From assembly GCF_000420745.1 (NCBI RefSeq), contig NZ_ATVN01000022.1, positions 1 to 51,603 of the forward strand: 51,603 nt of DNA, read 5' to 3'. The stretch comes from Pseudorhodobacter ferrugineus DSM 5888 (GTDB lineage: Bacteria; Pseudomonadota; Alphaproteobacteria; Rhodobacterales; Rhodobacteraceae). The notes below the pieces were generated by a model. The model made no database searches. It had not been told where the DNA came from and was given only the letters and a program-made list of their open reading frames with translations. Shown here in pieces: positions 1-51,603 of this stretch. Made by a program: the position numbers and the translations under genes. How positions within the stretch are numbered: position 1 is the first letter of the stretch; each line of letters opens with the position of its first letter.

Positions 1-260
1 TCAGTGCCTCTGGCGGTGCATTGCTCTTCCACCTTCTGAGCAAGCTGTATGAACGCACCAGCGTCATCATCACCACCAACCTGAGCTTCAGCGAATGGGC
101 CAGCGTGTTCGGCGATGCCAAGATGACCACCGCACTGCTCGATCGTCTTACCCATCGCTGCCACATCCTCGAGACTGGCAATGACAGCTACCGCTTCAAG
201 GCCAGCTCCGAAACAGCGAAGAAAAAGCGAAAGGAGGCAACAGCATTGACGCCATCATGA
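1..260 (+). CDS. istB: IstB-like ATP-binding helper protein, C-terminal part
   Basis: This is the C-terminal end of the IS21-family transposition helper, an AAA+ ATPase that works with the IstA transposase. The reading frame is open to the first base of the window, so the gene starts further left. The visible part contains the family signatures [15 protein letters not shown] (sensor region), [16 protein letters not shown] and the downstream [10 protein letters not shown], and it ends in a basic tail. Family members are about 240-260 residues, so roughly two thirds are missing from view. The frame has no internal stop, so this copy may be intact and the element active, but istA and the left end cannot be checked here. 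Confidence 0.9.
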
Positions 261-281
261 CATAGAGAACATAACTAATGG

Positions 282-1601
282 GTGGGTCAAATCGCGGTGA
301 CAATGCCGGGTCAGTTCTCAGTGACAATCAACAGTAAGAACCGCCTTATGGAGTTGAAGGTCGAGCTGCACAAAAAGCTGCTGGAAAACCTGAACCTCGC
401 CGCGCTGGAAGCTGCCTCCGAGGCGGACCTAAAGGCCGAAATCGCGTCGATTGTATCTGAAACGCTGGACGAAATGTCGGTTGCCTTGAACAAGGACGAC
501 CGTATCGCGCTCAACCAAGAACTTTATGACGAGGTGATGGGGCTTGGTCCGCTGGAAACCTTGCTTAAGGATGAAACAGTCAACGATATTCTGGTCAACG
601 GCCCCAAGCGTATCTTTATCGAACGCGCGGGCAAGCTGACGCTGACCGACATCACCTTTAAGGACGAGCGCCATCTGCTTCGGATCATTGATAAGATCGT
701 ATCCGCCGTAGGCCGCCGCGTCGACGAATCAAACCCCTATTGCGATGCGCGCTTGGCGGATGGATCACGTTTCAACTGTATGGTGCCGCCGGTTGCGGTT
801 GATGGCAGTCTTGTGTCGATTCGTAAGTTCAAAAAAGACAAGCTGGGCATCCCCGATCTGGTGAATTTCGGGGCGTTTACCGAGGAAATGGCTGCCTATC
901 TGCAAGCCGCAGTTTCCACCCGCCTGAATATCATCGTGTCGGGTGGTACAGGTTCGGGTAAAACCACCACGCTGAACGCGCTATCATCCTTTATCGACAA
1001 CACCGAACGGGTTTTGACGATCGAGGATACCGCCGAACTTCAGCTGCAACAGATTCACGTGGGCCGGATGGAAAGCCGCCCTGCCAACGTTGAAGGCAAA
1101 GGGGCGGTGACCCAGCGGGATTGTTTGCGCAACGCGCTGCGGATGCGTCCTGACCGGATTATCGTGGGGGAAACCCGTGGCGAAGAAGTTATCGACATGT
1201 TGCAGGCCATGAACACAGGCCACGACGGGTCCATGACCACCATCCACGCCAACTCGGCCCGTGATGGTGTGTCGCGTCTGGAAAACATGATCGCGATGGC
1301 CGGGATTGAAATGCCGCTGAAAGCGGTGCGCAGCCAGATCTCTTCGGCTGTGAACCTGATCGTGCAGGCCAGTCGCTTGCAAGACGGTTCGCGCCGCATG
1401 ACCTCGATCACCGAGATCACGGGCATGGAAGGCGAAGTTATCTCGATGCAGGAAATTTTCCGCTACGAACGCCTTGGCCTTGCCCCTGATGGCAAGATCA
1501 TTGGCCGCTTTAACGCCACGGGCGTGCGCTCGCACTATTCTGAACGCTTCCGCCAGTGGGGCTATGATTTGCCCGCCTCGATCTATGAACCAATCGCCTA
1601 A
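282..1601 (+). CDS. cpaF: Tad pilus secretion ATPase CpaF/TadA, 5' end replaced by IS21 sequence
   Basis: CpaF is the hexameric cytoplasmic ATPase that powers assembly of Flp pili. The conserved helical N-domain (from residue 23), the Walker A motif [10 protein letters not shown] (221-230), an [15 protein letters not shown] Walker B/Glu box and the TTIHAN motif are all present, so the catalytic core is whole. The first 17 codons of the open frame come from the right end of the IS21 element, and cpaF proper begins at residue 18. Family members usually carry an extra 40-60 residue variable, often Pro/Ala-rich N-terminus, which has been lost. Possible starts are GTG 282 (inside the IS), ATG 303 or ATG 348, and none has a strong ribosome binding site. 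The protein could still work if it is expressed. tadB follows after 9 bases. Confidence 0.85.
284..331 (+). repeat. IS21 terminal direct repeats
   Basis: Two imperfect 24-bp repeats lie head to tail at 284-307 and 308-331. Both read GGGTCA, a variable stretch, then GTGACAAT. Such tandem repeats near the tips are the usual IstA binding sites in IS21-family elements. Confidence 0.75.
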
Positions 1602-1610
1602 GGATATCCC

Positions 1611-2579
1611 ATGGAACTCAGTGCAGCTCCCCTTATCTATCTTCTAATCTTTGTGGCGGTTCTGGTGCTGGTCGAGGGCCTGTACCTTACGGTGTTTGGC
1701 AAATCGATTAGCCTGAACAACCGCGTAAGCCGCCGTTTGACCTTGTTGGAAAAATCAGGCAACCGTGAACAGGTTCTGGAGCAGCTCCGCAAGGAAATGA
1801 GCCAACACCTAAAGTCGCACGGGATTCCCCTGTATTCGATCCTTGCGATCAAGGCGCAAAAAGCAAACATCGCCTTTTCCCCACCGCAGTTGCTTATGAT
1901 CATGGCGGGTTTGTCGGTCTTTTCCTTCATCGGCCTCACAATCGGGACAAGCGTAGAACCTGCTGTGCGTGTATTGATCGCTGTCGCGATGGGGGTTGGC
2001 GGCGTTTATGTCTGGGTGTCGCGCAAAGCGAAAAAGCGTATGGACCTGATGGACGAACAATTGCCCGATGCGGTTGAACTGATGGTGCGATCCTTGCGCG
2101 TCGGCCATCCCTTCACCTCGGCCGTTGCGATCGTTTCGCGAGAAGTGGCCGACCCTTTAGGCACCGAATTTGGCATGATCGCCGATGAGGCCGCTTATGG
2201 TCGCGATATTTCAGAGGCCCTGAAAGAGTTTGCCGAACGGATGGACAGTCAGGATTTGCGCTTTTTGGCCGTGGCCGTGACCATTCAACAAACCTCGGGT
2301 GGCAACCTGGCCGAGATTTTGCACGGGCTGTCGCAGGTGATCCGCGCGCGGTTCAAACTGTTTCGCCGTGTGAAAACCATTACAGCCGAGGCCAAATGGT
2401 CCGGCATGTTCCTGTCGGCTTTTCCCATCGGCGCGCTGATCGCGATCCAGATGATCAAACCCGATTATTACGACGACGTGAAAGAAACGGATGCGTTCAT
2501 TCCGGCGGCGTTGGTCGTGGGTGCTTTCCTCGTAATCAATGTGATCTTCATGAAGATCATGGTAAACATCAAAGTATAA
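1611..2579 (+). CDS. tadB: Tad pilus inner-membrane platform protein TadB
   Basis: TadB is one of the two inner-membrane platform proteins of the Tad pilus machine and pairs with TadC and the CpaF ATPase. The 322-residue protein has a membrane segment near residues 6-27, a hydrophobic pair around 93-140, a T2SSF (GspF-like) cytoplasmic domain in the second half with the typical LPDAVELMVRSLRVGHPF start, and two closing membrane helices near 262-280 and 297-317. This length and arrangement are normal for TadB. A ribosome binding site AAGGAT lies 7-8 bases before ATG 1611. It is the second gene in the surviving cpaF-tadBCD run, and its transcription now depends on a promoter in or beyond the IS element. 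Confidence 0.92.
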   Translation: MELSAAPLIYLLIFVAVLVLVEGLYLTVFGKSISLNNRVSRRLTLLEKSGNREQVLEQLRKEMSQHLKSHGIPLYSILAIKAQKANIAFSPPQLLMIMAGLSVFSFIGLTIGTSVEPAVRVLIAVAMGVGGVYVWVSRKAKKRMDLMDEQLPDAVELMVRSLRVGHPFTSAVAIVSREVADPLGTEFGMIADEAAYGRDISEALKEFAERMDSQDLRFLAVAVTIQQTSGGNLAEILHGLSQVIRARFKLFRRVKTITAEAKWSGMFLSAFPIGALIAIQMIKPDYYDDVKETDAFIPAALVVGAFLVINVIFMKIMVNIKV

Positions 2580-2592
2580 AGGGCTTGGCCAA

Positions 2593-3567
2593 ATGCTAGC
2601 ATCCATCAATCAGATGATTGTCGATCAGTTGGGCCCAATGGGTCCGCTGATGGTGATCGGCGGGATCGGCCTTGTGCTTATCTTGGTGACCCTACCGGTC
2701 ATGCTCAAGAAAACGCCCGAACCGTTCGACAAGATCAAGGCCCAACGCGACGCCTACAGCACACCCACAAAACAAGGTTTGCGGATGAGCAGCAAAGGTG
2801 GGGCCAGTGACAAGCTGCAAAAATTCTCGACATTTCTGGAACCCCAGAATGCCGAAGAAATGTCCGCCTCGCGGATGAAAATGTTACGAGCAGGGTATCG
2901 CGCGAAAAATGCGGTTCAACTGTTCCACTTTGCCCAATTGGTCTTTGGCCTCGGCTTTTTGCTGATTGGCGTGGTCTACACCTTGTACGCACAGACCCAA
3001 GGCGACGTGCCCACCCATATCTTCGTTTTGTCCACCATTGGGCCAGGCGCTGCAGGCTATTACCTGCCGCAATACTGGGTTCAACGCCGCGCCCAACAAC
3101 GCACAGAGGAAATCGTTTCCGGCTTTCCTGATGCGCTGGACATGATGTTGGTCTGCGTTGAGGCTGGGCAATCGCTGGACCAATCCATCTTGCGCGTCGC
3201 CAAAGAAAGCCGCGCAGGGTATCCCGCGCTGGCCGATGAATTCGACACTGTGGCCCAAGAGGTGAAGGCTGGCAAAGAACGTGTGATGGTGTTAAAAGAT
3301 ATGTCCGAACGCGTGGGCATCGCCGATGTTTCCTCATTCGTGACAACGCTCGTGCAATCGGCCACCTTTGGTACGTCAATCGCCGAGGCCTTGCGTGTCT
3401 ATTCTGCCGAAATGCGCGATAAACGCGTCATGCGGGCGGAAGAGAAAGCAAATACCTTGCCGACCAAGCTGACCCTCGGCACAATGATGTTCACCCTTCC
3501 GCCCTTGCTGATCATTCTGATCGGGCCGTCGGTGCACGGTATTTCGAAAACACTCGGCGGGGGCTAA
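2593..3567 (+). CDS. tadC: Tad pilus inner-membrane platform protein TadC
   Basis: This is the second T2SSF-domain platform protein of the Tad apparatus. The protein has 324 residues, with a first membrane helix at about 18-37, another at about 116-136, a cytoplasmic T2SSF domain starting near FPDALDMMLVCVEAGQSLDQ, and a last helix near the C-terminus. TadB and TadC are thought to form a heteromeric base that couples CpaF ATP hydrolysis to pilin extraction. The gene starts 13 bases after tadB, with AAAGGG upstream, and is clearly co-transcribed. I see nothing unusual in length or motifs. Confidence 0.92.
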   Translation: MLASINQMIVDQLGPMGPLMVIGGIGLVLILVTLPVMLKKTPEPFDKIKAQRDAYSTPTKQGLRMSSKGGASDKLQKFSTFLEPQNAEEMSASRMKMLRAGYRAKNAVQLFHFAQLVFGLGFLLIGVVYTLYAQTQGDVPTHIFVLSTIGPGAAGYYLPQYWVQRRAQQRTEEIVSGFPDALDMMLVCVEAGQSLDQSILRVAKESRAGYPALADEFDTVAQEVKAGKERVMVLKDMSERVGIADVSSFVTTLVQSATFGTSIAEALRVYSAEMRDKRVMRAEEKANTLPTKLTLGTMMFTLPPLLIILIGPSVHGISKTLGGG

Positions 3568-3576
3568 CTGTATCAG

Positions 3577-4146
3577 ATGATAAAACGATCGCCTGTTTTG
3601 ATCGTGGCTTTGGCCCTACTGACCGGCTGTCAATCGACGGGCGGTCTTTCGGCTGCCGATAGGGCGCGCAATGCCCCTTTTGCCGCAGATGGCAGCGAAA
3701 AGGGTGTGGACGGCTTGCTCGTCGGCCACCGTTTGATGGAAGCTGGCGAACATGAGCTGGCACTGCGCGCCTATCTGCGTGCTGCGGGCGAACAAGGCAT
3801 GACGGCAGATGTGCTGTCGGCCCTTGGCTCTGCCAACCTGCGCTTGGGGCGGTTGGGCCAAGCCGAAACCTTGCTGCGCCAAGCCGTCAAGTCAGATCCC
3901 CGTTCCGTGCCCGCCCAAAACAACCTTGGCGTGGTCTTGATGGAACGCGGCAAATTGGGCGAGGCCCGCGGCGTGTTCCAACAGGCCTTTGCGCTGGATA
4001 GTGGCAGTTCAGACTCAATTCGCGAAAATCTTCGCTTGGCTATCGCCCGAAGCAATGCGGCTGTGTATGATGATCAGGCACAAAGTCACGACTTCGCCTT
4101 GGTGCGGCGGGATGCAGGGCAATATGTTCTTCTCTCGCAGCTTTAA
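3577..4146 (+). CDS. tadD: TPR lipoprotein, TadD-like
   Basis: This 189-residue protein has a lipoprotein signal (MIKRSPVLIVALALLTGC, lipid-bearing Cys18) followed by tetratricopeptide repeats at roughly residues 45-165. TadD is the pilotin-like outer-membrane lipoprotein of Tad systems, thought to help place or stabilise the secretin. Its position directly after tadC supports the call. No good Shine-Dalgarno sequence is seen close to ATG 3577, so translation may be coupled to tadC, whose stop lies 10 bases upstream. Confidence 0.85.
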   Translation: MIKRSPVLIVALALLTGCQSTGGLSAADRARNAPFAADGSEKGVDGLLVGHRLMEAGEHELALRAYLRAAGEQGMTADVLSALGSANLRLGRLGQAETLLRQAVKSDPRSVPAQNNLGVVLMERGKLGEARGVFQQAFALDSGSSDSIRENLRLAIARSNAAVYDDQAQSHDFALVRRDAGQYVLLSQL

Positions 4147-4181
4147 GGCCGAGGAAACCGAGCAGTAAAAAAGGACGCAAA

Positions 4182-5039
4182 ATGCGCCACCCTGTCTTTC
4201 TCGCGCTGTGCCTTGGCGGCACAGTTGGCCTTATGGGCTGTCAAAAAGCCTCCGATGGCGAAGTAAGCCGCGCCATGAAGTCGGTCAACGTGATTGACGA
4301 GTCAAACCTGAATGACATCATGCTGACCGTTGGCGACCCCAACGAATCCGTGGCCTATTTCCGCAAAACCGCCAATGAAAACCCTGACCGCATTGATATC
4401 AAACGCGGGTTGGCGAAATCCTTGGTCCGCGCCCAACAACCGCAAGAGGCCGCATCCGTCTGGTCCGCCGTTGTAGCCGACCCGACCGCTACCAATGATG
4501 ACCGTGTGGCCCTTGCCGATGCGCTGATCCGGTCAAACGAATGGAAGCGCGCCGAGGCCGAACTGAACAAAATTCCGCCCACACATGAAACCTTTGAACG
4601 CTACAAGCTGGAAGCGATGATCGCAGACAGCAACAAGAACTGGAAAAAAGCTGACAGTTTTTATGAAATCGCCGCTGGGCTAACCACGACGCCCGCCAGC
4701 ATCTATAACAACTGGGGCTATTCCAAGCTGACGCGCACCGATTATGCGGGCGCCGAAAAGCTGTTCTTTGACGCGCTGACCTATGATCCGCAGCTGTTCA
4801 CCGCCAAAAACAACCTTGTTCTGGCCCGTGGCGCGCAGCGCAAATATGATATCCCCGTCATCAAAATGACCCAGATCGAACGCGCGCAACTGCTGCACAC
4901 AATGGCTTTGACCGCGATCAAACAAGGCGATGTGCAGATCGGCAAAGGCCTGTTGCAAGAAGCCATCGACACCCACCCGCAGCATTTTGACGCCGCCGTG
5001 CGCTCGCTGGCTGCCCTAGATGCCAAAGTGACGAATTGA
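4182..5039 (+). CDS. Second TPR lipoprotein of the Tad locus
   Basis: This is a 285-residue lipoprotein (lipobox GLMGC, Cys20) built of several TPR units, for example around SIYNNWGYSKLTRTDYAGAE. It is longer than its neighbour at 3577 and not a simple copy of it. Many Rhodobacterales Tad loci have two consecutive TPR lipoproteins. The second is often also labelled TadD, but its separate role is not established. A strong ribosome binding site (AAAGGAC) precedes ATG 4182. The stop codon overlaps the start of the prepilin peptidase (TGATG), which suggests translational coupling. Confidence 0.82.
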   Translation: MRHPVFLALCLGGTVGLMGCQKASDGEVSRAMKSVNVIDESNLNDIMLTVGDPNESVAYFRKTANENPDRIDIKRGLAKSLVRAQQPQEAASVWSAVVADPTATNDDRVALADALIRSNEWKRAEAELNKIPPTHETFERYKLEAMIADSNKNWKKADSFYEIAAGLTTTPASIYNNWGYSKLTRTDYAGAEKLFFDALTYDPQLFTAKNNLVLARGAQRKYDIPVIKMTQIERAQLLHTMALTAIKQGDVQIGKGLLQEAIDTHPQHFDAAVRSLAALDAKVTN

Positions 5040-5530
5040 TGCTTGCTGATACGAACTCTTTACTGTGGTTTTTGCCCTTTACCGTGCCAATCGCCATTTG
5101 GGTCGCGTGGTCAGATATGAAGTTCATGAAAATCCCGAACAAGGCTGTTCTGGCCTTGCTTGCGGTTTACGTAATCATGGGCCTTTTCGTGTTTCCGCTT
5201 AAACTATGGGCGTGGGGTCTTGCCTTGGGGGCAATCGTGCTGCTGATCGGTTTTGGCGCGACTGCCGCGCGCCTTATGGGCGCAGGTGATGCCAAATTCG
5301 GTGCTGCTATGGCACCGTTCTTTGTCACCGCCGACATCCGGACCGTGCTGTTTTTGTTTGCCGCTTGTCTTTTTGCCGCGCTGACCAGCCACCGCATTGC
5401 AAAGCACAGCAGCATCATAAGGGACCGTGTGCCCGATTGGCTTAGCTGGACACACAAAGGCTTTCCGATGGGCTATCCCCTTGCTGGCCTGTTGATTTTT
5501 TATCCGCTGCTGGTCGTTTGGCTTGGCTGA
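5039..5530 (+). CDS. cpaA: Prepilin peptidase (TadV/CpaA type)
   Basis: This is an A24-family aspartic prepilin peptidase that trims Flp pilin and TadE/TadF pseudopilins at the inner membrane. The 163-residue protein is almost entirely hydrophobic. The two catalytic aspartates are visible: Asp26 in SDMKFMKIPN and Asp84 in the GAGDAK motif. It lacks the N-terminal methylase domain of PilD-type enzymes, as TadV proteins do. I chose ATG 5039, which overlaps the previous stop by one base, over the TTG three bases earlier. Likely substrates in this window are the pseudopilins at 33708 and 34313. Confidence 0.9.
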   Translation: MLADTNSLLWFLPFTVPIAIWVAWSDMKFMKIPNKAVLALLAVYVIMGLFVFPLKLWAWGLALGAIVLLIGFGATAARLMGAGDAKFGAAMAPFFVTADIRTVLFLFAACLFAALTSHRIAKHSSIIRDRVPDWLSWTHKGFPMGYPLAGLLIFYPLLVVWLG

Positions 5531-5599
5531 ACGCTGGTTCATTCTTTTGAAATGCCCTTTGGGCAATAGTGCAACCGACCATAACCATAGGTGCGCCCG

Positions 5600-6916
5600 A
5601 TGAACGTCCAGACCTTGCCGCCAAATGTCCTTGCTCCGCCCTCGTGCAAATCGCTGGCACAGGTGGGCCTGTCGTTGGTCATGATGCGGGACATTCTGCT
5701 CAAAACCATGTTCCGCACCAACCTTGATCTGACCTCCTCGATCGCCCGCGCCGTTTGCTTGCCCGTGCAATTGACGCAAGAATTGATCGACCTTGCACGC
5801 ACCCAGCGGCTGCTAGAGGCGACGGGCACCATGCACGCCACGTCCAGCGCCGAAATGGGCTATCAGCTGACCGATGCCGGTAAGGCGCGCGCTTTGGATG
5901 CGCTGTCGCAATCTGAATATTACGGCGCAATGCCGATACCGCTGGATGATTACAGGGTGCAGGTTCAACGCCAATCGGTGCGCAACATCCGCCTGACCCG
6001 TGAACAGTTGATCGGTGCTATGGGCCATCTGATCCTGCCGCCCGACTTGTTGGGCAACCTTGGCCCCGCCATTACCTCGGGGCGTTCGATCCTGATGTAT
6101 GGCCCGCCTGGTAATGGTAAGTCCTCAATTTCAAACGGTATTCGTGATGCGATGGGCGACAAGATCTATGTCCCCCGCGCGCTGGAATATGCGGGGCAGG
6201 TCATCACGGTCTATGACCCGATCGTCCATTCCGCCGCCGAAGAGGCGACCGATGACCCCAATTCCCTGCGCCGCACCTCGAACCGTTTTGACAACCGCTA
6301 TGTCTACTGCGAACGGCCAACGGTGATCACCGGCGGTGAACTGTCGCTGGATATGTTGGATTTGACCTATAATCCCGTCGCGCGCACCTATCAGGCGCCC
6401 TTGCAGCTTAAATCCACGGGCGGCATCTTTATCGTGGACGACCTTGGCCGTCAGGCCGAACCCCCGCAAAAGCTGGTCAACCGCTGGATCGTTCCGCTGG
6501 AAGAGGCGAAGGATATCCTTGCCTTGCAGTCGGGCGAAAAGTTCACCGTGCCATTTGATACGCTGGTCATCTTTTCGACTAACTTCCACCCGAATGAGAT
6601 TTTTGACGGCGCGGCCCTGCGGCGTATCTTTTTCAAAATCAAAATCGACGGGCCCGATCAGCAAAACTTTCTTAAAATTTTCGCGATGGTCGCACGGGCG
6701 AAAAAGATGCCCTTGGATGAACCCACTTTGGTGCATCTGATGAAGGTGAAGTTCCCCACGATCCAGAATAACTATGCCAACTATATGCCGAAATTCCTGA
6801 TCGAACAGATGATGGCGGTGTGCGACTTTGAAAACCAACCCTATCACATGTCGCCCGATCTGATTGACCGCGCATGGGGCAACATGTTCGTGAAACAAGA
6901 AAAGATCGCGCATTGA
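5600..6916 (+). CDS. AAA+ ATPase linked to the Tad locus
   Basis: This 438-residue soluble protein contains an AAA+ module. Walker A GPPGNGKS is at about 168-175 and Walker B IFIVDD at about 276-281, with a sensor-1-like FSTNF stretch further on. The first 150 residues look like a separate adaptor or DNA/protein-binding region rather than membrane. The start at ATG 5600 is preferred because AGGTG lies six bases before it; GTG 5591 is the alternative. It follows the prepilin peptidase by about 70 bases. I recognise it as a protein that travels with Tad genes in Rhodobacterales, but its biochemical role is unknown to me. It could act in remodelling or regulation of the pilus machine. Confidence 0.75.
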   Translation: MNVQTLPPNVLAPPSCKSLAQVGLSLVMMRDILLKTMFRTNLDLTSSIARAVCLPVQLTQELIDLARTQRLLEATGTMHATSSAEMGYQLTDAGKARALDALSQSEYYGAMPIPLDDYRVQVQRQSVRNIRLTREQLIGAMGHLILPPDLLGNLGPAITSGRSILMYGPPGNGKSSISNGIRDAMGDKIYVPRALEYAGQVITVYDPIVHSAAEEATDDPNSLRRTSNRFDNRYVYCERPTVITGGELSLDMLDLTYNPVARTYQAPLQLKSTGGIFIVDDLGRQAEPPQKLVNRWIVPLEEAKDILALQSGEKFTVPFDTLVIFSTNFHPNEIFDGAALRRIFFKIKIDGPDQQNFLKIFAMVARAKKMPLDEPTLVHLMKVKFPTIQNNYANYMPKFLIEQMMAVCDFENQPYHMSPDLIDRAWGNMFVKQEKIAH

Positions 6917-7043
6917 TGCAAGCTGCTGCATCTGCACCGCCAAAGCGCGCATTGATCTTTGGTAAACGTATAAAGCGCGTTTTGCTGCGTTACCGCTTGG
7001 CCTTCGCCCCCAACAGGCCAAAACCCCCCAAGGTTGCGCTTGG

Positions 7044-7589
7044 TCAAAACCGCCGCACAGCCGTTTCCGTCACCATCACATCCAACCGTTGGTCCGTCGG
7101 CTCGATCGGCACTTCGGCCATTTCCTGCGCCGCAAAAGCAAACCCCACGGCCAAAACCTCCCCACGCGCCCGCAACCCTTCCAGGGTGCGGTCATAAAAC
7201 CCGCCGCCATAGCCCAAACGGTAGCCCCGCGCGTCAAACCCCACCAACGGCACGATCAGCACCTGCGGTTCGACCCACGCCCCCTCAACCGGAATCAGCG
7301 CACCAAAATCGCCCGCCACCGTCGCGCAACCCGGCGACCATTCGCGAAACCGCAACGGCTGGCCCGCCCCCATAATCACCGGCACGCAGACCACGCCTTG
7401 ATGCGCCGCCATCGCAGGCAGCGGGTCAATTTCGGTCCGCATCGGCATATAGCCCGCCAAAACGCGGCTCCCCTGTCCGGCTAAAAAGTCAGCCAAAATT
7501 TCGGCCGCTTGGCCCTGCCCCGCGTCGAACGCCTGCTTTCGCGCGGCAAAGGCCTGCGCACGGGCCACTTTTTTTACAGCAATATCCAT
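7044..7589 (-). CDS. 5-formyltetrahydrofolate cyclo-ligase
   Basis: This ATP-dependent enzyme converts 5-formyl-THF to 5,10-methenyl-THF and so returns stored folate to the one-carbon pool. The 181-residue length is typical. The signature RLGYGGGFYDR is at about 124-134, and the preceding VPLVGFDARGYRLG segment fits the family. The start overlaps the last 16 bases of mgtE, so the two are probably transcribed together. Its folate role is related to that of the sarcosine oxidase operon further right, but the two are not linked. No 6S RNA, a frequent neighbour of this gene in other proteobacteria, can be placed next to it. Confidence 0.92.
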   Translation of the reverse strand: MDIAVKKVARAQAFAARKQAFDAGQGQAAEILADFLAGQGSRVLAGYMPMRTEIDPLPAMAAHQGVVCVPVIMGAGQPLRFREWSPGCATVAGDFGALIPVEGAWVEPQVLIVPLVGFDARGYRLGYGGGFYDRTLEGLRARGEVLAVGFAFAAQEMAEVPIEPTDQRLDVMVTETAVRRF

Positions 7590-8944
7590 GACGCCAATCC
7601 CAAAAAGGCAAAGAAACCAACAACATCCGTCACCGTCGTCACAAAGGGCCCCGACGCAAGCGCGGGGTCGATGCCAAAACGCTGCAGCCCCATCGGGATC
7701 AAAATCCCCCCCGCAGCCGCCGCGATCAGTGTCAGCACCATCGCCACGCCGATCACAAAGGCCAGCATCGGTATCCCGAACCAGACCCCCGCGATCAGCG
7801 CCATAAGCAAGCCGAATGCCACCCCGTTCAACGCCCCCACCGCCGCCTCGCGCCGCACCACCCGCAGCGCGTTCTGCGACGTCAAATCACGGGTCGCAAG
7901 CGCGCGCACCGCCACGGTCATGGTTTGCGTGCCCGCATTGCCACCCATCGAGGCCACAATCGGCATCAGCACCGCCAATGCCACCATCTTGTTGATATCA
8001 TCGGCAAAAAAACCGATCACGGACGAAGCCAAAATTGCCGTCAGCAGGTTCACAAACAACCACACCGCTCGGCCCTTGGCCGCTTCCCATACCGTATCCG
8101 ACAGGCTGGCTTCATCGCCCACACCGGCCATCCGCAGCATGTCTTCCTCATGCTCTTCGTCCAACACGTTCATCGCGTCATCGATGGTGATTACACCGAC
8201 CAGCCGGTCATTTTCATCGACCACTGGGCAGGAAATCAGGTGATACTGGTTGAAAATGTAGGCGACATCGGCCTCTGGCTCCGTCGCTTCAATCGTGCGA
8301 AAGCTATCTTCCTCGATCTCGCGCAGCAACACGTCGCGCCGCGACGAAAGCACCCGCCCAAGTGTCACATATCCCTTGGGTTTCATCCGCGGATCAACCA
8401 AAATCACATGATAGAACTGGTCCGGCAAACTCTCGTTTGACCGCATGTAATCAATGGCTTGCCCTACATTCCAATGCTCGGGCGCCACGACAACCTCGCG
8501 CTGCATCAAACGGCCTGCGGAATAGTCCGGATAGGCCATTGCGCGTTCAACAGCGACCCTGTCGGCATCCTCTAGCGCGCCCAGAATGCGGCCGTGGTCT
8601 TCTTCTTCAAGGTCTTCCAGAATGTCGACAACATCGTCGGTATCGAGCTCGCGCACCGCTTCGGCCAGAACGGCGGGCGACAGCTGGTCGATCACGTCTT
8701 CGCGGATACTTTCGTCCAGTTCCGACAGGATTTCCCCATCAATCCCGTCCGGCCAAAGCCGCAACAGCTCGCGCCGGTCATTTGGGCTGATTTGTTCCAA
8801 AAGGTCGGCGATGTCAGCGGCGTGCATCGGGTCCAACAAGGCATCCAGCCGTGCCGAATCCTGCGCCTCAACCGCATCCTGAATAGCCTCGACCCGCCGT
8901 GCGTCCAGCACATCTTCGTCCCTATCGTCGATGGTGTCGGACAT
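7574..8944 (-). CDS. mgtE: Magnesium transporter MgtE
   Basis: MgtE is a homodimeric Mg2+ channel gated by cytoplasmic Mg2+ sensing. The 456-residue protein has the MgtE N-domain of short helical repeats (about 35-140, for example MHAADIADLLEQISP), a pair of CBS domains (about 140-265) and a five-helix membrane domain (about 290-456) with the conserved MPIVASMGGNAGTQT pore-lining stretch. The length and domain order are complete. It is the first gene of a two-gene minus-strand unit with the formyl-THF ligase. Confidence 0.95.
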   Translation of the reverse strand: MSDTIDDRDEDVLDARRVEAIQDAVEAQDSARLDALLDPMHAADIADLLEQISPNDRRELLRLWPDGIDGEILSELDESIREDVIDQLSPAVLAEAVRELDTDDVVDILEDLEEEDHGRILGALEDADRVAVERAMAYPDYSAGRLMQREVVVAPEHWNVGQAIDYMRSNESLPDQFYHVILVDPRMKPKGYVTLGRVLSSRRDVLLREIEEDSFRTIEATEPEADVAYIFNQYHLISCPVVDENDRLVGVITIDDAMNVLDEEHEEDMLRMAGVGDEASLSDTVWEAAKGRAVWLFVNLLTAILASSVIGFFADDINKMVALAVLMPIVASMGGNAGTQTMTVAVRALATRDLTSQNALRVVRREAAVGALNGVAFGLLMALIAGVWFGIPMLAFVIGVAMVLTLIAAAAGGILIPMGLQRFGIDPALASGPFVTTVTDVVGFFAFLGLASWILL

Positions 8945-9077
8945 GTTCTACCCCTTCGCCTGCATTCCCCCGACCCTACGATAAGGTGCTTCAAAGAAAC
9001 AGGGGCGACAGGTAAATTTACGGCGGCCCAAAAACCGCCTAAGGTGGCACCAACAATAATGACAACAGGCAATCACC

Positions 9078-10358
9078 ATGGCTGAACTGATCCTCGGGCA
9101 AGTCCTTTCCTATCACGGCGACCCGTTCATCCATGGCCCCGACGCCGTGCATATTGAGCGCCAAGGCGGCGTTGTAATGCTGGGGGGCGAGATTGTGGCC
9201 ACAGGCACCGCCGATGCGATGCGCAAGGCCTATCCTCGGGCCAATGTCACCGATCATGGCACCTGCCTGATATCGCCCGGTTTTATCGACCCCCATGTGC
9301 ATTACCCCCAAACCGCAATCATCGCGAGCTGGGGCAAACGCCTGATCGATTGGCTCAACACCTATACCTTCCCCGAAGAAATGCGCTTTGCAGATCCGGC
9401 CTATGCGTCGGAAATCGCAAACCGCTATTTCGACCTGACCTTGGCCAATGGCACGACAACGGTGTGCTCTTACGCGACAATCCACCCCGAAAGCGTGGAT
9501 GCGTTTTTCACGGCGGCTCAAGCCCGCGGCCTGCGCACCTATGCGGGCAAAACCTGCATGGACCGCAACGCGCCATCGGGCCTGCAAGACACCGCAAAAT
9601 CCGCCTATGATGACAGCAAGCGGCTGCTCGATAAATGGCACGGGCAAGACCGCCTGTCCTATGTCATCACCCCCCGCTTTTCCCCCACCTCCACGCCTGA
9701 TCAACTCTCGGCCCTCGGCGCGCTTTGGGCGGAAAACCAGTCTTGCTTGATGCAAACCCATCTGTCTGAACAAACCGACGAAATCGCATGGGTCAAAACC
9801 CTTTACCCCACGGCCCGCGATTATCTCGACACCTACGAATCCCACGGCCTTCTGGGCATGGGCGGCCTTTATGGCCACGCCATCCACCTGGAACCGCGCG
9901 AAGTGGACAGGCTGGTCGAGGTCGGCGCAAGCCTGATCCACTGCCCAACCTCAAACACCTTCATCGGGTCTGGCCTGTTCGATATGGAAACGATGGTTGC
10001 ACGTGGCCTGCGCGTGGGGCTGGCCACCGATACCGGCGGCGGCTCGTCCTTTTCGATGCTACGCACAATGGCCGCCGCCTATGAGGTCGGACAACTGCGC
10101 GGCACCTCGCTTCATCCCGCGCAACTTTGGTGGCTCGCCACCCAAGGCTCGGCCCGCGCGCTGCGCGCAGATCATAAAATTGGCAACATCACAGCAGGCA
10201 TGGAGGCCGATCTTGTCGTTATCGACCTCGCCTCTACCGCCGCGATCGAGCAATCCACCCGCCGCGCAGAAACCATCTGGCAGTCGATCTTCCCCACCAT
10301 TATGATGGGCGACGACCGCGCGGTAAAGGCAGTCTATGTGGCAGGCAAGCTTACATAA
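9078..10358 (+). CDS. guaD: Guanine deaminase
   Basis: This zinc amidohydrolase converts guanine to xanthine and ammonia in purine salvage and breakdown. The 426-residue protein shows the metal-binding PGFIDPHVHYPQ (His73, His75), a TQTHLSE-like MQTHLSEQ with the third zinc His, GHAIHLEPRE, and the substrate-site Asp region GLATDTGGGSS. The start codon follows AGGCAATCACC, a weak ribosome binding site. The gene stands alone on the plus strand. A second base deaminase, for 8-oxoguanine, lies on the opposite strand beyond the Mu-like element that has inserted just downstream of guaD. Confidence 0.92.
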   Translation: MAELILGQVLSYHGDPFIHGPDAVHIERQGGVVMLGGEIVATGTADAMRKAYPRANVTDHGTCLISPGFIDPHVHYPQTAIIASWGKRLIDWLNTYTFPEEMRFADPAYASEIANRYFDLTLANGTTTVCSYATIHPESVDAFFTAAQARGLRTYAGKTCMDRNAPSGLQDTAKSAYDDSKRLLDKWHGQDRLSYVITPRFSPTSTPDQLSALGALWAENQSCLMQTHLSEQTDEIAWVKTLYPTARDYLDTYESHGLLGMGGLYGHAIHLEPREVDRLVEVGASLIHCPTSNTFIGSGLFDMETMVARGLRVGLATDTGGGSSFSMLRTMAAAYEVGQLRGTSLHPAQLWWLATQGSARALRADHKIGNITAGMEADLVVIDLASTAAIEQSTRRAETIWQSIFPTIMMGDDRAVKAVYVAGKLT

Positions 10359-10362
10359 TCCG

Positions 10363-10391
10363 CTTTTTTTCCACTAAAATATCCCCGGGGG
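10363..10391 (+). repeat. Gene-end motif, copy 1
   Basis: The stretch after guaD reads CCGCTTTTTTTCC, then AAAATATCCCCGGGGG. A closely similar motif, in the same orientation relative to the preceding gene, follows the M20 amidohydrolase at 23219-23246. Such pyrimidine tract plus AAATATCCC-GGG sequences recur at gene ends in Rhodobacterales. The role is unknown and may involve transcript 3' ends. Confidence 0.45.
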
Positions 10392-10397
10392 AAATTG

Positions 10398-10402
10398 GCC
10401 TT
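10398..10402 (+). repeat. Target-site duplication, left copy
   Basis: GCCTT directly precedes the terminal TG of the Mu-like element and recurs at 14584-14588 directly after its terminal CA. Five bases is the duplication length made by Mu. Confidence 0.8.
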
Positions 10403-10497
10403 TGACGGCGTTCAGAAGGTTTGACAGTGAGCAAAAATAAAGTCAAATAAAATCAGATAGTTGCAAGGCTTAAATTTCACAAGGTTTGATAGTGTTT
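10403..10497 (+). promoter_or_regulatory. Left transposase-binding end
   Basis: Two copies of AAGGTTTGAYAGTG lie at 10416-10429 and 10481-10494, about 65 bases apart and in the same orientation. The first sits 13 bases inside the left tip. Related copies in inverted orientation occur at the right end. This layout matches the MuA binding sites of Mu (attL). Confidence 0.7.
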
Positions 10498-10609
10498 TAA
10501 GGTTTTGGGCCTGATATCGGCTAGTGCAGAATTGCTTGTCAAGAATTTATCTAATGAAATCAATGGGCCTTATATTTAGGTGTGGGGCGAATACCCCACA
10601 CCCCATCCA

Positions 10610-11101
10610 TTAAACTTGGGAGATTTTGAGGGCGTTCAAGATTTCTAGGTCTCTTGCGGTGGCCGCTTCCCCAGCCTCAATATCATCATGAATCAGGAGA
10701 GCAAAGGCTGTATCCATAACTCCCGTTTGATCGTCGATTTTGAGTGCCAAGTCCTTTTGAGCTTGCCGCATCAATAGCCAGAAACCAGCATGCTTGTTGA
10801 ACTGCATGTAGACTTCACCGTAACTGGTTCCTTGGGCCGCAAGCCCTTTGGCCTTTGCGAACCTGAATAGCGCAAGCCGAAAAGCAAACTCCTCATACTG
10901 TCCCCACTTAATTGGCGGGGTTAGAACGGTTTGATGGCTTTCACCTTTCAGAATAGCCAAATAGCGCTCAGGAACATTGCCGCGATTGCGCCATGACGAA
11001 ACGGTGCTCTTGTCCACTGTTAATGCGCGGGCGAGATCAACGTCAGTTTCGACACCCAGCTTCTTTTTCAGTTCATCAATCAAATTTGCAGTCTTGTCCA
11101 T
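10610..11101 (-). CDS. Phage CI-type repressor
   Basis: This 163-residue protein has an N-terminal helix-turn-helix of the phage CI repressor type. Helix positions are about 20-51, with DVDLARALTVDKSTVSSWRN as the core. A C-terminal part of unknown fold follows, probably for oligomerisation. ATG 11101 is chosen because AAGGAAAG precedes it; the open frame runs 22 codons further upstream but into the operator region. It is transcribed divergently from the ner-like gene, as the Mu c repressor is. By analogy it should keep the early promoter silent and give immunity against related phages. The gene is intact, so this function may be active. Confidence 0.82.
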   Translation of the reverse strand: MDKTANLIDELKKKLGVETDVDLARALTVDKSTVSSWRNRGNVPERYLAILKGESHQTVLTPPIKWGQYEEFAFRLALFRFAKAKGLAAQGTSYGEVYMQFNKHAGFWLLMRQAQKDLALKIDDQTGVMDTAFALLIHDDIEAGEAATARDLEILNALKISQV

Positions 11102-11173
11102 TTTCTTTCCTTGACAGCTATATGCAGTTTGCATAGTTTGCATGTAAACACAAAACGGAAAGTGCAAACCTCA
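11102..11173. promoter_or_regulatory. Operator and early promoter of the Mu-like element
   Basis: Between the divergent repressor and ner genes lies a perfect tandem 9-bp repeat, AGTTTGCAT twice at 11126-11143, and an inverted partial copy GTGCAAAC at 11162-11169. A rightward promoter can be read as TTGACA (11111-11116), a 17-base spacer and TAGTTT (11134-11139). The repeats overlap its -10 box, so a protein bound there would block early transcription. Confidence 0.65.
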
Positions 11174-11374
11174 ATGGACTATACCCCATCTAAGCAAACT
11201 CTGAAAGAGGTTCGGGTACGCCTTTTAATGAGGGGTCTTTCGTTCGCGGGATATTGTCGTGAGCAGGGTTTAATTCGTCAAAACCTTGCCGCTGCCATTA
11301 CGGGAAAGCTGACAGCCCCTAAAGCTGAAGCAATGTTTCAATCGGTGCTAATGGACTCGGGGATGAAAGCGTAA
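11174..11374 (+). CDS. Ner/Cro-like small DNA-binding protein
   Basis: This 66-residue basic protein lies in the position of Mu ner, directly right of the operator and divergent from the repressor. The stretch SFAGYCREQGLIRQNLAAAITG reads as a small helix-turn-helix. Mu Ner negatively regulates the early promoter and the repressor gene, and the same job is inferred here from position. ATG 11174 is preferred over the upstream GTG-type starts in the operator. Its stop overlaps the start of the next gene (TAATG), which suggests coupling. Confidence 0.65.
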   Translation: MDYTPSKQTLKEVRVRLLMRGLSFAGYCREQGLIRQNLAAAITGKLTAPKAEAMFQSVLMDSGMKA

Positions 11375-12372
11375 TGTACATTTATGTCTACAAACTCAAA
11401 GGCTTAGAGGGTGTGCCGAATGACAGGACGGCTATCTCTGCATGGTTGAGTCGGCATTCGATAACTGCGGTCAAGCACGGGCATAGATTTGTTGTCAACC
11501 TTTCCGACCTTCCGGCCCCTGTTCGCCTTGCCTATGTGGAGCGCGAAATTGAGGCGGCGGGCCTGTTTGGCGGCACCTATGACGAGGAAGCCCACACCAA
11601 TTTTATGAAGATGACGCCTGCGATGCGGGACGGGGCCGAGAGGAAGGCCGAGATCGCGCGGTTTCTGCTATCGGTGGGCAAGCTTCTGCCTTGGTCCCAA
11701 AAGATTGCCTTGGCGCGTAAGACGTTTGGCGAGAGTGGCACGTCTGAACCCTCTATAGCGCGCATTTTAAAGGCCGTTAAAGGGGTGGACCCTGTCAACT
11801 TTGCCCCGGCTTTGTTGGCCGACTATACGCTGCAAGGCGCGCCCAAAGCGGCGGTTTCGGACGAGGCTTGGTCCTTTTTCATGACAACCCTGCGGGATGC
11901 AGGGACACGGTTTCCGCTTAAACAAGCGTGGCGCGATGTGCGCGACCTCAAGGCAGTGAAGGGGTGGGATTGGCCGTCTTTTGAGACAATCAACCGCCGC
12001 TGGCACGGCCTGACAGAAGCGCAGCGCCTTCATGCGCGGCATGGTCATGAAGCCACGGTAAGGGCCGCGCGCGGTGCCAGCGCTGACGTGACACTCACCT
12101 TGACCGAGCATGAGGTGAACCAAGCCGAAGTTGCCATGGGTGAAGTTGAACACCTTTTCATTCAAGCGGCGCGCGTTTTTGAGCTTTTGCATACCGGAAT
12201 CGTCGCCGGGCATTTGGACCCAGAAGGGTCAGGAACCTTGGCCGTCTTGGACTTGGCAAAGCGCGCGATGATGAGCGCGGCGGAACATGAAGGCGAAGCC
12301 GTTTCACATCTTGCCCAGAAACTTCGCAAAGCCAAATCCTACCAGCACCCTAAAGAGGAGCAAGCCGCATGA
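11374..12372 (+). CDS. Mu-type transposase A, DNA-binding half only, with an unrelated tail
   Basis: Residues 1-220 resemble the DNA-binding region of MuA-type transposases. A short HTH/domain-I-like start (AWLSRHSITAVKHGHRFVVNL) leads to helical domains up to GWDWPSFETINRRWHGLT, the usual domain I-gamma end. In MuA homologues the DDE catalytic core (rve) and the C-terminal MuB-binding domain follow, giving about 650-700 residues. Here the protein continues instead with about 110 helical residues with no DDE signature and stops at 332. The change is in frame. It could be a deletion joint between transposase A and another early gene. The product should bind the element ends but cannot cut DNA. 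Its stop overlaps the gemA start by 4 bases. Confidence 0.75.
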   Translation: MYIYVYKLKGLEGVPNDRTAISAWLSRHSITAVKHGHRFVVNLSDLPAPVRLAYVEREIEAAGLFGGTYDEEAHTNFMKMTPAMRDGAERKAEIARFLLSVGKLLPWSQKIALARKTFGESGTSEPSIARILKAVKGVDPVNFAPALLADYTLQGAPKAAVSDEAWSFFMTTLRDAGTRFPLKQAWRDVRDLKAVKGWDWPSFETINRRWHGLTEAQRLHARHGHEATVRAARGASADVTLTLTEHEVNQAEVAMGEVEHLFIQAARVFELLHTGIVAGHLDPEGSGTLAVLDLAKRAMMSAAEHEGEAVSHLAQKLRKAKSYQHPKEEQAA

Positions 12373-12782
12373 CTATTTCAGCGCGCCAAATCGGTTTCAT
12401 CAAGGTTGCCGTCAAAAAGCTGGGGTGGGATGATGAAACCTACCGTTCTGCCTTGGCCCAGATTGGTGGCGTTACCACGTCAACCGATTTGGATAAGGCA
12501 GGGTTTGAAGCTCTTGTAGGCTTCTTTGAATATTGCGGGTTCAAGCCCATGGAAGCAAAGGGGCCAGCTTATGGGCCGCGCCCCGGCATGGCGAGCTTTG
12601 CCCAGATTGAATTGATCCGCAATCTTTGGGCCGAATACACCCATACTGCTTATCCGGGGCAAGACGAGCTCAACAAGTGGCTTGAGCGTTGTTTCAAGGT
12701 GTCCAGCCTGCGCTTTTTGAAAAAGGATACCGCGCCAAAGGTTATCACGGCCTTGAAAGCCATGAGGACCCGCGCGGCCTGA
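12369..12782 (+). CDS. gemA: GemA/Gp16-family phage protein
   Basis: This 137-residue protein resembles the Mu Gp16/GemA family (DUF1018). The start TISARQIGFIKVAVKKLGWDD fits, as do the central ASFAQIELIRNLWAEY and the C-terminal FLKKDTAPKVITALKAM segments. In Mu, GemA is an early protein reported to modulate host gene expression and DNA supercoiling; its exact role is not settled. The length is close to normal and the frame is clean. It overlaps the preceding gene (ATGA), so it is expressed from the same early transcript, which ends at the hairpin just downstream. Confidence 0.82.
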   Translation: MTISARQIGFIKVAVKKLGWDDETYRSALAQIGGVTTSTDLDKAGFEALVGFFEYCGFKPMEAKGPAYGPRPGMASFAQIELIRNLWAEYTHTAYPGQDELNKWLERCFKVSSLRFLKKDTAPKVITALKAMRTRAA

Positions 12783-12804
12783 CAATGTGCTGCAAACGGC
12801 AAAA

Positions 12805-12831
12805 GGGCGGCGCGATTGTGCCGCCCTTTTT
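12805..12831 (+). terminator. Rho-independent terminator after gemA
   Basis: A perfect 7-bp stem (GGGCGGC / GCCGCCC) with an 8-base loop is followed by TTTTT. It closes the ner-transposase-gemA early transcript. Confidence 0.85.
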
Positions 12832-13035
12832 CATTGCCCTGAATTTTGCCCGTAGGGGCGGCTTGCAGCGCTTCGGCCCCCATGACCCTATAAAAATTGA
12901 TCAACCCGTTTAAATTCGCCGCATAACCGTTTAAAAATCGAATTGGCTGCATCGCCTGCCACCCCAAAACAATATTGCTGGAATTTTCGGCCCTAATTGC
13001 GCTAGGCTGGTGAAGGGCGGCGCAAGTTGCCCGTT

Positions 13036-13109
13036 GCGCGGTGTATCCCGATTGGTAAGGGAGCTTTTCTTCGGAACACTTGATGTTGGTTCGAGTCCAG
13101 CCCCGTGCA
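13036..13109 (+). other. tRNA-like sequence, probably a decayed phage tRNA
   Basis: This 74-base stretch can be laid out as a tRNA. The T-arm is canonical (GTTGG, loop TTCGAGT, CCAGC) and contains an exact B-box GGTTCGAGTCC. The acceptor pairs GCGCGGT with CCCGTGC at 6 of 7 positions. The D-arm is TCCC, a loop containing GATTGGTAA, then GGGA. The 22-base middle is the normal size and would put TCG (Arg) as anticodon in the loop CTTCGGA, but the anticodon stem pairs at only two of five positions. There are three bases instead of two between acceptor and D-arm. It is therefore more likely a pseudo-tRNA or a tRNA mimic than a working tRNA. Confidence 0.5.
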
Positions 13110-13273
13110 GCTGACAGGCAAACACCGTCGCATTCATAGTGCGAAGCGAATCGGGCGTAAGGGTGGGGCCTGTCACCCGCAAACGCTTGTGGGTAATTTG
13201 GCTTTTCCCGCAATGTTACACCTTTTCCCAGAGATGGCGCGATTGCGCTTCACCCCGGAAAAGGTTCCCTTCA

Positions 13274-13669
13274 ATGATCATTAACGCCCAAACTCTTGAC
13301 CTGGCATTCAAAGGATTCAAGTCAGTCTACAGCGATGCGCACCTACCCATGGACGCGGTGGCCGAGCTGCTCGAAGATCGCAATGGCCGAATTGCCTTGA
13401 TGAACGAGCAAGCGGCGGGGGCTATGGTCCAGAAGGCCTTTGATGACGGCTATCTGACGCCTGCAATGCGCGGCTGGGCAACGGCCCTTGCAAGTCAAGA
13501 CCCTGACAGCTTCAAAGCGTTTTTGGGAACTGCCCCGCGCCCGTTCTCGCACTTGCTGACGCCAATGCCACGCCCCCTTTCCGCCGTGGCCGCGCAAAAT
13601 GACGACTCGGATGAGGCGGCGGCAATTTGCGCCCAGCTTGGCCTTAAGCCCGGCTCTCTCAATTCTTGA
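13274..13669 (+). CDS. Mu-like head-gene fragment (possible gpT/gpI chimera)
   Basis: This is a 131-residue protein from ATG 13274. The first 20 or so residues (MIINAQTLDLAFKGFKSVY) resemble the start of the Mu-type major head protein gpT. The rest, with KAFDDGYLTPAMRGWATALA and the closing EAAAICAQLGLKPGS, resembles the C-terminus of the Mu-type protease/scaffold gpI. In Mu the order is I then T, so a simple deletion would give the opposite fusion. The frame is open and the codon use is like its neighbours. Function is unknown; it might be debris or might interfere with head assembly of a related phage. Both resemblances are judged by eye and are modest. Confidence 0.45.
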   Translation: MIINAQTLDLAFKGFKSVYSDAHLPMDAVAELLEDRNGRIALMNEQAAGAMVQKAFDDGYLTPAMRGWATALASQDPDSFKAFLGTAPRPFSHLLTPMPRPLSAVAAQNDDSDEAAAICAQLGLKPGSLNS

Positions 13670-13736
13670 GGTTGGGGCGGGGGGTGATTGCCCTGCCCTC
13701 AAGCCGCGTGTTCTCTCCTGATCGCGCGGCAAACAG

Positions 13737-13770
13737 CGCCCCGGCCTATGATCGCCTCTAGGCCGGGGCG
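13737..13770 (+). terminator. Strong hairpin, probable terminator
   Basis: A perfect 12-bp stem (CGCCCCGGCCTA and its complement) encloses a 10-base loop and is followed by TTATT. It separates the head-gene fragment from the mor pseudogene. Confidence 0.65.
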
Positions 13771-13797
13771 TTATTCGACACACTTGGAAAGGCTGCC

Positions 13798-14160
13798 ATG
13801 AACCTACCCGCCGCCCCAATGCCAAAGCCCACGGCCCAAGTGGCCGTCTATGTCGATGTGCTGGGCGCTGACCTTGCCGTGACGTTTCTTTTGACGTTCG
13901 GCGGTGCCGAACTCCACCTTGCCCATAATCCACGCGGGCAAGGGCAAGTCGAAGCCGTGGTTGGTTTAGAGAAGGCCCGCGCCCTTGCGGCCTAAGACCA
14001 TCGGTTGCAGCGCCGCGTTCCGCTTGCAAAAAGATGGCTTGCCCAAATGCTCAATTGGCAAGGCCATTCCACCGCCCACATTGCCCGCACCTTGCGCACT
14101 ACGGACGTGTCAGTGCGCGGAATGCTACGGGTGAAACAGGAGGACGGCCCGAATGACTGA
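13798..14160 (+). pseudogene. Mor-family transcription activator with an internal stop
   Basis: The frame starting at ATG 13798 encodes a Mor-type (Mu middle-operon activator) protein. The N-terminal dimerisation part contains VLGADLAVTFLLTFGGAEL. A TAA at 13993-13995 stops it after 65 residues. In the same frame the next 54 codons read as the expected C-terminal helix-turn-helix (for example RRVPLAKRWLAQML and TAHIARTLRTTDVSVRG) and end at TGA 14158-14160. One base change such as CAA to TAA explains the interruption. The truncated product would dimerise but lack the DNA-binding domain. The following gene starts inside its last codons (ATGACTGA), a normal phage-type overlap that supports the longer original gene. 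Confidence 0.78.
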
Positions 14161-14512
14161 CATCCGCACGGCCCTTGTCCAAGCACGGCAAACCGCCCAA
14201 ATATTGGACGGCGCAAAGGCTGCAAATGTCCGCCTTTTAACGACCCTTGAAGGGGTGGTTGAAGCTCCGTTTAACGACACTTCATTGGCCGCCCGGCACC
14301 GCGCCGAGCACCGTATGGGCGTCCCGTCTCGCCTTAATACAGACACCGAATTGCAGGCCTTCGTTCTCGACCGAATTGAACGGATGACCTATAAACAGGT
14401 CGTTGCCGAGGTTGCAAAAACCTTCCCGCCAGATCGTCAAACCAGCATTTCTGCGGTGCAACGATGGTGGCGAAAACGCGCGCCGCAATCGCCAAAGGCC
14501 AGACGTTCCTAG
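14153..14512 (+). CDS. Small HTH-containing phage protein
   Basis: This 119-residue basic protein overlaps the end of the mor frame. The C-terminal half (from about residue 62) contains a helix-turn-helix-like stretch, MTYKQVVAEVAKTFPPDRQ followed by SISAVQRWWRKR, resembling resolvase-type or small-terminase-type HTH folds. I do not recognise a specific family. Its position after mor and immediately before the right end of the element shows that it belongs to the Mu-like remnant. A regulatory or DNA-packaging role is possible but not shown. Confidence 0.6.
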   Translation: MTDIRTALVQARQTAQILDGAKAANVRLLTTLEGVVEAPFNDTSLAARHRAEHRMGVPSRLNTDTELQAFVLDRIERMTYKQVVAEVAKTFPPDRQTSISAVQRWWRKRAPQSPKARRS

Positions 14513-14534
14513 CAAATCCCGATAATAGCGGGCC

Positions 14535-14583
14535 GCTGTCAGACCTTTTGCCTTGGTACTATCGTTTGTTGTGAACACTAACA
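14535..14583 (-). promoter_or_regulatory. Right transposase-binding end
   Basis: Read on the minus strand from the tip at 14583, the sequence gives a first site GTTCACAACAAACGATAGTA (14557-14576) and a second AAAGGTCTGACAGCG (14535-14549). Both match the left-end motif and are inverted relative to it, as expected for attR of a Mu-like element. Confidence 0.65.
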
Positions 14584-14588
14584 GCCTT
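14584..14588 (+). repeat. Target-site duplication, right copy
   Basis: GCCTT follows the terminal CA of the Mu-like element and matches 10398-10402. Confidence 0.8.
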
Positions 14589-14616
14589 CAGGCCAAGGGG
14601 GGCAGCGCCCCGTCCC

Positions 14617-14937
14617 CTACTCCACCAATTCCCACCCATCCGGATCAAAGCCGAACTTCAGCGCAATCTCGGTTGCCCGCTTTTCCTCTGCCCAAATGGC
14701 TGCGGCCGAAATCTCCATCTCGCCTGTCCGCGCCTCCAGCGTCTCGCCGTCCTCATCCTGCCGCGTCACAAATCCCGCTGCTTTCAGCGCCTTTTCAGCG
14801 GCCGCAAACGGAGCGTCCACCTCGTCGGCCAGAAACAGAAAGTTCACCACGGCGCGTTTGGGCAAGCTGTCAATTTTGCCAATCTCGGCAAAGGTGTCAA
14901 AGGTTTCGGCCTGCTGCGCCTTGTAATCATGGGTCAT
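14617..14937 (-). CDS. rraB: RraB-family RNase E regulator
   Basis: This is a small acidic protein (106 residues) of the RraB family, whose E. coli member binds RNase E and lowers its activity, changing mRNA turnover. The conserved blocks VVNFLFLADEVDAPFAAAEKAL, split by an E/D-rich linker from EISAAAIWAEEKRATEIA and the closing FDPDGWELVE, are present. ATG 14937 has AGGAG about five bases upstream and is preferred over the longer frame. It lies directly downstream of the 8-oxoguanine deaminase gene on the same strand, about 60 bases away, so they may share a transcript. Confidence 0.85.
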   Translation of the reverse strand: MTHDYKAQQAETFDTFAEIGKIDSLPKRAVVNFLFLADEVDAPFAAAEKALKAAGFVTRQDEDGETLEARTGEMEISAAAIWAEEKRATEIALKFGFDPDGWELVE

Positions 14938-14996
14938 CGTCTGCTCCTGCAAAATACTGCTATGTTCCTGCCCAAAGCGGCCCTGTGGTGCAAGCC

Positions 14997-16331
14997 CTAT
15001 TCCATCAGGCGGCGGGCAAGTTGGTTTTGCCGCGCCACAACGGACCCCAGATCAATCGTCACCATCGCCCCGCCGCGCACTACCTCGCGCCCTTCCACAA
15101 TTAAATCGCGCACCCGCATAGGCCCCGCCAACAAAAAAGCCACAGGATCCCATGACCCCGCCGCCTCCACCCCCGACACATCCCAAATCGCGATATCGGC
15201 CCGCTTGCCAACCTCTAACGACCCGCAATCATGCCGCCCCAAAACCTGCGCCCCGCCCAAGGTGGCAATCTCCAACGCCTCACGCGCGCTCATCGCATCG
15301 GCACCCCGTGCAACCCGCTGCAACAGCATCGCTTGCCGCGCCTCGGCCACCAAATTCCCCGCGTCATTGCTCGCCGATCCATCAACGCCAAGCCCCACCT
15401 TCACCCCTGCGTCCCGCATCGCGCGAACAGGTGCGATCCCCGACCCAAGGCGACAGTTCGAACATGGGCAATGCGCCACGCCCGTTCCTGTTCGGGCAAA
15501 TAAATCAATCTCTTGCCCGTCCAGCTTCACGCAATGCGCGTGCCAAACATCATCGCCCACCCAACCCAAATCTTCGGCATATTGGCCGGGGCGGCAGCCA
15601 AATTTTGCCAAACTATACGCGATATCTTCGTCATTCTCGGCCAAATGGGTGTGCAGCATCACACCCTTGTCGCGCGCCAAAAGGGCTGCATCACGCATCA
15701 GATCGCGACTGACGGAAAACGGCGAACAGGGCGCAATTCCAACACGCACCATCGCGCCCTCACGCGCGTCATGGAACCGGTCCGCCACGCGAATACAATC
15801 CTCCAGTATCGCCGCCTCGCCTTCCACCAGCCCATCGGGGGGCAAGCCACCATCACTCTCGCCAATGCTCATCGCGCCCCGCGTGGGGTGAAACCGCAGC
15901 CCCACCTCGCCCGCCGCCGCAATCGTATCATCCAGCCGCGCGCCGTTAGGGTACATATACAAATGGTCCGACGTCATACTACACCCCGTCAGCGCCAATT
16001 CCGCCAGCCCCACTTGGGCCGAGGTGAAAATCTCCTCGGGCCCGAACCGCGCCCAGATCGGATACAGCGTTTTCAGCCAGCCAAACAGTAGCGCGTCCTG
16101 CCCCCCCGGCACCGCCCGCGTCAGAGTTTGGTACAAATGATGATGCGTGTTTACCAATCCCGGCGTCACAACACAGCCCTTGGCATCAATCACGCGGCCT
16201 GTGGTCACAAGCCCCGCGCCAACAGCAGCAATGACCCCGCCACGGACCAACACATCTGACCGCGCAAGCTCACGCCGTGCGCCGTCCATCGTCACCACAA
16301 CATCAGCATTTTTAATCAGGATTTCAGACAT
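14997..16331 (-). CDS. 8-oxoguanine deaminase
   Basis: This zinc amidohydrolase is predicted to convert 8-oxoguanine to urate, a way to remove oxidised guanine. The 444-residue protein has NTHHHLYQTLTR (zinc His pair), HTHLAENDED, the HCPCSNCRLGSG loop and GLGVDGSASNDAGN with the catalytic Asp. The combination of GAMSIGESDGGLPP and GVDGSASNDA is what separates 8-oxoguanine deaminases from the atrazine-type hydrolases they resemble. It is intact, with ATG 16331 at the expected place. The guanine deaminase on the other side of the Mu-like element suggests that the two formed a purine-base cluster before the insertion. Confidence 0.88.
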   Translation of the reverse strand: MSEILIKNADVVVTMDGARRELARSDVLVRGGVIAAVGAGLVTTGRVIDAKGCVVTPGLVNTHHHLYQTLTRAVPGGQDALLFGWLKTLYPIWARFGPEEIFTSAQVGLAELALTGCSMTSDHLYMYPNGARLDDTIAAAGEVGLRFHPTRGAMSIGESDGGLPPDGLVEGEAAILEDCIRVADRFHDAREGAMVRVGIAPCSPFSVSRDLMRDAALLARDKGVMLHTHLAENDEDIAYSLAKFGCRPGQYAEDLGWVGDDVWHAHCVKLDGQEIDLFARTGTGVAHCPCSNCRLGSGIAPVRAMRDAGVKVGLGVDGSASNDAGNLVAEARQAMLLQRVARGADAMSAREALEIATLGGAQVLGRHDCGSLEVGKRADIAIWDVSGVEAAGSWDPVAFLLAGPMRVRDLIVEGREVVRGGAMVTIDLGSVVARQNQLARRLME

Positions 16332-16436
16332 ATAGGCCCCCTGTTTGAACCAACCCCTTCGGTGGATCAGGAAACCATCGCGCGACAGAAGGGGGGTAAA
16401 GGACTCACGCGGTTACAGAGTACCGCAGAAAATCCT

Positions 16437-17519
16437 TCAGTCAAACCGCCAAACCGTCTGCACATCGCCGCCCACTGCGGTCTGTGATACCAACCGCAAA
16501 CGCGGCGCATCGGCCAACGCGTGCAGGCCCATAGGCCCCACCGCACCGCGCCCTTCGGCCCCGATCACAGCCCCCGCGGTAAACGTCACCAACTCATCCA
16601 CCAGCCCTGCGCCAATCAACGCGGCAGCCAAGCCCGCGCCACCTTCGCAAAACACCCGTGTCATCCCTTGCGCGGCCAGTGCGGCCAAACCGGCCCGCAG
16701 GTCCAAATGCCCCGCGACCAACGGCACTTTGATCAAATGCGCGCCCGTCGCGGCCCAATCCTGCCCATCCACCCCCGGCCCATGCAGCATCCAAACCGGA
16801 ACATCCCGTGCCGTTTGCCCCAAACGGCCAAACGGTGCCGCACGCAGCCCGCTATCCACCACAACCCGCACAGGTTGGCGCATCACGCCCATATCCCTAA
16901 CCGTCAAATCGGGATCATCCGCCAAAACAGTGCCAGACCCGACCATCACCGCATCATGCGTCATCCGCATCAGGTGGACGGCGCGGCGCGCATCCGCCCC
17001 CGTAATCCAACGGCTTTCACCGCTTGCCGTGGCAATCCGCCCATCCAAAGTGGTGGCCAGCTTCAATGTCACCAAAGGCAGCCCTTGGGTGACACGTTTC
17101 AAGAACCCGCGGTTCAAAACACGCGCCTCCTCGGCGCAAAGCCCTTCATCAACCTTAACCCCTGCAGCACGCAACATCGCATGCCCCTTGCCCGCGACGC
17201 GCGGGTCAGGATCGGTCAACGCGCTGAAAACATGGGAAACACCCGCCTCGATCAAACCCGCTGCACAAGGCGGTGTCATGCCGTGATGCGCGCAAGGTTC
17301 CAGCGTCACATAGGCCACCGCCCCCCTTGCGGCAGCGCCGGCATGATACAGCGCCATCCGTTCTGCATGTGGCCGCCCGCCGGTTTGGGTCCACCCCCGC
17401 CCGACAATCCGGCCACCGTTCACCAGAACGCAGCCCACCGCAGGGTTAGGCCAGACATTCCCAAGGCCACGCATCGCAAGCTGCAATGCGTGGCGCATAT
17501 GGGCGCTATGGTCGGTCAT
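16437..17519 (-). CDS. ribD: Bifunctional riboflavin biosynthesis protein RibD
   Basis: RibD carries out two steps after GTP cyclohydrolase II, pyrimidine deamination and then side-chain reduction. The N-terminal deaminase domain has PHAERMAL (His51, Glu53) and [11 protein letters not shown] (Cys76, Cys85) as zinc ligands and catalytic Glu. The C-terminal reductase domain starts near [20 protein letters not shown]. The length (360 residues) is normal. The start codon overlaps the stop of nrdR by 4 bases, so the two genes form one unit. No FMN riboswitch is seen ahead of this pair. Confidence 0.95.
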
Positions 17520-17983
17520 TCCTCAGAGGGGCTGACAGGCCGCAGCTCGGATACGAACTTATCAAAGTCATCCGCCGCTTGGAAGTTCTTGTAAACGCTA
17601 GCAAATCGTACATATGCCACCGTATCGATCCGCGCGAGGGATTCCATGACAATCTCACCGATTATCTTGGAATTGATATCAGTCTCGCCCAGACTTTCCA
17701 GCCGCCGCACGATGCCGCTGATCATCTGGTCAATCCGCTCCGGATCAATGGGGCGCTTTTGCATCGCCATCCGGATAGACCGTTCCAGCTTGGCACGGTC
17801 AAAATCTTCGCGTTTGCCGTTGGTCTTGATCACCACAAGGTCGCGCAACTGCACACGCTCATAGGTCGTAAACCGCCCGCCACAGGCTGGGCAAAACCGC
17901 CGCCTCCGAATAGACACATGGTCTTCGGCCGGACGGCTGTCTTTCACTTGGGTGTCGATATTCCCGCAGAATGGGCAGCGCAT
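17516..17983 (-). CDS. nrdR: Transcriptional repressor NrdR
   Basis: NrdR senses ATP/dATP and represses ribonucleotide reductase genes. The 155-residue protein has a zinc ribbon with Cys3, Cys6, Cys31 and Cys34 (CPFC and CPAC) and an ATP-cone domain (about 49-139) including [20 protein letters not shown]. Both length and motifs are standard. It heads the nrdR-ribD unit. In many Rhodobacterales glyA precedes nrdR; here the upstream side is instead a 320-base non-coding stretch and a divergent dedA gene. Confidence 0.96.
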
Positions 17984-18304
17984 AGGCTGATCCCCCTTCG
18001 TTTCTTGTTTTTACTGCCTCAAATGCGGGGGTTCGGCCCCCCCTGTTTATGCATAGGACTATAGGCAACCGCACAGGTCTTGGGTAGCGGATTTTTGCCG
18101 AGCCTAGATATAGTAACCAAGGTGTGGCGCGTGGGACTCAATTGGCTAAGGTCCGCTGTTTTCAATGCACACGGAACCTGCGGGTCATGCTCGCCATCCC
18201 GCCGCCCCTCAAGCCGTCGGCGATCTTTCGCACCCGCGCCAAAAGCGCCTCTTGCGGTCACGGCCCAAAAGCCTATGTGACAGGGGCAACGAAGGTGATC
18301 TTGC
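17984..18304. other. Intergenic region between divergent nrdR and dedA
   Basis: These 321 bases hold no convincing gene. The left half should contain the nrdR promoter. From about 18140 to 18300 the sequence is GC-rich and contains several short complementary blocks (for example GCGGG/CCCGC at about 18179-18201), so a structured leader or small RNA is possible. I could not assign it to a known RNA family. The plus-strand open frame that crosses it continues out of frame through dedA and is a shadow. Confidence 0.4.
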
Positions 18305-18880
18305 ATGTTCGACCCAACCTCATTTATTTCCCAATTCGGCTTGTTGGCCGTCTTTGGCACGGCCGCAATCGAAGGCGACGCGGCTGTGGTAACCGCAGGC
18401 GTACTGGCGCAGCGCGGCATTCTTCCCCTGTGGCCGGTGATTTTTGCAGGCATGGCGGGAGGCTGGTTTTCCGACCTGCTGATCTATCACCTCGCCCGTC
18501 GCTTTCGCGACCATCCCCGCACGGTGCGGGGGGTGACGGCGGCGCGGAAATGGCGGTTCTTCAATATTGCCGTGGCATACCCCATGCTGCTGGCACTCGC
18601 CATCCGCTTCATGCCCGGCGTGCGCACCGCTGGTCCCGTGGCGCTTGCCACCGCCACCCCGATCACACCGCTGCGCTATACGATCCTGACCGGCATCGCT
18701 GCGTTTTTGTGGTCGTTCATTCTGGTCCATGTCGGCCAACAGGCAAGCCACATCATCGCCCACCTTTTCAAAGGGTTCGATCTGCCGGAATGGGTCGAGA
18801 TCGGGATTCCGGTGGCGATTGTTCTGGTGCTGACGGTGTTTGCGATCCGCAAATGGCGCAAACGGGTGCCGGGGGCGTGA
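18305..18880 (+). CDS. DedA-family membrane protein
   Basis: This 191-residue protein has the SNARE-associated (DedA) fold. Near the N-terminus is the hallmark IEGDAAVVTAGVLAQRG. The reentrant-loop region is followed by RFMPGVRTAGPVALATA, and there are two C-terminal membrane helices. DedA proteins act as undecaprenyl-phosphate or phospholipid flippases/transporters in the inner membrane; which substrate this one takes is unknown. A ribosome binding site AAGGTG lies eight bases before ATG 18305. It stands alone, convergent with rpoD, and shares a bidirectional terminator with it. Confidence 0.85.
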   Translation: MFDPTSFISQFGLLAVFGTAAIEGDAAVVTAGVLAQRGILPLWPVIFAGMAGGWFSDLLIYHLARRFRDHPRTVRGVTAARKWRFFNIAVAYPMLLALAIRFMPGVRTAGPVALATATPITPLRYTILTGIAAFLWSFILVHVGQQASHIIAHLFKGFDLPEWVEIGIPVAIVLVLTVFAIRKWRKRVPGA

Positions 18881-18948
18881 GGGTTAGGGTTAGGGGGCAA
18901 TGCCCATACCCACCTTACCCGCAACGAACACATGCAACTCTAAACAAA

Positions 18949-18972
18949 AAAGCGCCCCTCAGGGCGCTTTTC
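18949..18972. terminator. Bidirectional terminator between dedA and rpoD
   Basis: AAGCGCCC, a CTCA loop and GGGCGCTT form a perfect stem. TTTT follows on the plus strand and TTTTTTG on the minus strand, so it can end transcription from both sides. Confidence 0.85.
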
Positions 18973-18973
18973 T

Positions 18974-20956
18974 TTACTGATCCAAGAACGACCGCAATTT
19001 CCTGCTCCGGCTCGGGTGCTTCAACTTCCGCAGCGCTTTCGCCTCAATCTGGCGAATACGTTCGCGGGTCACGCTGAACTGCTGGCCCACTTCTTCCAAG
19101 GTGTGATCGGTGTTCATGCCGATGCCAAAGCGCATGCGCAGAACGCGCTCCTCACGCGGGGTCAGCGATGCCAAAACCCGTGTCGTCGTTTCCTTCAGGT
19201 TTTCCTGAATGGCACTGTCCAGCGGCAAAACCGCGTTCTTGTCTTCGATGAAGTCGCCAAGCTGGCTGTCTTCCTCATCGCCAATCGGGGTTTCAAGGGA
19301 AATCGGCTCTTTGGCGATCTTCATCACCTTGCGCACTTTTTCCAACGGCATTTGCAGCTTTTCAGCCAGTTCTTCTGGCGTCGGCTCGCGACCAATTTCG
19401 TGCAACATCTGCCGCCCCGTGCGAACCAGCTTGTTGATCGTTTCGATCATATGCACCGGAATACGGATCGTGCGGGCTTGGTCGGCAATCGACCGTGTAA
19501 TCGCCTGACGGATCCACCATGTTGCATAAGTGCTAAACTTATAGCCACGACGGTATTCGAACTTGTCTACGGCCTTCATCAGGCCGATGTTGCCTTCCTG
19601 AATAAGATCAAGAAATTGCAAGCCACGGTTCGTGTACTTTTTCGCGATCGAGATAACGAGCCGAAGGTTCGCTTCGACCATTTCCTTCTTGGCCTGACGG
19701 GCTTCTTTCTCGCCCTTCTGGACCTGATTCACGATGCGGCGGAATTCGGAAATATCGACCCCAACGTAAGAACCAACTTGCGCCATCTCATCGCGCAGCT
19801 CTTCAACCTTCTCGCGGGATTTCTCCATCAAGGCCTGCCAGCCGCGCCCATCCTTGGCGGCCATACGGTCGCACCATGACGGGTCCAGCTCGTAGCCCTG
19901 ATATTCCTCGATAAACTCGCGGCGGTTGATGCGGGCTTGGTCAGCCAGCTTTACCATGCCCGAATTGATCGCCATGATCCGGCGGTTGATGCCGTAAAGC
20001 TGGTCAATCAGCGCTTCGATACGGTTGTTGTGCAGATGCAATTCGTTGACCAAAAGCACAATCTCGGACCGCAGTTTTTGATAGGCGTCTTCTTCCTTGG
20101 TGGAAAACAGATCTTTTTTGTTCATTGTCGCCGACATGCGCAATGTCTGCATTTCTGCAAGCATTTCATAATCATGCGCAATAACTTCCAGCGTTTCCAG
20201 CACGCGCGGCTTTAGCGCGGCTTCCATCGCGGCCAGCGACATGTTCGATGCTTCGTCATCGTCATCATCATCGTCATTGTTCGACAGCGGGTTGCCATCG
20301 GCATCCAGCTCGGGCCCTGTATCACGCTTGGGGGCCGCTTCGCCGCTTGCGTTCAAACCACCGACCAAATCCTCGTCGCCTTCGCCATCAAGGCCACGGC
20401 CAAAGGTGGTTTCAAGGTCGATCACGTCGCGCAGCAAAATGTCCTCGGACAAAAGTTCGTCGCGCCAGATCGTGATTGCTTGAAAGGTCAGCGGGCTTTC
20501 GCACAGGCCCAAGATCATCGTGTTGCGGCCGGCCTCGATGCGCTTGGCAATCGCAATCTCGCCTTCGCGCGACAGCAATTCAACCGAACCCATTTCGCGC
20601 AGATACATGCGCACGGGGTCATCGGTGCGGTCCAGCGTTTCCGCCGCCGCCCCCGACAATGCCACTTCGCGCGACCCCGTGCCGGTTTCGACCAACTCAC
20701 CGGCCGAAGAGCTGTCTTCCATCTCTTCTTCTTCGGTGACCTGAATGCCCATTTCGGACAGCATCGACATCACGTCTTCGATCTGATCCGAACTGACCTG
20801 CTCGGGTGGCAACACCGCGTTCAACTGGTCATAGGTGATATAGCCACGCTCGCGCGCATCCGCGATCATCTTCTTGATGGCAGCCTGGCTCATATCCAGC
20901 GAGCCGTCGCCCTCTGTATCGTCTTGCTTGCTGTCGTCATTGTCTTTGGCTGCCAT
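18974..20956 (-). CDS. rpoD: Primary sigma factor RpoD (sigma-70)
   Basis: This is the housekeeping sigma factor. The 660-residue protein has region 1.1 (from about residue 25), region 1.2 ([21 protein letters not shown]), a long non-conserved region with an acidic run around DDDDDDDE, and region 2 ([21 protein letters not shown], then [13 protein letters not shown]). Regions 3 and 4 close it with the -35 recognition helix in [18 protein letters not shown] 20956 is preferred because AAAGGAGC lies six bases before it; the frame runs 22 codons further upstream. It lies downstream of dnaG, separated by 220 bases, in the classical dnaG-rpoD arrangement. Confidence 0.98.
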
Positions 20957-21176
20957 GGATGCTCCTTTGGCCAAGTGGTCTGTTCTAGTGAACCGAATCA
21001 CTCGGTCGAATGTACGAATCATTAGCGCGAATCACGGGAGGTAAAAGGCTTTACCCCTATTTTCCTGTAATTTGCTCGTTTATCAGCTTTTTTGCCGAAA
21101 TTAAAAGGCCCCTCCTGCCAAATTCCCGCTCGCCCCCATTGTGGGGCGCGCAGGCAAGGCGCTTATGGCGCAGCCC

Positions 21177-23144
21177 TCAGGTTTTCGACCTGCCGTTGCG
21201 GCCAAAATCAATGCGGTCCCACAGGCTGCGCGCCTCCTCCAGCTCTTCTCGGTCCATCTCCACCCCGTTATCGGCAACAAACCCTTCACCTTTCACGGCT
21301 TCCGGCCCTTTGGCGGCCGAAAATCTGGCCTCGTTTGCTTGGGCCAGCCGCCATGTCAGGCCTTCATCTGCCAGCCCGTCCAAATCCTCAACCGCTTCGT
21401 TCACCTCACGCCGCCCACCACGTGCTGATCGCAGTTTGCGCAGCATGTCGCCAAGGCAGATTTCTGCAAATTCGCGGTCTTCGGTTTTCCGTATCGGTGG
21501 TGCTGTGATGACATGGTTCTGGTGAAGCAAGCTTTCAACCACCGCGCGGTGGTCTTGGCGCAGTTTTTCTATCGGCTCTGCCCCAACGTCACAACGCAAA
21601 AGCCCCGTGCGCAAGCGGTCCTCCTCGGGATCCGTGAAAATCATGCGGTCCAAAACAGGTTCAAACGTGGCGATCAGGCTGGGATGCGTCAGCAGCGTGG
21701 CCAAAATAACCTGCTCCAATACCCGCTCGTCACTCGCCCCCAGCGCCAACGCCGAGGATTTCGTCGTCGCCACGGGTGGCAAGGCAGGCGCCCAAGGCGC
21801 GCCTTTCCCACGTGCGCCCCCTAGGTTCGGCACCCACTCCTTGCGCGGGGCCGCCTTGCGTTGGCCAAACAAATCCCAGCGCAGGCGTTTGATTTCCTCG
21901 CCGTAATGGCCGCGAATGGACGCGTCCTTGATCCGCATCAGGGCGGTGCGCAGGGTTTTATCCAGCGCCGCCTTGCGTTCGGGGCTGTCAAACACCCGCC
22001 CTTCGGTTTCGCGCTGCCACAGCAAGTTAACCATCGGCTGGGCCGCATCCAGCACCGCCTGCATCGCGCCTGCCCCTTGCGATTTCAGCAAATCATCGGG
22101 GTCCAACCCCGCAGGCAGCACCGCAAAGCGCAGGCCCTGCCCCGCCTCCAAGAGCGGCAGCGCCAGATCAATCACCCGCAAGGCGGCGCGCACCCCGGCC
22201 GTGTCGCCGTCCAGTGCAATCACGGGTTCAGGGCTAACACGCCACATCAGACGCAGCTGATCCTCGGTCACAGCGGTGCCCAAAGGGGCCACGGTCGCCG
22301 TGAACCCCGCCTCAGACAGCGCGATCACATCCATATAGCCTTCGGCCACGATCAACGGCGCACCCTTACCCGCCGCCTCACGCGCGGGGCCAAGGTTGAA
22401 CAGATTGCGGCCTTTGTCGAACAAATCCGTTTCCGGCCCGTTCAAGTATTTCGCCCGCGCGTTGGGGTCGAGTGACCGCCCGCCAAGGCTGATGGCGCGG
22501 CCCCGCGCATCGCGGATCGGAAAGATGATCCGCGCGCGAAAGCGGTCATAGGGCGCGTCATTATGGTCGGATACCGCACAGACCCCGCTGTCGAGGATCA
22601 GATCGGGCGCAAAGCCTTTAGCCTGCATTGCCGCAAACACCGCTTGCCGCCCCTCGGGCGACCAACCGATTTGCCAGCGGTCTTGCGCATCGGCCTTAAG
22701 CCCGCGCCGATCAAGATAATCGCGCGCCTGCTGCCCGCCTGCGGTTTTCAACTGCAAACGGCAGAATTTCACCGCCTCTTCCATCACCTCGGCCAATTGG
22801 CTGCGCCGATCGGCCTTTTGGGCGGCCACAGGGTCGCGCGCGGGCATCGGCATGCCGGCCTCACGCGCAAGCAGTTCGACCGCCTCCATGAACCCAAGAT
22901 TTTCGGTTTCCTTGATAAAGGTCAGCGCATCGCCCTTAGCATGGCAGCCAAAGCAATAATAAAACCCTTTGCGATCATCGACATGAAAGCTGGCGGATTT
23001 TTCTTGGTGGAACGGACACGGCGCCCACATATCGCCTTTGCCCTGATTGGATTTGCGCACATCCCAAATCACCTTGCGCCCAACGACTTGGGACAAGGAG
23101 ACGCGCGTGCGCAGTTCGTCGATGAAACCGGGTGGCAGACTCAT
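21177..23144 (-). CDS. dnaG: DNA primase DnaG
   Basis: DnaG makes RNA primers for DNA replication. The 655-residue protein has an N-terminal CHC2 zinc finger with Cys43, His46, Cys64 and Cys67 (APCPFH, YYCFGC). The central Toprim RNA polymerase domain follows, with VAEGYMDVIALSEAG and the EPVIALDGDTAG metal site, and a helical C-terminal DnaB-interacting region ends the protein. The length is normal for alphaproteobacteria. Only a weak ribosome binding site (TAGG) precedes ATG 23144. rpoD follows on the same strand after a gap large enough to hold its own promoter. Confidence 0.97.
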   Translation of the reverse strand: MSLPPGFIDELRTRVSLSQVVGRKVIWDVRKSNQGKGDMWAPCPFHQEKSASFHVDDRKGFYYCFGCHAKGDALTFIKETENLGFMEAVELLAREAGMPMPARDPVAAQKADRRSQLAEVMEEAVKFCRLQLKTAGGQQARDYLDRRGLKADAQDRWQIGWSPEGRQAVFAAMQAKGFAPDLILDSGVCAVSDHNDAPYDRFRARIIFPIRDARGRAISLGGRSLDPNARAKYLNGPETDLFDKGRNLFNLGPAREAAGKGAPLIVAEGYMDVIALSEAGFTATVAPLGTAVTEDQLRLMWRVSPEPVIALDGDTAGVRAALRVIDLALPLLEAGQGLRFAVLPAGLDPDDLLKSQGAGAMQAVLDAAQPMVNLLWQRETEGRVFDSPERKAALDKTLRTALMRIKDASIRGHYGEEIKRLRWDLFGQRKAAPRKEWVPNLGGARGKGAPWAPALPPVATTKSSALALGASDERVLEQVILATLLTHPSLIATFEPVLDRMIFTDPEEDRLRTGLLRCDVGAEPIEKLRQDHRAVVESLLHQNHVITAPPIRKTEDREFAEICLGDMLRKLRSARGGRREVNEAVEDLDGLADEGLTWRLAQANEARFSAAKGPEAVKGEGFVADNGVEMDREELEEARSLWDRIDFGRNGRSKT

Positions 23145-23212
23145 AGCCTATATATCGGACGGGCGGGCGCGATAGGCAAGCGGCGCGATTGCGGGACGGG
23201 CGGGGGCCAGCC

Positions 23213-23246
23213 CCCGCACCCCCGGGATATTTTTGCCGAAAAGAAA
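23213..23246 (-). repeat. Gene-end motif, copy 2
   Basis: Read on the minus strand, directly after the M20 amidohydrolase gene, the sequence gives CTTTCTTTTCGGC, then AAAAATATCCCGGGGG. It matches the motif that follows guaD at 10363-10391, in the same orientation relative to the upstream gene. Confidence 0.45.
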
Positions 23247-23260
23247 GGGGAAAGAGGGGG

Positions 23261-24409
23261 TTAGCCCAAAATTTGGCGTGTGATGCGGTGAAAGATTTCT
23301 GTGCCGATGGGGATCAGGTCATCGGGGAAATCATAATCGGGGTTGTGCAAGGCCGGGTGATCGAGGCCAGAGCCCAAGAACACCATTGCGCCCTTGGTGC
23401 CTTGCAGGTTGCTGAAGCGGCCAAAATCCTCGGACGCGCGTTCGGGCAAGTCGCCTTGGTCATGCACAATTCCCAGTCTGTCCAACACGTTTGCAAAGAC
23501 CTCGGTCGCCTGAGGGTTATTGGCGCAGGCCGCGAAATCATCGTGATAGGTGATGGTCAGGCGCAAACCGCCTGCATCGGCTTGGGCTTTGGCCAAACCT
23601 TCGGCCTCGGCCCGCAATGCGGCCATCGGTTCGTCCAGCATCGTGCGCAGCGTGACCCAAATCTCGCCATGCGCGGGCGACACCCCGAAATTCGGTTCGC
23701 CCAGCGTCACATGGGTTATCGTGGCCAAACGATACTCCGGCCCCAGCGGCCCACCCTGCCCCAAAGCGCCCAGCGCGGGAATAAGCGCCGCAACAGCGCG
23801 CGCAGGCGAAACCCCATGTTCCGGCTGTGCGGCATGGCTGGTTTTGCCTTCCAGCGTGATCTTCATCCCGACCGATGCACAATTCACTGGCCCTTCCGCC
23901 AACCAGCATTCGCCCAGTTTGCAGCCCGGCATATTGTGCAAGGAGAACGCCCAGTCAGGGTGCAACCCGTCAAACTTCGGGTCGGCAATCACGGCCGCAG
24001 CCCCGGACCCGTCTTCCTCGGCCGGTTGAAACATCAATATCACGCGGCCCTTGGCAGGGCGTTTGCGGGCCAGCAACCGTGCAAGGCCCATAAGGATGGT
24101 CGTATGCCCGTCATGGCCACACAGATGGCCCTTACCGTCAATGGTCGAACGGTGCGCCGCGCTTGATATCTCTTGGATCGGCAGCGCATCAAGCTCACAG
24201 CGAAACAGGACCGATGGCCCAGCAAGCCCACTGTCAAACACCGCCGCGACCCCGTGCCCGCCAAGGCCCGCGACAACACGGTCTGGCGCATCCCCCAAAG
24301 CCGCCACAACCCGCGCCGCCGTTTCCACCTCAAACCCCGACAATTCGGGAACGCGGTGCAGGGCGCGGCGAAACGCCGTGAGTTCCGTAATGTCGGAATT
24401 GGTCAGCAT
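23261..24409 (-). CDS. M20 family amidohydrolase (aminoacylase/hippurate hydrolase type)
   Basis: This 382-residue protein is a metal-dependent amide hydrolase of the M20D group. It shows LCGHDGH (about 96-102) and FQPAEEDGSG with two glutamates, then a dimerisation insert GKTSHAAQPEHGVSP, and near the C-terminus the metal ligand segment around ASEDFGRF. Such enzymes release amino acids from N-acyl or N-carbamoyl derivatives, or act on indole conjugates; the substrate cannot be read. The gene overlaps soxG by 7 bases, so it belongs to the sarcosine oxidase operon and may generate an N-methyl amino acid or glycine precursor. That link is inferred. Confidence 0.88.
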   Translation of the reverse strand: MLTNSDITELTAFRRALHRVPELSGFEVETAARVVAALGDAPDRVVAGLGGHGVAAVFDSGLAGPSVLFRCELDALPIQEISSAAHRSTIDGKGHLCGHDGHTTILMGLARLLARKRPAKGRVILMFQPAEEDGSGAAAVIADPKFDGLHPDWAFSLHNMPGCKLGECWLAEGPVNCASVGMKITLEGKTSHAAQPEHGVSPARAVAALIPALGALGQGGPLGPEYRLATITHVTLGEPNFGVSPAHGEIWVTLRTMLDEPMAALRAEAEGLAKAQADAGGLRLTITYHDDFAACANNPQATEVFANVLDRLGIVHDQGDLPERASEDFGRFSNLQGTKGAMVFLGSGLDHPALHNPDYDFPDDLIPIGTEIFHRITRQILG

Positions 24410-24933
24410 GCCAAACGAGCGGCGCGCATCTTCATCGCCACCTCCAATTCATGCCACGCGGTGCGGGCCATCGACCGGAACACCAGCAACTCAAATCCAT
24501 CTTTTACCCTAATCAAAACCACCGCCATATGCCCCAGCGATGTGCGCGCGCACGCCCCCACAGCCATGTCGCGCAAATCCAGCGGGATCAGCCGCGCCAG
24601 CACATCCACAGCCCCCGCGCCCGTCAGCGATACCCCCGCCCAACCATCGCTTTGGTCTGTCAGCGCCGCCAGCCCGTCCAGCCCATCCGGCACAGCCCCG
24701 ATCAAAAACGCCTGCCCCCGTCCGGTCCAAACCAGCCGTGCCGCACCTTTGGCCGACACCATGTTGGGCGCAGGAAACACCAGCGGTTTCAAAGCTGCCG
24801 CCAGCGTTTTCTCCTGCCCCACAAAGGGCGCGACAGACGTCACCTGCCCCAAATCCACTTCGGCCAGCGTCACACCGCCCGAAACCACAGCCCCTTGCCC
24901 CCACAGCGGGGTCTTTGCGATCAAATCAGCCAC
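24403..24933 (-). CDS. soxG: Sarcosine oxidase gamma subunit
   Basis: This is the smallest catalytic-complex partner but one of heterotetrameric sarcosine oxidase (alpha, beta, gamma, delta). The 176-residue protein has the expected moderate similarity to SoxG, with VSLTGAGAVDVLARLIPLDL and the closing VKDGFELLVFRSMARTAWHEL. The gamma subunit folds like part of the folate-binding region and helps hold alpha and beta together. The start overlaps soxA by 8 bases and the stop overlaps the amidohydrolase start, so translation is tightly coupled. Confidence 0.88.
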   Translation of the reverse strand: MADLIAKTPLWGQGAVVSGGVTLAEVDLGQVTSVAPFVGQEKTLAAALKPLVFPAPNMVSAKGAARLVWTGRGQAFLIGAVPDGLDGLAALTDQSDGWAGVSLTGAGAVDVLARLIPLDLRDMAVGACARTSLGHMAVVLIRVKDGFELLVFRSMARTAWHELEVAMKMRAARLAC

Positions 24934-27838
24934 GCAGCTTTACCCCCTCTGGGTCATGAAACACCGGATCCGACACCTCACACAGCACATCAATCTTGCG
25001 CAGATGGTCCACCAGCCGCACCATTTCGCCGTGCCGCGCCCGCCCGTCACGCAAAAATGCCATACCCAAATACCCACCCAGCGTGGGCGAATACCCAACC
25101 GAGGTGACATAGCCTTGGTCATTGACGCGCGTCACCTCGGTCCCAGGGTTGAACAAATGCGCCCCCGCCGAAATCGCCACGTCATTCACTGGGCGCAAGC
25201 CGACCAACTGATCCCGCTCTGCCCCAACCATGCCGGGCCGCGCCGCAGCCCCCTTGCCGATGCAATCCTTTTTGGCTGACACCATCTTTTCCATGCCAAT
25301 ATCAAAGGCCGTGGTGCGGCCGTGAATTTCGGCGTGGGTAATAAACCCCTTTTCAATCCGCAACACGTTCAAGGCTTCCATCCCATAAGCGCCACCGCCC
25401 ATGGTTTCCGCCCGCGCCAGCAGGTCCCGAAACAACGCCTCGCCGTAGCGCGCAGGCACCGCAATCTCATACCCCTGCTCACCTGAAAACGAGATGCGGA
25501 ACAGGCGCGCGGCCACCTGATCCAATTGCACAGGCCCGCAGCCCATGAACGGCAGATCCACCTCTACCAGTGTCTCCAGCAACGCTTTGGCCATCGGCCC
25601 CGCCACCGCAAACTGCGCCCAGTTTTCAGTCACCGAAATGAACCGCACATCCCATCCCGCGCAATAGGCCTGTGCCACAAACTCCAGATGCCGCATCACA
25701 AGGCCCGCCGCCGCCGTGGTCGTCGTCATCAAATAGTGGTTTTCACCCAGCCGCGCCGTCGTGCCATCATCCAGCACATGCCCATCGGCCCGCAGCATCA
25801 AACCATAGCGCACACGCCCCACAGGCAGCGTCGAAAACATGTTGGTGTAAACGAGGTCTAAAAACCGCGCAGCATCGCGGCCCTGAATGTCAATCTTGCC
25901 AAGTGTCGACACATCGCAAACGCCCACCGTGCCGCGCACCATGGTCACTTCGCGGTCACAGGCCTCGCGCCACGTGCTCTCACCCATGCGCGGGAAATAG
26001 CTGGGGCGATACCACATCCCCGCCTCGATCATAGGCGCCCCCCGTTCCACGCTTGCGGAATGTGAGGTCATAAACCGCTGCGGCGCAAACCCCTCGGCCC
26101 GCCCTCCGGCCCCCATCGCCGCAATCGACACCGGGCTGAACGGCGGGCGAAACGTTGTCGTCCCCGTCTCGGGTATCCCGCGCCCCGTGGCATCGGCCAG
26201 TACCGCCAATGCCCCCACGTTGGAATTTTTGCCCTGATCCGGCGCCATCCCTTGCGTGGTATAGCGTTTCATATGCTCGACGCTGGCAAAGTTTTCCTGC
26301 GCCGCCAGCCGCACATCCTTGGTCGTCACATCATTGGCAAAATCCAACCACGCTCGGCCTTTGCCCTTCACCTCCCACAAGGGCAGAATGTCATAGCCCG
26401 CATTTTCCGCCAGCGGCAATTCCATCGGCACAGCCTTGCGCCCCAAAACGCCCAGCGCCTGCACAGCGACCGCCGCCCCGCTGGTCAAACACCCCGCTGT
26501 CGAAAACACACCCGCCGCAGCCCCCGCCACATGCATCCCCGGCACCGCCCCTGCACGCGGCAAAAACGCCGCCAAAGACGCATCCCAAACGGGACGCCCG
26601 TTCATATGGCAGGTCAGATGCACCAAGGGGTTCCACCCCCCAGACACGCCCAGACAATCCGTTTCAATCTGCATATCGCCGCCGCGGTGGCGCACGGTGA
26701 TGCTGGTCAACCCGTGCCGCCCCTTGGTGCCCACAACCTCGGCCCCCGCATAGACAGGGCAATCCTCGGCCACAGGCGCATCGGGCCGCGCATCAATAAT
26801 CGCCGCAACCTCAACGCCTGCCGCCATCAAATCGCGTGCAGTTTGGCGGGCATCGTCATTATTGGCAAAAATCGTGACCCGCTTTCCGAGGCTCACTCCG
26901 TAATGATTCAGATAGGTCCGAATGGCGCTGGCCGTCATAATTCCAGGCCGATCATTGTCGGCAAAGGCAATCATACGCTCCTGCGCACCCGCCGCCAAAA
27001 CCGCCTGCCCCGCCACAATGCGCCAAAAACATTCGCGCGGCAGGTCGGGGCGTGCCGCCACATGCAGCCCCACCCGCTCCAACGCCGAATAGGTGCCGCC
27101 ATCATAAACACCCGTAACGCTCGTCCGCGTCATCAACCGCACATTGGGCATCGCGCCCAATTCGGCCAACACATCCCGCACCCACTCGCCCGCAGGCTTG
27201 CCGTCAATCTGGCCACTGTCGGCCAGCAACCGCCCGCCCATCGCCACGCCTTCATCGGCCAAAATCACATCGGCCCCCGCCCGCGCCGCCTGCAACGCCG
27301 CAGCCAACCCCGCAGGCCCTGCACCAATCACCAACAGGTCACAAAAGGCAAAGGCTTTCTCGTAATCCGCTTCGTCATGGCGCCCCGACAGGCTGCCAAG
27401 CCCCGCCGCGCGGCGGATCAGCGGCTCATATATCCGCTCCCAAAATGCACGCGGCCACATGAAGGTCTTGTAATAAAACCCCGCACTCAAAAACGGCGCA
27501 GCCAGATCGTTCACCGCCAAAACGTCAAACTTCAAACTGGGCCAGCGGTTCTGGCTCTTCGCCTCCATCCCTTCATAAATCTCTTGCACGGTGGCGCGCA
27601 CATTCGGTGTCTGCTGGCGGTCTTCAATAATTTCAACCAGCGCGTTCGGCTCTTCGGACCCAGCCGTCAAAACCCCGCGCGGGCGGTGATACTTAAAACT
27701 GCGCCCCACGACGCGCACACCATTGGCCATCAACGCCGAGGCCAAAGTGTCGCCCTTGAACCCCTGATACTCCACCCCATCAAAGCGAAACCGAACCGGC
27801 GCGGCGCGGTCCACACTCCCCTTACCGTCGATCCTCAT
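24926..27838 (-). CDS. soxA: Sarcosine oxidase alpha subunit
   Basis: This 970-residue subunit binds NAD+ and tetrahydrofolate. An N-terminal ferredoxin-like segment (FRFDGVEYQGFKGDTLASAL) is followed by a pyridine-nucleotide-disulfide oxidoreductase domain with VIGAGPAGLAAALQAARAGA at about 172-191. The last third is a glycine-cleavage T-protein-type folate domain, ending in PTLGGYLGMAFLRDG. The methylene group taken from sarcosine is passed to THF here. It overlaps soxD by 4 bases and soxG by 8. The length is that of complete homologues and no key region is missing. Confidence 0.95.
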   Translation of the reverse strand: MRIDGKGSVDRAAPVRFRFDGVEYQGFKGDTLASALMANGVRVVGRSFKYHRPRGVLTAGSEEPNALVEIIEDRQQTPNVRATVQEIYEGMEAKSQNRWPSLKFDVLAVNDLAAPFLSAGFYYKTFMWPRAFWERIYEPLIRRAAGLGSLSGRHDEADYEKAFAFCDLLVIGAGPAGLAAALQAARAGADVILADEGVAMGGRLLADSGQIDGKPAGEWVRDVLAELGAMPNVRLMTRTSVTGVYDGGTYSALERVGLHVAARPDLPRECFWRIVAGQAVLAAGAQERMIAFADNDRPGIMTASAIRTYLNHYGVSLGKRVTIFANNDDARQTARDLMAAGVEVAAIIDARPDAPVAEDCPVYAGAEVVGTKGRHGLTSITVRHRGGDMQIETDCLGVSGGWNPLVHLTCHMNGRPVWDASLAAFLPRAGAVPGMHVAGAAAGVFSTAGCLTSGAAVAVQALGVLGRKAVPMELPLAENAGYDILPLWEVKGKGRAWLDFANDVTTKDVRLAAQENFASVEHMKRYTTQGMAPDQGKNSNVGALAVLADATGRGIPETGTTTFRPPFSPVSIAAMGAGGRAEGFAPQRFMTSHSASVERGAPMIEAGMWYRPSYFPRMGESTWREACDREVTMVRGTVGVCDVSTLGKIDIQGRDAARFLDLVYTNMFSTLPVGRVRYGLMLRADGHVLDDGTTARLGENHYLMTTTTAAAGLVMRHLEFVAQAYCAGWDVRFISVTENWAQFAVAGPMAKALLETLVEVDLPFMGCGPVQLDQVAARLFRISFSGEQGYEIAVPARYGEALFRDLLARAETMGGGAYGMEALNVLRIEKGFITHAEIHGRTTAFDIGMEKMVSAKKDCIGKGAAARPGMVGAERDQLVGLRPVNDVAISAGAHLFNPGTEVTRVNDQGYVTSVGYSPTLGGYLGMAFLRDGRARHGEMVRLVDHLRKIDVLCEVSDPVFHDPEGVKLRG

Positions 27839-28134
27839 GCCGCACCGCCCTTCGATTTCATCTTTGCCGAAATACTCACGCCACCATCGGCCACCAGCGC
27901 TGCGCCAAACACCTCATGCGTCACCGTATCGCGCGTGACCACCAACCAACTGGTGCACCCCATGTCATGGTACCAAAGATCGCGCACCCGCCCCGCCGGA
28001 TTGTTGCGTAAGTGCAAATGCGCGTCGATGGCATCCCAATCCTCGCCCTCGGGCCGCGTCAGATAATCCTCTGACCCATAATAATAAAACTCGCGCCGGT
28101 CGCGGGGGCCACACAGGGGGCAGGTGATACGCAT
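27835..28134 (-). CDS. soxD: Sarcosine oxidase delta subunit
   Basis: This 99-residue zinc-binding subunit has CPLCGPRDRREFYYYGSE at the start, supplying two Cys and the typical aromatic run, and WYHDMGCTSWLVVTRDT with the third Cys in the second half. It stabilises the complex. It sits between soxB and soxA, as in most sox operons, with 20 bases to soxB and a 4-base overlap with soxA. Confidence 0.93.
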   Translation of the reverse strand: MRITCPLCGPRDRREFYYYGSEDYLTRPEGEDWDAIDAHLHLRNNPAGRVRDLWYHDMGCTSWLVVTRDTVTHEVFGAALVADGGVSISAKMKSKGGAA

Positions 28135-28154
28135 GATGTTCTCTCAGTCCAAAT

Positions 28155-29405
28155 TCAGTGCAAATTATGCTGTGATCCGGTGCCTTCTTCATCCAACAGA
28201 TGCCCGGTCTTGAAACGGTCCAAACGGAACTTGCGGGCGTTTTCATGCCCCTCGCCCGTCGCCATCAAATGCGCCATGCACCAACCCGATGCCGGCACCG
28301 CTTTGAACCCGCCATAGTTCCAACCCGCATCGACAAACAGCCCCTCTACCGGCGTCTTGTCGATAATGGGCGACCCGTCCGGCGTCATATCCATAATCCC
28401 GCCCCAAGACCGCAGCACCTTGGCGCGGCCAATCATCGGCATCAACGTCATCCCCGCCTCCATCACATGCTCGACCATCGGCAGGTTGCCGCGGCTGGCA
28501 TAAGACGCGTAAAAATCAATATCGCCGCCAAAGACCAAACCGCCCTTGTCCGACTGGCTGATATAAAAATGCCCCATGCCAAAGCTGACAACGTGGTCAA
28601 TGACAGGCTTTAACCCCTCGGTCACGAACGCTTGCAACACATGGCTTTCAATCGGCAGGCGCATCCCTGCCATTGCCGCCACTTGCCCCGACCGGCCCGC
28701 CACAACCATGCCAACCTTGCGCGCCTTGATGGCCCCGCGCGTGGTTTGCACGCCGACAACGCGCCCGCCCTCTATATCTATCCCTGTCACTTCGCAGTTC
28801 TGGATCAGGTCCACGCCCCGCATATCCGCCCCGCGCGCATAACCCCAGGCCACGGCATCGTGCCGCGCCGTCCCGCCACGCGGATGCAGCAAACCGCCAT
28901 AAATCGGAAAGCGCGTCTGTTCAAAATCCAAATAGGGCAGATGTTCGCGCACGCCTTCGCGGTCCAGCAAAATCGCGTCATCGCCTTGGTTAATCATCGC
29001 ATTCCCACGCCGCACGAACGCATCACGCTGCCCATCCGAATGGAACAAGTTGATCAACCCACGCTGCGAATGCATGACGTTATAATTCAGGTCGGCTTCC
29101 ATCCCTTCCCACAGCTTTAACGACTGGCTGTAAAACTCGGAATTGCCCGGCAGGAAATAATTCGCTCTCACAATCGTGGTGTTGCGCCCGATATTGCCCG
29201 ACCCGATATGACCCTTTTCCAAAACGGCGATATTCGTCAGCCCGTGGTTTTTCGCCAAATAATAGGCGGTCGCCAACCCATGCCCGCCGCCGCCAATAAT
29301 AATGGCATCATATTCGGCCTTGGGTGCCGGATCGCGCCACATGGGTTTCCAGCCTTTGTTGCCAAACAACCCTTCGGTAATCACCTTCAGCCCAGAATAA
29401 CGCAT
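28155..29405 (-). CDS. soxB: Sarcosine oxidase beta subunit
   Basis: This flavoprotein subunit carries the covalent FMN and the non-covalent FAD that oxidise sarcosine to glycine, formaldehyde equivalents and H2O2. The 416-residue protein starts with MRYSGLKVITEGLFGNKGW and has the dinucleotide-binding IIGGGGHGLATAYYLAK. Near the C-terminus are RSWGGIMDMTPDGSPIIDKT and WNYGGFKAVPASG, the flavin and substrate site region. ATG 29405 gives the usual beta-subunit length; the longer frame adds 16 atypical residues. It is the first gene of the minus-strand operon soxBDAG plus amidohydrolase. The 184 bases before it separate it from the divergent msrB and must contain both promoters. Confidence 0.95.
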   Translation of the reverse strand: MRYSGLKVITEGLFGNKGWKPMWRDPAPKAEYDAIIIGGGGHGLATAYYLAKNHGLTNIAVLEKGHIGSGNIGRNTTIVRANYFLPGNSEFYSQSLKLWEGMEADLNYNVMHSQRGLINLFHSDGQRDAFVRRGNAMINQGDDAILLDREGVREHLPYLDFEQTRFPIYGGLLHPRGGTARHDAVAWGYARGADMRGVDLIQNCEVTGIDIEGGRVVGVQTTRGAIKARKVGMVVAGRSGQVAAMAGMRLPIESHVLQAFVTEGLKPVIDHVVSFGMGHFYISQSDKGGLVFGGDIDFYASYASRGNLPMVEHVMEAGMTLMPMIGRAKVLRSWGGIMDMTPDGSPIIDKTPVEGLFVDAGWNYGGFKAVPASGWCMAHLMATGEGHENARKFRLDRFKTGHLLDEEGTGSQHNLH

Positions 29406-29589
29406 GCGTCGCACCCCTTGGTATCGCGTCAAACAAGACCCGCCTTTTGCCACAAAGACAAGCGTATCTGCGACAGATTAGTGTCGCAACTGGCCAACAC
29501 AGCTCCACCCTTCACACAGCCGTGCCGCGAATGTGATGCAACTTTTCGCAGCAACCTCCCGTATATTCACCAGCAACAAGGAGGCTATC

Positions 29590-30075
29590 ATGCTTACACG
29601 CCGCATTTTTCTAACCACGACGCTCGCCGCAACCAGTGCCGCCGCTCTGCCCGCTTGGGCCGCCAGCTTTGAAATCACCCGCACGCCTGCGGAATGGAAA
29701 AAGCTGCTGACGCCTGCGCAATTTGCCGTGCTGCGGCTGGAAGCGACCGAAAAGCCGTTTTCCAACAGCTTGAAAGGCGAAAGCTCGCCTTTGCTGAAAG
29801 AGGCGCGCAAAGGCACCTATGATTGCGCGGGCTGTGCCCTGCCCGCCTATAGTTCGGATACCAAATACGACAGCGGCACCGGTTGGCCCAGCTTTTACGA
29901 TGCCATCCCTGATGCCGTCCGCACCAAAGAAGACAACACCCTGTTTTCCAAACGGACCGAGGTGCATTGTCGCCGGTGTGGCGGGCATTTCGGCCATATC
30001 TTCAGCGACGGGCCAAAACCTACGGGCAAACGGCATTGCTTGAACGGCTTGGCGCTAACCTTTACCCCAGCCTGA
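29590..30075 (+). CDS. msrB: Exported peptide-methionine (R)-S-oxide reductase MsrB
   Basis: MsrB repairs the R form of methionine sulfoxide in proteins. The 161-residue protein begins with a secretion signal with twin arginines (LTRRIFLTTTLAATSAAALP, ending AWA), so it is probably sent to the periplasm by the Tat or Sec route. The mature part has the two zinc CxxC motifs CAGC and CRRC, the substrate segment SGTGWPSFYDAI and the catalytic Cys in KRHCLNG. ATG 29590 follows AAGGAGGC and is preferred to the longer frame. It is divergent from soxB, whose product makes H2O2; a functional pairing is plausible but only inferred. Confidence 0.92.
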   Translation: MLTRRIFLTTTLAATSAAALPAWAASFEITRTPAEWKKLLTPAQFAVLRLEATEKPFSNSLKGESSPLLKEARKGTYDCAGCALPAYSSDTKYDSGTGWPSFYDAIPDAVRTKEDNTLFSKRTEVHCRRCGGHFGHIFSDGPKPTGKRHCLNGLALTFTPA

Positions 30076-30092
30076 TCGAACCAACCCCATGC

Positions 30093-30121
30093 AAAAGGGG
30101 CCGGAAAAACCGGCCCCTTTT
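30093..30121. terminator. Bidirectional terminator between msrB and gdh
   Basis: AAAAGGGGCCGG, a loop of five A and CCGGCCCCTTTT form a perfect stem with T runs on both strands, placed between convergent msrB and glutamate dehydrogenase. Confidence 0.9.
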
Positions 30122-30136
30122 GTCATTTTCGAACCC

Positions 30137-31567
30137 TTACAGCCCTTTGGACTGATAGGTCGCTGCCACGCGGCTGATCGACACGATATAGGCCGCCACG
30201 CGCAGATCCTCGACATCATGGCGCCCGTGCCACACCTCGCGCATCGCCTGATAGGCCGTGCGCATCGTGTCATCCAGCCCCGACCGCACCAGCTCCAATT
30301 CCCCCGCGCCGCGCAGGTATTTTTCCTTGAAATTGGGCGACATGGTCCAACCCAAACCCTTATCACTCGACAACCGTTCCAGCTCGTTCACCAGCAACAG
30401 GTGCCGCGCTTCCTCGGCACGGCGCTGCATGCGGCCAAAGCGGATATGCGACAGGTTCTTAACCCATTCGAAATAGGACACCGTCACACCGCCCGCATTG
30501 GCATACATGTCAGGGATAATCACGATGCCCCGCTTGCGCAAAATCTCATCCGCGCCAAAGGTCACGGGGCCGTTCGCCGCCTCGATGATCAGCTTGGCGT
30601 TAATCCGTTCGGCGTTGTTCAGGTTAATCACGCCTTCCAGCGCGGCGGGGATCAGGATGTCGCACTCCTTTTCCAACACAACCGCCCCTTCGGCCACATA
30701 GGTGCCCTGCGGATACCCCTTGATCGACCCGTGCTTGGCGATCCACTGGCGCAAATCTTCGATGTTGATGCCATCATCATTGATAATCGCGCCGTCCCAT
30801 TCGATCACGGCGGTCACAACACTGCCATCTTCCTCGGACAAAAACTTGGCGGCATGATAGCCCACGTTGCCAAGCCCCTGCACGATGACCTTCTTGCCAT
30901 CCAACTGGCCCGACAGGCCCGCCAGCTTCTTATCTTCCTCATAGCGGAAAAATTCTTGCAGCGCGTATTGCACGCCACGGCCCGTCGCCTCAACGCGGCC
31001 TTGAATACCACCCGCATGTGGCGGTTTGCCGGTTACACAGGCCTTGGCATTGATATCGGCCGTATTCATCCGCGCGTATTGGTCGGCAATCCACGCCATT
31101 TCCCGCTCGCCCGTGCCCATATCGGGGGCCGGTACGTTTTGCGCCGGATGGATCAGGTCGCGCTTGATCAGCTCATAGGCAAAGCGCCGCGTGATCGCTT
31201 CCAGCTCATGCGGCTCCCACGCGCGGGGATCGATGCACAAACCACCCTTGGACCCGCCAAACGGCGTTTCCACCAAGGCGCATTTATAGGTCATCAACGC
31301 CGCCAGCGCCTCAACCTCGTTCTGGTTCACCGACAATGCGTAACGGATACCACCTTTAACGGGTTCCATGTGTTCGGAATGCACCGATCGATAGCCGGTA
31401 AATGTCTCAATCTTGCCCCGCAACCGCACGCCAAATCGGACAGTATACGTCGAGTTGCAAACCTTGATCTTTTGCTCCAACCCGGGGCTCAGATCCATCA
31501 GGGACGTCGCGCGGTTAAACATAAGGTCAACGGAATCGCGAAAGCTCGGCTCGCCAGTAATCTGCAT
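30137..31567 (-). CDS. Glutamate dehydrogenase (Glu/Leu/Phe/Val family)
   Basis: This enzyme interconverts glutamate and 2-oxoglutarate plus ammonia. The 476-residue protein has the substrate region VKGGIRYALSVNQNEVEALA, the catalytic-lysine motif TYKCALVETPFGGSKGG, PAPDMGTGEREM, the nucleotide-binding VIVQGLGNVGYHAAKFL and NAGGVTVSYFEWVKN. The length and the long C-terminal part resemble the animal-like and Rhodobacterales enzymes. ATG 31567 has GGGAG upstream and is preferred over the longer frame. Cofactor preference cannot be read with certainty. It is a single-gene unit. Confidence 0.95.
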   Translation of the reverse strand: MQITGEPSFRDSVDLMFNRATSLMDLSPGLEQKIKVCNSTYTVRFGVRLRGKIETFTGYRSVHSEHMEPVKGGIRYALSVNQNEVEALAALMTYKCALVETPFGGSKGGLCIDPRAWEPHELEAITRRFAYELIKRDLIHPAQNVPAPDMGTGEREMAWIADQYARMNTADINAKACVTGKPPHAGGIQGRVEATGRGVQYALQEFFRYEEDKKLAGLSGQLDGKKVIVQGLGNVGYHAAKFLSEEDGSVVTAVIEWDGAIINDDGINIEDLRQWIAKHGSIKGYPQGTYVAEGAVVLEKECDILIPAALEGVINLNNAERINAKLIIEAANGPVTFGADEILRKRGIVIIPDMYANAGGVTVSYFEWVKNLSHIRFGRMQRRAEEARHLLLVNELERLSSDKGLGWTMSPNFKEKYLRGAGELELVRSGLDDTMRTAYQAMREVWHGRHDVEDLRVAAYIVSISRVAATYQSKGL

Positions 31568-32049
31568 ACAACTCTCCCTGATGCCCGCCATTTGTTCGGG
31601 GGCTTGTGTTCGAAACGCTAGACGAGATTGCCTAAAATTTCATCTAGGAAAAAACTTTACCCGCCAAATAAGGCAATTCGCCCAAGCCGCTAGGTTTGCC
31701 CACATGTTAATGCATCAAAACGTCCTGAAATCAGGGAAAACGGGCAGTCTCTCCGATTCGCAGGGCATAGCTTCGCCCCAATAGGTTAACCAACAGTCAA
31801 TTTTTCACCGGGCGCGATGAACAAATCAGGTGTCTTTGTCTGCGCTGCGTTAACAATCCGCCGTTAATGCTGCCAGCGTTTCCAATGCGGTCGAATAATC
31901 CCCAAATCTGGCGAAAAGCGCCACACTTTCGCCCCACAAGACAGGCCAAGTGAAGCTCTGGGAAAAGGTGTGCTGTGTCCGGACCTTAACCTTTTGGGCG
32001 ATGTGATCGCCTGAATGACTTCCGGGCGCAGGTGAACAAGGAAACGAAG
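31568..32049. other. Intergenic region between divergent gdh and tadG-like genes
   Basis: About 480 bases carry no convincing gene and must hold the promoters of both flanking operons. A near-match to the CtrA site, TTAACCAACAGTCAA, is present at 31786-31800 (TTAA, seven bases, TCAA). Further TTAA words occur at 31849 and 31987. No clear terminator or repeat is seen. Confidence 0.4.
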
Positions 32050-33711
32050 ATGGAAATCGAGTTCAAAGAAACTTCGGCGCGCTCATCTGGCTCTGACAGG
32101 CTGGTCAATCGCCTCAGGCAGCACCGATTGGCACAAACGCGCTTTGCCGCGTCCGAGGATGGCTCTTTGATCGTCCTCAGCCTTGTTCTGTTTATGCTGA
32201 TGGTCACGATGGGCGGTCTTGCGGTGGATGTTATGCGCTTTGAACAGCGCCGCACCGCATTGCAACAAACACTCGACCGTTCGGTACTGGCCGCCGCATC
32301 CATGACGCAGAACCTTGAACCCGCAGATGTGGTCAACGATTATTTTCAAAAAGCCGGTCTTGCCGAAAACCTCGATTGGGTCGACGTCGACCGTGGTATA
32401 AACTACCGCATCGTCACCGCTGGTGCCAGTTCCAACCTCGCGACGCTCTTCATCAGCAATTTCAAATTCCTGGAAGAGTCCGACGTTGACATCAACAACC
32501 TAGCGGTTGCGGCCGCATCTGGCGCCGAACAGCGCATTTCCAACGTCGAAGTATCGATGGTTCTGGATATCTCCGGCTCGATGGGGGGGTCGCGTATAAA
32601 CAACCTGCGCCCGGCCGCGCGTGAATTTGTAACCTCTGTTCTAAGCACCGCCGAACCTGGCCGCGTGTCAATTTCGATTGTTCCCTACAACGCCCAGGTC
32701 AACATCGGCGCACAGATGCTAAGTGCGTTCAACGTGAACACGACAAACACCCATAGCGCTTCGGCTTGTATCGAACTGCCCGACAGCACATTCACATCGA
32801 ATACCATGTCACGCACGGCGCCGTTCACGCATAACGCCCATTTCGACCCCTATAACTATACCTCGGGGTGGAACAATATGCTGTTCAACTGCCCGCCCAA
32901 CACCGGCAACGGACAGGTCCCGATGGTTCAAAACGGTAACACCGTTACCCCGATGACCGATAACCAAGGTGTTTTGCACGCAGCGATCAACAATCTGGCT
33001 GTGGGTGGCAACACCTCTATCGACGTGGGTGTTAAGTGGGGGGCCTATTTGCTCAGCCGTAGTGCAAACCCTGTTATCCAGCATCTGGTCAACCAAAACC
33101 GCGTTCAGTCCAAATTCGGCAACCGCCCGCTGGATCCGGCAACCGCCGACGTGCTCAAGGTGCTGGTGGTTATGACAGATGGTGAAAACACGACCGAATA
33201 CAAGATCAACGACCCCTATAACACCGGCGATTCCAACATCTATGAACACAGAACCAACGGCCGTGTTTCGGTGTACTTTAACCGCAGCGGTAGCAATGAC
33301 TGGTGGTGGCCGCGCACCAACACCTGGAACTCGGGCCGCGATGGTGGTGGCAGCAACAGCAACTATAATCAACTGACCTGGCCACAAGTGTGGGCAAACT
33401 ATTCGGTGACCTATGTCGCCTACCACTTCTACGGCTTGGCCCTGAACCAAAACTACAACAACTGGCGCGACACCTTTATGACCCAAGTGTATTGGAACAA
33501 AGACACCCGCTTGCAGCAAATCTGTAACGCCGCAAAATCGGACAATATCATCGTCTACGGGATCGGGTTCGAGGCCCCTACGAATGGTCGTGACCAGGTC
33601 CGTGCCTGCGCAACCTCGAACGCCCATTATTTTGATGCGCGCGGTCTTGAAATCTCGTCTGCATTCCGCGCCATTGCCAACAACATCAGTCAGTTGAGGT
33701 TGACTCAATGA
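32050..33711 (+). CDS. tadG: TadG-like pilus-associated protein with VWA domain
   Basis: This 553-residue protein has an N-terminal TadE-like membrane segment (about 38-58) preceded by a charged EDGSL start, then a large extracytoplasmic von Willebrand factor A domain. The MIDAS motif DISGSMGGS is at about 173-181, and the second conserved strand VLVVMTDGENTT is much later, so a long Asn/Trp-rich insert splits the domain. TadG proteins help anchor or process Tad pili. ATG 32050 is chosen because AAGGA lies about seven bases upstream; GTG 32032 is the alternative. It overlaps the next gene by 4 bases. This block is about 25 kb from the other Tad genes. Confidence 0.88.
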   Translation: MEIEFKETSARSSGSDRLVNRLRQHRLAQTRFAASEDGSLIVLSLVLFMLMVTMGGLAVDVMRFEQRRTALQQTLDRSVLAAASMTQNLEPADVVNDYFQKAGLAENLDWVDVDRGINYRIVTAGASSNLATLFISNFKFLEESDVDINNLAVAAASGAEQRISNVEVSMVLDISGSMGGSRINNLRPAAREFVTSVLSTAEPGRVSISIVPYNAQVNIGAQMLSAFNVNTTNTHSASACIELPDSTFTSNTMSRTAPFTHNAHFDPYNYTSGWNNMLFNCPPNTGNGQVPMVQNGNTVTPMTDNQGVLHAAINNLAVGGNTSIDVGVKWGAYLLSRSANPVIQHLVNQNRVQSKFGNRPLDPATADVLKVLVVMTDGENTTEYKINDPYNTGDSNIYEHRTNGRVSVYFNRSGSNDWWWPRTNTWNSGRDGGGSNSNYNQLTWPQVWANYSVTYVAYHFYGLALNQNYNNWRDTFMTQVYWNKDTRLQQICNAAKSDNIIVYGIGFEAPTNGRDQVRACATSNAHYFDARGLEISSAFRAIANNISQLRLTQ

Positions 33712-34301
33712 TCCGTCACCCCGAAACATCTGGCACCCACGCCGCTGAACAGGACACGCCTTTGTCACTGTTCAGGCGCGTCAAGGCACGGCTTGCACGC
33801 AGCTTCCTGTCCGACGTCGGGACGGCCTCGGTCGAATTTGTGATCTGCGTTCCTGCTATCATGATGATCTTCATGGCATCGATTGAATCTGGCGCCTTCA
33901 TGACCCGTTTGATCATGTTGGAACGGTCGGTTGACAACGTGATGCGCGAATTGCGGCTTGGCCAGATTCCAAACCCAACCGTGGCGCTTCTGAAGGACCA
34001 GATTTGTGATGGCAGCCTTATCGTGAAAGACTGCCAAGCCAACATAACGATCGACCTGCGCCCCGTCAGCACCACCAATTGGGCCTTCCCCGCTGGCGCT
34101 GTCGAATGCGTTGACCGCGACAGTAACATCAGCCCGGCCACCACGTTCAACCCTGGCGCGGTCCAAGATATCATGATGGTGCGCGTCTGCGTGATCCAGA
34201 ATGCCATTTTCCCCTTTGCAGGCATCGGCCTCCGGCTCGCGCAAGATGCAAGTGGCGGCCTTGCCTTGACCACCACAACCGCCTTCGTGAATGAACCTTA
34301 A
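33708..34301 (+). CDS. tadE: TadE-like pseudopilin
   Basis: This 197-residue protein has a class III signal-like start. A basic leader of about 35 residues precedes GTASVEFVICVPAIMMIFMA, a hydrophobic stalk with Glu at the place typical of TadE/Flp-type pseudopilins. The extracytoplasmic remainder contains several cysteines. The prepilin peptidase at 5039 is the likely processing enzyme. It overlaps the preceding gene (ATGA), so translation is coupled, and the next pseudopilin gene follows after 11 bases. Confidence 0.85.
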   Translation: MIRHPETSGTHAAEQDTPLSLFRRVKARLARSFLSDVGTASVEFVICVPAIMMIFMASIESGAFMTRLIMLERSVDNVMRELRLGQIPNPTVALLKDQICDGSLIVKDCQANITIDLRPVSTTNWAFPAGAVECVDRDSNISPATTFNPGAVQDIMMVRVCVIQNAIFPFAGIGLRLAQDASGGLALTTTTAFVNEP

Positions 34302-34312
34302 GGAATCCCATT

Positions 34313-34876
34313 ATGTCGTTCCTCTCATCGCTGTTGCGCCGCTTTACCCGTGACGAAAAAGGGTCGCTTGTCTTCGATGCCGTCATTGTCATGCCCATGC
34401 TCGCGTGGGGATACATGGGTATGTTCGTGTATTGGGATGCCTACCGCGCCACCAACGCGGTGCAAAAGGCGTCTTACACGATTGCGGATCTGATCTCGCG
34501 TAGCCAAGATGGCGACGGCATTAATGACGCTTATATCGCAGGCATGCGGACAACCTTTAACAGGATGCTGAACGCCCGCAATCCGGGCAATATCCGCCTC
34601 ACCTCCTACACATGGAGCGGGGTGCGTGATCGCTATGAGGTTATCTTTTCCCGCTCTCCTGGCCGTGGCATGCCCGTCCTCACCAACGCCGATCTTGCGT
34701 CGTTGACAGATCAACTGCCAATCATGGCAGATGGCGACAGCGCGATTTTGTTGGAAACCGAATTTTTCTACGTCCCACCTGTTAACTATGGGCTAGACCA
34801 TAATCTGATGGAACAGTTTATCGTGACCCGCCCGCGCTTCTTGCCAAAGCTGTGCCACGAGAATTTTGCGTGCTGA
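34313..34876 (+). CDS. Second TadE/TadF-like pseudopilin
   Basis: This 187-residue protein begins with a basic leader, then EKGSLVFDAVIVMPMLAWGY, a pseudopilin-type membrane stalk. The rest is an exported domain. Its role is presumably as a partner of the preceding TadE-like protein in the pilus tip or base, as TadE and TadF are in other systems. A good ribosome binding site (AAGGAAT) lies seven bases before ATG 34313. It is the last gene of the three-gene unit, closed by a strong terminator. Confidence 0.82.
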   Translation: MSFLSSLLRRFTRDEKGSLVFDAVIVMPMLAWGYMGMFVYWDAYRATNAVQKASYTIADLISRSQDGDGINDAYIAGMRTTFNRMLNARNPGNIRLTSYTWSGVRDRYEVIFSRSPGRGMPVLTNADLASLTDQLPIMADGDSAILLETEFFYVPPVNYGLDHNLMEQFIVTRPRFLPKLCHENFAC

Positions 34877-34899
34877 TCTGCTCGACGGCAACAAAACGC

Positions 34900-34930
34900 C
34901 CAAACGCCCGCCCCCTCGGCGGGCGTTTGG
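34900..34930 (+). terminator. Terminator after the tadG-E-F unit
   Basis: CCAAACGCCCGCC and GGCGGGCGTTTGG form a 13-bp perfect stem with a short loop, followed by TTTG. It also sits at the 3' end of the convergent minus-strand gene. Confidence 0.85.
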
Positions 34931-34950
34931 TTTGACTTTACCGGGTCAGA

Positions 34951-35451
34951 TTACTCGGGCCGCTGCGCCACCAGCGCCGCAATCGTTTCCGCCATATACC
35001 GCGCGGGTTGTGATGGCGTAACACCGCCAATCCCCACCCGTTTGCCAATCCGCCACCACAAGCCCGGCACCCACGCAAACCCCATGCCCTGAAACAACAC
35101 CAGCGAAAACCCGTGCGACGGCTTTAACGCAAATGCCCCGCGCGACACCTCGCGCACATTGCCCATCTCGGCCAGCAGCCGCCCGTTGTCATCGCGCACC
35201 CCGCTTGCCGTCAGCACCAACCCCACGGTCGTCGCCCGCCACGTCAATTGTGCCGCGAAAAACATCAAACCACCCAGGATCAACATCGCAAGCCGCAGCG
35301 CCATCTGCTCACGCGGGAAACTGATCGCAAGACTAACCAGCACCACGCCCAGCGCAATCTGAACCGCAACCCCGATAACGCGCCGTGGCTGTGACACATC
35401 CAACCGCGCCAAAACCGGCTCGGCCTTCCCTTTTGCCTTACTGCTCTTCAT
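34951..35451 (-). CDS. Small membrane protein of unknown function
   Basis: This 166-residue protein has a basic N-terminus, two adjacent membrane segments (about 28-49 and 55-73) and a soluble C-terminal part with an FVLF-like PH-domain-type pattern (GVRDDNGRLLAEMGNVREV). I do not recognise a named family; it resembles the short two-helix proteins with a bacterial PH-like tail found in Rhodobacterales. ATG 35451 is used. It lies alone between a terminator and the divergent pirin gene. Confidence 0.7.
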   Translation of the reverse strand: MKSSKAKGKAEPVLARLDVSQPRRVIGVAVQIALGVVLVSLAISFPREQMALRLAMLILGGLMFFAAQLTWRATTVGLVLTASGVRDDNGRLLAEMGNVREVSRGAFALKPSHGFSLVLFQGMGFAWVPGLWWRIGKRVGIGGVTPSQPARYMAETIAALVAQRPE

Positions 35452-35608
35452 TGCATCCCCCAAAATCCCGTTTCCCCGCTATAGCAGGTTGCGCGCGCAG
35501 GGCCAGCCATCCTGTGCCACAGCGCACAGCCGCCCTGCATGTCTGTGCAATTGCACGAAACCCGCGGGCAGCCTACCTTGCCCCCAGCACCAGATACAGG
35601 AGGTCCAA

Positions 35609-36520
35609 ATGTCCATCCGGCCCGTCACATCCGAAACCCCCGCCCAACCCACAATGGAAGGCGCAGGCGTTCACCTTCACCGCGCGTTCGGCTTTCATAA
35701 CCCCGAACAAATGGACCCGTTTTTGCTGTTCGACGATTTCCGCAACGAACATCCCAGCCAGTACCAGCGCGGCTTTCCGTGGCACCCGCACCGCGGCATT
35801 GAAACCATCACCTATGTGCTGGCAGGCAGCGTCGATCATGCCGACAGCCTGGGCAACACTGGCAAACTGGGCGCAGGCGACGTGCAATGGATGACCGCCG
35901 GTTCGGGCATCCTTCACCAGGAAATGCCGCATGGAAACGCCACGGGCCAGATGCACGGCTTTCAACTTTGGGCCAACCTGCCGGGCCACTTGAAAATGAC
36001 AAAGCCGCGTTACCAAGATGTCACCAGCCGAGACATCCCAGAAATCACCGATGATGACGGGACCACAGTGCGGGTCATCGTGGGCAAATTCTGGGGCAAA
36101 TCCGGCCCCGTAGACGGTATCGCGGCCGATCCGCAATACCTTGATATCTCGGTCCCCGCAGGCACCAAAAAGACTTTCAAAATCGACACGCACAAATCCG
36201 CCTTCGCCTATGTGTTCGAAGGTAAGGGGAATTTCCGCGATGCCAGCCGCCCGCGCGGCGTTCTCTTGGAAAAAGAGGTGCGCGGCGTCGAGGTCAACAT
36301 TCGTGATATGTCGGGCAACCGTACCTTGGTGCAGTTCGGCACGGGCGATGAGGTGACGGTCCAGGCTGGCGACGAAGGCGTGCGGTTTCTGCTCATCTCG
36401 GGCGCGCCGATCCGCGAACCCGTGGCATGGCATGGCCCCATCGTGATGAACACGCAGGCCGAAATCCGTCAAGCCCTCACCGATCTGCGCAACGACACCT
36501 TTATCAAACCCGCGCATTGA
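35609..36520 (+). CDS. Pirin-family protein
   Basis: This is a bicupin metalloprotein of 303 residues. The four iron ligands expected from human pirin are visible at matching places: His59 and His61 (WHPHRGIET), His103 and Glu105 (ILHQEM). Some bacterial pirins have quercetin 2,3-dioxygenase activity and others modulate central metabolism, so the role is open. ATG 35609 is chosen because AGGAGGT lies seven bases upstream; the open frame upstream of it is not coding-like. It is a single-gene unit. Confidence 0.93.
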   Translation: MSIRPVTSETPAQPTMEGAGVHLHRAFGFHNPEQMDPFLLFDDFRNEHPSQYQRGFPWHPHRGIETITYVLAGSVDHADSLGNTGKLGAGDVQWMTAGSGILHQEMPHGNATGQMHGFQLWANLPGHLKMTKPRYQDVTSRDIPEITDDDGTTVRVIVGKFWGKSGPVDGIAADPQYLDISVPAGTKKTFKIDTHKSAFAYVFEGKGNFRDASRPRGVLLEKEVRGVEVNIRDMSGNRTLVQFGTGDEVTVQAGDEGVRFLLISGAPIREPVAWHGPIVMNTQAEIRQALTDLRNDTFIKPAH

Positions 36521-36637
36521 CGGACCCCGCCGCCCGAATTGTCGTCGCAAATTCGAAGCCACGCACCACATTGCGGCGGTGTAACCACAAGGGACACGGC
36601 TGGCCCCGCCGTTGCCGATTGTCGGCTATGTGACCAA

Positions 36638-36669
36638 GCAGCCGAGGGGTTACACCACCCCTCGGCTGC
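36638..36669. repeat. Perfect 13-bp inverted repeat
   Basis: GCAGCCGAGGGGT, loop TACACC, then ACCCCTCGGCTGC. No T run follows on either strand, so it is not a standard terminator. The word GGTGTAACC at 36578-36586 is complementary to GGTTACACC at 36648-36656, so an alternative fold is possible. Confidence 0.7.
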
Positions 36670-37286
36670 GACCGCGCCCTGACAGGAACCGTCTGCGCTT
36701 GGCACATTGACCGTGATCCAGCACGTCCGGCGCCAAACCGTCCTCACTGCCCATCATGCCCCCCTGATGCGGCCCGCTTTTGCGTGGTGCCCCTACTAGG
36801 GTCCGCAGCGCACAAGGCGTTTCTGGGTGACCATATCCCAAACTGGCATCCCTCGGCCTCACCACCCGCGGCACGACACCTGCCGATAGACCCGCTTTGC
36901 TTGATGGCATAACCCCGCTCTCCACTCATCCCCGATCTGTTTGGCACACCCCTATGGGCGCATGCCCTTGTTGCAAAGACGCCTCAAGGGATCGCGGATG
37001 GCGACATCCTGTTGCGACATTGCCCGAATGCAATTCAGCCAGCGTTGTATGAATTTGTGCCTCATGTTTACATGGCCCGCCCGTCGCGGCACAGGCCCAA
37101 GGGCGGCCTTGCTGATTGCCGCCCAAGCGCACGCCCGCACGCTTGGGTCCAGCTATCTAACCGTCGGCACCATCTCGAAAACAATGCAGTCCAAAGTTTC
37201 CATGCCAAGCAGGGACCATGCGAACATTACCCAAAACGCCCTGACCCCGCGCTACCGTCTGCGGCCGCAGGCTGCATCCGCACGCA

Positions 37287-37302
37287 TTAAAATTTGGTTA
37301 AC
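37287..37302 (+). promoter_or_regulatory. Exact CtrA-type binding motif
   Basis: TTAA, seven bases (AATTTGG), TTAAC matches the full alphaproteobacterial CtrA consensus. No gene start is close on the plus strand, and the tadA gene on the minus strand ends just right of it, so its target is unclear. Confidence 0.5.
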
Positions 37303-37339
37303 AAAAATGTGATTACGCATATTTTTCAACATATTGCAA

Positions 37340-37361
37340 GATTGACCGCGTGCGGTCAATC
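37340..37361. terminator. Palindrome after tadA, possible terminator
   Basis: GATTGACCGC and GCGGTCAATC form a 10-bp perfect stem around GT, 17 bases beyond the tadA stop on the minus strand. It is not followed by a clear T run, so the terminator call is weak. Confidence 0.4.
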
Positions 37362-37377
37362 CACATAAACCCGCGCT

Positions 37378-37830
37378 TTAACGTCGCTTGCCAGCGAAAA
37401 AATTCCGCAAAACGGCGGCCGATTCCACCGCATCAATCCCGTCATAAACCTCGGGCACATGATGGCACTGGGGGTGCGAAAACACCCGCGCGCCCACCTC
37501 CACCCCACCCGATTTCGGGTCCGATGCCCCGTAATACAAACGCCCAATCCGCGCCCCCGAAATCGCGGCCGCACACATCGGGCACGGCTCCAACGTCACA
37601 TATAAATCATACCCGCCCAACCGCTCGGACCCGATCAAACGACACGCCTCACGGATCACCAGAACCTCGGCATGAGCCGTCGGGTCACATAATTCCCTCA
37701 CCTTGTTCCCAGCCCGTGCCACCACCCCGTCAGGCCCTACAACCACGGCCCCCACAGGCACCTCACCCCGCGCCCCCGCCGCCCGCGCCTCCTCTAACGC
37801 CACCGCCATATATGATGTAAATCCAACCAT
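37378..37830 (-). CDS. tadA: tRNA-specific adenosine deaminase TadA
   Basis: TadA converts the wobble adenosine of tRNA-Arg(ACG) to inosine. The 150-residue zinc deaminase has the catalytic HAE motif (His53, Glu55 in TAHAEVLVIREA) and the PCPMC motif (Cys83, Cys86). The length is normal. This gene is unrelated to the Tad pilus TadA despite the shared name. In related genomes it often lies next to rluB; here about 2.6 kb of dead transposons separates the two. Confidence 0.95.
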   Translation of the reverse strand: MVGFTSYMAVALEEARAAGARGEVPVGAVVVGPDGVVARAGNKVRELCDPTAHAEVLVIREACRLIGSERLGGYDLYVTLEPCPMCAAAISGARIGRLYYGASDPKSGGVEVGARVFSHPQCHHVPEVYDGIDAVESAAVLRNFFAGKRR

Positions 37831-38204
37831 TCCTCAGCTTTGCCTCGCCCCCGCGAAAATTTCAAGGCGGTCGGTCAGTTTGAAATCAGAAAGTGATCCC
37901 TCACGCGAGGCAGCATTTGTCGGGATGCAAACTAGCCCTTATATTGACTGCATGACAGATAAACTCAAAAGACTCGGCGATGCCAACGCGCTGCTTGATC
38001 CCACAGTTTGATGGTGCGATCCTTTCGAAGGGATAGAGGGAAGCCTTACGGGGCAGGTTCGTCACACAAGCGCCACGTCCTGTGACCCAGAAGGCGCTTT
38101 GCAAAGCAAATCTTCCAAAAGGGCACGCTTGGCGTCAGACCAGCAGTACACAATTCACTGCCCGTCAGGACATCGTGCAGCAAGGTCCCGAGTATCCGTC
38201 TCGA

Positions 38205-39140
38205 TCAACCCCGTTTTTCGCTCCACTTTCGTTGATCGCGCAGGAGTGCGTTTTCGAGGACAAACAGCTTTCGCAGTACCGCCGTGATGGCGACTTTTTC
38301 TCTTTCTCGGCCGCGATGAGTTGATCGTATTTTGCTTTCAGCTCCGCATTGAATCGGATTGTGACCAGCGCTGGCATGAAGACGGCATGTCCCAAATTTT
38401 GGCACCCGCCCAGAATCCGCGCCTTTCCTTGCCATTTCCCTGACCTTTGCGACATAGGGGCGCACCCGGCAAGGCTGTCGACCTGTTTGCTATCTAAGGT
38501 GCCTATTTCCGGCATTTCCACGAGCACTATGAGTGCTGTAGTTTCCCCAATCCTTGGAATGCTGGACATAACTTCCAGCCTTTCGCTCATGCGCTTGTCC
38601 TGGCGGGTCATCTCCAACATCGCAGCATCTATTTTAACGATATCAGATTCAGTCTGGCTTAGGTGCCTTTCTAGTTGCCGCTTTACGAGAGCAGGCGTCA
38701 CCGTGGCGTTGCGGACCTTGGCCGCTGTTCGATCTTTGATTGGCGCCCGCCGCGCAGCCAGTACATCCCTCAGATCATACAGGTTTTCTGCGTTGCCTGC
38801 CTTTGGCATTAGTTGCAGGGCGGCACCCATCTTTGCCAACATCTCGCAATAAACACGATCTGTCTTTGCCAATTTTCCAGTGGCTTGGACAAATCTACGC
38901 GCCTGTTTTGGGTTCACTTTGATAAACGGCATACCGCTGGCACCAAGTGCCTGTTATAATTGCCGATGATACGGGCCGGTCGCTTCAAAAATGATGTGCG
39001 CTGTCGGTTGCGATCCAATCCAGCTGAAAAGCTCCGCAAACCCTCTCATTCCATTTAAAACTTGTATGTGTTGTCCATCCGCCAAGCGATGAACATCGAG
39101 TTCATCTTTGGATGATATCGATGCCAATGGTATCAATCAT
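38205..39140 (-). pseudogene. IS110-family transposase, decayed
   Basis: Reading leftward from ATG 39140, fragments in changing frames add up to an IS110-type recombinase. MIDTIGID is followed by a one-base insertion near 39113. The next part, SKDELDVHRLADGQHIQVLN to GPYHRQL, ends at an in-frame TAA near 38957. The main part then runs from SGMPFIKVNPKQARRFVQ to the C-terminal RIGETTALIVLVEMPEIG and LAGCAPMSQRSGKWQGKARI. A frameshift near 38290 moves the end, VAITAVLRKLFVLENALLRD, into another frame that closes at 38205. Three separate lesions show that it is dead. The recognisable product would have been about 310 residues. Confidence 0.85.
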
Positions 39141-39353
39141 TTTTTTCTCACCTTGTCTTGTCATGCGGGTCCGAAGCCCAAGTATCCGTTCAGCTCATAA
39201 GAAAAGGCTGGGGCGACCTTACTCGGGAACGGTCAAATATGACCAAGAGGGCAATGACCAGACCCCACCACCACTGCCCGCCATGAATGACGTACAAGGC
39301 CGTGACGCCCTTTTGCCTCACGAGACACCAAAAGCCATAAGACAAGAGGGTGC

Positions 39354-39819
39354 GTTTTTCATATCGACATCGCCGAAGTTCAGAGGACGGAGCTCCGAGG
39401 AGCGCCAGACAAAAGCCCAGTCAATTATTTTCCAGACGATTGGCCTTACCTCTTTGTGGGCATTGACCGGTCAGCCAAGTTCGCAGTCACCCAACTCATG
39501 GACAAGGCAGAGCGTAAGACCGCGTGGGAGTTCCTCGAACATCTGCTTAAGACCGTCCCAGACCGCATTCCCGCAATCGGACATCGCATAGCCACGGCGA
39601 ATGCCGTTCGACATGATCTGCGTGGCGATCGGGATTGAGCATCGCCTGACCAAGCCAAACTATCCGTTGACCAATGGCCCACCTCTCGGTGTTTGCTGGC
39701 AAACACCTGCCAGCCTACGGAACCACACGCTCATAGAAGCGATGGTGAAACGGTCCCCCTGCGGCAGCAATGATCCGCTACGCACGCACCTCACCGACGT
39801 CTTGGCCCCATATAACTGA
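39354..39819 (+). pseudogene. IS481-type DDE transposase fragment, decayed
   Basis: A stretch beginning VFHIDIAEVQ and continuing to FVGIDRSAKFAVTQLMDKAE and TAWEFLEHLLKTVPDRI matches the catalytic core of IS481-type transposases. After a deletion and frameshift it continues as FDMICVAIGIEHRLTKPNYPLTNG, the second Asp/Glu region, and then fades near LRTHLTDVLAPYN. An insertion of about 15 residues sits between the first two blocks. Both ends are missing. It lies back to back with the dead IS110 gene. Confidence 0.75.
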
Positions 39820-39891
39820 CGACTGACGGGCGTGGCTGCTCTTTAAAAGCAATCACTGATGCAGTCTCCGGCGATATAGAACGCCCCGCGG

Positions 39892-40314
39892 ATCAAGCAA
39901 TACGGCGACCTCACGGGCCCAAAAGGCCATGCGCGTAAGTATAGCCCTGACGAATGCACGTGCGCAAAGAAAGAGGCAATCTTTGGCGAGCCAGACATGG
40001 ATCAGGTAGGCACCAACCATATTGAACGCCAAAACCTCACAATGCGGATGGGTATGCGCCACTTCACCCGCCTGACCAACGTTTTCGCAAAGAAGGCCGA
40101 GAACCACGCTGATGCGGTTTTCTTGCACTTCATGTACTACATCTTTTTCCGCTCTTACAAAACGCTGCGCAGGCCCCCAGCAATGGCGGCTTGCCTTGTG
40201 TCTCGCCCTTGAGAAGTGTCAGATATCGTCGCGCTGGTGGAAAAGGCAGAGACCGTAGCCGCCTCGGACGTTCGCGGCCCTTATAAGCTCCGCAAAAAAG
40301 ATAGTTCAAACTGA
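39892..40314 (+). pseudogene. IS1-like DDE transposase C-terminal fragment
   Basis: In a single frame from 39892 the sequence reads IKQYGDLTGPKGHARKYSPDEC, then GTNHIERQNLTMRMGMRHFTR and LHFMYYIFFRSYKTLRRPPAMAA, the usual C-terminal third of transposases often annotated as IS1-like. An in-frame TGA (at the place of a Trp) cuts it after CLVSRP, and the frame goes on with SDIVALVEKAETVA to the natural end at 40314. The N-terminal two thirds are absent. It abuts the rluB promoter region. Confidence 0.75.
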
Positions 40315-40439
40315 CCCATCCAAATTTCACTCTCCCCTTGCCCCTTCATCTTGGACCAAATACCTTACGGGGGTCCGGAGGTGTAAAACCCCCGGCGCTT
40401 AGCCACGTCGCGATGACGCCGCCCAGAAAGGCCAAACCC

Positions 40440-41606
40440 ATGTCCGATACCCCAAACACACCCTCAGGCGACCGCATCGCCAAAGTTCTCTCCCGTGCTG
40501 GCGTGGCCTCGCGCCGCGAAGCCGAACGGATGATCGAACTTGGCCAAGTCACCGTCAACGGCAAGGTCATCACCAGCCCTGCGCTGAACGTCACCGACCG
40601 CGACCGCATCACCGTCGATGGCCACACCGTCGGCCAACCCGAAGCGGCGCGCCTGTGGCTTTACTACAAACCCGATGGCCTCGTGACCTCGAACAGCGAC
40701 GAAAAGGGCCGCGACACGATCTTTGATCACCTCCCCGAAGATCTGCCCCGCGTCATGTCCATCGGCCGCCTCGATCTGAATTCCGAAGGTCTGCTGCTGC
40801 TGACCAATGACGGCGGCCTCAAACGCCAGCTTGAACTGCCCTCAACGGGCTGGTTGCGCAAATACCGCGTCCGCGTCAACGGCAACCCGACCGATCCCGA
40901 TCTTGCTCCCTTGCGCAAAGGCATCACCGTTGAAGGTGAGCGTTTCCAACCAATGATCGTCGTCCTCGACCGTATCCAAGGCGCAAACGCTTGGCTGACC
41001 GTCGGCCTGCGCGAAGGCAAAAACCGCGAAATCCGCCGCGCCATGACCGCGATCAACCTAACCGTGAACCGCCTGATCCGCGTCAGCTATGGCCCGTTTC
41101 GCCTTGGCGACCTGACCCCGGGCGAAGTAACCGAGGTCAAAGGCCGCGTGCTGCGTGACCAGTTGGGCCAGCGCGAATTGCCCGAAGACGCCGTGGCCCC
41201 CGCGCCACGCACCAAAGGCGCTGGGGCCAAAGGTCCGCGTGTCGCACGCCCCGTCAAACCAGGCGCCAAACCGGCAGCAAAGCGTGGGCCAAACCTCGGC
41301 ACCTCGTTGGATGATATGCCACGCGGCAAACCCATGCGCCGCACAGGCAATGGCAATGGCAATGGCAATGGCACTAGCAAACCAGATACTGCGGCCAAAC
41401 CGGCCCCGAAATTCGCGCTTCGCGCCGCAGCCGCCGCAACAGAGCGCCCATCTGCGAAACCGGCCCTTAAACTGGGCGCGAAACCCAATACCAAATCTTG
41501 GGCCAAATCCGCGCCCAAACCCACGGCCAGCCGCAACGCAGCCCCTTCGGGCAAACGTGCGCCCACAGGCGCCAAACCGGCAAACCGCCGCCCAAAGGGG
41601 GAATAA
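40440..41606 (+). CDS. rluB: 23S rRNA pseudouridine synthase (RluB/RsuA family)
   Basis: This 388-residue enzyme has an S4 RNA-binding domain (about 9-55, DRIAKVLSRAGVASRREAER) and the pseudouridine synthase domain with catalytic Asp112 in GRLDLNSEGLLLL. The core ends near residue 245. The last 140 residues are a low-complexity, very basic tail rich in Lys, Pro, Ala and Gly, including a GNGNGNG run and repeated KPA blocks. Long basic tails on RluB are common in Rhodobacterales and presumably bind RNA. ATG 40440 follows AAAGG; a start at 40413 (MTPPRKAKP) is possible. It is the first gene right of the dead transposons. Confidence 0.92.
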   Translation: MSDTPNTPSGDRIAKVLSRAGVASRREAERMIELGQVTVNGKVITSPALNVTDRDRITVDGHTVGQPEAARLWLYYKPDGLVTSNSDEKGRDTIFDHLPEDLPRVMSIGRLDLNSEGLLLLTNDGGLKRQLELPSTGWLRKYRVRVNGNPTDPDLAPLRKGITVEGERFQPMIVVLDRIQGANAWLTVGLREGKNREIRRAMTAINLTVNRLIRVSYGPFRLGDLTPGEVTEVKGRVLRDQLGQRELPEDAVAPAPRTKGAGAKGPRVARPVKPGAKPAAKRGPNLGTSLDDMPRGKPMRRTGNGNGNGNGTSKPDTAAKPAPKFALRAAAAATERPSAKPALKLGAKPNTKSWAKSAPKPTASRNAAPSGKRAPTGAKPANRRPKGE

Positions 41607-41742
41607 ACCCACGCATTCCCCGTATATCGCACTGGTATGCGGGGGGCGCGCTGCCTATAGTTAAGCGCAAAGGTGCCGATCGGCCTGTTCCCCGCCCGCA
41701 GGGGCAAACACAGGTGGATCACGCGCAAAACGGGGGTGCTGC

Positions 41743-41826
41743 ATGTCGTCAAACAGTTTAAAAACAGTGTCCTTCGTGCTTTTGGTGGCGCTGACGTTTT
41801 ACGTCGCAGGGTTGGGGTCGGTCTGA
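41743..41826 (+). CDS. 27-residue membrane peptide ahead of xpaC
   Basis: A short open frame starts at ATG 41743, nine bases after a GGGGG ribosome binding site, and ends with TGA at 41824-41826. Its stop overlaps the ATG of xpaC by one base (TGATG). The product has a short polar start (MSSNSLK) and then a single membrane helix of about 19 residues. The overlap with a good start site suggests translational coupling and argues that it is real. It is too short for most gene finders. Function is unknown; it could be a small partner of the membrane proteins that follow or a leader peptide for xpaC translation. Confidence 0.6.
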   Translation: MSSNSLKTVSFVLLVALTFYVAGLGSV

Positions 41827-42701
41827 TGGCACAACGGTTCGGCGGCAAATTCAGCCCTTCAGATGGCCCAACCAAAGACCCCCAACCCGCCCAGAACAGC
41901 TTTCAAACCAAACGCCCCACAAAGGCGGGGCTTCGCTCTAACCTTTTATTTTTTCTGCCGGTCCCCTTCATCTGGAACGCTTTTCAGGGCGATCCCATCA
42001 CCCTGATCCTCGGGCTTGTCGGCGCGGGCCTGATGCTGCTGGGCGCATGGCTGACCCGCCAAGGCCTGTTCGCCCAAGAGGCATATGAGGCCCGCACCAT
42101 CGCCCGCCGCCCCGCCCTGCCGCGCAAGGTGATCGGCGCCATTCTGATCGGCGCGGGCATCGGCTGCGGCGCGCTGATGTCAGGCCAAGGCACGATCATC
42201 GCAACCGTCCTATCCACAATTGCCGCTTTTCTGCACCTCGGCGCTTTCGGGTTCGACCCGATGGCCGATAAAGGCACGGAAGGCATTGATGCCTTTCAAA
42301 CCGACCGCGTGGCCAAGGCAATCGACGTGGCCGAAGGCCATCTGACGGCCATGCGAGACGCCATTCTGCGCGCCCGCGACCGCCAGCTTGAAACCCGCGT
42401 CGATCGTTTTGCCAACACCGCCCGCCAGCTTTTCCGCACCGTCGAAGGCGACCCGCGCGACCTGACGGCGGCGCGCAAATATCTCGGCGTCTATTTGCAG
42501 GGTGCCCGCGATGCCACTGTGAAATTCGTCGACCTGTACGTCCAAAACCGCGACCCCAAAATCCGCACCGATTACGAGGCGCTGCTGATCGATCTGGAAA
42601 CCAATTTCGCCAGCCGCACCACCGCCCTTTTGTCCGACAATCACACCGACCTGAATGTCGAAATCGAAGTCTTGCGCGAACGATTGAAGTTCGAGGCGTA
42701 A
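41826..42701 (+). CDS. XpaC-like protein 1 (BCIP hydrolysis family)
   Basis: This 291-residue protein is of the XpaC family, named from a Bacillus gene linked to 5-bromo-4-chloroindolyl phosphate hydrolysis, though no enzyme activity is established. A polar N-terminus of 35 residues precedes four membrane segments (about 38-55, 58-76, 101-117, 121-138). A long helical cytoplasmic C-domain follows, with DRVAKAIDVAEGHLTAMRDA and RTVEGDPRDLTAARKYLGVYL. XpaC genes sit beside telA in many bacteria, as here. ATG 41826 is coupled to the small peptide upstream. A paralogue follows at 43071. Confidence 0.8.
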   Translation: MAQRFGGKFSPSDGPTKDPQPAQNSFQTKRPTKAGLRSNLLFFLPVPFIWNAFQGDPITLILGLVGAGLMLLGAWLTRQGLFAQEAYEARTIARRPALPRKVIGAILIGAGIGCGALMSGQGTIIATVLSTIAAFLHLGAFGFDPMADKGTEGIDAFQTDRVAKAIDVAEGHLTAMRDAILRARDRQLETRVDRFANTARQLFRTVEGDPRDLTAARKYLGVYLQGARDATVKFVDLYVQNRDPKIRTDYEALLIDLETNFASRTTALLSDNHTDLNVEIEVLRERLKFEA

Positions 42702-42770
42702 TTCCTCCCTTTTTCCGCCGCATTCTTCGGCGAGAGATGTGAAAACACGCCACAACCTGGGGCTCTTCAC

Positions 42771-43070
42771 ATGCGTACACTGTCTCTTGGCTTCACGATT
42801 TTGGTGGTCGCCCTATTTGCCTTCGCCGTCCTGCTCTCGACCATATCGCCGGTTTTCGGCATGATCTTGTTCAGCTTCATGTCGATGGCCCTGATATTTT
42901 GGGGCTTAACCCGAAAGGTCTCCGCCTTCATTGCGCCCGAGCGCATGAAATTTGCGCAGGCCATGCAGCAATCCATGCAACACGGTCCCATCTCGGGTGG
43001 CTTGTTGCCCTTGCTCGCCTCATTCATGCTGATGATTTTAATCGTTATTGCCGCCTTTGGGGGTCTTTAA
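42771..43070 (+). CDS. Small membrane protein between the two xpaC genes
   Basis: This 99-residue protein has two or three membrane helices: about 8-45 as a pair, a charged middle KVSAFIAPERMKFAQAMQ, and a last helix at about 77-97. I recognise no family. The stop codon directly touches the ATG of the next gene (TAAATG), so it belongs to the operon. Its ribosome binding site (GGGG) is weak and about nine bases away. Its position suggests a partner in a membrane complex with the XpaC proteins. Confidence 0.65.
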   Translation: MRTLSLGFTILVVALFAFAVLLSTISPVFGMILFSFMSMALIFWGLTRKVSAFIAPERMKFAQAMQQSMQHGPISGGLLPLLASFMLMILIVIAAFGGL

Positions 43071-43940
43071 ATGGCACATAATCGGTCCGACATCGCCCAG
43101 CGCATTTTACCGCAAAAGGGCTTATTTTCACATCGCTCCACCCCGTCCCAGCGGGGCGCGCGCGAACGGATGGGCCTGCAAATGGCATCGATGGCGGTGC
43201 TGTTGACTGGCGGCCTTTCCGATGTGACCTCTATCGCGATCAGTGTCGGGCTTTTTGGCATCTTCATCTCGGCGCTTTGGCTGCTGGGCGAGGGTCTTCG
43301 GGCCGAAGATGACTATAACGCCCGCCCCGCCGCCCGCGCGCCACGACTGCCGTTAAAAACACTGGCCGCCCTTTTGATGGGCCTTGCCGTTGGCCTGACC
43401 TATGCCACACGCGGCGGCAGTCTGTTTGAATCAGCGCTCGCAGCCATTCTTGCAGCAGGCTTGCAAGGTCTTGCCTTTGGTCTGGACCCGCGCCAAGACA
43501 AGGATGATCTGGTGTCAGCCGCAAGCGCCGATCGCGTCGATGGGTTTGCCGCCAAGGTCGAGGCTGATCTGGCCACCATCCGCTCCACCTTGCTGCCGTT
43601 GAACGACCCCGACATCGACCAAGGTGTCTGTCTGGTCGAAACACAGGCGCTTGCCTTGCTCGACGGACTTGCGCTCTATCCAGCGGGCATTGCCACCTGC
43701 CAAAGGCACCTGACGGTTTATTTGCACGCGATCTGCGACACGGCACAACGCTTTGCACTGCTACAGACGCAGCGCCATGATCCCGCGCGGCACTCGGCAT
43801 TTATTGGCTTTTTGTCCAAGGTTGCGCAGTCCTACAAGGAAAAGGCCGACTCTATTCGATTGAGAAACAATGTCGCTTTGGATATATCTATTGATGTATT
43901 GCAAGCTGCTCTCGCAACGGGGGCGACCAGAAACCAGTAA
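43071..43940 (+). CDS. XpaC-like protein 2
   Basis: This 289-residue paralogue of the protein at 41826 has the same plan. A polar N-terminus with basic residues precedes membrane segments around 40-75 and 100-140. A helical C-domain follows, starting DRVDGFAAKVEADLATIRSTLL and including TCQRHLTVYLHAICDTAQRFA. Sequence identity between the two is low by eye, so the duplication is old or the two have separate roles. Tandem XpaC genes suggest a hetero-oligomer. It starts immediately after the preceding stop and is followed by telA after 18 bases. Confidence 0.78.
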   Translation: MAHNRSDIAQRILPQKGLFSHRSTPSQRGARERMGLQMASMAVLLTGGLSDVTSIAISVGLFGIFISALWLLGEGLRAEDDYNARPAARAPRLPLKTLAALLMGLAVGLTYATRGGSLFESALAAILAAGLQGLAFGLDPRQDKDDLVSAASADRVDGFAAKVEADLATIRSTLLPLNDPDIDQGVCLVETQALALLDGLALYPAGIATCQRHLTVYLHAICDTAQRFALLQTQRHDPARHSAFIGFLSKVAQSYKEKADSIRLRNNVALDISIDVLQAALATGATRNQ

Positions 43941-43958
43941 AAATGTGATGAGGGCCAA

Positions 43959-45143
43959 ATGACCGACACGATCCAGCAAAAAGCCGCCGCCGCCTTGGCA
44001 GAGATTGAGAAAGTCACCGCCGTTGTCCTGCCCGAACCGGGGCGTGAGCTGATCACGCTCGAGGCCGCCCCGCCTGCCCATGCCGCCGAAATTCAAAAAC
44101 GCATGGCCGAAATTGATATGGGCAATACCCAGTCGATCATTTCTTTCGGGTCGTCGGCGCAGGCCGAATTGCAGGTCATCAGTCAGGAAATGCTGGCCGA
44201 TGTGAAGAATAAGGATGTGGGGCCAGCGGGTGACAGCCTGCGCAACATGGTCAGCACCATTCGCGGGTTTTCGGTGTCTGAACTTGATGTACGCCGTCAG
44301 CGGACATGGTGGGAAAAACTGCTGGGCCGCGCCGCCCCCTTTGCCAATTTTGTGGCCAAGTTTGAAAACGTCCAAGGCCAGATCGACAAGATCACCGAAA
44401 CCCTTTTGGGCCATGAACATACGCTGCTTAAAGACGTCAAATCCTTGGATGTTCTTTATGATAAAACCCTGACCTTCTATGAGGAACTCGCGCTCTATAT
44501 CGCCGCTGGCGAGGCAAAGCTGAAGGATCTGGATGCGACCGATATTCCGGCCAAAGAGGCCGAAGTCAAAGCTGCGCCAGAGGAAAAGCAAGTGATGAAA
44601 GCGCAGGAACTCCGCGATGTGCGCGCCGCCCGCGATGATCTGGAACGCCGCGTGCATGACCTGAAACTGACCCGTCAGGTCACGATGCAATCCTTGCCCT
44701 CGATCCGTTTGGTGCAGGAAAACGACAAAAGTCTGGTGACGAAAATCAACTCGACCCTGATGAACACCGTGCCTTTGTGGGAAACCCAGTTGGCCCAAGC
44801 CGTGACCATTCAGCGGTCGCGAGAGGCCGCCGAAAGCATCCGTTCGGCCAATGACCTGACGAATGAGCTGCTGACCTCAAACGCCGAAAACCTGCAACAA
44901 ACCAACCGCATCGTGCGCACCGAAATGGAACGCGGCGTGTTTGATATCGAAGCGGTGAAAAAGGCCAACGCGACCCTGATCGCCACGATCAACGAAAGCC
45001 TTGCGATTGCCGATGAAGGCAAAGCCAAACGTGCCGCGGCCGAAGTAGAGCTGGTCAAGATGGAACATGATCTGCGCGACACGCTGGCCTCGGCCCGCGC
45101 CCGCAAGGACGGTTTGGGCGAAACGGTGGGTGTAAAAGCCTGA
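43959..45143 (+). CDS. telA: TelA-family toxic anion resistance protein
   Basis: TelA proteins were found through tellurite resistance and belong to wider envelope-stress systems, often with XpaC. This 394-residue protein is almost fully helical, with long coiled-coil-like stretches and the family blocks IDMGNTQSIISFGSSAQAEL and LPSIRLVQENDKSLVTKINSTL. No membrane segment is evident, so it should be cytoplasmic or peripheral. A good ribosome binding site (GAGGG) precedes ATG 43959. It sits between the xpaC pair and the lipoprotein gene in one tightly spaced operon. Real tellurite resistance here is only a possibility. Confidence 0.9.
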   Translation: MTDTIQQKAAAALAEIEKVTAVVLPEPGRELITLEAAPPAHAAEIQKRMAEIDMGNTQSIISFGSSAQAELQVISQEMLADVKNKDVGPAGDSLRNMVSTIRGFSVSELDVRRQRTWWEKLLGRAAPFANFVAKFENVQGQIDKITETLLGHEHTLLKDVKSLDVLYDKTLTFYEELALYIAAGEAKLKDLDATDIPAKEAEVKAAPEEKQVMKAQELRDVRAARDDLERRVHDLKLTRQVTMQSLPSIRLVQENDKSLVTKINSTLMNTVPLWETQLAQAVTIQRSREAAESIRSANDLTNELLTSNAENLQQTNRIVRTEMERGVFDIEAVKKANATLIATINESLAIADEGKAKRAAAEVELVKMEHDLRDTLASARARKDGLGETVGVKA

Positions 45144-45163
45144 TTCAAATCGAGGAAAGTACC

Positions 45164-46138
45164 GTGAAGCGCCCTTTGCAAACCACAGTCAAAGCCTTGA
45201 AAGGGGCGGCGTCCATCGCCGCCTCTGCCGCCTTTCTGGCGGGCTGTGCCTTGCCCAATCAGGCCGTCACGGGCCGTGCAGCCCTTCCGCCCCAACCCCG
45301 CATTGAACAACCCGCAGCCCAAACGCCCCCTTCGGCGGCAAGCGAAGCCCTGCGCGCCTATTACGCAGGCGTCCAAGCCGAACTTTTATCCCAAGGCCTG
45401 ATGCGTACGGATACGGGTGCCAAAGATGCCCCCTTTGGCGCCCGCATGCTCGCCAATAACTTCATCCGCATCGCGTTCTTTGATGAATTCGACAGCTCCT
45501 CGGGCACCCTTGTCGCGCGCGCCACCGAAAAAACCCTGCGCCGCTGGGATAAACCCGTGCGCGTCGGCCTCGCCTTTGGCCCGTCGGTCCCCAAGGCCCG
45601 CCACCCGATCGAACGCGCCCGCGTTGCCTCCTACCTCGCGCGTCTCTCCCGCCTCACGGGGCATTCCATCAAACTGGCCGACACAGGCATCAACTTTCAC
45701 CTGCAAATCCTGAACACGGATGAGATCAAGGCCATCGCCCCCACCGTCCGCCGCGCCGACCCCACGATAGGCGAGGCCGAACTGCGCTCGATCATCGATA
45801 TGCCCGCCTCGACCTACTGCCAGGTTACCTATTCCATCGACGACAGCACCAACCTGATCGAACGCGCCTTTGCCGTGATCCGCGCCGAACACCCCGACCT
45901 GTTGCACCTCTCCTGCCTGCACGAAGAAATCACCCAAGGCCTCGGCCTGCCCAATGACAGCCCCGCCGCGCGCCCCTCGATCTTTAACGACGATCAGGAA
46001 TTCGCCCTTCTCACCCCGATGGATGAGATGATGCTGAAAATGCTGTACGATCCCCGCCTGTCCCCCGGCATGACCGCAGCACAGGCCCGCCCCATCATCG
46101 ACCAACTCGCCGAGGCCCTTGTGGGCGGCGACAGTTAA
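45164..46138 (+). CDS. DUF2927-type lipoprotein, putative zincin
   Basis: This 324-residue protein has a lipoprotein signal ending FLAGCALPN (Cys28) and a Pro/Ala/Gln-rich linker, then a DUF2927-like domain. The C-terminal part contains LHEEITQGLGLPND, which resembles a degenerate zincin helix (HExxQ rather than HExxH). A protease-like activity is therefore possible but unproven. Start GTG 45164 has GAGGAAAG upstream. It lies 20 bases after telA and 11 bases before the SPFH gene, so it is part of the operon and would be the only periplasm-facing lipid-anchored member. Confidence 0.75.
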   Translation: MKRPLQTTVKALKGAASIAASAAFLAGCALPNQAVTGRAALPPQPRIEQPAAQTPPSAASEALRAYYAGVQAELLSQGLMRTDTGAKDAPFGARMLANNFIRIAFFDEFDSSSGTLVARATEKTLRRWDKPVRVGLAFGPSVPKARHPIERARVASYLARLSRLTGHSIKLADTGINFHLQILNTDEIKAIAPTVRRADPTIGEAELRSIIDMPASTYCQVTYSIDDSTNLIERAFAVIRAEHPDLLHLSCLHEEITQGLGLPNDSPAARPSIFNDDQEFALLTPMDEMMLKMLYDPRLSPGMTAAQARPIIDQLAEALVGGDS

Positions 46139-46149
46139 GGAGTCTGCAC

Positions 46150-47262
46150 ATGGTTTTCGACTTTCTCAAAGGCCAATTCATCGACGTTATCCACTGGACC
46201 GATGACACCCGCGACACGATGGTCTGGCGCTTTGAACGCCAAGGGCACGAAATCAAATACGGCGCAAAGCTGACGGTCCGCGAAGGCCAAGCGGCGGTGT
46301 TCGTGCATGAAGGGCAGATGGCCGATGTGTTCGGCCCCGGCCTTTATATGTTGGAAACCAACAACATGCCGATCATGACGGCGCTGCAGCATTGGGACCA
46401 CATGTTCCAATCGCCTTTTAAATCCGAGATTTATTTCATCAACACCACCCGTTTCAACGACCTGAAATGGGGCACCAAAAACCCGATCATGACCCGCGAC
46501 CCCGAATTCGGCCCCGTCCGCATCCGCGCCTTTGGCACCTATTCCATGCGCGTGACCGACCCCGCCAAATTCATGACCGAAATCGTCGGCACCGACGGCG
46601 AATTCACCGCCGATGAAATCAGCTTCCAAATCCGCAATGTGATCTTGCAGGAAATGAGCCGCGCTTTGGCCGCGTCCAAAATCCCTGTGCTGGATATGGC
46701 CGCGAATAGCGCCGATCTGGGCAAACTGGTCGCCACCGCAATCAACCCGCAAATCGCAGACTACGGCCTGTCGCTGCCCGAACTCTACATTGAAAATATC
46801 TCCCTACCCGAAGAGGTGGAAAAGGCGCTGGATAAGCGCACCTCGATGGGCATTGTCGGCGATCTGAACCGCTATATGCAGTTCAACGCCGCCGAAGGCA
46901 TGGCGCAACCCGGCTCGGCTATGGGCGCTGCAATGGGTGCCGGCATGGGCGCAGGTCTGGGCATGGGCATGGCGCAAAACATGGCCGCAGCCCAAGCAGG
47001 CCCATGGGGCGCGGCACCCGCCGCCGCCGCCCAAACACCTCCCGCCCCACCCCCGCCCGAAAAGCTGTGGCACACAGCCACCGCAGGCACCACAAACGGC
47101 CCGTTTTCGCGCAGCCACCTTGGCCGTATGATCACCGATGGCCAGTTCACCCGCGAAACGCTGGTTTGGACCGCGGGCCAAGATGGTTGGAAACCCGCAG
47201 GCGAAATTGCCGAACTGGCGCAACTGTTTACCGTCGCCCCGCCCCCACCTCCGGGGGCCTAA
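46150..47262 (+). CDS. SPFH-domain protein with C-terminal GYF_2 domain (YdjI-like)
   Basis: This 370-residue protein belongs to the YdjI/virion-core-like SPFH group. Residues 1-240 form the SPFH fold, with VWRFERQGHEIKYGAKLTVR early and LYIENISLPEEVEKALDKR at the end. A Gly/Ala/Met-rich linker follows (about 255-305). The GYF_2 domain at about 306-355 reads LWHTATAGTTNGPFSRSHLG and contains DGWKPAGEI. The last residues are a proline run. SPFH proteins form large membrane-associated rings or microdomains. A strong ribosome binding site (AAGGAG) precedes ATG 46150. The zinc-ribbon gene follows after 12 bases, as ydjG-type genes do in Bacillus. Confidence 0.85.
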   Translation: MVFDFLKGQFIDVIHWTDDTRDTMVWRFERQGHEIKYGAKLTVREGQAAVFVHEGQMADVFGPGLYMLETNNMPIMTALQHWDHMFQSPFKSEIYFINTTRFNDLKWGTKNPIMTRDPEFGPVRIRAFGTYSMRVTDPAKFMTEIVGTDGEFTADEISFQIRNVILQEMSRALAASKIPVLDMAANSADLGKLVATAINPQIADYGLSLPELYIENISLPEEVEKALDKRTSMGIVGDLNRYMQFNAAEGMAQPGSAMGAAMGAGMGAGLGMGMAQNMAAAQAGPWGAAPAAAAQTPPAPPPPEKLWHTATAGTTNGPFSRSHLGRMITDGQFTRETLVWTAGQDGWKPAGEIAELAQLFTVAPPPPPGA

Positions 47263-47274
47263 GCGGGAACCGGC

Positions 47275-48381
47275 ATGACCCAAGCCACCGATCACCGCTG
47301 GCCCTGCGATCAATGCGGGGCCGACCTGCGCTTTGCACCGGGCCAAACGGAATTGGTCTGCGATCATTGCGGCAATGTGCAGCAAATCCCGCAAGCGGCC
47401 CAAGCCAGCCTTGTCACCGCCTTGGGCGAAATCGACCTTGGGCGCGGCTTGCGTGATGACCTGCCACACTCCGCGATGGAAGAACCGCAAACCACGCCAT
47501 GTTCGAATTGTGGGGCTTTGGTTGAATTTGCGGGGGCACAGCATGCCGCCCAATGTCCGTTTTGTGCAACCCCCGTGGTCATCGGCACCGGCACCAACCG
47601 CCAGATAAAACCCCAAGGCCTCTTGCCGTTCCAGCTGGATGAACGCACCGCCCGCGCGGCGATGGCACAATGGCTGGGCCGCTTGTGGTTTGCCCCGAAC
47701 GGGCTGGTCGAATACGCCCGCAAGGGGCGCGCGCTCTCGGGCATCTATGTGCCCTATTGGACCTTTGACGCACAAACCCAATCCGCCTATTCCGGCCAAC
47801 GCGGCACCTACTATTACGAGACGCAGACCGTCACGGTGATGGTGGACGGCAAGCGCCAGCAACGCCAGGAACAGGTCCGCAAAACCCGCTGGCAATCGGT
47901 GTCTGGCCGCGTCGCACGCTTCTTTGACGACGTGCTGGTGCTGGCGTCCCAAAGCCTGCCGCGCAGCTATACCGAAGGGTTAGAGCCGTGGGATCTGAAC
48001 GCGCTGCAACCCTACCGCCCCGATTATCTGGCAGGCTTTGTGGCCGAGGGTTATACCGTGGGTCTGGCCGCTGGCAATGCCGATGCGCATGAGAAAATGG
48101 CCCAAGTGATCGCCCGCGATGTGCGCCGTGATATCGGCGGCGATGAACAGCGCATAAGCCAAATCAGCACGGATCATCGGGATGAGACGTTCAAGCATAT
48201 CCTGCTGCCGATCTGGATGGCCGCCTATAAATACAACGGCAAAACCTTTCGTTTTGTGGTCAACGGCCAAACTGGCAAGGTCCAAGGCGAACGCCCCTAT
48301 TCCGCATGGAAAATCGCCTTTGCGGTGATAGGCCTGTCCCTGTTGGCTGGCGTGGTGCTGTATTTGGGCCAAACCCAATAG
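47275..48381 (+). CDS. Zinc-ribbon membrane protein (YdjG-like)
   Basis: This 368-residue protein begins with two zinc ribbons, CDQC/CDHC (about 10-32) and CSNC/CPFC (about 76-98). A beta-rich central domain of unknown role follows (from about LPFQLDERTARAAMAQWLG, with GIYVPYWTFDAQTQSAYSGQ). A single membrane helix closes it (about 345-364, FAVIGLSLLAGVVLYLG). It is sometimes annotated as a replication-restart or helicase-like zinc protein, but no helicase motifs are present. Its pairing with an SPFH protein resembles the Bacillus ydjG/ydjI pair of the PspA-type envelope stress module. It is the last gene of the operon. Confidence 0.8.
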   Translation: MTQATDHRWPCDQCGADLRFAPGQTELVCDHCGNVQQIPQAAQASLVTALGEIDLGRGLRDDLPHSAMEEPQTTPCSNCGALVEFAGAQHAAQCPFCATPVVIGTGTNRQIKPQGLLPFQLDERTARAAMAQWLGRLWFAPNGLVEYARKGRALSGIYVPYWTFDAQTQSAYSGQRGTYYYETQTVTVMVDGKRQQRQEQVRKTRWQSVSGRVARFFDDVLVLASQSLPRSYTEGLEPWDLNALQPYRPDYLAGFVAEGYTVGLAAGNADAHEKMAQVIARDVRRDIGGDEQRISQISTDHRDETFKHILLPIWMAAYKYNGKTFRFVVNGQTGKVQGERPYSAWKIAFAVIGLSLLAGVVLYLGQTQ

Positions 48382-48763
48382 ACCAAACGCACCAGCGGCC
48401 CCGCGCTCGGGGGGCATCGAGCCCCCTCTCGCACGGCTTGGGCTGCGGCTTTCGGGGTTGACCATAACCTTGCTAGCAGGGCCTTGGCACGATGGACTTT
48501 AGACCTGCCGTCCTGCTTTCTATCAGGTCCAAATATCCATCCGCCATCTGCCGCCCATGCCCAAGACCCGTTATTTACGCACCAGTTTTTGCCCCGCGAC
48601 ACCTGCGGCAAAGATTGATATTTCCTTAACAAAAATACCAAAATTATTATAAATCAATATCTTGCACAAATGTTCGCACGCGGACATCCTGCGGGCATTT
48701 CACGCCATAGATTGACTCTCGCCCCACCCCGCCTAAAAGGACGCCAACCGATAGGAGGCCCAG
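48382..48763. other. Intergenic region before purC
   Basis: These 382 bases carry no gene. An AT-rich block at about 48615-48660 includes TTAACAAAAAT, the same 11 bases found at 37298-37308 next to the CtrA-type motif. The purC promoter is expected in the right half. No terminator hairpin with a T run is evident after the zinc-ribbon gene. Confidence 0.4.
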
Positions 48764-49720
48764 ATGACCGACCTGACCCGCACCCTCGATCACGCCCATA
48801 TCCCCGAGCTTCCGAACCCCTATTTCGGCAAGGTCCGCGATTGCTATGACCTGCCCGATAATCGCCGGATCCTGATTTCTTCGGACCGGATTTCGGCCTT
48901 TGACCGCATCCTCGCGGTGATCCCTTTCAAAGGGCAGGTCCTGACCCAAACGGCGCGATTCTGGTTCGATCATACCGCCGATATTTGCCCCAATCACGTG
49001 CTGTCCTATCCGGATTCGAACGTTGTGATCGGGAAAAAACTGACCATCCTTCCTGTTGAAATCGTCGTGCGCGGCTATCTTGCAGGCACGACCGGAACCT
49101 CTATCCTGACCCTTTACAAAAAGGGCCAGCGAATGATGTATGGCCACACCCTCCCCGATGGACTGCGCGATAATCAGGTCCTGGCGGCGCCGATCATCAC
49201 GCCAACGTCAAAAGCCTTCGATGGGGGCCATGATGAACCCCTCACCGTTGCTGAAATCGTGGCCCAAAACCTCCTCACCCAATCCCAATGGGACCAAGTT
49301 TCGGCCATAGCCCTTGCCCTTTTTGCCCGTGGTCAGGAAATGGCAGCCAAACGGGGCCTGATACTTGTCGACACAAAATACGAATTTGGCACAGATACCG
49401 CTGGCAACATTTTTCTCGCCGATGAAATCCATACGCCCGACAGTTCACGCTATTGGCTGGCTGACGGCTTTCAAGAGGCCCTGACAAACGGCACCCGCCC
49501 CCCATCTTTTGACAAGGACGTAATCCGTGCTTGGGTCGCCACTCGTTGTGACCCCTACGGTGATACCATCCCCGAAATCCCCGCCGAAATGATCGCAGCC
49601 ACGGCCCAAACCTATATTAGCGCTTATGAGGCCATCACAGGCCAATCCTTTGTTCCCGACACCTCTGGCGCCACACCGCTGGATCGGGTGCGCGCGAATC
49701 TTGCACCCTATTTTTCCTGA
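48764..49720 (+). CDS. purC: SAICAR synthetase PurC (long form)
   Basis: PurC joins aspartate to CAIR in purine synthesis. The 318-residue protein is of the long type. It shows GKVRDCYDL and [20 protein letters not shown] at the N-terminus, [12 protein letters not shown], and the aspartate/phosphate site [11 protein letters not shown] and [15 protein letters not shown] strong ribosome binding site (AGGAGG) lies five bases before ATG 48764. Rhodobacterales often have a separate short purC, so this may be a second copy with its own regulation, but that cannot be checked here. Confidence 0.95.
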
Positions 49721-49791
49721 CATGCAAAGCTGTTTGCGCTAACGCCAACCCAAAGCTATACTGCTGCAAATTTTCAAACAGGACTTCCCAG

Positions 49792-50712
49792 ATGATCCTT
49801 TGTTGTGGCGAAGCCTTGATCGACATGCTGCCGCGCCGTACACTGGCCGATGAACCCGCTTTCACCCCTTGCGCTGGCGGGGCGGTATTCAACACAGCAA
49901 TTGCCCTTGGGCGGCTTGGTGTGAAAACCAGCTTTTTCTCGGGCTTGTCCACCGATCTGTTTGGCGAGATTCTGGCTGATACATTGGCCGCATCAAATGT
50001 AGAGACAAACTTTGCCGCACGGTCCAACCGCCCCACAACCCTGGCCTTTGTAAAGCTGGTGAACGGACAAGCGACCTATGCGTTTTACGATGAAAACACC
50101 GCTGGGCGATTGCTGACGGTCCAAGACCTCCCTCCGCTGCCCAACCACATCACTACACTGTTTTTTGGCGGCATCTCACTGGTCAATGACCCAGCAGCCT
50201 CAGCCTATGCAGCGCTGCAATCGCGTGAGGCGGGGGGGCGCGTGACCATGATTGACCCGAACATCCGCCCCAGTTTCATCACCGATCAGGCCAGCTACCG
50301 CGCGCGCATGAACGCAATGCTGACCCATGCCGACATCATCAAAATCAGTGATGAGGATCTGCACTGGCTGGAAGGCGCTGGCGATCTGGAAGCTCTTGCG
50401 CGCAGGCTTTTAGCACGCGGCCCCAAGCTGGTTTTCCTGACCGAAGGAGCAAGCGGCGCGCGGGCGATCACGGCCACGCAAAACCGCTTTGTCGCAGGGC
50501 AAAAGGTCACTGTTGCCGACACTGTTGGCGCAGGTGACACGTTTAACGCAGGCGCCTTGGCCGCATTGCAGGCGGCAGATGCTTTGTCCAAAACCGCCCT
50601 TGCATCCTTGTCCGATGAAATCCTTGATGCGGCTCTTGCGCTGGGAAACCGAGCGGCTGCAATTACTGTGTCGCGGGCAGGCGCAAACCCACCTTGGGCG
50701 CATGAGCTGTGA
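49792..50712 (+). CDS. PfkB-family sugar kinase, fructokinase-like
   Basis: This is a 306-residue ribokinase-fold kinase. It begins [14 protein letters not shown] and has [16 protein letters not shown] (sugar-binding GG motif), [13 protein letters not shown], and the anion-hole and catalytic motif [16 protein letters not shown] near the C-terminus. Fructokinase is the best guess from the overall pattern; the true substrate is not certain. A ribosome binding site (AGGAC) precedes ATG 49792. The dtd gene starts inside its stop codon (GTGA), so the two form an operon. Confidence 0.9.
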
Positions 50713-51152
50713 GGGCCCTGCTGCAACGGGTCCATCACGCATCGGTCGTGGTGGATGGCAAAAAGATTGGCGACATAGGCCCCGGCCTGCTGATCCTGAT
50801 CTGTGCCATGCAAGGCGACACCACGGCCACGGCAGACCAACTGGCCGCCAAAATCGCCAAGCTGCGGATTTTCAAGGATGATTCTGGCAAAATGAACCTG
50901 TCCCTGAAAGACAGTGGTGGCAGTGCCTTGATCGTCAGCCAGTTCACCCTTGCCGCTGACACGTCACGCGGCAACCGACCCGGCTTTTCACCTGCCGCCA
51001 GCCAAGAACACGGGCGGCGCTTGTACGAATACTTCATCCAAGCCGTGATCGCGCTAGGCATCACAACCGCCACTGGTGAATTTGGCGCCGACATGGATGT
51101 GAGCCTAACCAACGCAGGCCCAGTCACGATCTGGCTCGACACGAACGCCTAG
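50709..51152 (+). CDS. dtd: D-aminoacyl-tRNA deacylase
   Basis: Dtd frees tRNA from D-amino acids and wrongly attached glycine. The 147-residue length is standard. The catalytic SQFTLAAD and the cis-Pro-type motif NAGPVT near the C-terminus are both present. It starts with GTG 50709, overlapping the sugar kinase stop by 4 bases (GTGA), which indicates coupled translation. Confidence 0.96.
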
Positions 51153-51495
51153 CCGACGGCTTTCTTTTCGGCAAGAACCCGCGGCCTTCAGCATCAAACG
51201 CGACAAGCTGGGCCTGAGTGGTGGTTAGGACGCTACAACCACAAAAATTTGCGGCAATCTGTTCCAGTTGGGACGAAGTGTCAGCTTGATCTTTTTTTGG
51301 TTGCCGTCTGTGCCGCCGGAGATGTTGAACATTTCATGGAGCGGCGTGGCTGGCAGAACCATATCCTCTCATGCACCTATCGGAGCGCGTAAACATCAAT
51401 CTTTCAGATGGCCGAACATAATGTTGATCTGTTAACTGGCGCGCAAGTCGGCATGCGCGAAAAGACTGTTACGGCTGTTTATTTCCACTTAGAAG
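51153..51495. other. Non-coding stretch between dtd and an IS element
   Basis: About 340 bases show no convincing gene on either strand. The first bases after dtd (GCCGACGGC, then TTCGGC) could form a weak hairpin. The rest may be remains of sequence disturbed by the IS insertion at 51496. Confidence 0.4.
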
Positions 51496-51603
51496 TGACC
51501 CAGTGGGTGTGCGGACAAAAACTTGGACTGTTTTCACGGCATTAGGCCGAGGCTTTTACGTATTCGATTGGGCTTCGACCACCAAGGGACATCTTGATGC
51601 GTG
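51496..51603 (-). mobile_element. IS3-family insertion sequence, one end
   Basis: The element tip is read as TGACCCAGTGGGTGTGCGG starting at 51496, resembling IS3-family inverted repeats. The transposase gene on the minus strand enters from the right edge and ends at 51542. The other end is outside the window. Confidence 0.65.
51542..51603 (-). CDS. IS3-family transposase OrfB, last residues
   Basis: The last 19 codons of a minus-strand frame read RIKMSLGGRSPIEYVKASA and stop at TAA (51544-51542). This is the usual ending of IS3-family OrfB integrase-type transposases (SLGGRSPIEY). The start and catalytic core lie beyond the right edge of the window, so intactness cannot be judged. Confidence 0.75.
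   Translation of the reverse strand, partial: RIKMSLGGRSPIEYVKASA

Follow-up and report, generated by a model that had tools for sequence, protein, structure and literature searches.

In the window analyzed here (51,603 nucleotides of Pseudorhodobacter ferrugineus DSM 5888, contig NZ_ATVN01000022.1), an element of 4.2 kb has Mu-like ends on both sides, which raises the question whether it is the remnant of a larger prophage or a satellite moved by a helper phage. A sequence-only reading of the locus had considered both. We regard it as likely (probability about 0.68) that the element belongs, as a non-autonomous copy with internal deletions, to a family of compact (about 8 kb) Mu-type, capsid-carrying satellites.

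Borders, Empty Sites and Copies in the Genus

The following features were found at the borders of the element (positions refer to the window).

10367..10402, no strand: left half of the target, a gene-end hairpin repeat (stem TTGGCC/GGCCAA split by the insertion)
10398..10402, no strand: left target duplication GCCTT
10403..14583, no strand: element, 4181 bp, TG...CA
10403..10495, plus strand: left end, in which AAGGTTTGA, a MuA-site-like motif, occurs twice (10416 and 10481)
14536..14583, minus strand: right end, whose terminal site is degenerate and which has an inverted MuA-site-like motif (AAGGTCTGA, reversed, at 14539)
14584..14588, no strand: right target duplication GCCTT
14589..14620, no strand: right half of the target hairpin repeat

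The TG...CA termini agree in inverted orientation at 15 of 28 positions, as had been counted before, and 0.8% of random TG/CA pairs from the same window do as well when the 5-bp repeat is not yet required. The GCCTT direct repeats and the motifs inside the ends are also where the sequence-only reading had placed them; the terminal right-hand site is degenerate in the window copy, and that of a relative (L018) is closer to the left site. Phage Mu makes 5-bp target duplications, and TG...CA ends together with such a duplication, our criterion for a Mu-type element, are both present. This supports the earlier view of a Mu-type element that kept both ends and was inserted with a 5-bp duplication.

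The element is absent from the orthologous place in all six congeners compared (G006, G001, G003, G008, G004, and G005). The empty site of G006 is CGCCTTCAGGCG, with one GCCTT only, and that of G001 reads TTGGCC-GCAA-GGCCAA, against TTGGCC-TTCA-GGCCAA in the joined window flanks. In G003 the place reads TGCGCC-ATCA-GGCGCA, G008 has a different, longer hairpin, no hairpin of that kind was found at the place in G004, and in G005 other DNA occupies it. A junction at 10403/14583 had been predicted, and sister species indeed join there. Longer relatives with their ends elsewhere had been named as a refutation; their ends correspond instead.

Related copies at other sites occur in three congeners. 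A second two-ended copy, in G003 (L018, 1596-5167), is 3572 bp long and has the same element start and end positions as the window copy, with flanks that have TTG in common and not 5 bp. The left 1445 bp of the window element differ from a copy at another site in G005 by 17 positions (98.8% identity), compared with 73-78% identity in the host flanks, and the flank of the G005 copy is ordinary DNA of the genus. From this difference we infer that the element moved recently between species. No complete family member was found among nine genomes of the genus.

Genes of the Window Copy

The element contains seven genes or gene remnants.

10610..11167, minus strand: repressor with a CI-type HTH (PF07022 2.3e-05, phrog_4441 7.4e-09)
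11174..11374, plus strand: ner-like small HTH gene, assigned by position (phrog_15281 of unknown function 5.1e-06, phrog_925 HTH DNA binding 0.016)
11374..12372, plus strand: in-frame MuA fusion without DDE (PF09039 3.4e-05)
12369..12782, plus strand: gemA (PF06252 4.8e-25)
13274..13669, plus strand: in-frame T/I fusion (PF10123 profile positions 221-325, 1.6e-11)
13798..14160, plus strand: broken Mor-like late activator, interrupted in frame by TAA at 13993-13995 (phrog_836: first half 1.2e-07, second half 0.0044)
14153..14512, plus strand: X, 119 aa, with an N-terminal helix and a C-terminal HTH

The repressor probably starts at the ATG at about 11101, which gives about 163 aa. The sequence-only reading had stated that a repressor, a ner-like gene and gemA are kept, and all three are present; it had overlooked the two fusions, the broken Mor and the last HTH gene. 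The first fusion joins the end-binding part of MuA (about aa 1-235, with the I-gamma domain) to the C-terminal ~100 aa of a small pre-gemA gene, and the relatives encode these parts in two frames, MuA with about 645-760 aa and the small gene with 130-194 aa. The second joins the first 22 aa of the major head protein T to the C-terminal ~108 aa of the protease I, and in relatives each half maps to a gene of its own, T or I. Both fusions are open and in frame. We dropped an assignment of 13274-13669 to I alone, as its first 22 aa are the start of T. The I fragment is taken as the scaffold region, based on the start of Mu Z in the annotation. The position of I before Mor and X was tried as a rearrangement and rejected, since it is the usual order in the family.

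A domain search found neither the DDE catalytic core of MuA nor MuB in the window copy, and its MuA fusion has no match among deposited phages. No natural tRNA was found in the tRNA search, and the two Rfam matches are weak and far under the gathering scores.

A Compact Family in Rhodobacteraceae

We found 14 relatives with 5-bp duplications, ten of them from ten other genera. Their size is between 7.5 and 8.9 kb, with one exception of 10.8 kb that contains an insert.

Perfect 5-bp duplication: G385, 8173 bp; G386, 7951 bp; G271, 8892 bp; G191, 8301 bp; G067, 7952 bp; G063, 8621 bp; G131, 8263 bp; G414, 8527 bp; G419, 8272 bp
Perfect 5-bp duplication, 2.6-kb insert in A: G418, 10815 bp
Perfect 5-bp duplication, further elements: Roseobacter sp. 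HKCCD6576-2, 7496 bp; MAG HLUCCA12, 8128 bp; UBA6213, 8488 bp; Rhodobacter capsulatus SP108, 8551 bp

The SP108 element lies at L175 8990-17540, and Sediminimonas qiaohouensis DSM 21189 has an element at L153 9006-16956.

The gene set of the family comprises MuA, MuB, gemA, T and the protease/scaffold I, mostly with a Mor-like activator and the small HTH protein X (profile identities refer to one element, G063, plus I of G386). In ten of the 14 elements, A, B, gemA, T and I are each matched once, free of stops, over at least 90% of the query, and 12 elements have both MuA and MuB unbroken. The damage in the other four is a stop codon in I for G063 and in T for G131, a split of A and of I in G419 and an interruption of A in G418. 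Mor was recognized by similarity in eight elements, with one further Mor-type protein from another search, and X in 12, the remaining two being found in another search. Residues D255, D320 and E375 of MuA, taken as the catalytic DDE by motif, are invariant in five aligned sequences; the relatives combine a MuA that has the DDE with MuB, which the window copy does not.

Copies can be numerous: genome G098 has nine X matches, several of the copies being 93-97% alike. Deletion derivatives are common as well. Small two-ended derivatives keep X together with either the MuA start (G003, 3572 bp; G067b, 2590 bp) or a piece from the middle of MuA (a copy in a Lentibacter MAG, 3854 bp; G395b, 1224 bp); of these four, the Lentibacter copy alone is flanked by a clean 5-bp duplication. 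A MITE-like element would occur in several copies that share one internal deletion. No such set was found, and the deletions of the other small copies differ from those of the window copy. Among plasmids, one record (Paracoccus pantotrophus NZ_CP044425) matched with a 63% piece and the other nine were below 60%, and a MuA search of viral contigs returned one locus only.

Head Genes Compared With Those of Full Mu-Like Phages

Proteins of Rhodobacter phage RC1 (39 of its 56 annotated genes) were compared with the 14 elements and, as controls, with five of seven phage loci, two short ones being excluded. T and I matched in all 14 elements, a Mor-like HTH protein in eight, and the cement and virion morphogenesis proteins in two each. 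The HTH protein was initially assigned as gemA by position, which a domain search rejected; it is counted as Mor-like because of its HTH domain and because the eight elements that it matches are also the ones in which Mor was recognized. RC1 portal, TerL and tail proteins had no match in the 14 elements, whereas portal, TerL and F matched in all five control loci. The late structural genes of the compact relatives are only T and I, in some with a cement or neck protein.

In a tree of T from 21 element loci and 23 phages (T matches under about 240 aa excluded; two rows with a stop in T retained, with X at the stop), the element sequences form one side of a branch with support 93/94, present in 92% of bootstrap trees, and a core of 19 rows has 100/98. 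The T-I order of the elements is reversed relative to full phages. Seven viral contigs are of the element kind, with the T-I order and a T identity of at least 60%, while in 19 others T is at most 51% identical and I precedes T in the 17 with I seen. Element T is 48% identical to T of both RC1 and RS1 and less than 60% identical to all 215 phage records matched. For MuA, the identity to phages is about 31% or less among the matches listed (the best 25 of 161).

Insertion at Hairpins and Protein X

The split hairpin of the window copy has counterparts elsewhere. With controls placed 15-60 bp off, insertions at hairpins were counted at 21 sites: three sites at a tolerance of 1 bp (0.78 expected, p 0.039), five at 2 bp (1.36, p 0.0083), nine at 3 bp (1.91, reached in 0 of 10000 draws) and ten at 4 bp (2.45, 0 of 10000 draws). 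The set grew from 15 sites to 20 and then to 21 with the R. capsulatus site, and consists of copies with a clean 5-bp duplication (thus without L018, G205, L158, G067b, G072, G210 and others); the G005 and G008 hairpin sites were each assembled from two contigs, and in both genomes elements are divided between contigs.

Protein X adjoins the right end in the window copy, L018 and L013. Its small-terminase-like signal is weak (phrog_426 at best 0.0025, in three of eight members, the window copy not among them), as is an hhalign comparison with small terminase (probability 3.6%, P 0.0038), for which eleven of 39 rows were removed as duplicate, broken or chimeric. A fold search of X in PDB and BFVD gave nothing significant.

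Satellite, Transposon or Decayed Prophage

The family has its own conserved lineage, is smaller than its putative helper and lacks part of the virion genes, as satellites do. Having no recognizable portal, packaging motor or tail, it probably travels as a satellite of Mu-like phages, and we infer its dependence on a helper from this gene content. Inside the cell, MuA/MuB transposition would move the compact elements, and gene-end hairpins would attract target capture. Between cells they would travel as satellites: a Mu-like helper phage would supply portal, terminase motor, tail and lysis, whereas the shell would come from T and I of the element itself, and X may provide packaging recognition of its own. 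In the window copy, deletions that left the two in-frame fusions removed MuA catalysis and MuB as well as most of the head genes (almost the whole of T and the front part of I), and a stop codon broke Mor. It retains the ends, the repressor, the end-binding MuA domain, gemA, the scaffold-region fragment and X, which at most would allow a complete relative to move it in trans. The satellite idea of the sequence-only reading thus fits the family, while the window copy is a disabled derivative of it.

Another history, in which a single full-length Mu-like prophage inserted and then simply decayed by internal deletion and no satellite family is involved, would agree with the in-frame deletion fusions, the stop in Mor and a family rich in deletion derivatives. 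The element is also present only once in its own genome (G000), which by the criterion of the sequence-only reading points to deletion or decay, and the idea of a deletion derivative holds for this copy. Nothing suggests shrinkage from a full phage: in many genera, relatives with complete transposition genes and perfect duplications are compact themselves and miss the late genes that the window copy lacks, which rules out such decay as the sole explanation for the family. The single clade of element T with its reversed T-I order and the place of X beside the right end in three copies also speak against this reading, which we find rather improbable. The family could also consist of capsid-carrying transposons that are autonomous, put T and I to another use than transfer with a helper, such as an intracellular shell or a gene transfer agent route, and do without a Mu-like phage. 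Most elements have an unbroken MuA and MuB, G098 has many copies, and a Mu-type portal gene was detected in six of 19 carrier genomes searched, with no match in 13. However, Mor-like activators and protease/scaffold proteins serve phages late in their cycle, and a satellite review describes such hitchers without a helper in some genomes elsewhere (PMC11389934). Portal genes are also somewhat enriched in carriers (9/31 vs 41/363 in the rest of the family, p 0.009, with a carrier cut-off set afterwards; 5/19 vs 45/375, p 0.08, with another carrier definition), an enrichment that is modest and varies with the definition. Independence from a helper is unlikely in our view.

The 4.2-kb form might itself be a selected second-order parasite, whose MuA end-binding fragment competes for ends, whose T/I fragment interferes with capsids and whose ends allow movement in trans. 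The open, in-frame fusions and the other small two-ended derivatives would suit it, but the deletion of the window form was not found in two copies at different sites, Mor is broken, and a divergence of 1.2% from the G005 copy leaves little time for visible selection; we consider it very improbable.

Known Systems and Significance

The compact elements share with RC1, Rhodovulum phage RS1 and phage Mu the MuA/MuB transposition, the 5-bp duplication (Mu), T and I and the Mor-like HTH protein (RC1). They differ in size (about 8 kb vs 39 kb) and in their reversed T-I order, and none of the 14 has a match to the portal, large terminase and tail proteins that a complete Mu-like phage encodes. Mini-Mu and other Mu deletion derivatives keep both ends with the interior deleted, as does the window copy, which is natural and has a compact element as parent, whereas mini-Mu is engineered from a phage. 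cfPICIs encode an integrase together with capsid, portal and terminases. They resemble the elements in satellite size and an own capsid protein, but the elements use a Mu-type DDE transposase and carry only T and I, with no portal or TerL match. P4-like, PICI, PLE, PICMI, VEIME and tycheposon satellites also have reduced phage-derived genes, regulators and possible packaging genes, and the accessible part of the review that treats them names no Mu-type family (PMC11389934); the compact elements differ from them by integrating with a DDE transposase. No earlier description of such elements was found in the literature searched, which mostly excluded subscription papers. Insertion of the Pseudomonas Mu-like phage Ab30 is likewise drawn to palindromic repeats, with hotspots near REP/BIME palindromes and a conserved palindromic motif 55-61 bp away (PMC5977238); the duplication of the compact elements lies in or at the hairpin itself.

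We give even odds to the broader proposal that Mu-type transposable satellites with their own major capsid protein, protease/scaffold and small-terminase-like packaging protein occur across Rhodobacteraceae, replicate by transposition into gene-end hairpins and shed still smaller forms with two ends, the window element among them, to be moved in trans. One carrier is a strain (SP108) of Rhodobacter capsulatus, a species used in the laboratory. Rhodobacteraceae are important in marine carbon and sulfur cycling (PMC8224337). The hairpin preference offers a natural system for MuA/MuB target choice, and a genome of 8 kb with T and I but no portal raises the question of whose particle holds its shell and of what size. 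Mu-type packaging takes host DNA at both ends (PMC5977238), and such packaging of a satellite would carry host DNA along. A satellite replicating by Mu-type transposition could spread in the genome alongside a helper doing likewise.

Borders and gene content of the window element

The window element is one member of a wider family of compact relatives of about 8 kb. The sequence-only reading had proposed a bounded Mu-like element, and this was borne out: the element is real and occupies 10403-14583 (4181 bp), with TG...CA ends and a GCCTT duplication on both sides. The symmetry claimed for its ends (15/28 inverted matches) and the MuA-site-like motifs at both ends were recovered as well. The window genome holds a single copy, with the following genes from left to right.

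Repressor: leftmost gene, minus strand
ner-like gene: second, after the repressor
332-aa frame: third, between the ner-like gene and gemA; MuA I-gamma end-binding domain
gemA: fourth, after the 332-aa frame
131-aa frame: fifth, after gemA; start of T (major head protein) and C-terminal part of I (protease/scaffold)
Mor-like gene (late activator): sixth; carries an in-frame stop
X (small HTH protein): last; 119-aa frame

The MuA catalytic core was absent from the 332-aa frame in a domain search, and its last ~100 aa form a separate gene directly before gemA in relatives. The first 22 aa of the 131-aa frame belong to T and the remainder to the C-terminal part of I, the two parts mapping to adjacent genes in relatives in the order T, I. 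Since the parts of both frames are separate genes in relatives, both are in-frame deletion fusions. In the window copy, transposition and Mor are both disabled. Visual inspection of 13060-13130, between gemA and the T start, turned up a motif resembling a tRNA T-arm (GGTTCGAGTCC); this stretch yielded neither a tRNA call nor an Rfam match.

Empty site and copies within the genus

The upstream gene was matched in all nine genus genomes searched, weakly in two (G002, G007). As the sequence-only reading had suggested, we looked for the empty site, which gave an independent check of the borders: the orthologous places of six congeners were inspected and none contained the element. At the empty site, G006, G001 and G003 have a short hairpin, and the letters of its stem co-vary between species (CGCC/GGCG in G006, GCGCC/GGCGC in G003, and TTGGCC/GGCCAA in both G001 and the joined window flanks); the window element lies within this hairpin. 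G008 has a longer, different hairpin at this place, no hairpin was seen on inspection of G004, and G005 has other DNA.

A DNA search of 61 genomes gave matches in four, all of the window's genus and including the window genome itself. The G003 copy (3572 bp) has the same end positions as the window copy and different internal deletions; a clean 5-bp duplication was not found in its flanks. In G005 and G008 the left and right ends lie on separate contigs, each pair probably representing one insertion because the flanks share GAGGC and GCGGC, respectively. No copy with a complete element MuA was found in the genus genomes searched. Over the left 1445 bp, the window and G005 copies differ at 17 positions, while the flank in G005 is DNA ordinary for the genus, with 73-78% identity to relatives in long matches, which indicates recent movement between species. 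The lineage of the window element was mobile in the recent past, and the G005 case is a transfer between species.

Relatives outside the genus

Among 394 family genomes, the MuA-fragment query matched 20 and the X query 36 at E ≤0.01 (31 at E ≤1e-7, by our own count). From start to end, elements that carry MuA, MuB, T and I measure about 7.5-8.9 kb, and their 5-bp duplications are perfect. The set of 14 comprises nine such elements, that of G418, three more and one further; the G418 element measures 10.8 kb owing to an insert in MuA (in locus L059, a 2.6-kb insertion splitting MuA, with the MuA region at about 3465-6043). The ten from numbered genomes represent ten different genera. In 10/14 elements the frames of MuA, MuB, gemA, T and I all stay open along 90% or more of the query; the remaining four have a stop, split or insert. 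Hosts include Sediminimonas qiaohouensis, Primorskyibacter aestuariivivens, Maritimibacter fusiformis, Ruegeria sp. PrR005, Roseobacter sp. HKCCD6576-2 and Rhodobacter capsulatus SP108, with a deleted element (6.8 kb) in Paracoccus sp. DMF-8. At the G385 and G386 loci, the DNA past the right end resembles host genes by eye. Contigs labelled Verrucomicrobiales, Burkholderiaceae and Hyphomicrobiales (L158, L162, L163) hold all or part of the element; as metagenome bins, they may be misassigned.

Insertion sites differ, and almost every one has a duplication of its own. In genome G098 there are nine matches to X and five to MuA of the element kind (loci L176-L187), several copies being 93-97% identical; some of the copies share an extra gemA piece within the T region. 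These features are a sign of amplification. For most copy pairs, similarity ends no more than about 15 bases from the predicted right end; in L177/L182 it extends about 160 bases past it.

Insertion at hairpins

Nine of 21 clean-duplication insertions lie at most 3 bp from a hairpin centre (stem with 6 or more net base pairs), against 1.91 expected from control positions at a distance of 15-60 bp (0 of 10000 draws); the excess is smaller at stricter tolerance (p 0.0083 at 2 bp, 0.039 at 1 bp). The G005 flank ends, like several targets, in a dispersed gene-end repeat. This G/C-rich repeat (L017, about 1957-1994) occurs at many places in 6/9 genus genomes searched and is a dispersed landing site. 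A partial precedent is the Mu-like phage Ab30: its hotspots lie near REP-like palindromes, and the authors propose that some transposable phages may be drawn to hairpins (PMC5977238). Three further elements (L158 1687-9919, G205 in L088, G067b in L085) have good ends and flanks without a shared 5 bp; the flanks adjoin arms of hairpin repeats like those at the other insertion sites, which may reflect inversion or recombination between copies.

Late genes and descent

Profile annotation of one element (G063, with I taken from G386) identified MuA with DDE_2, MuB, a virion structural (cement) protein, a Mor-like protein, T (PF10124, 1.6e-119) and I (PF10123); gemA was identified by similarity, and X had no family match in this search. 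We compared the 14 elements with 39 proteins of the full Mu-like Rhodobacter phage RC1 (39 kb), the key ones identified by domain search. T and I were matched in 14/14 elements, an HTH protein taken as Mor in 8/14, and the cement protein in 2/14. The virion morphogenesis protein (PF05069) was matched in two (G191 and G414), so late-gene content varies across the family. The other RC1 proteins, portal, TerL and F among them, went unmatched in the 14 elements. The five control phage loci all gave matches to portal, TerL and F, and other late proteins matched 1 to 5 of these loci. By this comparison, neither a packaging motor nor a portal or tail is seen in the elements.

In the T tree, one branch (support 93/94) separates the T proteins of 21 element loci from 23 full-phage T proteins; a core of 19 is supported at 100/98. 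Compared with the S. qiaohouensis copy, T is at least 60% identical in seven element-type viral contigs and at most 51% identical in 19 others. All seven have the gene order T-I; of the others, the 17 in which I was seen have I-T. Phage order was also compared in RC1, Mu and JBD25. Independent, repeated shrinkage of phages would not readily yield a single T lineage together with the T-I order.

Putative helper and status of the family

Complete elements would be self-sufficient in transposition. Their cell-to-cell transfer requires a portal, motor and tail, for which a Mu-like helper would be the simplest supplier. The window's genus seems to contain full Mu-like phages: in G001 and G003, portal genes lie on contigs also bearing a long MuA-like frame. 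A Mu-type portal is somewhat commoner in carriers of the element than in non-carriers (a weak enrichment) and was not found in 13 of the 19 carrier genomes searched. X gives a weak small-terminase signal (phrog_426 in 3/8 members, best E-value 0.0025) and a colinear profile alignment to Mu-type small terminases at low probability (3.6%, P 0.0038); a fold prediction for X, with good confidence mostly limited to the HTH part, gave no significant match. We regard portal enrichment and the X signal as leads, not proof.

No description of the family was found in the literature searched, and it is absent from the satellite families named in the available part of a review (PMC11389934). We consider it a strong candidate for a class of Mu-type phage satellites that carry capsid genes.
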